From an uncultured Bacilli bacterium (GTDB lineage: Bacteria > Bacillota_I > Bacilli_A > RF39 > UBA660): a stretch of DNA of 38,396 bases. Location: the NCBI GenBank assembly GCA_947628485.1, contig CANRAA010000006.1:1-38396 (forward strand), written 5' to 3'. Shown here in pieces: positions 1-38,396 of the stretch (its first letter is position 1; each line of letters starts with the position of its first letter). A program made the translations under genes and the position numbers. The notes beneath the pieces are model-generated. The model had not been told where the DNA came from. It made no database searches and was given only the letters and a program-made list of their open reading frames with translations.

Positions 1-77
1 CTATTTTTTTGCACTAAATTTTACATCAAAAAAGAATGACGATTTTTTATTCATCACTCCTTAATGTTTAAGAACCG

Positions 78-1601
78 TTAAATATTATTTTTCTTTTTCT
101 TATGATGTTTTTTACGATCATTTTCAAATAAATAATAAGTTTCTGTTTCATCATCTTCTTCATCATTTATTTCGGTGATAGCATTTTTATCTTCTACTTG
201 TTCTTTTACTTCTTCTCTAACTTCTTCTTTTTTTCTTTCTTTAGTTTTCTTCTTTTCTTTTGTTTCTTTTACATCTTTCTTAGGTTCTTCTTTTAATATA
301 TTGTTTTCCTTAGGTATTTCCGTCTTAACCTTTTTCCCTTTTTTACTTAACCTAATTATACAGATAAAGGCTAGGAATAAAACTACTGCTAAAGCCACAA
401 TAATATATAAATATAGATGATTAGAATTAATTAAATCTTTTACTTGGGCATCATCATATAAAGTTAAAGTATTATTAACAGTATCATAGAGATAAAAATC
501 TTTTTTACCGGTTGCCACATTCATTCCATAAACGACATAGAATTTGGAATTATCTTTATAGTTTAAAGCGGCGTGGGTTGTTCCTCCAATCATGGAAGTT
601 GCTTTAGATAAACCCGGTAAAGTTCCTTCATAATCTAAAACGACAATCTTTAAAGATGTACCTACTACTTCATTATACTTAGTATATTTACCATTTTGAT
701 AAATAAAACTTTCAACTGTACCATCTTCTTTTTTAAGACCTACTAAAGTATAGCCTAATTTATCATTACTACAACTTGGAATTTTAAAATCATTTATCTC
801 GACTTCACTATCTAGAAATAAATCCGGACAAGTATAATTTTCTCTTATTTTAATAACTGTATAGTTTTCTTTATCTACCGTAACATTAATCGGATGTTCA
901 TCAATTACTTCCGCTACTAAGGTATAAGTTTTTTCACTACCATTTTCCGCTCTTACCACAATATTTATTGTATTTGCGCCCTCCGTTACATTAACTGTTC
1001 CCGCACCTGATACAGAAGATTTACTATCATTTGGATTAGCAATAACATTAACACTCGTTGTTCCTTCTGGTACTACTACTTTATAATTTAAATTATCCTT
1101 ACTGAATGCTGGGGTGATTTCATAACCTTCGACACTTAATTCTTTTAAATCATTATCTTTAGAATAACTTGCTTCAAGTTCTTCTTGCGTAATAATATTA
1201 ATTGTTTTACTACCAGCACTTAAGGATAATTCACTAAAATCTTGATAAGCATATGCATCATACATATCTATAGATATTTTTGTCGAACCCGTTTTTAAGG
1301 CTTGGAATGTAAAAGTATATTTTTTACTTTTGGTACCCGTGGCCGATGAATTAGCCATCTTGACGCCATTACCTTCCGCTGTTGTACTAGTTAGTTGTAA
1401 ATATTTTTTATCATAACTAAGTTGCATTTCCCAACTACCAATAGGAACACTACTAGATAGGGTTACAGTAACCGTTACTTTATTTTTAACCACCACGGTA
1501 TTTGTCCCACTTATACTAATATTTCCACTCGCCGCATTAACAAGGCTTGGTAATATTATTAAACTTAAAAAGGTAAATATTAATAATTTTAACTTCTTCA
1601 T
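78..1601 (-). CDS. Surface protein: signal peptide, N-terminal cohesin-like domain, cadherin-like beta-sandwich domain, C-terminal TM helix and charged tail
   Basis: N-terminal signal peptide; 'ISISGTNTVVVKNKVTVTVTLSS..GSWEMQLSYDKKYLQLTS..' is cohesin-like; 'LSVEGYEITPAFSKDNLNYKVVVPEGTTSVNVIANPNDSKSSVSGAG' is cadherin-like beta-sandwich; TM 'LYLYIIVALAVVLFLAFICII'. Confidence 0.7.
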   Translation of the reverse strand: MKKLKLLIFTFLSLIILPSLVNAASGNISISGTNTVVVKNKVTVTVTLSSSVPIGSWEMQLSYDKKYLQLTSTTAEGNGVKMANSSATGTKSKKYTFTFQALKTGSTKISIDMYDAYAYQDFSELSLSAGSKTINIITQEELEASYSKDNDLKELSVEGYEITPAFSKDNLNYKVVVPEGTTSVNVIANPNDSKSSVSGAGTVNVTEGANTINIVVRAENGSEKTYTLVAEVIDEHPINVTVDKENYTVIKIRENYTCPDLFLDSEVEINDFKIPSCSNDKLGYTLVGLKKEDGTVESFIYQNGKYTKYNEVVGTSLKIVVLDYEGTLPGLSKATSMIGGTTHAALNYKDNSKFYVVYGMNVATGKKDFYLYDTVNNTLTLYDDAQVKDLINSNHLYLYIIVALAVVLFLAFICIIRLSKKGKKVKTEIPKENNILKEEPKKDVKETKEKKKTKERKKEEVREEVKEQVEDKNAITEINDEEDDETETYYLFENDRKKHHKKKKNNI

Positions 1602-1610
1602 GAAATCCTC

Positions 1611-3326
1611 CTAACTAATTGTGTATGTACCTAAAATACTTCTTTGAACTTGTAATAAATCTAAGGCATTAATGACACCATCTCCTGAGGTATCACCCGC
1701 ACTATCATAAACACCATCGAGATTATATGTTCCCAATAAATTTTTTTGAACTTGTAATAAATCTAGAGCATTAATAACACCATCTCCTGAAGTATCACCT
1801 TTAACCACAGCGGTTAAAGTTTCATTGGTATTGGCATTTTTAATTGTTATTTGATAACCCGTACCAATACTTCCATCAGTAACTAGATTACCACTCGCAT
1901 TTTTAACAGTTACAGCCCCACTTCCGGCAATACTTTCGATGGTTTCTTTAAGTTCACTAATTGAAGTATTGGCGACTATTCCGGAAATATTGCCTCCAGA
2001 ATAATGATAGCCACTACTCGTAACAATTGTACTAACTGCCAGTTTTGATGGATCAGTTGAAGCATTACTATCAACAGCACCATTACTGGTATTGTAATTG
2101 GTAATATCCATATTATTATAAACTGGTATATAGAAGACAAATGGACTATTTATAAGACCCGCATCATTATAAGTTTTATATGATGACTTAGACTCTTCGG
2201 ATGGGGAGTTTATATTGGTCATATATTGATGCCCATATAATTTGTTGCTTTCAGTTGGCACGACATTAAATTTTTGTAAGTAAATAGTATATTGACCTTT
2301 AGCAATATAGTTATTAGCAATTTGACTAGCGCCACCTTTAATGGCTTCGTGAACCCCATACCAATTATGCTCTTTCGCATAAGTAAGGCCACAGGTAGTC
2401 GCTCCTTTAGAAGTCGCACAACTATCACTTACCCCAAAGTTATAGAAATTGTAATAATTTTCATAACCGGGATAAACACCACTATATAAATTGTATAAAG
2501 AGTCTTTAGCTCCTAGTTCTTGTAAAACCCTTGAAGCAATATGAACTGGACTCACATTTAACTCATAACCAACATCATTCATGACATTACCTAAGTTTGT
2601 ACCTTTTTCGTAGTGATACTTATAGAATGCGGAATGGTCGATTAAATCAGAGGCTGCTGGAGCATAAGAGGAAGATAAACCAGTATCATATTTTAAATAT
2701 TCAAATTGGAAAACATAAGAATCACTTAACCAATTTCTGGGGTCCATATAATAGGCTACCGCACTAGCTGAGGCTGGATACCAAGTTTTAGAGTAAGGAT
2801 TATGACAAGTTGAGTCAACATTACTTGGGTCACTACTCGAAATATAACTTTCGCCACAGACGCTTTCTTTATTTACGGCCGTACTCCAATCAAGACCCGT
2901 GGGAATTGATTTAAATTGCCAGTTAGGATGGTCACTTTGCATTTTACATAGTCCTGGCCAATAAGTAGAAGGAAATCCGGCATTTTGCATATTTACTTCA
3001 CAATTACTCGTCGCATTTTCATTATAAACTAAAGTGGAAACAGAGACATAACTTGCACAAACATAACCCGTGGCACTTCCCTCATAATAAAGTTGATACC
3101 ACCCTTTTGAGCATCCTCCTTCATCACTATATAATTTATCACTTGTTAAGGTATATTCACTATTTTTACTTAAAGTTTTAATCGAACTATATTTAGTCCC
3201 CGGACCACTTCTTAAATAAACACCCGTTCCGGTTATTTTCCCCCGATAAACATCAGCATAACAAATATTCATATTGACTATGAATAAGAAAATAAATATT
3301 AAAATTTTAAAATATCTACTTCGCAT
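1611..3326 (-). CDS. Secreted SH3b plus N-acetylglucosaminidase-type cell wall hydrolase with two C-terminal dockerin type I-like repeats
   Basis: SH3b-like 'GKITGTGVYLRSGPGTKYSSIKTLSKNSEYTL'; glucosaminidase-like region; tandem 'GDTSGDGVINALDLLQVQ(K/R)..LGTY' at the C-terminus. Confidence 0.8.
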   Translation of the reverse strand: MRSRYFKILIFIFLFIVNMNICYADVYRGKITGTGVYLRSGPGTKYSSIKTLSKNSEYTLTSDKLYSDEGGCSKGWYQLYYEGSATGYVCASYVSVSTLVYNENATSNCEVNMQNAGFPSTYWPGLCKMQSDHPNWQFKSIPTGLDWSTAVNKESVCGESYISSSDPSNVDSTCHNPYSKTWYPASASAVAYYMDPRNWLSDSYVFQFEYLKYDTGLSSSYAPAASDLIDHSAFYKYHYEKGTNLGNVMNDVGYELNVSPVHIASRVLQELGAKDSLYNLYSGVYPGYENYYNFYNFGVSDSCATSKGATTCGLTYAKEHNWYGVHEAIKGGASQIANNYIAKGQYTIYLQKFNVVPTESNKLYGHQYMTNINSPSEESKSSYKTYNDAGLINSPFVFYIPVYNNMDITNYNTSNGAVDSNASTDPSKLAVSTIVTSSGYHYSGGNISGIVANTSISELKETIESIAGSGAVTVKNASGNLVTDGSIGTGYQITIKNANTNETLTAVVKGDTSGDGVINALDLLQVQKNLLGTYNLDGVYDSAGDTSGDGVINALDLLQVQRSILGTYTIS

Positions 3327-3482
3327 ATTATGCCTACCTTCCTACCTAATTTTATCATATTTTAGCGAATTTTAGCATAACATATATAAAATTATGTAAA
3401 AAATGTTACTATATTTGACATTTTATATCTATTAATTTTACAAAACATATATTATAATATTGTGCGAAAGAAGGAATTTGGG

Positions 3483-3899
3483 ATGAACAAGGTATTTGAC
3501 CCTATTGATATATTTTTTATTGTAATTATATTAGTTTATTTCGGATGTTTAATATCTTTTATTGTAATTTTTGTCCAAAAATACTATGATTTTGCTAAAC
3601 CTAAAGATGATACTATTGAAAAAGTAAAAACTATAGACAAAAAAAGTATTAAAAGTTTTATCTTAAGTAAAAAAGATGATAATAAGAAAGATAATAAAAC
3701 TAAATCAACAACCAAAAATAAGAGTCCAAAAAAAGATAATAAAGTTCCAACCCAAATGAAAAAAGTTCCTAAGAAAAATACTAACACCAAGAAAAAAAGG
3801 CCAAATAAAACCCAAAGTAAGAAAAATGTTAAAAGAAATTATAAATCTAACGTTTCTTATGTTCGAAACAATCCCAAAAGAAAAGGCGCATCTAAATAA
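3483..3899 (+). CDS. Small single-TM protein with Lys-rich tail
   Basis: ORF track 3462-3899; more likely ATG start at 3483 behind AAGGAA; one TM helix, basic low-complexity tail. Confidence 0.5.
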   Translation: MNKVFDPIDIFFIVIILVYFGCLISFIVIFVQKYYDFAKPKDDTIEKVKTIDKKSIKSFILSKKDDNKKDNKTKSTTKNKSPKKDNKVPTQMKKVPKKNTNTKKKRPNKTQSKKNVKRNYKSNVSYVRNNPKRKGASK

Positions 3900-4247
3900 T
3901 TAATGTGTCTTTTTACTTGCATTATTTTCTAAATGTTTTTTTAATTCATCACCATATAAACTAAAATAAATTAAATTATCTCTTACTTCACTTTCTATTA
4001 AATGATTTTCTAAATATTCCATTGGAGTTATAGCTAGATTAAAGAGCCCACTAAAAACTTCTTGAACAATACGCATGTCTTCTTCTCTTTGAAGAGTACT
4101 TTTTAAAAAATTTAGCCATTCTTCTTCTAAGCCTTCTTTAATAAGGCCATTTTTAATCGTGGCCTCATAAAATGTTTTGATATATCTTTCTTTATCAAAA
4201 GGAACTACTTCTTTCTTTTTACTAAATAAGTTAAATTTCATATTCAC
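3900..4247 (-). CDS. Hypothetical protein
   Basis: ORF consistent with surrounding gene density; no recognised domain. Confidence 0.55.
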   Translation of the reverse strand: MNMKFNLFSKKKEVVPFDKERYIKTFYEATIKNGLIKEGLEEEWLNFLKSTLQREEDMRIVQEVFSGLFNLAITPMEYLENHLIESEVRDNLIYFSLYGDELKKHLENNASKKTH

Positions 4248-4299
4248 CTCTAAATTTAAGTCTATTATAACAAAACATTTATGTTAAGACAATTATATT

Positions 4300-4848
4300 T
4301 TACGATAAATCATAATTATATACGCCATGAATTTTTAAAAGGTCCGTTTCGGTTGGCTGCTCTACTACATATTCTTTATCTTCTTTAGTTACGGTAAATA
4401 CAATTTCATATTCTCTTCTTTCCGTGGTATCTTTCATTTTATCTAATTTATAATTTAAATATTTATCTTCATCAATATTCCCATTTTCATCTTTAAATTC
4501 ATCACTATGATTTTCCATATAAATATAAGCATCATCTTGGGCTTTCTTTAAATCATAAACTTCTATTCTTACCGTAATATACGTAATATCATTATCATAT
4601 TCTTCCTCTGTTACTTGATAATTTAAATCTTTATATTGTTTTTTTAAAATATTCCGATATTTTGTCTTTTCTTCCTCTTCTAAATTTTCTTTATCAATTA
4701 CTCTTTCTAAGTCTAATAATACTTCACTATTTAAAGTTTTATATTTTTTTAAATAAGATTCCACGGCATCTTTGGCTGTATTTTTACCACAACCACATAA
4801 TAATAAACTAATTAATAGTAAAGAAAATAATTTCTTCAAAAAAATCAC
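4300..4848 (-). CDS. Putative lipoprotein
   Basis: N-terminus MIFLKKLFSLLLISLLLCGCGKN with lipobox LLCGC. Confidence 0.65.
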   Translation of the reverse strand: MIFLKKLFSLLLISLLLCGCGKNTAKDAVESYLKKYKTLNSEVLLDLERVIDKENLEEEEKTKYRNILKKQYKDLNYQVTEEEYDNDITYITVRIEVYDLKKAQDDAYIYMENHSDEFKDENGNIDEDKYLNYKLDKMKDTTERREYEIVFTVTKEDKEYVVEQPTETDLLKIHGVYNYDLS

Positions 4849-4881
4849 TTCCTAACTTTAATATGGTTAAATTTAATTTAT

Positions 4882-5514
4882 TTATACATTATTATAAGAT
4901 AATTTAATAAGTTCATAGATATTATATTCCCTATCTGTTAAATCGCCATCTAACTTTTTTAACATCTCTTGATACATTTCTTCATAATCACTTTTTAATT
5001 CTTTAAACCATTCTAAATAAATATATTTAAGCTTACTGTAATTTTTCTTATTATAAATATCCTTTATCTCAACTCTTATAAGTTTTTTAACCTTTTCTTC
5101 TTGTCTTGTATATTTAGGAATATTCTCTTTTTCTACTACTTCATAATCGATATTACTTAAACTAATATTAAACATAAATTCATTGATATTTAACTCATCT
5201 TCTAAAATTAAACTACTTTTATTTTGTAAGAGCCCTTTATCATTAAACTCTAGTCCTAAACTATTTTTCCCATCACTAATTATACAAGCATATTTTAAAG
5301 AGCCATTTTGTTTAAGTCTAGTTTTATTTTCAATTTCTTTTAAGAATTCCTCACCTACTTTTATTTTACTCATATAAAAATCATTATATATTTTACTACT
5401 TACATGATATATAGGTATTTTCTTAATATAGTCGATAACATCAAATTCATCCCATTCATAAAACATACAATACCCTTCTTGAAAATTTAATAAAATATCA
5501 TAGTAATAATCCAT
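4882..5514 (-). CDS. DUF3603-like hypothetical protein
   Basis: ORF; 'FMFNISLSNIDYEV..TRQEEKVKKLIRVEIKDIYN' resembles DUF3603. Confidence 0.5.
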   Translation of the reverse strand: MDYYYDILLNFQEGYCMFYEWDEFDVIDYIKKIPIYHVSSKIYNDFYMSKIKVGEEFLKEIENKTRLKQNGSLKYACIISDGKNSLGLEFNDKGLLQNKSSLILEDELNINEFMFNISLSNIDYEVVEKENIPKYTRQEEKVKKLIRVEIKDIYNKKNYSKLKYIYLEWFKELKSDYEEMYQEMLKKLDGDLTDREYNIYELIKLSYNNV

Positions 5515-5725
5515 TATTTCTTTTTCCCTTTCTAACTCTGTAAAGTATAAAAATCATTAATAAGAGTCCTCCTAAAAATAAAAGAGGATAAATACTTCTA
5601 ATAATAAAATAAACAAATTCGAAAAAACTATACCCCATAACTAATAAGTTTACATAGAGGAGAATAAAAAATAAACCAATTACCATTAAGATAAACGAAA
5701 TTATTAATAAAACACCATAAATCAT
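5498..5725 (-). CDS. Small membrane protein
   Basis: ORF with hydrophobic helices. Confidence 0.45.
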   Translation of the reverse strand: MIYGVLLIISFILMVIGLFFILLYVNLLVMGYSFFEFVYFIIRSIYPLLFLGGLLLMIFILYRVRKGKRNNGLLL

Positions 5726-5785
5726 CCTATATAATTTTATTTATAAATTTAAAAAAATATTATATAATTATACTAGGTGATAAAA

Positions 5786-6586
5786 ATGAATTACATAAAA
5801 TACATTATTTTAGGAATTATTCAAGGCTTAACGGAACCTTTACCTATATCTTCAAGTGGGCATATTTTCTTATTTAAAAATTTATTTAACACCGAAATGT
5901 TTAATACTTTTAATTTTGAGATAGTTTCTAACTTCGCATCTTTCTTAGCAATTTTATTTATTTTTAGAAAAGATATAATTAAACTTATTAAAGATTTCTT
6001 TGGTTATATTTTTAATAAAGAAAAAAGAGGTACTTATAAAAATGGTTTTATGTATGTTATTAAGATGATTATTAGTACTATTCCCGTTGGGATTGCCGGT
6101 ATTTTATTAAATGATTATCTAGAGGCTCATTTCACTTCTTTAAAAATATTAGGTTTTGCCTTTTTATTCACGGCTTTAATGCTTTATATTGTTCGTAATA
6201 TAAAGGGTGATAAAGAAGATGTTACTTTTAAAGATGCGATTATAATTGGTTTATTTCAAATGATTACGATTATTCCTGGTATTAGTCGAAGTGGTACGGT
6301 TTTAGTGGCTTGTCTTTTATGTAAATTAAAACGCGAAGAAGCTTTAAAATATACTTTTATGTTATATTTCCCTGTTAGTTTAGGAACGATGATACTAAAG
6401 GTTCCAGATTTAATGGAAACAAGCACTTCCCTATTACTTCCCTATCTAGGAGGTTTTATCGCTGCTTTAGTAGTTACTTATTTTTCTTACATATGGCTTA
6501 GTAATATTGTTAAAAAAGGTAAACTATGGCATTTCTCTATTTATTGTTTATGCCTTGCCTTATTTATCTTTATATGGTTTAGATAA
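5786..6586 (+). CDS. uppP: Undecaprenyl-diphosphatase UppP/BacA
   Basis: 'GIIQGLTEPLPISSSGH' and 'PGISRSGT' motifs; ATG at 5786 preferred over the GTG at 5777. Confidence 0.9.
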   Translation: MNYIKYIILGIIQGLTEPLPISSSGHIFLFKNLFNTEMFNTFNFEIVSNFASFLAILFIFRKDIIKLIKDFFGYIFNKEKRGTYKNGFMYVIKMIISTIPVGIAGILLNDYLEAHFTSLKILGFAFLFTALMLYIVRNIKGDKEDVTFKDAIIIGLFQMITIIPGISRSGTVLVACLLCKLKREEALKYTFMLYFPVSLGTMILKVPDLMETSTSLLLPYLGGFIAALVVTYFSYIWLSNIVKKGKLWHFSIYCLCLALFIFIWFR

Positions 6587-6611
6587 CATAACATCACGTT
6601 ATGTTTTTTAT
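6587..6611 (+). terminator. Rho-independent terminator after uppP
   Basis: AACATAAC-ATCAC-GTTATGTT followed by a T-rich tract. Confidence 0.6.
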
Positions 6612-7499
6612 TTGCTTAAGTAAACAACTTGTTACAAATTGATCTTCCAAAATATTGATGCAAAAAGTTTTATAACCAATTCTGTTTATAGAAGAACCAC
6701 AGTGATAGATGGTATTATCATCTAATATAAAATACCTATCATGAAAACTATTATTGAATATTACTTTTAAATTATGATATTGTTTGTTATATTTCTCAAT
6801 GTCTTGTTTAGTTAATAAATTATTTGATTTAGTTATTATTACAACATCAATGTTATCTAATCTTTTTATGATATCTAAAACACTATTATCGGCATAACCA
6901 TCTATTATAATTAATTTGTTCTTTGCAAGTTTAAATATATCCTGTATTTTAGAATAAGCATCCCATATTTGTCCATCATAATATATTTCATTTACTTTTT
7001 TATTTTCTTTAAAACTGTCAAAAGACTCTTTTAACATCTTTATATCTTCTGTATTTTTACTTATATTTTCTGCATTGATATACACTTGATTATTTATATT
7101 TTTTTGTTCTATTAAATTATTAGAAATATATTTATGCATTATAACGAAGGCTTTCATTATGGCCACACTAACTTTTGAAGCAACCTCAGTTTTTAATACT
7201 GTGGCAAGCATTGCTACTCCTTGTTCTGTAAATACATAAGGATTATATCTACGACCTCCTTTTATTATTGAGGTTTCAAAATGGAACCTCAAATTTTCAT
7301 ATTCACTATTTGTTAATTGAAAGTAAAAATCACTTGGAAATTTATCTATATTTCTTTTTACAGCTTGATTTATGGTTTTTGAACCATTAGCACATTTATA
7401 TAATTCAGCCAAATCACTATCAAGCATTACTTGGACTCCTCTTATATTATAAATTTTATTTGTTATTTCATTTTCGCTTATTATTAAGTTATTCATCAT
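6594..7499 (-). CDS. ORF6N domain protein with PLD-like C-terminal domain (copy A)
   Basis: ORF6N signature 'IYNIRGVQVMLDSDLAELYKC..FTEQGVAMLATVLKTEVASKVSVAIMKAF'; C-terminal 'LIIIDGYADNSVL..FHDRYFILDDNTIYHCGSSIN' resembles HxKx4D..GSxN. SD 'GGAGGA' precedes ATG at 7499; the ORF-track start at 7559 would translate through the leader palindrome. Confidence 0.85.
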   Translation of the reverse strand: MMNNLIISENEITNKIYNIRGVQVMLDSDLAELYKCANGSKTINQAVKRNIDKFPSDFYFQLTNSEYENLRFHFETSIIKGGRRYNPYVFTEQGVAMLATVLKTEVASKVSVAIMKAFVIMHKYISNNLIEQKNINNQVYINAENISKNTEDIKMLKESFDSFKENKKVNEIYYDGQIWDAYSKIQDIFKLAKNKLIIIDGYADNSVLDIIKRLDNIDVVIITKSNNLLTKQDIEKYNKQYHNLKVIFNNSFHDRYFILDDNTIYHCGSSINRIGYKTFCINILEDQFVTSCLLKQIKNIT

Positions 7500-7520
7500 T
7501 TTTCCTCCAATCTTTTTCTT

Positions 7521-8417
7521 AAACTTGAGGTCAAAATATTTGACCTCAAGTTTAAACATTAATATTTTAATAAAATATAAGCATTAATATCTAACACTTA
7601 TTTTTAATTGTTACCGATATGTCAAGTATATTACACGAACTAATATTTGTCAACAACTTTTTGTAACATTTTTGTAAAAAACAATTTATTTGTTTTTTGA
7701 GGTCCCAAATTGGGACCTCAAAAGACATTTTTAACTTCAATTTGTAAGTTTTTATTAAAAAATTTTTATTAAAAAACTCACCATATTTGTATTTAAAATT
7801 AACTGGAAATGCCCATTTTAACTTATAATTTTTGGTGTTGATTAATTTTTAAAATCTACTTCAACTTCGACTTTTTTATTCATTGCTTTGAGGTCCCAAT
7901 TTGGGACCTCAAAGGATTAATTCTAAATTTAAAGAAAGAATTTACATAACTAATTTTATATCTAAGTTCGAAATTATCGACCTTAGAATTATAGATAATT
8001 CTAAATCAACTATTTTTAACTTGAAGTTTCAAATTGAAACTTCAAGTTTAATAAAGTATTCTTACTACTTAAATTATTAATTTGCGGTCGCATTTTGCGA
8101 CCACAAATTTTAAATATTATGTTGATAACTTTTAGTTTTAATTTGAAACCAAAAGATTAATTGTTTTTATTTTGCTTATATATTATTGTTCTTTAAGGTC
8201 AAAATTTTTGACCTTAAAAATATATTTATTAATAAAAGTTGTTATTAATTATTGGAAATCACAAATTGTGATGTTCAATTTTTATAAACGCAAAGACATT
8301 ATTATATTTGGTTATAACTTATATTTTTAATTCTAAGGTCGCAATTTGCGACCTTAGAAATTATTTTAAACTACAAAATTATTTTTCTCAACTTGAAGTC
8401 CCAAGTTGAGACTTCAA
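7521..8417. repeat. Palindrome array A (10 inverted repeats of 25-33 bp)
   Basis: 7521-7553 AAACTTGAGGTCAAA/ATA; 7695-7723 TTTTGAGGTCCCAA/A; 7886-7914 CTTTGAGGTCCCAA/T; 7961-7987 (decayed) TCTAAGTTCGA; 8018-8048 AACTTGAAGTTTCAA/A; 8081-8107 TTTGCGGTCGCA/TTT (1 mismatch); 8192-8218 TTTAAGGTCAAAA/T; 8251-8279 ATTGGAAATCACAA/A (2 mismatches); 8331-8359 TTCTAAGGTCGCAA/T; 8393-8417 TTGAAGTCCCAA/G (1 mismatch). Arm/centre shown. Confidence 0.92.
7625..7653 (-). promoter_or_regulatory. Sigma70-type promoter for ORF6N-PLD copy A
   Basis: Minus strand TTGACA-N17-TATACT; same promoter present in copy B. Confidence 0.8.
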
Positions 8418-8466
8418 ACATATTACTTGTTTTTTGGTTATAATTTCTTGATTAAAAAAAGAAGAT

Positions 8467-9318
8467 TTATTTTCCATCTACTTCATATTCGTCTAAAAAT
8501 GATGTATACTTACCATCTTTCTTATAACCTAATATACAATTCATATTAATGTTATTAAGGGCGGTAAAAATATTGTTATCAATATTCTTTCTTTCTTTTC
8601 TTAAACTATTTATTAAGTTTTTCATAGCTTGTCTTCTTCCTATATCGTCACTATTTTCTTCTATACTACATTTTTCAAGTAAGGGACAAGCACAATTAAT
8701 GAAAGACAGACCATTATAATCTCGCCAAGCTTTAATAGCAGTTTCTTTAACTAAATATAATGGCCTTATTAATTCTAATCCTTTAAAGTTATCACTATGA
8801 AGTTTGGGCATCATAGTTTTAACCTCAGCCCCATAAAACATTGATAAAAGAGTGGTTTCAATAACATCATCAAAATGATGCCCCAAGGCAATCTTGTTGC
8901 AGCCTAATTCTTCTGCTTTACCATATAAATGTCCCCTTCGCATCCTCGCACATAAATAACAAGGATTTTCTTGATTTAACTTTTGAGCAATCTCAAAAAC
9001 ATCACTTTTAAACATTTCCAAAGGAATATTCATAATTTTAGCATTCTCTTTAATTTTTTCTTCATTTACTTTATTGTATCCTGGGTTCATTGTAACATAA
9101 TGTACATTAAATTTAATATTCCCATGTTTTTGTAATTCCTCAATACATTTAGCGAGTAAAAAGGAGTCTTTACCGCCACTTATACAAACCATAATATTGT
9201 CATTTTCTTCAATTAATTTATAATCATTGATGGCTTTAACAAAATTATGCCATATATCTTTCCGAAATTTCTTAATAATACTTCTTTCTATTTCTTGATA
9301 TTTTTCCATTATGTTCAC
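8467..9318 (-). CDS. TtcA-like PP-loop ATPase (tRNA 2-thiocytidine biosynthesis-type)
   Basis: PP-loop 'CISGGKDS', 'CYLCARMRRG', 'ALGHHFDDVIETTLL'. Confidence 0.75.
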   Translation of the reverse strand: MNIMEKYQEIERSIIKKFRKDIWHNFVKAINDYKLIEENDNIMVCISGGKDSFLLAKCIEELQKHGNIKFNVHYVTMNPGYNKVNEEKIKENAKIMNIPLEMFKSDVFEIAQKLNQENPCYLCARMRRGHLYGKAEELGCNKIALGHHFDDVIETTLLSMFYGAEVKTMMPKLHSDNFKGLELIRPLYLVKETAIKAWRDYNGLSFINCACPLLEKCSIEENSDDIGRRQAMKNLINSLRKERKNIDNNIFTALNNINMNCILGYKKDGKYTSFLDEYEVDGK

Positions 9319-9394
9319 CCCTAAACAAAAAGATTATAACACAAAATACCCTTAATAGTATAAATTTCTTTTAATTTTATATATTAATAATAAG

Positions 9395-9946
9395 GTGATT
9401 AAATTGAATTTAAAGAAAATGATATTCATAAATACTATTCTAACTTTTTTACTTTGTTTTTTAACTCACTTCTTATATGAATGGTTACCTAATCCTGTAT
9501 TTTCTATCTTTTTCCCTATAAATGAAAGTATTTGGGAACATATGAAAATGATTTATACCACTATTTTAATTTATAGTTTACTCGAATTATTTATTTTAAA
9601 AAAGAAACAAATAATTTATAATAATTTTACTTTAACTACTCTATCTAAAGCCTTATTTGCTATTCCTATTTATTTAGCTATCTATCTTCCTATATTTTAT
9701 AATTTTGGCGAGAATATGTTTGTTAATATTACTCTTTTATTTATAACTATCTTAATAGTTAATATCATTGGTTATTTTATTTTAAAACTAAACCCAATTA
9801 ATAATGAAAAAATAGTTAGTATTATCTTTATTATAGTTATTTATATTATAATGGGTATTTTAACTTATAAACCTCCAAGAACAGATATATTCTTTGATCC
9901 AATGCAAGAAAAATTTGGCATTAATGATTATTTAATAAAAGATTAA
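9395..9946 (+). CDS. Multi-TM membrane protein (DUF6512-like)
   Basis: Several hydrophobic helices; 'FPINESIWEHMKMIYTTILIYSLLE'. Confidence 0.55.
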   Translation: MIKLNLKKMIFINTILTFLLCFLTHFLYEWLPNPVFSIFFPINESIWEHMKMIYTTILIYSLLELFILKKKQIIYNNFTLTTLSKALFAIPIYLAIYLPIFYNFGENMFVNITLLFITILIVNIIGYFILKLNPINNEKIVSIIFIIVIYIIMGILTYKPPRTDIFFDPMQEKFGINDYLIKD

Positions 9947-9964
9947 GTATATTATATAAACATA

Positions 9965-9987
9965 CAAGGTCACAAAATGTGACCTTG
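9965..9987. repeat. Solitary palindrome of the same class as arrays A and B
   Basis: CAAGGTCACA-AAA-TGTGACCTTG, GTC-N9-GAC geometry, between convergent genes. Confidence 0.85.
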
Positions 9988-10001
9988 ATTTAATTTTCAT
10001 T

Positions 10002-11816
10002 CTAACTTACTATTCTGAATGGGTCAGTGCTTATTCCAGTTCCAGTTAAAGTTATATTTGATACTAGATAGAAGACTGGACGATAAGCCCAAGAAGAATC
10101 GGTCACACGAAACGCATTTAATAAACCACCATTGTTTACTCCCCACGCTAGGTAATCAGAAACACCTCCTCCTTGATAACCAAACCAAGTCATGGTCCAC
10201 TCATTACTATCACCATTACTGCTCCAGCCATTTTGGATAAATAACCAATTATTCTTAGAATTTGTATATTCTCGCCCTTCACCTGAATTATAATAATCAC
10301 TTCCATACATTAACCCTATATAATTCGATACTGTACCATCCGTACGAGTCTGGTCCGGATACCAAGTTAAATCGTTCCACATGTTGTATTCCAAACTCCA
10401 TGCATGTTTCTCTATTAATTTTTGTATTCTTGTATTTATTGAAGAATAAAAATCTTCATTTAAGTATGTATACAAATAAGTACCACCCCACATTTCATAA
10501 GGATTCTCCCCATACCATGTCATCCCATATAATGGCATTGCTTTTATCACTTTTAGTTTTCCATCAGTTGTTATCCCTATTATTCGATACATGTTTTCTC
10601 CATCTTGGCATTTGTCTGTTGCTGTTGAGCCTAAACATATATAATTATTTGTTACTTGGTCTTTGGTTCCATAGTACCTATACATTCCATCTACTGCTGT
10701 GTCTTGTAAGGCCGAATTATTTTTTCTATCATTTATTAAGTCTTGACCTGTCTTTCCTGCTACTTTTGTTATAAATGCATAATGTACTCTATTTGCTATT
10801 CCACTATTGCCTGCTTTGTCTTTGGTATACACATAGAAAGTGTAACTTGTCCCGGCTTTTAAACTGTTTACTACAATACTTGCACTTGTTCCACAGATAT
10901 AGTCTGTCTCTTTTGCTGAGTTCTTTTGTGAGTAACAATATTTATCTATTCCACTTGTTGTACTTACTCCTGTCTTATTATCATTTGCTGTTATACTTAA
11001 TGTTAAACTTGTCTCTTGTGGATTTGGAGCTTCTACTTTTGTTACTGTTGGGGGCGTTACATCATATATTATGGCACTTGTCTTTACACTTGATATATTA
11101 CCGGCTTTATCTCTTACATATCCTTTTACTGTCTTTGTCCCTTCTGTTGTATTGGTAAAGGTATATGTTGTACTTTTTCCTACTGTTACCCATGTACAAT
11201 TCTTTGTATCTGTTCCTTCTGTTACACACATATCTTGAGGATTTGTTTCGGTATATGTAAAATATACTGTATTTGCCTGTAGATTGGTATATTTTGTGGC
11301 ATCTTCATTTTTTATATAAAACTTATTTATTACTGGTAATGTCTTATCATATGTTATTACATCACTACTTGATATTGATTTATTGCCATATTTATCTTTA
11401 ACAAATCCAAAGATGGTTTTGTTTCCTTCAGTATTGGTGTTGGCAAAGGCATAACTATATTGATTGTTTGAAACTATATTTTGCCATGTACAACTACTTA
11501 CATTATTTGTTTCTGTTATACATACTTGATCTATATTCTTATTATTTGTTCCTGGGGTTAGATATACTGTATTACTTCCTAAATTTGTATATTTAGGAGA
11601 TTTTGATTGTTTTATATAGAAAGATGTTATCTTTGGTTTAAAATCTCCTACTTTACTATTAAATATTTGGACTGGGTCTGTTACACTACTATAATAAGCA
11701 TGAGTATCTTTTACAGAAATACTTATTAAAGTTATTACTAATAGTAATGTTATTATTCCAATTAATGTTATTCCTTCTTTACTTCTTATTATTTCTTTTA
11801 TTTTTTCTTTATTCAT
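10002..11816 (-). CDS. Surface-anchored protein with Ig-like repeats and C-terminal DUF6273-like domain
   Basis: N-terminal TM, repeated Ig-like segments ('KTLPVINKFYIKN..', 'VTPPTVTKVEAPNPQETSLTLSITA..'), C-terminal 'MYRIIGITTDGKLKVI..'. Confidence 0.65.
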   Translation of the reverse strand: MNKEKIKEIIRSKEGITLIGIITLLLVITLISISVKDTHAYYSSVTDPVQIFNSKVGDFKPKITSFYIKQSKSPKYTNLGSNTVYLTPGTNNKNIDQVCITETNNVSSCTWQNIVSNNQYSYAFANTNTEGNKTIFGFVKDKYGNKSISSSDVITYDKTLPVINKFYIKNEDATKYTNLQANTVYFTYTETNPQDMCVTEGTDTKNCTWVTVGKSTTYTFTNTTEGTKTVKGYVRDKAGNISSVKTSAIIYDVTPPTVTKVEAPNPQETSLTLSITANDNKTGVSTTSGIDKYCYSQKNSAKETDYICGTSASIVVNSLKAGTSYTFYVYTKDKAGNSGIANRVHYAFITKVAGKTGQDLINDRKNNSALQDTAVDGMYRYYGTKDQVTNNYICLGSTATDKCQDGENMYRIIGITTDGKLKVIKAMPLYGMTWYGENPYEMWGGTYLYTYLNEDFYSSINTRIQKLIEKHAWSLEYNMWNDLTWYPDQTRTDGTVSNYIGLMYGSDYYNSGEGREYTNSKNNWLFIQNGWSSNGDSNEWTMTWFGYQGGGVSDYLAWGVNNGGLLNAFRVTDSSWAYRPVFYLVSNITLTGTGISTDPFRIVS

Positions 11817-11906
11817 TTATATTACCTCTTTTTTGTATGTTGCATTTACCGAATGTTATATTTATATAAAAATAACCTGATAGGTATATTTTAACTATAT
11901 AATTTT

Positions 11907-11941
11907 ATTATAGGTAAAATTTGCCTATATGTCAATAGGCA
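11907..11941 (-). promoter_or_regulatory. Promoter of the surface protein overlapped by two operator-like palindromes
   Basis: Minus strand TTGACA-N17-TATAAT (11907-11935); palindromes TATAGGTAAA-A-TTTGCCTATA (11909-11929, 1 mismatch) and TGCCTAT-ATGTCA-ATAGGCA (11922-11941). Confidence 0.7.
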
Positions 11942-11985
11942 GAATATAACTATAGTATTATTTTAACTGAAAGGGATAATACAAA

Positions 11986-12210
11986 ATGAATAGACTAAAA
12001 GAATTAAGAGAGGATAGAGATTTATATCAAAAAGATATGGCTAAATACTTAAATGTTGACCAATCTAATTACAGTAAATATGAATTAGAAAAGATTAACA
12101 TACCAGTTATCATATTAAAAAAATTAGCCGACTACTATGATACAAGTATCGACTATATACTATATAGAACTGATGAAAGAAAGCCATATAAGAAATCAAT
12201 AGTTAAATAA
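11986..12210 (+). CDS. XRE-family HTH transcriptional regulator
   Basis: 'RLKELREDRDLYQKDMAKYLNVDQSNYSKYELEKINIPVIILKKLADYYDTSIDYIL'. Confidence 0.88.
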   Translation: MNRLKELREDRDLYQKDMAKYLNVDQSNYSKYELEKINIPVIILKKLADYYDTSIDYILYRTDERKPYKKSIVK

Positions 12211-12217
12211 TTATATA

Positions 12218-13129
12218 TTATTTAATACTTTTTACGTTGTCTATTAAACTTTTTATAACAAACTTATCTTCTAACTTATTAATACTAAAAGTTTTATTTC
12301 CTAAATGATTTAGGGAAGAACCACAATGATAGATTATTTTATTATCTAGTATTATATATCTATCATGAAAGGTATCATTATATTTAACTTCTAAATTATT
12401 ATATTGTTTATTATATTTTTCAATATCAATATTTTTTAATAAGCCATTACTTTTACATATTAATAATACTTTTACTTTTATATCTCTTATCATATCTAAA
12501 ATACTTTTATCAGCATAATTATCTATTATAACAACACTTTCTTTAGCTTCCTTTAAAATATCTACTATTTTAGAATATGCATCATATATTTGGCCATTAA
12601 AATATATTTCATTTACTTTTTTATTTTCTTTAAAACTTTCAAAAGACTCTTTTAATACTTTTATATCTTCTGTATTTTTACTTATATTTTCAGCATTAAT
12701 GTACACTTGATTATTTATATATCTTTGTTCATATAAATTATTTGATATATACCTTCTCATTAAAACAAAAGCGTCCATAATAGCAACACTAACTTTAGAT
12801 GCAACTTCGGTTTTTAAAATTGTTGCAAGCATAGCTACGCCTTCTTCAGTAAATACTCTTATATTATATCTTCTTCCACCATAATTATTTGGTTTTAAAT
12901 TAGAACTCTTAATTTGATACATCAAGTCTTCTTTTTCTTCTTGCGTTAACAAAAAACAAAATCTATCTGGAAATTTACTAGCATTTCTATTGACTGCTTG
13001 ATTTATTTCTTTAGTTCCATTCTTACATTGATAAAGGTCTGCTAAATCACTATCAAGCATTACTTGAACTCCTCTTACATCATAAATTTTATTTGTTATT
13101 TCATTTTCCTTTACTACTAAGTTATTCAT
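12218..13129 (-). CDS. ORF6N domain protein with PLD-like C-terminal domain (copy B)
   Basis: Close paralogue of copy A; 'HDRYIILDNKIIYHCGSSLNHLG'; SD AGGAGG upstream of ATG at 13129. Confidence 0.85.
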   Translation of the reverse strand: MNNLVVKENEITNKIYDVRGVQVMLDSDLADLYQCKNGTKEINQAVNRNASKFPDRFCFLLTQEEKEDLMYQIKSSNLKPNNYGGRRYNIRVFTEEGVAMLATILKTEVASKVSVAIMDAFVLMRRYISNNLYEQRYINNQVYINAENISKNTEDIKVLKESFESFKENKKVNEIYFNGQIYDAYSKIVDILKEAKESVVIIDNYADKSILDMIRDIKVKVLLICKSNGLLKNIDIEKYNKQYNNLEVKYNDTFHDRYIILDNKIIYHCGSSLNHLGNKTFSINKLEDKFVIKSLIDNVKSIK

Positions 13130-13154
13130 TTGTTCCTCCTACTTTTTTGTTAAC

Positions 13155-13912
13155 TTGAAGTTCCAAAATGGAACTTCAAATTTAAACATTAATAATTTAA
13201 TAAAAATATAAGCATTAATTTTTAACACTTATTTTAATTGTTATCGATATATCAAGTATATTACACGAACTAATATTTGTCAATGACTTTTGTAACATTT
13301 TTGCAAATTGCACTCTTATTTGTTATTTGTGGTTCCAAAATGGAATCGCAATTTATCATATTATTTTTATCGTTTTCTAAGGTCACAAAATGTGACCTTA
13401 GAATTTATGATTTTTAAATAGATTTTTTATAAAAATTGTATTTATTCGATTTCCAACTTGAGGTCACAGATTGTGACCTCAAGTTTTATTTTCAAATTTA
13501 ATTTATAATTTTTTTAATTTAAAAATAGTCAAAAAAATATTTCAATCATTTATTAAAAGAGTTGAAAATCCCCATTTCACCTTATATTTTTTAATGTTTA
13601 TTGAATTTAAAACAATTTTTAATTATTTATTTTTTTTATCAACTTGAGGTCACAATCTGTGACCTCAAGTTTTACATTTCTATCTTAATTTATTTTTTTG
13701 GTCGCAAATTGCGACTAAAAAATTTCTTCATTTAATATTAATTTTTTACCATAAAAATTATATAAATAATCCTATTATTATGATAATTTTTTGGCATAAG
13801 TATGGGGAAAATTGCATATAGGTTATCATCAACTTGAGGTCACAATCTGTGACCTCAAGTTTTATTTTTCTATCTTAATTTATTTTTTTGGTCGCAAATT
13901 GCGACCAAAAAA
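13155..13912. repeat. Palindrome array B (8 inverted repeats of 25-31 bp)
   Basis: 13155-13179 TTGAAGTTCCA/AAA; 13325-13353 ATTTGTGGTTCCA/AAA (2 mismatches); 13375-13403 TTCTAAGGTCACA/AAA; 13455-13485 AACTTGAGGTCACA/GAT; 13641-13671 AACTTGAGGTCACA/ATC; 13695-13721 TTTTTGGTCGCAA/A (1 mismatch); 13831-13861 identical to 13641-13671; 13884-13912 TTTTTTGGTCGCAA/A. Confidence 0.92.
13255..13283 (-). promoter_or_regulatory. Sigma70-type promoter for ORF6N-PLD copy B
   Basis: Minus strand TTGACA-N17-TATACT, with spacer sequence identical to copy A. Confidence 0.8.
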
Positions 13913-13918
13913 CTTCTT
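13638..13918. repeat. Direct repeat of about 91 bp (13638-13728 and 13828-13918) carrying a palindrome pair
   Basis: About 4 mismatches over 91 bp; offset exactly 190 bp. Confidence 0.9.
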
Positions 13919-13955
13919 TTAAATAATTAAAAAATAACAATAGAATTGTCTATTG

Positions 13956-14177
13956 CTATTTTAAAGTATCAATAACTGAACTAATAATTCCTACTGTATT
14001 AATAGCTTCATTTAATTTATCAGTAGGTCTTTCTTTATACATTTCTTTCATATCTTTTAAGAACTTTTTATAATAAGCTGGATCTCTATTTAAATATTTA
14101 ACTTCCCAAGTGTTTTCATCAAAATATCTTTTAAATTTTTTGTCTTCTTTTAATTTTTGTTGGAGAAAGTATTCCAT
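13956..14177 (-). CDS. YlbE-like protein
   Basis: Small ORF adjacent to a ylbD-like gene; 'ENTWEVKYLNRDPAYYKKF'. Confidence 0.5.
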   Translation of the reverse strand: MEYFLQQKLKEDKKFKRYFDENTWEVKYLNRDPAYYKKFLKDMKEMYKERPTDKLNEAINTVGIISSVIDTLK

Positions 14178-14178
14178 A

Positions 14179-14535
14179 TTAATCCTCGAAAAACTTATTT
14201 AAAGGTCTAGGTTCTACAGGACCTTTAATGGCATTTTCTATATTAGTTGTTCCTTTAGCGGTTAAATCCTCGACTACCCCTAAAGCTTTTTGAGCAGTAT
14301 TAATATGTTTTTGAATTTCATCTAAATTAATATTTTTCATAATATCCGTTATTTTACCAGGATTAATACTTGGTGTTATTTTTCTTTCATAAGGTTTCCA
14401 GGCTTCTTCAGAATTACCATATACATCATATATTTCATAAAGAGATTGTAATGTTACTTCATTATTCCTGATATATTCTGTAAGTTCAGGTTTAGTTCTT
14501 AAAAATTCTTTAAATTCTTCTTTTTTACTCATCAT
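14179..14535 (-). CDS. YlbD-like protein
   Basis: 'KEEFKEFLRTKPELTEYIRNNEVTLQSLYEIYDVYGNSEEAWKPY' resembles the YlbD family. Confidence 0.55.
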   Translation of the reverse strand: MMSKKEEFKEFLRTKPELTEYIRNNEVTLQSLYEIYDVYGNSEEAWKPYERKITPSINPGKITDIMKNINLDEIQKHINTAQKALGVVEDLTAKGTTNIENAIKGPVEPRPLNKFFED

Positions 14536-14572
14536 ATCACCTAGTAAATAATATGATGAATATTCTTAATTA

Positions 14573-17056
14573 TTAAATTTTAAAGTCTTTAGCAAAGTCC
14601 GCAAAAGAGACTTGTTTTTCTTCTTTTACTTCCTTAACTTCTTCTTTTTCAGATGCTTTTTCGGTTATTTTTTGTAACTCATTTTTTAAATCATATTTAT
14701 CAATATGACCTTTAGTTATACTACTACCATTACTATTTACATCCATAATTGGTATTTCACTAGATTTTACTTCTTTTATTTCACTATCACTCTTAATTAA
14801 GATAATATCTCTACTACCAGTTATGTAAGCATTTAAAATCTTATAAGTAACCGTTTTATTTTTCTTTAAAAGCATATTACCTTTTTTAGCTCTACTTAAA
14901 GATTTTAATTCTTCTAATTTTACTCTTTTGGCCGTATTATTCTTGGTAAATACACTTAAATACTCATCATTTTGATTAAATGTTAAACCATTAACTAAAG
15001 TATCACTACTTAAGTTTATAGCTTTTACGCCACTTGCTTTTAATCCAACAATTGGTATTTCTTTATTTTCATATCTTAAGTAATAACCATTTTCCGTAAC
15101 AAGCAATACTTCATCTTGGCTTTTACTTACACTTACAAGTTCATCCCCATCTTTTAGTTTTATAGCCGTTAAAGCTTTACTAAATCTGGTTACGACTAAA
15201 TCTTTCATACTAATTTGTTTTGTCATACCTAGTTTGGTAAATAAAGTTAAATAAGTATCACTTTCTAAGATAAAGGAAGCAATAACTTTTTCATTTTCTT
15301 CCATTTTAACTAAGTTATTAACATGTTTACCAAGTTCTTTCCATTTAGTTTCAAATACTTTGTGAACCGGTATAAATAGGTAATTACCTAAACTTGTAAA
15401 TAAAACTAAGTTATCTAGGGTTGTTGTTTCAAAAATATTGGTAACATAATCACCTGGTTTTAAGGTTGTTTCATTATCACTTGAGGCATATGACTTCGAA
15501 GATACTCTTTTAACATAACCTTCATTAGTTACGACGACAATGACGTTTTCTTTTGGTATCATGGTGGTCATATCAATTTTTATATCTTCAATTTCGGAGA
15601 CGATTTCCGTTTTTCTTTCCGTAGCATATTCTTTTTTAACTAATTTTAATTCTTTTTTCATCACATATTTTAAGACTTCTTCATCACTTAAAATTGCTTT
15701 TAAACCCTCAATTAATTTATTTAAAGAGGCCATTTCTTCTTCTAAAGCTACGATGTCGGTATTAGTTAAACGATATAATTGCAAATTAACAATAGCTTTA
15801 GCTTGTTCTAAAGTAAAGGTAAATTCTTTAACTAAGTTATTTTCGGCATCACTTTTATTTTTACTTTTTCTGATGACTTTAATAACTTCATCTAATATCG
15901 AAATACATTTAATAAGACCTTCCACTATTTCAAGTCTTCTTAATTTAGTTTTTAAATCAAACTCGGTTCTTCTTAAAATAACTTCTCTTTGATGAGCAAT
16001 ATAAGCATCTAAAATTTCTAAAATACCTAAAGTTTTGGGAGCCCTATTAACGATAGCCACCATATTATAGTTATAAGATATTTGTAAATCGGTATTTTTA
16101 AGTAAATAATTAATAATTAAATCACTATTGGCCCCACTTTTTAAATCAATAACAACTCTTAAACCTTCCCTGTCTGATTCATCGCGAACTTCCGAAATTC
16201 CTTCTAGTTTTTTATCAATCCTTAAAGCATCAATTTTCATAACAAGTTGGGCTTTATTAACTTCAAATGGAAGTTCCGTAATAATTATTTTTTCTTTACC
16301 TTTTTCTTTTTTGATTTCATATTTTGATTTAACAACAACTCTACCACGACCACATTTAAAGGCTTCTTTAATTCCATCGGAACCCATAACAATACCACCA
16401 GTTGGAAAATCAGGTCCTTTAACAATATCTAAAATAGTATCTAAGTGGCAATTAGGAGAGTCTATTCTCTTAATTGTAGCATCAATGATTTCGCCAAGAT
16501 TATGGGGTGGTATATTCGTAGCGTACCCGGCACTTATACCCATCGTCCCATTTACTAAAAGATTGGGAAATTTAGCAGGTAAAACGGTTGGCTCTAAAAG
16601 ACGGTCATCAAAGTTGGGAGCCCATTTAACCGTATCTTTTTCTAAATCTTTTAAAAGTTCATTACTAATTTTGGCAAGTCTAGCTTCTGTATAACGATAA
16701 GCCGCAGCTGGATCGCCATCCATGGAACCATTATTACCCTTCATGTCAATTAAAGGGGCATTTTGTTTCCACCATTGACTCATTCTAACCATCGCATCAT
16801 AAACAGACGAGTCCCCATGAGGGTGATATTTACCCAAAACATCCCCAACTGTGGCCGCACTTTTTAAATATTTTTTATCATAAGTATTCCCAGCATCAAA
16901 CATCGCATATAAAATTCTTCTTTGCACGGGTTTAAGGCCATCCCGAACATCAGGTATGGCTCTATCTTGAATAATTTCTTTCGCATAAGAAGAAAAGGCT
17001 TCCCCCATTATTTCTTCTAAAGCATAATCTTCAATTCTTTTTAAAACATCTTCCAT
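14573..17056 (-). CDS. parC: DNA topoisomerase IV subunit A
   Basis: '[31 protein letters not shown]', '[12 protein letters not shown]'; adjacent to parE. Confidence 0.9.
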
Positions 17057-17059
17057 AAA

Positions 17060-18970
17060 CTACCCCTCTACCCGATAATCATCTTCCATAGTAAAGATGA
17101 TATTTTCTTCAATCCACTCTTTACGTGGTTCAACTTTATCGCCCATTAAAACATTAACTCTTTTTTCTGCTAAAGAGGCATCATAAATATTTACTCTTAC
17201 TAAAGTTCTTGTATCGGGATTCATCGTGGTATCCCAAAGTTCATCAGGGTTCATTTCTCCTAAACCTTTATTTCTTGATATATCTGGTTTACCTTGGTTT
17301 TCACTTACAATTTTAAATCTCTCATCATCACTATAAGCATAGAAATGTTTCTTACCATAATCAATTTTATATAAAGGAGGTTTAGCTATATAAAGTTTAC
17401 CAGCCTCAATTAAAGGACGCATAAAACGATAAAAGAAAGTTAGCAATAATATTTGAATATGCGAACCATCAACATCGGCATCGGTCATAATAATTACTTT
17501 ATCATAATTAGAATCCTCAGCAACAAAATCACTACCAAGACCAGCGCCAATAGTATGAATAATCGTATTAATTTCTTCATTTTTTAATATTTCCGCTTCA
17601 CTACTTTTTTCGGCATTTATTACTTTTCCTCTTAATGGTAAAATAGCTTGGAATTTTCTATCTCTGCCACTTTTCGCACTACCACCAGCCGAATCTCCTT
17701 CTACTAGGAATAATTCGTTTATCTTCGGATTTTTACTTGTAGCTTGCGCAAGTTTTCCGGATAATATCTTTTCAACTTTATTTTTACCCTTACCATTACG
17801 GGCATCTTCTCTAGCCTTTCTCGCCGCTTCTCTGGCCACTTTACTTCTGGAAGCTTTATCGACTATATTTAAAGCAATATCTTTATTTTCTTCTAAAAAG
17901 AATTTAATATTTTCATAAGTAACACTTTCCGTGATGCTTCTCGCTTCCGGTGTGCCTAATTTTCCTTTCGTTTGACCTTCAAATTGAAGTAATCCTTCAG
18001 GTATTCTTAAATTAATAACAACACTTAAACCTTCTCTTACATCACTACCATCAAAAGTATTATCTTTTCCCTTAAATAAATTATTCATTTTAACATAATC
18101 ATTGAATGCTTTGGTAATACCCGTTTTAAATCCTACTTCGTGTGTACCTCCATCACTTGTTTTAACGTTATTTACGAAGGAAATAATATTTTCATTATAA
18201 GTATCCGTGTATTGCATCGCAATATTTACTTCAATATTATTTTTGGTTCCACTAAAGTTTAAGACTTTATGTAAGGTATTTTTGCCTTCATTCATGTATT
18301 CAACGAAGTTTGTAAGTCCCGCTTCATAATGGTACTTAACTTCTCTTTTACTATCTTCATCAATAACTTCAATTGTAACATTCGGAATTAAAAAGGCACT
18401 TTCTTGCATTCTTTCGCATATAGTGGTATACGAAAAATTACAATTTTTAAAGATGCTATAATCGGGTAAGAAAGTAACGACCGTTCCGGTTTTATTTGTA
18501 GTTCCCACTGTTTTTAATTCTTCTTCAACTACGCCACCATCTTTAAACCGAATGTTAGAAATTTTACCATCCCGGTATATTAAAACATCCATTCTCTCAC
18601 TTAAGGCATTAACAACAGAGGCACCAACACCGTGAAGTCCCCCACTTACTTTGTAGTTTCCTTCTTCAAATTTACCACCAGCATGTAAAATGGTATAGAT
18701 AACCTCAGGAGTAGACTTTCCACTTTCATGCATCCCAATAGGAACTCCTCTTCCATTATCGGCAATGGTAACGGAACCATCTTTATGTAAAACTATTTTT
18801 ATATAATCACCATAACCATTGATAATCTCATCAATTGAGTTATCAACAATTTCCCATATTAAATGATGAAGTCCTCTTTTATCCGTACTTCCAATATACA
18901 TTCCCGGTCTTTTTCTAACCGCTTCTAAACCTTCTAAAATTTTGATTGATGTTTCATCATATCTTGCCAT
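17060..18970 (-). CDS. parE: DNA topoisomerase IV subunit B
   Basis: 'GLEAVRKRPGMYIGSTDKRGLHHLIWEIVDNSIDE', 'LVEGDSAGGSAKSGRDRKFQAILPLRGK'. Confidence 0.9.
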   Translation of the reverse strand: MARYDETSIKILEGLEAVRKRPGMYIGSTDKRGLHHLIWEIVDNSIDEIINGYGDYIKIVLHKDGSVTIADNGRGVPIGMHESGKSTPEVIYTILHAGGKFEEGNYKVSGGLHGVGASVVNALSERMDVLIYRDGKISNIRFKDGGVVEEELKTVGTTNKTGTVVTFLPDYSIFKNCNFSYTTICERMQESAFLIPNVTIEVIDEDSKREVKYHYEAGLTNFVEYMNEGKNTLHKVLNFSGTKNNIEVNIAMQYTDTYNENIISFVNNVKTSDGGTHEVGFKTGITKAFNDYVKMNNLFKGKDNTFDGSDVREGLSVVINLRIPEGLLQFEGQTKGKLGTPEARSITESVTYENIKFFLEENKDIALNIVDKASRSKVAREAARKAREDARNGKGKNKVEKILSGKLAQATSKNPKINELFLVEGDSAGGSAKSGRDRKFQAILPLRGKVINAEKSSEAEILKNEEINTIIHTIGAGLGSDFVAEDSNYDKVIIMTDADVDGSHIQILLLTFFYRFMRPLIEAGKLYIAKPPLYKIDYGKKHFYAYSDDERFKIVSENQGKPDISRNKGLGEMNPDELWDTTMNPDTRTLVRVNIYDASLAEKRVNVLMGDKVEPRKEWIEENIIFTMEDDYRVEG

Positions 18971-19026
18971 ATCTTTTATTCACCATTTTAATTGTATCAC
19001 AAGAAAGTTAGGCTTTTCAACTTTCC

Positions 19027-20073
19027 TTAGACATTTTTTGACGAAACACTTATATTTTCGGGATTACTTCTTTTTTTGGGAAACCGAAATAGACAGTAGA
19101 AAATGGCACTTATTATAACTAAGAAGTAGAAATTAAAGCATCTAAGCATAAGCATTCCCGATAAAGCAAGAGTGCTTCCATAAAGGATTTCATTAACGAC
19201 TAAAGTTAATCCTTCATTAACCATAACACCTCCCGGTGTAGGCATTAAATCACTACCAAAACAAACACAAACTTGGAAGGCCATTACGACAAAGACAGAA
19301 TGTTCATTTAACCCAAAGGCTCTATAAACAGTATAACTCGCAAGTAAAAATAAAATTCTTTGCGCAATCATTAAAAGAAGGGACTCTACTAAAATCATTT
19401 TATTTTCTTTTGTTAAAGAGGCACACTTTTGATAATTTAATAAAGCTTTACTTAATTTTTCTTTTAGTTCTTCTTTATTTTTTATAAATTTAATATGATC
19501 AATAATAAAATTAGCTATTTTTAAAAACAAATTACTCATTTTCTTAGAATAAATGGCTCCCGCAAAAAAGAAAGACACAAAGATAGCCGTTCCATAACCT
19601 AAACATACTAAAACTTGATAAAAGGTATTTAAAGTTAAAACCGTTCCTCCATAGAAAATAAATAAAATAGTGGCCACAATTAACAAAGCAATTCTATTCA
19701 TCATCGAATTAAATAAAACAACCACACTACTTACTTCATAAGGAACATTATCTTTTTTCATTTCCAGCATTTGAATAGGTTGACCTCCAATATAACTTGG
19801 CGTAATAGAGGAAAAATAAATTTCTGTAAACATAAAACCTAGAGCATCAAAAAATTTAACATTATATTTAAAATGATAGAGGATTCTTTTTAAAAAGAAA
19901 CTCCCAATAAAGACATATCCCACCATGCATAAAAATGTTAAAAACACAAAAAGAGAGTTAGTATTTCTAAAAGAGGCAACAAGCAAATTAAAATCACATC
20001 CTCTTAATACAAAAAAATAAGTGAGAATGACTAAAGTTATAAATAAAATACTTGATAAAATATACTTCTTCAT
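19027..20073 (-). CDS. Flippase-like/UPF0104 (LPG synthase TM-like) membrane protein
   Basis: Multi-TM; 'SSITPSYIGGQPIQMLEMKKDNVPYEVSSVVVLFNSMMNRIALL', 'DLMPTPGGVMVNEG'. Confidence 0.75.
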   Translation of the reverse strand: MKKYILSSILFITLVILTYFFVLRGCDFNLLVASFRNTNSLFVFLTFLCMVGYVFIGSFFLKRILYHFKYNVKFFDALGFMFTEIYFSSITPSYIGGQPIQMLEMKKDNVPYEVSSVVVLFNSMMNRIALLIVATILFIFYGGTVLTLNTFYQVLVCLGYGTAIFVSFFFAGAIYSKKMSNLFLKIANFIIDHIKFIKNKEELKEKLSKALLNYQKCASLTKENKMILVESLLLMIAQRILFLLASYTVYRAFGLNEHSVFVVMAFQVCVCFGSDLMPTPGGVMVNEGLTLVVNEILYGSTLALSGMLMLRCFNFYFLVIISAIFYCLFRFPKKRSNPENISVSSKNV

Positions 20074-20159
20074 AAATATCCCTTCTTTAAGTATAACATA
20101 AAATATTTTTTAGAAAAGATATTTTGAAGTTTTATTAACACACTTGTAACATTAATCTC

Positions 20160-20452
20160 AAAAAAAATAACTATTCTGATAAAATAGTTACCTTAGTTTA
20201 AATAACTTCTCCGCGTAATTTAAAATTACTCTCCATAATTTTAAATATTAACTAAATATTATCAGTATTTAGTGCAGATAGCTTATCTTTAGAGTTTTCT
20301 TTCTCTTAAAACAATTGTCTTTACTTAGCGTAGATAAGATTATTATTACATAATTTATTTACTAATTAAATATATCTTTCACACATAGCAACATTACTAT
20401 AATACATAATAACTACTAACTATGACTACTAAATATATTATTCTTACTAAGT
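20160..20452 (-). ncRNA. Candidate structured ncRNA or long leader upstream of the flippase gene
   Basis: Minus-strand promoter TTGACA (20482-20487)-N17-TATAAT (20459-20464); hairpin terminator AACTATTTT-atcag-AATAGTT plus T8 at 20160-20190; internal hairpins (ATTTAAAATTA-tggagag-TAATTTTAAAT, CTAAATA-ctgataa-TATTTAG); no ORF. Confidence 0.6.
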
Positions 20453-20458
20453 AATTTT

Positions 20459-20487
20459 ATTATAGTATTAATTATTTATTTTGTCAA
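20459..20487 (-). promoter_or_regulatory. Consensus sigma70 promoter for the ncRNA/leader
   Basis: TTGACA-N17-TATAAT on the minus strand. Confidence 0.8.
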
Positions 20488-20524
20488 TATATGGGTGTTA
20501 AAAATTATATAAAAAAAGAACCAA

Positions 20525-21085
20525 TTAGGCTCTTCCGGCATATTTTCCATCTTTAGTTGTAACTAAGATTTTTTCTCCTTCATTAATAAATAAAGGAACC
20601 TTTATAACTTTACCAGTTTCAAGTTTTGCATCTTTTTGCGCATTAGTGGCTGTATTTCCTTTAACAGCTTCGGTAGTTTCCACTACTTCATACTCAATTT
20701 TTTCTGGTAAAGTAATACCAATTATTTCACCTTCATAGAAATCGATAGAAATATCAATACCTTCTTTAATAAAGTCAGCATCGTCTCCTAAAATCTTTTT
20801 AGGGACTTCGATTTGCTCATAAGTTTCATTATTCATAAATACTAAGTCATCACCACTAGCATATAAATATTGAACTTTACTTTTATCGATACGCGCTCTC
20901 GTTATTTTAATGTTGGTATTAAATGTTTGTTCCACAATTGAACCAGTTCTTAAATTTTTTAATTTAATTCTAACAAAAGCAGGGCCTTTACCTGGTTTTA
21001 CATGTTGGAATTCTTGAATTAAACATAAGTTACCATCAATAATAACAGTCATACCGTTTTTGATATCATTAATATTAATGTTCAT
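20525..21085 (-). CDS. efp: Elongation factor P
   Basis: 'DIKNGMTVIIDGNLCLIQEFQHVKPGKGPAFVRIKLKNLRTGSIVEQTF'. Confidence 0.93.
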   Translation of the reverse strand: MNININDIKNGMTVIIDGNLCLIQEFQHVKPGKGPAFVRIKLKNLRTGSIVEQTFNTNIKITRARIDKSKVQYLYASGDDLVFMNNETYEQIEVPKKILGDDADFIKEGIDISIDFYEGEIIGITLPEKIEYEVVETTEAVKGNTATNAQKDAKLETGKVIKVPLFINEGEKILVTTKDGKYAGRA

Positions 21086-21106
21086 TTAAAACTCCTCTTT
21101 TCTAAA

Positions 21107-21271
21107 TTATTTCTTTTCTTTTGCAACAACGTTTTTACGACATTTAGGACAATATTTTTTAACTTCTAAACGTTCAGGATTGTTCTTTTTATTTTTACTT
21201 GTTGGACGTAATTCCATACCGCATTCAGTACAACGCATAGTAACATAATTACGGTTTTCATTCTTAGCCAT
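21107..21271 (-). CDS. rpmG: 50S ribosomal protein L33
   Basis: Not in ORF track; manual translation [54 protein letters not shown]. Confidence 0.9.
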
Positions 21272-21313
21272 AATAGAGACCTCCTCACCTAACCACCATA
21301 TTATACCAAATTT

Positions 21314-23281
21314 TTACTCTTTTTCAAATAGAAAGTTCATAATACTTTGCGAAATATAGCGAGTTATATATACTTTACTATAATTATATTCTTTTGAAAC
21401 ATAAATATTGGGGGCTAAAACAATGACACTATACTTCGGATTATCATAAGGAGCAAAGCCCACAAAAGCAATCGAAGTTGTTTTGGTATCCATCACGCCA
21501 TCGTTATTCGTATCAATAAATGTTTCACTAGTTCCTGTTTTACCCGCCGGATTATATTCACTTTTAATATAACTTCTGGCGGTCCCACTAGTGGTGGCTA
21601 AATGCATCGCTTCTTTTAATCTTTCTAAATAAACATTATCGAGGCTAACATTATTTAAAACGGTATAATCATTTTGGAAAATAGTATTATTTTCATTTTT
21701 AATTTCTTTCATAAGTTGGGGTTTTCTTCTTGTACCACCACTTGCGATGGTATTAACATATTGAAATAATTCCATGGGGGTATACGTGTCATATTGGCCG
21801 ATACTTAAATTAAGAAGTAAATCACTCGAGGTTAATGCCCCTTTTATTCCTGTTTTTTCGTTAGGAAGGTCTATTCCCGTTAGATTACCTAAACCATATT
21901 CTTTATACATATCCCTGAATTTATTAAAATCATTTTCACTTGTATTTAAAGCCATATTATATTTATATTCTTGATTAGTTAGGCCGATGGCTATTTTAAA
22001 TTGGTAATAATTACTACTTTTACTGATGGCCGTTAAATCATTAACTTTACCTAAATTTTTGTAACTACATTTAATGGGTACATGAGCAAGTTTTATACAC
22101 CCATCTTTAACACTGGTGCCAATATCAATGACACCATATTTATAACCGGTACTAATCGTTGCCATTTTAACAACACTTCCCACGGTAAAAGAAGAGTTAA
22201 TTAAATTAGTATTCACACTTTTAAATGTTTCATCTTCTAGTGAGATTAACTTTTGCCCACTTAAAGCAATAATTTCACCGGTATTTGGATTACCCACAAT
22301 ACTATAACTTTCACTAAAATAATCGGTATTCTTTCGCATTTTACCTAAAATAATATTTTCTCTTAAAATACTTTCTAATTTAAGTTCAACATCGATATCT
22401 ATCGATAAAACTAAATCATTGCCATTTTTCGCTTCTTTTATTACTTTTAATGTATTATCGCTGTTAACTTCATATAATTCTTTTTCCCCTTTTAAATAAT
22501 CTTCATATTCTTTTTCTAAATAACTTAAGCCAACAATATCATTTAAATTATACCCTTTTTTTAAATATTCTTCTTTTTCTTCTTCAGGAATTCTCCCAAT
22601 AGAGCCAAATAAATCTTTCAAAGTATCCCCATAATTATAGACTCTTTCCCAGGTAAGTTCGGTACTAATCCCTTCAATATTTTTATCTACTAAAGTGCTG
22701 TATTCCGAGTCACTAATATTTTTGGAAATAATTTTTTTGGCATAAGAATAACCTTTATTCATTAAATCATAGATAGTCGCCGTCTTCTTCTCTATTTCCT
22801 CTAAATTATTAATATCTTCCTCTTTTACTCTTTCTAATTTTAAATTTTCAATATCTTTACTGGTTATTTTGCGCATCCTTAATTTTTCATACTCTTCTTT
22901 AGCTATTAAATCATCCCCATTATTATGGGTAAGTAACCAATATTTTTTTAAGACATTTTCATTAATAGATATATCAATAATACCAGCAAGAACTCTAGCT
23001 ATTTCTAATTCTTTTTCGACAGTTACGCCCTTTAATTTGGTATAAAATAAAGTTTTAACTCCGATGTTATCCACTAAAACTTTACCATTACGGTCTAAAA
23101 TTCTTCCTCTTGGAGCACTTTCCCCATAAACATAATTTACAGTTTTATCTTCTAATTTTTTTAAACTTTCTTCATGTTCATTTAAATTTAAATAAACCAT
23201 TCTTCCTAAAAGGATTAAAAAGATAATTGTTATTCCTAAATATTTTTTCATATAATCCACCATTATTAGTATGGTAAACAA
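21314..23281 (-). CDS. Penicillin-binding protein, class B transpeptidase
   Basis: 'APRGRILDRNGKVLVDN', 'SSFTVGSVVKMATI', 'SSNYYQ', 'AGKTGTSE' motifs. Confidence 0.85.
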   Translation of the reverse strand: MFTILIMVDYMKKYLGITIIFLILLGRMVYLNLNEHEESLKKLEDKTVNYVYGESAPRGRILDRNGKVLVDNIGVKTLFYTKLKGVTVEKELEIARVLAGIIDISINENVLKKYWLLTHNNGDDLIAKEEYEKLRMRKITSKDIENLKLERVKEEDINNLEEIEKKTATIYDLMNKGYSYAKKIISKNISDSEYSTLVDKNIEGISTELTWERVYNYGDTLKDLFGSIGRIPEEEKEEYLKKGYNLNDIVGLSYLEKEYEDYLKGEKELYEVNSDNTLKVIKEAKNGNDLVLSIDIDVELKLESILRENIILGKMRKNTDYFSESYSIVGNPNTGEIIALSGQKLISLEDETFKSVNTNLINSSFTVGSVVKMATISTGYKYGVIDIGTSVKDGCIKLAHVPIKCSYKNLGKVNDLTAISKSSNYYQFKIAIGLTNQEYKYNMALNTSENDFNKFRDMYKEYGLGNLTGIDLPNEKTGIKGALTSSDLLLNLSIGQYDTYTPMELFQYVNTIASGGTRRKPQLMKEIKNENNTIFQNDYTVLNNVSLDNVYLERLKEAMHLATTSGTARSYIKSEYNPAGKTGTSETFIDTNNDGVMDTKTTSIAFVGFAPYDNPKYSVIVLAPNIYVSKEYNYSKVYITRYISQSIMNFLFEKE

Positions 23282-23335
23282 GATATAATGTATTCATTTT
23301 TAAATAAATACATAAAATATAATAGGTGAATAATT

Positions 23336-23596
23336 ATGTTTAATATAATAGAAAGATATATAAGTAAAATAACTAAAGAAGATGTGAATAATTTTGCCAT
23401 TTCTAAAAATATTACTTTATCGGAAAGTGAACTGGACTTTACTTATGAATTTTTAAAAAAGAATGCTCTAGAAGCTTTAAAAAATCCTCGTCTTTTTGAT
23501 ATAAATCGTTATCAAAATCATTACACAAAAGAAAACTTTAACAAAATCGTTAAAGTTTATGAAGAATATAGTTCCCTTTACAGTCGTTATTTATAA
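23336..23596 (+). CDS. DUF2624/YqfT-like protein
   Basis: Size and position next to nfo match YqfT-type proteins. Confidence 0.55.
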   Translation: MFNIIERYISKITKEDVNNFAISKNITLSESELDFTYEFLKKNALEALKNPRLFDINRYQNHYTKENFNKIVKVYEEYSSLYSRYL

Positions 23597-24489
23597 AACT
23601 CGCGGACCTCTTCAATTAAATTAGGATTAAATTTCCCACTTTTAATCATTGCAATTTCTTGTTTATAAGGAGGGTAAACTAATTCTTTTTCATTATCATT
23701 TTTACTTATATAAGGTGTTTCTAAAATTTTAGGAACATTTTTTAATTTTGCATTATTTATTATTTTGATTAAATTATCAAAACCAATCGTGCCATACCCA
23801 ATGTTAGCATGGCGATCTTTATGCGTCCCTCTTTCATTTTTACTATCGTTTATATGAATACATTTTATTTTATCCAAAGGGATTATTTTCGCAAAACTAT
23901 CTAAAAATAAATCAAAGTTACTCATATCATACCCGGCATCATTTAAATGGCAAGTATCAAGACAAACACCAATATTGGAAGATTTAACCCCCTCTAAAAT
24001 GGTTTTAACCTCTTCAATAGTTTTTCCACATTCGCTACCTTTCCCGGCCATTGTTTCTAAAATAATCATACATTTATCATCATCACTAATAATGTAATTT
24101 AAAGCCTCAATTATATTATTTATGCCCTCTTCCGTGGTATATTTAACACTACTTCCCGGATGTAAAACAATAAATTTAATGCCTAATTCTTCACATCTTT
24201 TAATTTCATTTTTTAAAAAACTAATCGAAAAATTCCAAGCATCTTCTTTTTCTTTATTAGCTAAATTAACAATATAAGGAGCATGACAAATCACATTATC
24301 CATACTGATATTATTTTCTTGCATTAATTTTTTGGCCTCAGTAGTTAAATTACTATCTATTTTACTTCTAAAAGTATTTTGGGGAGCTCCGGTATATAAC
24401 ATAAAGGCATTAGCTCCATAACCTAAAGCCTCTTTTAAACTTCCTAATATTTGGGTACTTCCAAATCTAACATGACTACCTATTATCAC
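23587..24489 (-). CDS. nfo: Endonuclease IV
   Basis: 'IGSHVRFG', 'CLDTCHLNDAGYD', 'HINDSKNERGTHKDRHANIGYGTIG'. Confidence 0.93.
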   Translation of the reverse strand: MIIGSHVRFGSTQILGSLKEALGYGANAFMLYTGAPQNTFRSKIDSNLTTEAKKLMQENNISMDNVICHAPYIVNLANKEKEDAWNFSISFLKNEIKRCEELGIKFIVLHPGSSVKYTTEEGINNIIEALNYIISDDDKCMIILETMAGKGSECGKTIEEVKTILEGVKSSNIGVCLDTCHLNDAGYDMSNFDLFLDSFAKIIPLDKIKCIHINDSKNERGTHKDRHANIGYGTIGFDNLIKIINNAKLKNVPKILETPYISKNDNEKELVYPPYKQEIAMIKSGKFNPNLIEEVREFYK

Positions 24490-24544
24490 TTTATCACTGC
24501 TTTCTTACTTAATTATAAACTTTTTTATTCCTTTTGTAAAAAGA

Positions 24545-24576
24545 AAAAAGTTAGTAAATTAATTTTTACTAACTTG
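24545..24576 (-). terminator. Terminator after nusG
   Basis: AGTTAGTAAA-loop-TTTACTAACT plus T-run on the minus strand. Confidence 0.7.
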
Positions 24577-25092
24577 GAATAATTCAACATCAACACTTGT
24601 TTCTTGACCAAATAAGTCAATAATGATGTTAAGACGATTATTTTCCGTATCAATATTATCAACTTTACCCATCATTCCTTTGAATGGTCCATCAACAATA
24701 CTTACAGAATCTCCAACATGTAGGTCATCTTCCACATTAACTCTACTCATACCCATATTAACTAAAATACGGTCAATTTCTTGAGGAAGTAATGGGGTTG
24801 GTTTAGCTCCTTTACCACTTGAACCAATAAATCCGGTAACTCCTGGGGTATTTCTTACGATATACCAAGCTTCATCAGACATAATCATTTCGACTAAAAT
24901 GTAGCCAGGAAACATTTTTTTAACTTTTTCTTTCTTGACACCATCTTTAACTTCGACTTCTTTAGTTTCGGGAATAACAATTCTAAAAATATAATCTTGC
25001 ATTCCCATAGATTCTATTTTAGCCTCTAATTTTTCTTTAACTTTACTTTCGTGTCCGGAATAAGTATTAACTACATACCATTCTTTTTCCAT
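24559..25092 (-). CDS. nusG: Transcription termination/antitermination factor NusG
   Basis: 'WYVVNTYSGHESKVKEKLE', KOW 'VSIVDGPFKGMMGKV'. Confidence 0.95.
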   Translation of the reverse strand: MEKEWYVVNTYSGHESKVKEKLEAKIESMGMQDYIFRIVIPETKEVEVKDGVKKEKVKKMFPGYILVEMIMSDEAWYIVRNTPGVTGFIGSSGKGAKPTPLLPQEIDRILVNMGMSRVNVEDDLHVGDSVSIVDGPFKGMMGKVDNIDTENNRLNIIIDLFGQETSVDVELFQVSKN

Positions 25093-25373
25093 TAATTAAA
25101 CAACCCCTTTATAAATGCTAGTATTAAATTTAAAACTTCAAAGAATGCCACTAAAACAACACAGAAAACAACAGTCGCAATAGTATATTTTAAAATTTCT
25201 TTAGCTGTAGGCCATTTAACAAGTTTCATTTCTTTTTTAATGCCTTTAGCTAAACTTTCTTTTTTTACCTTTTCTGTTTTCTTCTTTTTGTCTACTTTTT
25301 TACTTTCTGCTTTTTTTACTTTCTTTACATTTTTTTCTTTTGCATCTTTTTTTGCTTTAACTTCTTTAGCCAT
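25092..25373 (-). CDS. secE: SecE translocase subunit
   Basis: 'GIKKEMKLVKWPTAKEILKYTIATVVFCVVLVAFF' preceding nusG. Confidence 0.9.
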   Translation of the reverse strand: MAKEVKAKKDAKEKNVKKVKKAESKKVDKKKKTEKVKKESLAKGIKKEMKLVKWPTAKEILKYTIATVVFCVVLVAFFEVLNLILAFIKGLFN

Positions 25374-25465
25374 TTTAACCTCCTAAAAATTTTTTCAATT
25401 AAAAAACACTTTCGTGTTCATTAATAATATACCATATCTTGCTATTTTATGCAAGGATATTTTGC

Positions 25466-25681
25466 TTAAAATGGTTTCCTTTTTATTTCTTTAGGATTAT
25501 TTTGTAAATAAGTTAAAACATCTAAAGTTGGATCATTCTTTTTCATTCTTACATTATTTACAAAGTCTTCAATTATACTTTTATAATTAACTCCTGAAGG
25601 ACTAGCAAGTATTTTTCTCGCCTTTGCTTCACTTCTTCCAAATAACATTAAATAGGCTACAGCTTCTTCATTAGATATCAT
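25466..25681 (-). CDS. Hypothetical small protein
   Basis: ORF only. Confidence 0.4.
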   Translation of the reverse strand: MISNEEAVAYLMLFGRSEAKARKILASPSGVNYKSIIEDFVNNVRMKKNDPTLDVLTYLQNNPKEIKRKPF

Positions 25682-25739
25682 AATTTCACTTCCTTTGCGT
25701 GAGTATGTATTTTAATCTTTAATTATTAAAAAGTCAATC

Positions 25740-27047
25740 CTAAAATGGCATTTTCATTTTCCCATTACTCATACTTTTCATCATATTCTTCATCATTTCA
25801 AATTGCTTTAAAAGGCGATTAACTTCTTCCACACTCCGACCACTTCCTTTTGCAATTCTTTGCTTTCTGGTGGCTTTTAATACTTCCGGATGTCTTCTTT
25901 CATAAGGCGTCATGGATAAAATAATTGCTTCAATGTGAGCCATATCTTTAGGGTCAATCGAAATATTATTTAAACCCATACTTCTTGCTTGGGGAAGCAT
26001 TTTAATAATATTTTCTAAAGGTCCTAATCTTCTTATTTGTTTAAATGTTGTAAGGAAATCTTCTAAGTCAAAAGTTCCTTTTTGCATTTTCCTTGCTTGT
26101 TCTTTAGCTTCATCTTCAGAAACTATTCCTTCAACTTTTTCGGCAATCGATAGGATGTCTCCCATATCTAAAATTCTTTCCGCCATTCTTTCCGGATAGA
26201 ATTCACTTAAACCATCCATTTTTTCGGAGTCTCCAACAAATTTAATTGGTACATTGGTAAGATGTCTTAAAGATAGAGCTACCCCACCTTTCGTATCCCC
26301 ATCCATTTTTGTTAAAATACAACCTGTTAAACTTAAGGCATCATTAAATCCCGTAATAACGTTAATAGCATCTTGTCCCATCATGGCATCAATAACTAAA
26401 ATAATTTCATTTAATTTAACATTTGATGAAATATTTTTTAACTCTTCCATTAAGTCTTCATCAATTTGCAAACGACCAGCTGTATCCACAATTACATAAT
26501 CTAAATTATTATCTTTGGCATAACTTATTCCATCATTTACAATTTCTAAGACATCTTTTTTATCTTCTTTAAAGATGGGTATATTTAAAGAGTTGGCTAT
26601 ATCTTCAAGTTGTTTTATCGCAGCCGGACGATAAATATCCCCAGCAATTAAAAGAGGTTTCCGGTTATATTTTTTTCTTAAAAGATTAGCAAGTTTTCCT
26701 GCTGTTGTAGTTTTACCACTACCTTGAAGACCACATAACATAATAACTTCGAAATTTTCCTTGGTATCAAGGGGAACATAGTCTCCACCTAGTAAAGATA
26801 CTAATTCATCTTTGACAATTTTTATAAATACTTCATCTGGTTTTAGACTTTTTTCAACTTCCATTCCTAAGGCTTTTTCTTTAACAGAGGCCACAAACTC
26901 TTTCACAACCATATAGTTAACATCGGCTTCCAGTAAAGCCAGTCTAATTTCTTTCATGGCATCATTAATATTATCTTCCGTTATTTTACCTAAGCCTCTA
27001 ATATTTTTAATAGCCTTACTTAATCTATCTCCCATATATTCAAACAT
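25740..27047 (-). CDS. ffh: Signal recognition particle protein
   Basis: 'GLQGSGKTTTAGKLA', M-domain 'RRHPEVLKATRKQRIAKGSGRSVEEVNRLLKQFEMM'. Confidence 0.95.
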   Translation of the reverse strand: MFEYMGDRLSKAIKNIRGLGKITEDNINDAMKEIRLALLEADVNYMVVKEFVASVKEKALGMEVEKSLKPDEVFIKIVKDELVSLLGGDYVPLDTKENFEVIMLCGLQGSGKTTTAGKLANLLRKKYNRKPLLIAGDIYRPAAIKQLEDIANSLNIPIFKEDKKDVLEIVNDGISYAKDNNLDYVIVDTAGRLQIDEDLMEELKNISSNVKLNEIILVIDAMMGQDAINVITGFNDALSLTGCILTKMDGDTKGGVALSLRHLTNVPIKFVGDSEKMDGLSEFYPERMAERILDMGDILSIAEKVEGIVSEDEAKEQARKMQKGTFDLEDFLTTFKQIRRLGPLENIIKMLPQARSMGLNNISIDPKDMAHIEAIILSMTPYERRHPEVLKATRKQRIAKGSGRSVEEVNRLLKQFEMMKNMMKSMSNGKMKMPF

Positions 27048-27049
27048 AA

Positions 27050-27352
27050 TTATTCTCCTTTTAGTATTTCTTCAATACCTTTTTTTACTTTATTAATATC
27101 CTCTAATTTTAGTAAATTATTTAATTTTTCATTCTTTTCAAATATTTTTAAAGCACTTTCATATTTATCTAATTTATTCTCCACATTTTTAATGATAACT
27201 CCTACTCTTGACTTAGAAATATGTTTTAAATCGGCAATTTCTTGCATGGTCATATCATTACCATAGTAATTATCAAAAACTTCTTTATTATTATCATTTA
27301 GTAAATCTTTATATATTAAATATAAAGCATTATAATATAAAAACTTCTCCAT
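27050..27352 (-). CDS. ylxM: YlxM family SRP-associated HTH protein
   Basis: 'DNYYGNDMTMQEIADLKHISKSRVGVIIKNVENKL', between ffh and ftsY. Confidence 0.85.
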   Translation of the reverse strand: MEKFLYYNALYLIYKDLLNDNNKEVFDNYYGNDMTMQEIADLKHISKSRVGVIIKNVENKLDKYESALKIFEKNEKLNNLLKLEDINKVKKGIEEILKGE

Positions 27353-28344
27353 TATACCATATCCTTAAATAAACCATATATATAATTTTCAATATCAAAT
27401 GGTTTTAAATCGGTCATTTTTTCTCCTAAACCAATAAATTTAACCGGTAAATTAACTTCTTCTTTAATGGCTAAAACAATTCCCCCTTTAGCAGTGCCAT
27501 CTAATTTAGTTAAAACTATTCCTGTAATATTCGTAATTTCTTTGAATGCTTTGGCTTGCATTATACCATTTTGACCTGTCGCCGCATCAATTACAAGTAG
27601 AGTTTCTTGAGGTGCCCCTTCAATATGCGTACTTATAACTTTATTAATTTTCTCAAGTTCTTTCATTAAATTAACTTTATTTTGCAGTCTTCCCGCCGTA
27701 TCAATTAAAACAATATCCACATTTTTTTCTTTGGCCTCTACAAGTCCATCATAAATAACACTAGCTGGGTCACTTCCCTCTTTCCCATAGAATAAAGAGT
27801 TAGTTCTTTTTGCCCAAATTTCTAGTTGATTAACGGCTCCTGCTCTAAAGGTATCTCCCGCAATTAACATAACTTTCTTGCCTTCTTCGCCATATTTATG
27901 AGCAAGTTTCGCAATAGTAGTAGTTTTTCCAACGCCATTTACTCCAACCATTAAAATAACCGTTGGACCATTGTCATTCATTTTAATTTTATCGGATAAA
28001 CTTTCACCTTCCACATATATTATTAATAACTCATCCACAATAACTTCTTTTAAATAAGCGGTATCTGTGATATTTTCATGTTTAACTCTATCCCTTAATT
28101 TATCCATAAATTTCATAACCGTATTAACCCCAATATCGGCCATAATTAAAATACTTTCTAATTCTTCAAAATATTCTTCCGATACTTTGGTATATTTAAT
28201 TCCCAAAATATTTAATTTCGAAACAAATTCTTCTCTCGTCTTTTTTAAACCTTCTTCATAATTTTTTATTTCTTCTTTTTCTTCTTTATCTTCTACTTCT
28301 TCTTTTTTACTAACTAAATTTTTTAATTTATTAAATAAACCCAT
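27352..28344 (-). CDS. ftsY: SRP receptor FtsY
   Basis: 'GVNGVGKTTTIAKLA', 'LIDTAGRLQNKVNLM'; start likely MGLFNKLKNL near 28344 rather than 28380. Confidence 0.93.
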   Translation of the reverse strand: MGLFNKLKNLVSKKEEVEDKEEKEEIKNYEEGLKKTREEFVSKLNILGIKYTKVSEEYFEELESILIMADIGVNTVMKFMDKLRDRVKHENITDTAYLKEVIVDELLIIYVEGESLSDKIKMNDNGPTVILMVGVNGVGKTTTIAKLAHKYGEEGKKVMLIAGDTFRAGAVNQLEIWAKRTNSLFYGKEGSDPASVIYDGLVEAKEKNVDIVLIDTAGRLQNKVNLMKELEKINKVISTHIEGAPQETLLVIDAATGQNGIMQAKAFKEITNITGIVLTKLDGTAKGGIVLAIKEEVNLPVKFIGLGEKMTDLKPFDIENYIYGLFKDMV

Positions 28345-28407
28345 AAATATCACCTCTTTAATCATATCAAAATTTGACATTATTTAAAACAGTTTTTACA
28401 TAAATAG

Positions 28408-28436
28408 TAGACATTTTTCTTAAATTAGGGTATAAT
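28408..28436 (+). promoter_or_regulatory. Promoter of the RNase J gene
   Basis: TAGACA-N17-TATAAT. Confidence 0.65.
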
Positions 28437-28481
28437 TATTAGCAGTTAAAGAACTTTTTTATTTTAAGAAAGAGGGAAATT

Positions 28482-30158
28482 ATGAAAGAAAATATAGCGA
28501 CTTCCATCGTTAGTTTAGGCGGTCTTGGTGAAGTCGGAAAAAATATGTATGTTATTACACATGATGATGAGATAATTATAATTGATGCGGGTGTAATGTT
28601 TCCAGAAGTAGGTTTACTAGGTGTTGATTACGTTATCCAAGACATTACTTATTTAAAACAAAACGAAAGTAAAATAAAAGCCTTATTTATAACCCATGGA
28701 CATGAAGACCATATTGGAGGTATTCCATTTTTACTTAATCAAGTAAAGATACCGGTTATTTATGCCCCCAAAATTGCTAACGATTTAATTGTTAAAAAGT
28801 TAGAGGAAAGAGGCATTAATTATTCAAATTTAGAAATAATTACCAAAGATTTAGTGGTTAAATTTAAACATTTTGAAGTGGAATTCGTAAATACTACCCA
28901 CTCTATTCCGGACAGTTATGCGGTAGTAGTACATACACCAAACGGGGTAATATTTGAAACGGGCGATTTTAAATTTGACTTAACGCCAATTGGACCCATG
29001 GCCGATATTCATAAAATGGCCGAACTTGGTAAAAAAGGCGTTACTTTACTTTTAAGTGATTCCACCAATGCTTTATCCACCGGATTTTCGAATAGTGAAT
29101 CTGTTGTTGATGAAACATTAAATGATATCATCGGGCGTCATGTTGGAAGAGTTATCATTGCCACATTTGCCTCAAACATCTACCGGGTTAAACATATAGT
29201 GGAAACTTGTAAAAAATATAACCGGAAAATAATTGTTTTTGGAAGAAGTATGGAAGCCTCAATTGAACTAGCTTTAAATAACCATTTAATTTCTGATAAA
29301 TCGATTTTTATTGATAATAATGGAGCGAAAAGTTTAAAAAGAAATGAAATTTGTATTTTATGTACCGGAAGTCAAGGGGAACCACTCGCGGCCCTATCAA
29401 GAATTGCGAACGGAACCCATAAACAAATATCTCTACTTCCGGATGATTTAGTTATTTTCTCATCAAGCCCAATTCCGGGTAATGCCGAAAGTATAAATCG
29501 GATTATCAATAAGATTTACCTAAAAGGCGTTAAAGTATTTACTAATTCGGAATTTAGTGATATCCATACTTCTGGACATGCTAAATTAGAAGAATTAAAA
29601 TGGATGCTTAGAATTATTAAACCAAAATACTTTATGCCTATGCATGGCGAATTTAGAATGTTAAAACAACATGCTAATATTGCTAAACTTTGTGATATAC
29701 CGGAAGAAAACACTTTCATTTGTAGTAATGGTGATGTCTTACTTTTAAAAGATGGCGTTGTTACAAGAGGAGGAACTGTTCCATCTGGAGATGTCTATGT
29801 TGATGGTTCAAGAGTTGGTGATGTTGGAAGTGTGGTTATTAAAGACCGGAAATTAATGAGTCAAGATGGTATTTTAATTACAATTTTAAATATAAATACT
29901 TTAACAAGGAAATTATTAATTAAACCAAATGTTACTGCGAGAGGCTTTGTCTTAGTTAATGAAAATCAAGAACTAATGAATAAAATTGAACATAAAATTG
30001 GCGAAATTGTTAATAATTTCTTAAAGACATCTTTATATAATTATACCGATTTAAAAAATCAAATTATATTAGAATTATTACCTTACATTAATGAACTAAC
30101 CGGAAGAAGGCCAATAATCCTACCGGTCATTATGGAAGTTAATAAAAAAGAAGATTAA
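28482..30158 (+). CDS. Ribonuclease J
   Basis: 'GGLGEVGKNMYVI', 'THGHEDHIGGIPF', 'SGHAKLEELKWMLRIIKPKYFMPMHGEFRML'. Confidence 0.92.
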   Translation: MKENIATSIVSLGGLGEVGKNMYVITHDDEIIIIDAGVMFPEVGLLGVDYVIQDITYLKQNESKIKALFITHGHEDHIGGIPFLLNQVKIPVIYAPKIANDLIVKKLEERGINYSNLEIITKDLVVKFKHFEVEFVNTTHSIPDSYAVVVHTPNGVIFETGDFKFDLTPIGPMADIHKMAELGKKGVTLLLSDSTNALSTGFSNSESVVDETLNDIIGRHVGRVIIATFASNIYRVKHIVETCKKYNRKIIVFGRSMEASIELALNNHLISDKSIFIDNNGAKSLKRNEICILCTGSQGEPLAALSRIANGTHKQISLLPDDLVIFSSSPIPGNAESINRIINKIYLKGVKVFTNSEFSDIHTSGHAKLEELKWMLRIIKPKYFMPMHGEFRMLKQHANIAKLCDIPEENTFICSNGDVLLLKDGVVTRGGTVPSGDVYVDGSRVGDVGSVVIKDRKLMSQDGILITILNINTLTRKLLIKPNVTARGFVLVNENQELMNKIEHKIGEIVNNFLKTSLYNYTDLKNQIILELLPYINELTGRRPIILPVIMEVNKKED

Positions 30159-30178
30159 ACCCTTTAAGGGTTTTTTAT
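30156..30178 (+). terminator. Terminator of the RNase J gene
   Basis: AAACCCTTTAAGGGTTTTTT. Confidence 0.75.
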
Positions 30179-30196
30179 TTGTTATAAAAAGAAGCT

Positions 30197-31750
30197 TTAT
30201 TTAGCTTCTTCTTGTGCTCTTGTTTCTCTTATAACTGTAACTTTGATAGTTCCTGGATATTGCATTTCTTCTTCAATTTTTTCTTTCATTTCCCTGGCTA
30301 TCCGATAACTATCAGCATCATCAATTTCACCTGGTTTAACCATAACTCTTATTTCTCTTCCAGCTTGCATTGCATAAGCTTTTTCGACACCTTCAAAAGA
30401 GTTTCCTATTTCTTCTAATTGTTCTAAACGCTTAATGTAATTTTCCACTGAGTCATTACGAGCTCCAGGTCTAGCAGCAGATAAGGTATCCGCAACACTA
30501 ACTAATACGGCAATAATTGATTTAGGGTCTCTATCACCATGATGGGATGTAATGGCATCAATTACAACTTCATTTTCATGATATTTTTTCGCAATTTGTT
30601 CACCAATTTCCACATGGCTACCCTCTACTTCAAAATCAATAGCTTTGCCAATATCATGAAGTAAACCAGCTCTTTTAGCAAGGGTAATATTTTCACCTAA
30701 CTCGGAAGCCATTAAACCACAAAGGTTAGCAACTTCAATAGAATGTTGTAAGGCATTTTGCCCATAACTAGTTCTAAAATTAAGTTTTCCAACTAAGTTA
30801 ATTAATTCAACATCCATTTTCGCAATACCTAAATCCGTAATTGCTTTATTACCTAGTTCGGTAATTTTATTGTTAATATCTCTGCAAGTCTTATCATAGA
30901 CTTCTTCGATTCTACTTGGATGAATACGACCATCTTTAATTAAAGTTTCAATTGTTTGTTTGGCAATTTCCCTTCTTAAAGGATCAAAGGAAGATATAAC
31001 GATAGCCTCTGGCGTATCATCAATTATCAAATCAACACCAGTTACGGATTCAAAGGTTCTTATATTTCTTCCTTCTCTTCCGATTAGTCTTCCTTTCATT
31101 TCATCATTTGGTAAATCAATAGTTGAGACAGTTTGCACTCCAACTACATCATCAGCATAACGTTCCATACTATTAACAATTAGTTGTTTTGCTTTGTCAT
31201 TGGCAGTAATTTTTGCCTTTTCTTCTTCATCTCTAATATACTCAGAGATTTCTAAAGCCATATCTGATTCAACTCTAGCCATAATTAAATCATGGGCCTT
31301 TTCTTTACTTAAACCAGAAATTTTTTCTAGTTCTTCAACTTCTTCTTTTAGGATTTTGTCCATCTTATCTTCTTTTTCTTGTAAACTTTGACTTCTAACT
31401 AATAAATTGTTTTCTTTTTCTTCTAAAGCCATATCTTTCTTTTGTAACATTTCTTCTCTTTTATCTAAGTTGTTTTCTCTACTGATAAGGCGATCTTCAC
31501 TTTCTTTAATTTCTTTTTTTCTTTCTTTAATTTCTTCATTAGTTTGTTGTTTTAATTTATATGATTCTTCTTTTAACTCTAAAAGAGAATCTCTCTTATG
31601 TTTATCAGCCTCTTTTTTAGCATCTTCTAGTAATTTATTAGCATTTCTTTCGGCACTTACCCCTTTGAAATGATTAACTAAAAAAACTAATGCGGCTCCA
31701 ATAGCTATTCCAAGAAATAGAAATAAGATGATAACGGCTATATTATCCAT
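30197..31750 (-). CDS. rny: Ribonuclease Y
   Basis: N-terminal TM and coiled-coil, KH 'MKGRLIGREGRNIRTFE', HD 'LLHDIGKA'. Confidence 0.95.
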   Translation of the reverse strand: MDNIAVIILFLFLGIAIGAALVFLVNHFKGVSAERNANKLLEDAKKEADKHKRDSLLELKEESYKLKQQTNEEIKERKKEIKESEDRLISRENNLDKREEMLQKKDMALEEKENNLLVRSQSLQEKEDKMDKILKEEVEELEKISGLSKEKAHDLIMARVESDMALEISEYIRDEEEKAKITANDKAKQLIVNSMERYADDVVGVQTVSTIDLPNDEMKGRLIGREGRNIRTFESVTGVDLIIDDTPEAIVISSFDPLRREIAKQTIETLIKDGRIHPSRIEEVYDKTCRDINNKITELGNKAITDLGIAKMDVELINLVGKLNFRTSYGQNALQHSIEVANLCGLMASELGENITLAKRAGLLHDIGKAIDFEVEGSHVEIGEQIAKKYHENEVVIDAITSHHGDRDPKSIIAVLVSVADTLSAARPGARNDSVENYIKRLEQLEEIGNSFEGVEKAYAMQAGREIRVMVKPGEIDDADSYRIAREMKEKIEEEMQYPGTIKVTVIRETRAQEEAK

Positions 31751-31978
31751 TCTCTCACTCCATTTCTAATTTTTTTACAGAAAATTTATAAAATATAATA
31801 AATATAATTATAATTATCCATAATCTAATTATAATCTTAAATGGTCATTTTATCAAGGCAAAAAGTTTAATAAATAACTATTATTTAAATTTATTTTATT
31901 TTTAATTAATATTTTCTATTTCTTTAACCTTTAATTGAGTGCATTTACAAGTGTTAAATTTCAACCGGTGACAAATTG

Positions 31979-32187
31979 TCACCATTTGGTTTTTTTATCA
32001 CTTAACTTTAATTGTCCGATTTTTTCGGACAATTCATTTTCTCTTGTTTTAATTTACTTTTTAAATCACTCCAATATTTTCTTGGCCTTTCACTTTCAGA
32101 TAAAACACCAACTAAATCTATAATACTTACATAATACTTTTCTTGTTCTTTATCCCATACTGTTCTAATTGTTTCATCATTAAATAC
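31979..32187 (-). pseudogene. Decayed BRO-N-type phage antirepressor fragment
   Basis: Minus translation 'VFNDETIRTVWDKEQEKYYVSIIDLVGVLSESERPRKYWSDLKSKLKQEKMN' then a frame change to 'ELSEKIGQLKLSDKKTKW*'; in-frame stop just upstream and no start codon. Confidence 0.7.
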
Positions 32188-32275
32188 ATTTTATCTTTCC
32201 TCATTTTTTCAAGCTCCCTCTTATAATTAATTATTACGAACAAAAGTATTTTAAAACTTTTTTTAAAAAGAAGAT

Positions 32276-33310
32276 TTATTCTTCATCTTCTTTTTCTTCT
32301 GGTTTATTAAACCCATAATGTTCATAAATTTTATCTTCAATTTCTTTAGCAATATCCGGATTTTCTCTTAAGAACATTTTAACATTCTCTTTTCCTTGAC
32401 CAATCTTTTCTTCTTTATAAGCATACCAAGCTCCACTTTTTTCAAGGATACCAATTTCACTACCAATATCCACAAGTTCCCCTTCATGGCTAATTCCTTC
32501 ACCATACATGATATCAACACCGGCTGTTTTAAATGGTGGCGCTACTTTGTTTTTAACAACTTTAATATTAGTTCTGTTACCTACAACTTGGTCACCTTGT
32601 TTAATTTGTTCTCCTCTTCTAATGTCTAGTCTTACTGTTGAATAGAACTTTAAGGCTCTACCACCAGGAGTAGTTTCAGGGTTACCAAATAACACTCCCA
32701 CTTTTTCTCTTAATTGGTTAATAAATATGGCGGTCGTATTAGTTTTGTTTAAAGTACCAGATAATTTTCTCAAGGCTTGGGACATAAGTCTTGCTTGAAG
32801 ACCAACGTGACTATCACCCATCTCGCCATCAATTTCCGCTTGCGGTACTAAAGCCGCAACAGAGTCAATAACGACTAAATCAATAGCTTCACTTTTAACT
32901 AAGGCATCACAAATTTCTAAGGCTTGTTCACCTGTATCTGGTTGACTTAATAAAAGTTCATTAATGTCAACGCCTAAACTTTTGGCATAAACAGGGTCTA
33001 AAGCATGCTCCGCATCAATAAATGCCGCCCTTCCTCCTGCTTTTTGCGCTTCTGCTATCGCTTGAAGGGCAATCGTTGTTTTACCTGATGACTCAGGTCC
33101 ATAAATTTCAATTATTCTTCCCTTTGGAAATCCTCCAACACCTAAGGCAATATCTAAGGCAATGGAACCTGATGAAGTAACATCAATTTTAATGTGTTCA
33201 TCGCCACCTAATTTCATAATAGCTCCAGCCCCAAATTGTTTTTCAATATCTTTTAAAACTTGTTCTAAAGCTTTATCCGTATTTTTTGTATCTTTTTCTT
33301 TTGCTTTCAT
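32276..33310 (-). CDS. recA: Recombinase RecA
   Basis: '[51 protein letters not shown]'. Confidence 0.97.
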
Positions 33311-33339
33311 AATTCTCCTCTACACTCTCTGATAATTAA

Positions 33340-33390
33340 ATTTTACTCTAGTTTTTTTCGAATGTCAATAGAAAATCGAACTTTTGTTTA
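33340..33390 (-). promoter_or_regulatory. recA promoter with LexA/SOS-box-like site
   Basis: Minus TTGACA-N17-TAAAAT (33340-33368); CGAACTTTTGTTTA (33377-33390) resembles the Gram-positive SOS box CGAACN4GTTCG. Confidence 0.55.
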
Positions 33391-33472
33391 TTTTTTTGGA
33401 AAAATTTAAAAAAATTGCTTCGGTCGACACCGTTTGACAAATTTTGCGGTTGAGGAGTGCTATAATACGTCC

Positions 33473-33630
33473 TCGAAGTGGATTTATAAGACATATTTAC
33501 CCTGTCAAACCTCTTTATATATTAAAAACTTATCCTATCATTACTTTTTATTTTTAATATCAACTACCAAAACAATAAATCCACTTCAAAAATAAATGAT
33601 GAGATTATTTTTTTTCTCATCATTTTTCTT
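33473..33630 (+). ncRNA. Candidate small RNA between recA and dnaI
   Basis: Extended -10 TGCTATAAT (33458-33466); 13-bp perfect closing stem GAAGTGGATTTAT (33475-33487)/ATAAATCCACTTC (33575-33587); inner 10-bp stem ATATTAAAAA (33519-33528)/TTTTTAATAT (33551-33560); AATGATGAG/CTCATCATT terminator-like hairpin with T-rich tail. Confidence 0.6.
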
Positions 33631-34513
33631 TTTCTTCTCGGTAGTTATTACCAAGAAGTTCAATATCATAAGTTAAATATTTAATTCTTTCCATTATTCT
33701 TTTTGCTTTAACCGCATCTTCTCTTTCTTTAGTTAAACTTAGAGTTTGCATTAATTCATCCCTATTTAAATTAGATGTAAAGAAAGTCGTTAAGCCTTTA
33801 TTCATCCTCGTTTGCAAGATAGTCCCAATTATTTCATCACGGCCCCACTCGGTTACTTTTTCGGCTCCAATGTCATCTAGAAGAAGGATATCCGCGTTTT
33901 CTAAAACATTAAGATTATCTCCTACCGCATTTAAGTTTTCTTTTAATTTACGTAAAAGTTCCGGAACATAAACAATCTCGACTCTTACTTTATATTTAAG
34001 TTTAATTTCATTTAATAAAGCGGCGATTAAAAAAGTTTTACCCGTACCAAAATTACCATGTAAGTAAAGTCCTTTATTAAAGCCATAGGGATTATAATTA
34101 TCATAAAAGTTTTTTAACCATTTAATGACTTCCGTTCTATTTTTGGTAATTTTGATATCTTTTAACCTAGCATTTTCCATTAATTTTTCACTTGTATTTT
34201 TATTATTTATTTCCTTTTGCGCCTCTTTTTGATATTTACAAGGTCTATATGTAAAAGACAAGTTACTTTCATTCACGATAGGAAAATACACATAACCATT
34301 TACTTTATTTTGGCATTCATATAAACCCTTACATTTTTGACAATGCGAAAGTTCTTCTAAAGTATCATTTAATTTAACAACATTTTTCTTGGCTTCTTCT
34401 TCAATTATTTTTATTTTTTTAACTAAACCTTTAAACTTTTCATCTTGCATCGCTTTTAAATATTCTTTTTCTTGATTTTTACTAACCTTTTTAGTATCGA
34501 CTTTTATTTCCAT
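33620..34513 (-). CDS. dnaI: Primosomal protein DnaI (helicase loader)
   Basis: 'GLYLHGNFGTGKTFLIAALLNEI', 'ADILLLDDIGAEKVTEWGRDEI', N-terminal Cys-rich region. Confidence 0.88.
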   Translation of the reverse strand: MEIKVDTKKVSKNQEKEYLKAMQDEKFKGLVKKIKIIEEEAKKNVVKLNDTLEELSHCQKCKGLYECQNKVNGYVYFPIVNESNLSFTYRPCKYQKEAQKEINNKNTSEKLMENARLKDIKITKNRTEVIKWLKNFYDNYNPYGFNKGLYLHGNFGTGKTFLIAALLNEIKLKYKVRVEIVYVPELLRKLKENLNAVGDNLNVLENADILLLDDIGAEKVTEWGRDEIIGTILQTRMNKGLTTFFTSNLNRDELMQTLSLTKEREDAVKAKRIMERIKYLTYDIELLGNNYREEKEK

Positions 34514-34514
34514 C

Positions 34515-35792
34515 TTAATTAAACTCCTTCAATAAATCTTTTAATTCGGCTTCCTCTTCCACATTTAAACTTTCATCTTCAATTTTTTGATTAAACCAAA
34601 TTGGGGTTTTAACAACTTCGGTATTCTTAATACTTTGGGGTGTTTTTTTCAAACTTCTTTGATGTTCTTTTTCCGCAAATTCCATCGCTTCTTTCGCCGT
34701 TTTTAAATTAGCCCTTTTCCATTGGGAAGCAATCGTTTCTACATAAGCCGAGGTAAGTTTATTATTATTTTTTCTTAAGACATAATCAATTAAGACATTC
34801 ACAACGGCAGGAGGTAGTTCTAAATCAATAATAAGATGCTCTAAAAGTTTTAAATCTCTTCCCGTTGGTTTTACATTATGATATTTATGTCTTAAAAAAT
34901 CATAAGGGGAAGTATTTTCAAAGACCGCAATTATTCTTCCTCTTTTAGAATTATCTCCGAGAGGATTTTTTAAATAATCCGGTTGCGTACGATAAACTAA
35001 AGTAGGCAAAGATCCTGTTTTAAATTGATAATCTTTTCTTGCTAATATTCTTAACCCATTTTTATCAATGGCCCCATATTCATTTAAACAGCCTCTTATA
35101 AGTTCAATCATTTTTAAAGTATCAATATTATAAATAAAAGCTAAATTATCAATTAATTCTCGCGTTTTTTTATTAAATGTTTTCTCACTAATTAAACCCT
35201 TCGGAATAGAAGATATTATTTCATCATAATTAATCCGAGATGATGAGACAATACTATTTTTATGGACATCAACTAAATCGGTATTTAAATTAAACTTAGA
35301 AGTATCATATACTTCATCAATCTTTTTGGTAATTTCTGTATATTCTTTTAAATCAATCCTCGGCATTTTATATAAATTTTTTAGTTCATTATATTCTTTT
35401 TCTCCCACATTATTATAAAGAACAATATTTAAGATAGGATGGTTAAAAAACTCACTTGGCGTTAAAGGCGAATATAACTCATATAAATAATCATTAACAC
35501 TACCCTCTTTAACATAGCACTTCAAAAGACCAAAGGCCTCTAATGACTCTCTCGCTACCTTTATTTTACTAATATCACTTTTTAAACTCACCATTAAATG
35601 ATGATGAATTAAATCTTTACTCATAATATTATTAATATTTAAATCATTCCATAAAGTAAAATATAAAGATACCCCTAAAGAACCAATTAAAGGTTCATAT
35701 AAACTCATAATAACTAACCGATCTTTATCTGATAATATACTTTTATTAACGACAATATAACGATCTGCTGGTAAAAGAGTAACATTATTCAT
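34515..35792 (-). CDS. Replication initiation and membrane attachment protein DnaB (Firmicutes type)
   Basis: Adjacent to dnaI; C-terminal DnaB/DnaD-like region 'VVNVLIDYVLRKNNNKLTSAYVETIASQWKR'. Confidence 0.8.
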   Translation of the reverse strand: MNNVTLLPADRYIVVNKSILSDKDRLVIMSLYEPLIGSLGVSLYFTLWNDLNINNIMSKDLIHHHLMVSLKSDISKIKVARESLEAFGLLKCYVKEGSVNDYLYELYSPLTPSEFFNHPILNIVLYNNVGEKEYNELKNLYKMPRIDLKEYTEITKKIDEVYDTSKFNLNTDLVDVHKNSIVSSSRINYDEIISSIPKGLISEKTFNKKTRELIDNLAFIYNIDTLKMIELIRGCLNEYGAIDKNGLRILARKDYQFKTGSLPTLVYRTQPDYLKNPLGDNSKRGRIIAVFENTSPYDFLRHKYHNVKPTGRDLKLLEHLIIDLELPPAVVNVLIDYVLRKNNNKLTSAYVETIASQWKRANLKTAKEAMEFAEKEHQRSLKKTPQSIKNTEVVKTPIWFNQKIEDESLNVEEEAELKDLLKEFN

Positions 35793-35951
35793 GAGTATCT
35801 TCCTTTCTTATATTTATTATATATTTATTACCATCCAAAAACAATCATAAATTTTTTTCTTTAGGCAACCTCACTATTTAAAGAAATTTTTTTGGCATAA
35901 ATTATAGTGGGATAGCATATTGCATCATTTGAAAATGAAAGGAGTATTCTT

Positions 35952-36443
35952 ATGAAATTAAATCGTTTTTTAATTATCTTCATTTGTTTTATTTCTATCC
36001 TTTTTATGAGCGTAGGTTATTCCTCTTTTGCTGAAGACCTCTTAATCGGAGGCAATGCCGAAATTGTCGGAAAGTGGAACATCAAAATAACCAATGTTGA
36101 AGTTACTTATGCCTCTGCTGGTTTAAATGTTGATACCCCCACTTTTACGGATACCACTTTTGATTTTTCCCTTAAGTTAAATAAACCGGGTGATAAAGTA
36201 ATTTATACCATCAAAATTCAAAATGCCGGCACCATTGATGCCATTTTACAAAGTTTAGTATTTAATGAAGAAGTAGGTGGTTCTGAGGCCATTAGTTATA
36301 CGGTTAGTAAAACCCCAACGGATTTAAATGCGGGAGATACGACAACCTTAGAACTTACCATTACTTATAATGAAAGCACTACCCAATTACCTGAAGTTTT
36401 AACTAAAAGTTTATCGGGAACCATTACTTATGCTCAAAAATAA
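35952..36443 (+). CDS. TasA/camelysin-like secreted protein
   Basis: N-terminal signal 'RFLIIFICFISILFMSVGYSSFAEDLLIGGNAEI'; followed by a SipW-like peptidase. Confidence 0.6.
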   Translation: MKLNRFLIIFICFISILFMSVGYSSFAEDLLIGGNAEIVGKWNIKITNVEVTYASAGLNVDTPTFTDTTFDFSLKLNKPGDKVIYTIKIQNAGTIDAILQSLVFNEEVGGSEAISYTVSKTPTDLNAGDTTTLELTITYNESTTQLPEVLTKSLSGTITYAQK

Positions 36444-36451
36444 GGTAAATT

Positions 36452-37507
36452 ATGAAAAAAAATATCTTTATTTACCTTAGCACTATTATTCTTATCCTTC
36501 TTCATCTTTTTTATTATTCCTTCTTAATTAAATATATTATTCCTCTTTTAGCCCTTATATATCTTATTTATAATTATCTTAATTATAAAAATATTATGAC
36601 TTTTAAAAATAAATATTATCTTCCTCTTATTATTCTAATTTCTTTATTATTTTTAAACTTTTATTTCGAAATTGGTCTTTTTTATGGGTATACTCTTAAT
36701 CCTTTAAAGCATATTTTAACTAACATCATAGATAGTATTATCCCTCTTATTAGTATCGAATTATTAAGACATAATCTAATAAATGATAAAAAGAACAAGC
36801 CCTTTATTATTACTCTTTTAATTATTTTTTTAGAACTTAACTATCATACTCTTTTCACTCTTAATCTAAGAAGAGATTTATATACTTATTTTTGTTCCGA
36901 AGTGATTCCTTTAATATTATCCAACTTTCTATTTACTTATTTAACTATCCATTTTCATTATACATATTCGATTATTTTAAATATATTAGATAAATTAATT
37001 ATTTATTTTGTTCCCTTTCTTCCTAAGACTAATTGGTACTTAATTGGCACCAGTAGTCTTATTAAAATAAGCTTATGCTTTATAATATTCCAATATATTT
37101 TCAATAAAAAACATAAAGTTAATATCTTTCCCTCATTTCTTACCATCATAATGGTAATATTACTCACTCTTTTTACTTTAGGTATGTTTAAATATGAAGC
37201 TATTGTTATTCTTTCTAATAGTATGTATCCCACTTTGCAAAAGGGAGATATAGTAATTTATGAAAAAGATATCCAAAATGTCCACGAAAAAGACATAATT
37301 GTTTTTGAAACTAAAGATAAAACGATTGTCCACCGGGTAGTTAAAAAAATTAATAATTCTTATTTAACTAAAGGTGATAATAACAATGTCATTGATAATT
37401 ATAAAGTAGATAAAAAAGACATTAAAGGCCTCTACAAATTTTCTTTAAAATACTTAGGACTTCCAGCAGTTTATTTAGATGAATTTTTAAATAAAGGAGG
37501 GACGTAA
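36452..37507 (+). CDS. SipW-like signal peptidase I (S26B) with long multi-TM N-terminus
   Basis: 'VILSNSMYPTLQKGDIVIYEK', 'TIVHRVVKK' (Ser/His type), 'LTKGDNNNVID'. Confidence 0.8.
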   Translation: MKKNIFIYLSTIILILLHLFYYSFLIKYIIPLLALIYLIYNYLNYKNIMTFKNKYYLPLIILISLLFLNFYFEIGLFYGYTLNPLKHILTNIIDSIIPLISIELLRHNLINDKKNKPFIITLLIIFLELNYHTLFTLNLRRDLYTYFCSEVIPLILSNFLFTYLTIHFHYTYSIILNILDKLIIYFVPFLPKTNWYLIGTSSLIKISLCFIIFQYIFNKKHKVNIFPSFLTIIMVILLTLFTLGMFKYEAIVILSNSMYPTLQKGDIVIYEKDIQNVHEKDIIVFETKDKTIVHRVVKKINNSYLTKGDNNNVIDNYKVDKKDIKGLYKFSLKYLGLPAVYLDEFLNKGGT

Positions 37508-37509
37508 CT

Positions 37510-38349
37510 TTGAAAAAATTTCCTTTATTATTTAAGTTTATATCTTTTATTTTAATTATCATCGGTTTAATTATTCTTATTCTTACATTTTTTAAACCAA
37601 ATCATCATAATTTAGATATTCAAAATAAATCTTCTTATGAAGTTACTTATAATGATAATAATTATTTTTCTAATAATATTATTCCTCAAAATAATTATTA
37701 CATTTCTTCTTTAATTAAAGATATTAATATTAATTATGATATTTTATTTAATAACTTAAAACAACAAAACTATACTTATAAAATAACTATAAAATTACAA
37801 TCTAATTATGAAAATAATCCTATCTTTGAAAAAGAATATCCCATAAAAGATAATCATTTAACAAACAATATTAATGAACAAATAGTTATTGATTATAATT
37901 ATTATCAAAATTATCTTAATAATTTTGAAAGTAATCTTAATCTTAAAACAAATTCATCTCTTTTAATAGAATTAAATATTATAGATAATGATACTATTCT
38001 AAATTATTTAAAGATTACTATTCCTTTAAATGAAAAAGTTATCTTTATAGAAGAAAATGATAATTTTAACAAACAAGAAATTAATGATTTTAATCATAAT
38101 TATTTTACTATTTCCATAATTCTTATTGCCTCAGGTATTTTTATTAATCTTTATTTTAATAAAAGTAATAACTTTAAAAGAATTATCAAAGAATATAAAA
38201 GTTTAATTATTAAAGTTTTAGATAATCCAAATATAAATAATTATCAAGTTATTAATATATCCTCAATTGAAGATTTAATTAAAATAGCTTTATCTAATGA
38301 TTTAAATATTTTAAATTATCTTACCTCCGGACAGTTTTTAAAAAAATAA
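37510..38349 (+). CDS. Membrane protein co-encoded with the SipW-like peptidase
   Basis: Two hydrophobic segments flanking an Asn-rich extracytoplasmic domain; tight spacing with upstream gene. Confidence 0.5.
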   Translation: MKKFPLLFKFISFILIIIGLIILILTFFKPNHHNLDIQNKSSYEVTYNDNNYFSNNIIPQNNYYISSLIKDININYDILFNNLKQQNYTYKITIKLQSNYENNPIFEKEYPIKDNHLTNNINEQIVIDYNYYQNYLNNFESNLNLKTNSSLLIELNIIDNDTILNYLKITIPLNEKVIFIEENDNFNKQEINDFNHNYFTISIILIASGIFINLYFNKSNNFKRIIKEYKSLIIKVLDNPNINNYQVINISSIEDLIKIALSNDLNILNYLTSGQFLKK

Positions 38350-38396
38350 CTTCCCAAACTTTTTTATTAGCCAATTAAAAAGATGCTTATTCATCT

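Follow-up and report, generated by a model that had tools for sequence, protein, structure and literature searches.

Repressors of phages and bacteria are known to autoregulate through palindromic operators, and some operators lie within genes, such as lacO2 and galOI. REP palindromes, which occur with RAYT, are clustered near one gene family. Genes encoding the ORF6N domain are widespread in bacteria, archaea and phages, and the domain is rarely mentioned in the literature searched. In that literature, whose scope left out most subscription journals, no report of an ORF6N palindrome, of palindrome sequences or of a binding code was found, and a sequence search for a solved ORF6N structure found none.

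The window analyzed here, a stretch of 38,396 nucleotides from an uncultured Bacilli bacterium, contains two genes, here named A and B, that are assigned by sequence to the ORF6N family (PF10543), with scores of 112.3 and 95.9 bits against a curated cut-off of 27.8 (E=1.3e-32 for gene A). Each gene is accompanied by an array of palindromes, and both in-gene and adjacent palindromes were compared with those of ORF6N genes from other genomes, the cross-species data being drawn from draft MAGs.

Palindrome arrays beside two ORF6N genes

Array A (7519-8417) lies upstream of gene A, between that gene and a PP-loop ATPase gene (8467-9318), and contains eight intact or near-intact palindromes and three decayed copies (Table 1). 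With arms of at least 10 and one mismatch allowed, the finder returned nine palindromes in 7521-8417, against an average of 0.28, and never more than 2, in dinucleotide shuffles (n = 200), which bears out the cluster described in a sequence-only reading of this interval. The divergent arms described there were confirmed in that some positions do differ, but the arms are not unrelated: they follow a position-by-position consensus (family D1), with the common skeleton TTnRR-T-nnn-AA-n-TT-nnn-A-YYnAA, whose n and R/Y positions vary in pairs between palindromes while the others are fixed. The palindrome at 7961-7987 is indeed visibly decaying, as had been proposed, and its counterpart is intact in the homologous array on contig C37. 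The second palindrome reported to overlap it, AGAATTAT-AG-ATAATTCT (7985-8002), exists, but as a short hairpin rich in A+T; it lacks the family skeleton and was taken as incidental. No match to Rfam covariance models was found in array A; the sole match in the window was a PGK RNA (RF03040) at 20252-20345 on the minus strand (82.9 bits).

Table 1. Positions of the ORF6N genes, their predicted functional parts and the associated palindromes in the window.
Positions	Strand	Feature	Remarks
6594..7499	-	Gene A: ORF6N domain (winged HTH), helical linker, PLD-like C-terminal domain	HxRx4D...GSS
7245..7259	-	Gene A wing codons GGRRY	Residues 81-85; correlate with outer arm bases
7268..7292		Gene A in-gene palindrome, decayed	Not the predicted cognate type; codes LRFHFETS
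7353..7382	-	Gene A predicted recognition helix codons SKTINQAVKR	Residues 40-49
7519..7555		Array A palindrome, CAA/GAGG	Between gene A promoter and ribosome-binding site
7625..7653	-	Gene A promoter-like site TTGACA-17-TATACT	In block conserved between paralogs
7695..7723		Array A palindrome, CCC/GAGG	First of two predicted cognate sites of gene A
7886..7914		Array A palindrome, CCC/GAGG	Second of two predicted cognate sites of gene A
7961..7987		Decayed palindrome, CGA/AAGG	2 mismatches in 13
8018..8048		Array A palindrome, TTC/GAAG	
8079..8109		Array A palindrome, CGC, outer arms GCGG/GTGG	One paired mismatch besides centre
8129..8155		Decayed palindrome, resembling TTC/TTGG	Approximate ends
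8192..8218		Array A palindrome, CAA/AAGG	
8253..8277		Decayed palindrome, CAC core TCACAAATTGTGA	Approximate ends
8331..8359		Array A palindrome, CGC/AAGG	
8393..8417		Array A palindrome, CCC/GAAG	One mismatch
9965..9987		Single palindrome, same design, CAC/AAGG	Between the two ORF6N loci
12218..13129	-	Gene B: second ORF6N/PLD-like gene	Recognition helix TKEINQAVNR
13155..13179		Array B palindrome, TCC/GAAG	Adjoins ribosome-binding site
13375..13403		Array B palindrome, CAC/AAGG	
13455..13485		Array B palindrome, CAC/GAGG	First of three predicted cognate sites of gene B
13641..13671		Array B palindrome, CAC/GAGG	Second of three predicted cognate sites of gene B
13694..13722		Array B palindrome, CGC/TTGG	One mismatch
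13831..13861		Array B palindrome, CAC/GAGG	Third of three predicted cognate sites of gene B; 190-bp tandem duplicate
13884..13912		Array B palindrome, CGC/TTGG	

A similar array, B (13155-13912), lies beside gene B, and contigs C34 and C37 of the same genome carry two more ORF6N genes, each with an array. Across the whole assembly, symmetric copies of the motif were detected only at these four ORF6N loci and at the single site between the two loci of the window. Among the relatives, the motif is rare in genomes without an ORF6N gene and palindrome counts follow ORF6N genes. One genome with no ORF6N match (G032) carried two motif copies on one short contig. Motif palindromes with no detected ORF6N domain, some of them near contig ends, were seen on G032:C78 (L372), G030:C38/C106 and G010:C32, where the ORF6N gene was possibly cut off by the assembly. 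A different palindrome family (TTCAACTGTCCGGTAAAATCGGACAGTTGAA, AGTTGGTGACGAAATGTCACCAACT), without the ORF6N skeleton, was observed at L056, L057, L091, L092, L060 and L065, upstream of two-domain ORF6N genes.

The AlphaFold2 model of the gene A product (pLDDT 84) places K41, T42, Q45 and R49, which are its code residues (see below), along a single face of helix 40-49, which forms the second helix of an HTH, while the residues encoded by the in-gene palindrome and GGRRY fall in a low-confidence wing loop. Foldseek assigned a PLD fold to the model. The PLD-like domain of genes A and B has an invariant GSS and an invariant HDRx4D, in which Arg replaces the Lys of the PLD-superfamily enzyme motif HxKx4D; the enzyme motif itself is absent.

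In-gene palindromes and a residue-base code

A perfect palindrome with arms of 11-19 bp occupies the position of the gene A in-gene copy in nearly all ORF6N genes of the relatives. Of 301 ORF6N domains, 211 had an in-gene palindrome that beat all 100 synonymous-codon randomizations, and 248 had one at p<=0.05; the remaining ~18% had no significant palindrome, some being degraded and some having none. Ordinary genes were used as controls because the Rha and BRO-N genes, meant as negatives, showed the same phenomenon; four of 237 ordinary segments were positive, two of which were stray ORF6N genes (leaving about 2/235). The in-gene palindromes span more than 15 phyla, archaea, CPR and phages, with G+C from 0.25 to 0.70. 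The named loci are from Bacteroidota, Bacilli, Clostridia, Pseudomonadota, Nitrospirae, Verrucomicrobia, Elusimicrobia, Methylomirabilota (G+C 0.70), CPR bacteria, a Nanoarchaeota bin and phage contigs. Site counts made with a loose pattern in other phyla were too noisy for counting and were set aside.

The place of the palindrome is fixed in the wing-loop codons, mostly 14-26 codons before FTEQG, and short ORF6N proteins without the PLD-like domain carry the same palindromes. In about 20 genes it is read in a different frame and encodes an unrelated peptide (FLVTDCDQK, ELVTNCDRF), which indicates that the DNA is kept and not the peptide. The LRSQxVTS peptide was accordingly dropped as the conserved entity, and the LRSQ..TS pattern is an apparent protein conservation that is largely a DNA constraint. 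One ORF6N gene, L356 (G594:C285), contains three tandem motifs of the palindrome type (LKTQSATSNPG LKSQNGTSNPS LRSQSVTANLA).

When arm positions are numbered outward from the centre and residues by profile column, A occupies position 2 in 249 of 253 palindromes and T occupies position 6 in 248 of the 253. Covariation between the variable bases and residues encoded in other parts of the gene, far from the palindrome, is almost deterministic. Arm positions 4/5 follow residue 39, with A/C for Q (103/104), T/T for L (18/18), G/C for E, C/T for K and C/G for R; position 3 follows residue 43 (C for R in 213/214, A for N), and position 7 tracks residue 35. The outer positions 8-10 track the wing, GGRRY going with GAGG, G(H/N)xKYL with AAGG, GGVRK with GAAG, SRTL with GCGG and RGGKYK with TTGG, although this outer code is weaker than the inner one. 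The pairings resemble the familiar protein-DNA contacts Gln-A, Asn-A and Arg-G, and the covariation of site bases with recognition residues is that expected of a dyad operator.

Kinship does not explain the code, since prediction holds with training proteins less than 55% identical: for arm position 4, the code columns were correct in 90%, against 43% for a majority guess and 17% for all other columns. The code was also transferred across reading frames (20/21), to the genus when trained outside it (55/58), and to phages (25/29), Bacteroidota (23/25) and Pseudomonadota (26/28).

Most members of the family have an in-gene palindrome of their own predicted type. Genes A and B are exceptions, both having lost the cognate in-gene copy, and no in-gene palindrome is found in gene B. 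Their cognate palindromes are adjacent to the genes: the predicted type of gene A, CCC/GAGG, has exactly two copies in array A, with no other perfect copy found in the assembly, and that of gene B, CAC/GAGG, has three in array B. The first cognate site of gene A is located ~55 bp upstream of the -35 hexamer. The gene A domain would be predicted to prefer GAGGTCCCAAnTTGGGACCTC over CAC, TTC and scrambled versions, and the gene B domain to prefer GAGGTCACAAnTTGTGACCTC, whereas the change Q45L (with T42S) in gene A would shift its preference towards the TTC-type GAGGTTTCAAnTTGAAACCTC. Cognate palindromes were seen ~186-191 bp apart in three arrays (7709/7900; 13470/13656/13846; L047 4109/4298), and one pair or more in array B arose as a tandem duplicate.

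Among the genes of the genus that lack a cognate in-gene site and have flanking palindromes, the exact predicted type was present in five of nine, against 0.63 expected and none of 2000 shuffles. Beyond the genus, the cognate site lay just upstream of the start codon in six (L186, L223, L243, L247, L211 and L135) of about nine genes of this kind. The flanking sites of L109, L224 and L075, the first two from outside the genus, were not of the predicted type.

Paired changes and their possible causes

Homologous palindromes of paralogous arrays showed 168 paired arm differences where ~20 were expected, and 129 single-arm differences where ~277 were expected; the expectation comes from the conserved flanks (12.8% divergent), and the comparisons overlap, so that these counts are descriptive. 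Such paired substitutions were what the sequence-only reading had named as evidence that would support active rewriting or mobility. They are abundant, but the amino acids of the neighbouring DNA-binding protein determine which bases appear, and selection to keep the site recognizable to a symmetric protein dimer accounts for the pairing.

Gene B and its counterpart in G020 (L047) are 88.5% identical and have the helices EINQAVNR and SINLAVSR; the change from Q to L is accompanied by a switch of both homologous cognate palindromes from CAC to TTC, while the adjoining non-cognate palindrome TTTTTTGGTCGCAAATTGCGACCAAAAAA is nearly unchanged. The genes on C34 and G027:C7 (L043 and L096) share 97% identity, and within their first 300 bases the differences are essentially confined to one patch over the recognition-helix codons, silent changes included. 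This patch suggests that the recognition helix was replaced as a block, apparently by micro gene conversion; the old type is kept at the in-gene site and the new type is already in the array. Decayed sites, site-type switches and this apparent replacement show that the turnover that had been suggested is real. In some palindromes of the L042-L096 arrays (e.g. L047 site 2 and L096 site 3) the half-sites are of different types, e.g. TTGAAGTCACAAATTGGAACTTCAA, which would represent hybrid or intermediate states.

Mobile or self-propagating palindromic elements, like REP/RAYT or the Rickettsia palindromic elements (RPE), inserted between and inside genes, could account for the many copies, for in-gene copies in more than one reading frame, for the three tandem copies in L356 and for palindrome counts that follow ORF6N genes; as with REP, the palindromes are clustered near one gene family. 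However, no transposase is present here, and the symmetric bases are predicted by amino acids of the recognition helix encoded elsewhere in the gene. The in-gene position is fixed, array positions are conserved between paralogs with mainly the arm bases changing, and in this genome there is no dispersal beyond the ORF6N loci and the one site between two of them, so that mobility is very unlikely and the earlier interpretation of the palindromes as a whole is only partly supported. Quasipalindrome correction is a known mutational process, and hairpin template switching without selection on sequence would fit perfect arms of up to 20 bp with variable extension, but it leaves unexplained the coupling of residues to bases, the invariant T6 and A2, and the same codons being used across phyla. 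We consider it highly improbable as the main source of the paired changes, although it may be the mutational route to them. A role as transcription terminators or RNA-level hairpins is scarcely credible: four array palindromes score as terminator-like and one near-perfect palindrome lies in the presumed 5' leader of gene A, but these scores arise from the palindromes themselves, which are symmetric DNA with no consistent T tract. Rather than a stem and T tract at gene ends, most sites are upstream of or inside the gene, including its coding sequence; their mismatches are often A-C rather than G-U (by reading, with no formal count), and their bases track the predicted DNA-binding helix.

The PLD fold of the long ORF6N forms, with invariant HxRx4D/GSS residues, could also indicate a nuclease for which the palindromes are target or protection sites, as in homing or gene drive. 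Little credence can be given to this reading, given that an invariant Arg stands in place of the motif Lys, that short proteins without the PLD-like domain have the same palindromes, and that the gene would cut itself. Finally, the arrays could form a cross-regulatory or exclusion network, in which ORF6N proteins of other elements, phages or strains control the gene through their own operators. In the genus, 80 of the 92 array palindromes are not cognate to the adjacent gene; these sites are mostly intact, and their types are largely encoded elsewhere in the genus. Of the 92, 80 have types that are represented among the ORF6N proteins or in-gene sites of the genus, as a network would predict. 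Against it, the non-cognate palindromes matched other ORF6N proteins of the same genome 7 times, with 7.5 expected, and cross-regulation by paralogs within one genome was rejected for this lack of excess. A network is on the whole rather unlikely, and is compatible with the operator explanation favoured here, as a role for the non-cognate sites.

Proposed self-carried operators and their relation to known regulators

It was established computationally that the in-gene palindromes are conserved, that residues and bases follow a code, where the cognate sites lie and that paired co-evolution takes place, and the palindromes are very probably operators of ORF6N proteins, which co-evolve with the protein and are carried in or beside its own gene. 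In this explanation, ORF6N proteins are predicted to act on the palindromes as winged-helix-turn-helix dimers. The skeleton bases (A2, T6) would be common to all family members. Residues 35, 36, 39 and 43, which share one face of the recognition helix, would read the variable inner triplet, and the wing (GGRRY and variants) would read the outer bases. The operator would typically be located within the wing-loop codons or just upstream of the start codon. We infer from this arrangement dimer binding and autoregulation of the gene, most likely by repression. Since each ORF6N gene carries its own operator, protein and operator would travel and evolve together, and an intragenic operator would free control from whichever promoter the mobile gene lands behind. 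In genes A and B the cognate operators would sit in the arrays, the in-gene copies being lost or decaying. For the non-cognate array palindromes we favour operators of past or alternative specificities, which would allow a switch without losing control.

The in-gene sites supply thousands of natural protein-operator pairs, making the specificity of an unstudied family readable from sequence and open to direct testing, and are a potential set of orthogonal repressor-operator pairs. They also raise the evolutionary question of how a protein and its DNA site change jointly in the same or adjoining bases.

Rha genes (PF09669; L392-L413, L452-L531) contain in-gene palindromes with an AATT core, in which the residue after H-x in GKxHx[NDR]VL, in the predicted helix, predicts arm position 5 in 44/44 (N-T 17, D-G 20 and R-A 7, a hand tally with many close relatives). 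Rha, a second family, follows a rule of the same kind as ORF6N. Strong in-gene palindromes were also found in six of 27 BRO-N genes (PF02498), at several different positions; BRO-N loci noted were L438, L439, L440 and L450. It is possible, if somewhat short of probable, that an operator carried in the codons of the DNA-binding domain is general in regulators of the phage type, among them ORF6N, Rha and probably BRO-N, together with a modular helix-plus-wing code readable from sequence, arrays that serve as operator reservoirs for specificity switches, and switching by block replacement of the recognition helix.

Among known systems, CRISPR and other direct-repeat arrays have near-identical direct repeats and unique spacers, neither of which was found in array A; instead, its repeats differ by paired changes and its spacers, of 30-190 bp, are conserved between paralogs. 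The whole gene A model matches TrmBL2 (5bpd, E 1.8e-5), and the combination of a winged HTH with a PLD-like domain suggests a likeness to TrmB/TrmBL2, although no detectable sequence relation was shown and ORF6N proteins also occur without the PLD-like domain. Membership in PF10543 relates genes A and B to the ORF6N/BRO-N/KilA-N/Rha phage regulator domains. The predicted features resemble those of autoregulatory repressors, with an HTH dimer, a dyad operator at its own gene and specificity determined by recognition-helix residues. The proposed ORF6N operator differs from theirs in that it usually lies inside the coding sequence of its own DNA-binding domain, at an in-gene site that many phyla have kept although its bases change along with the protein.
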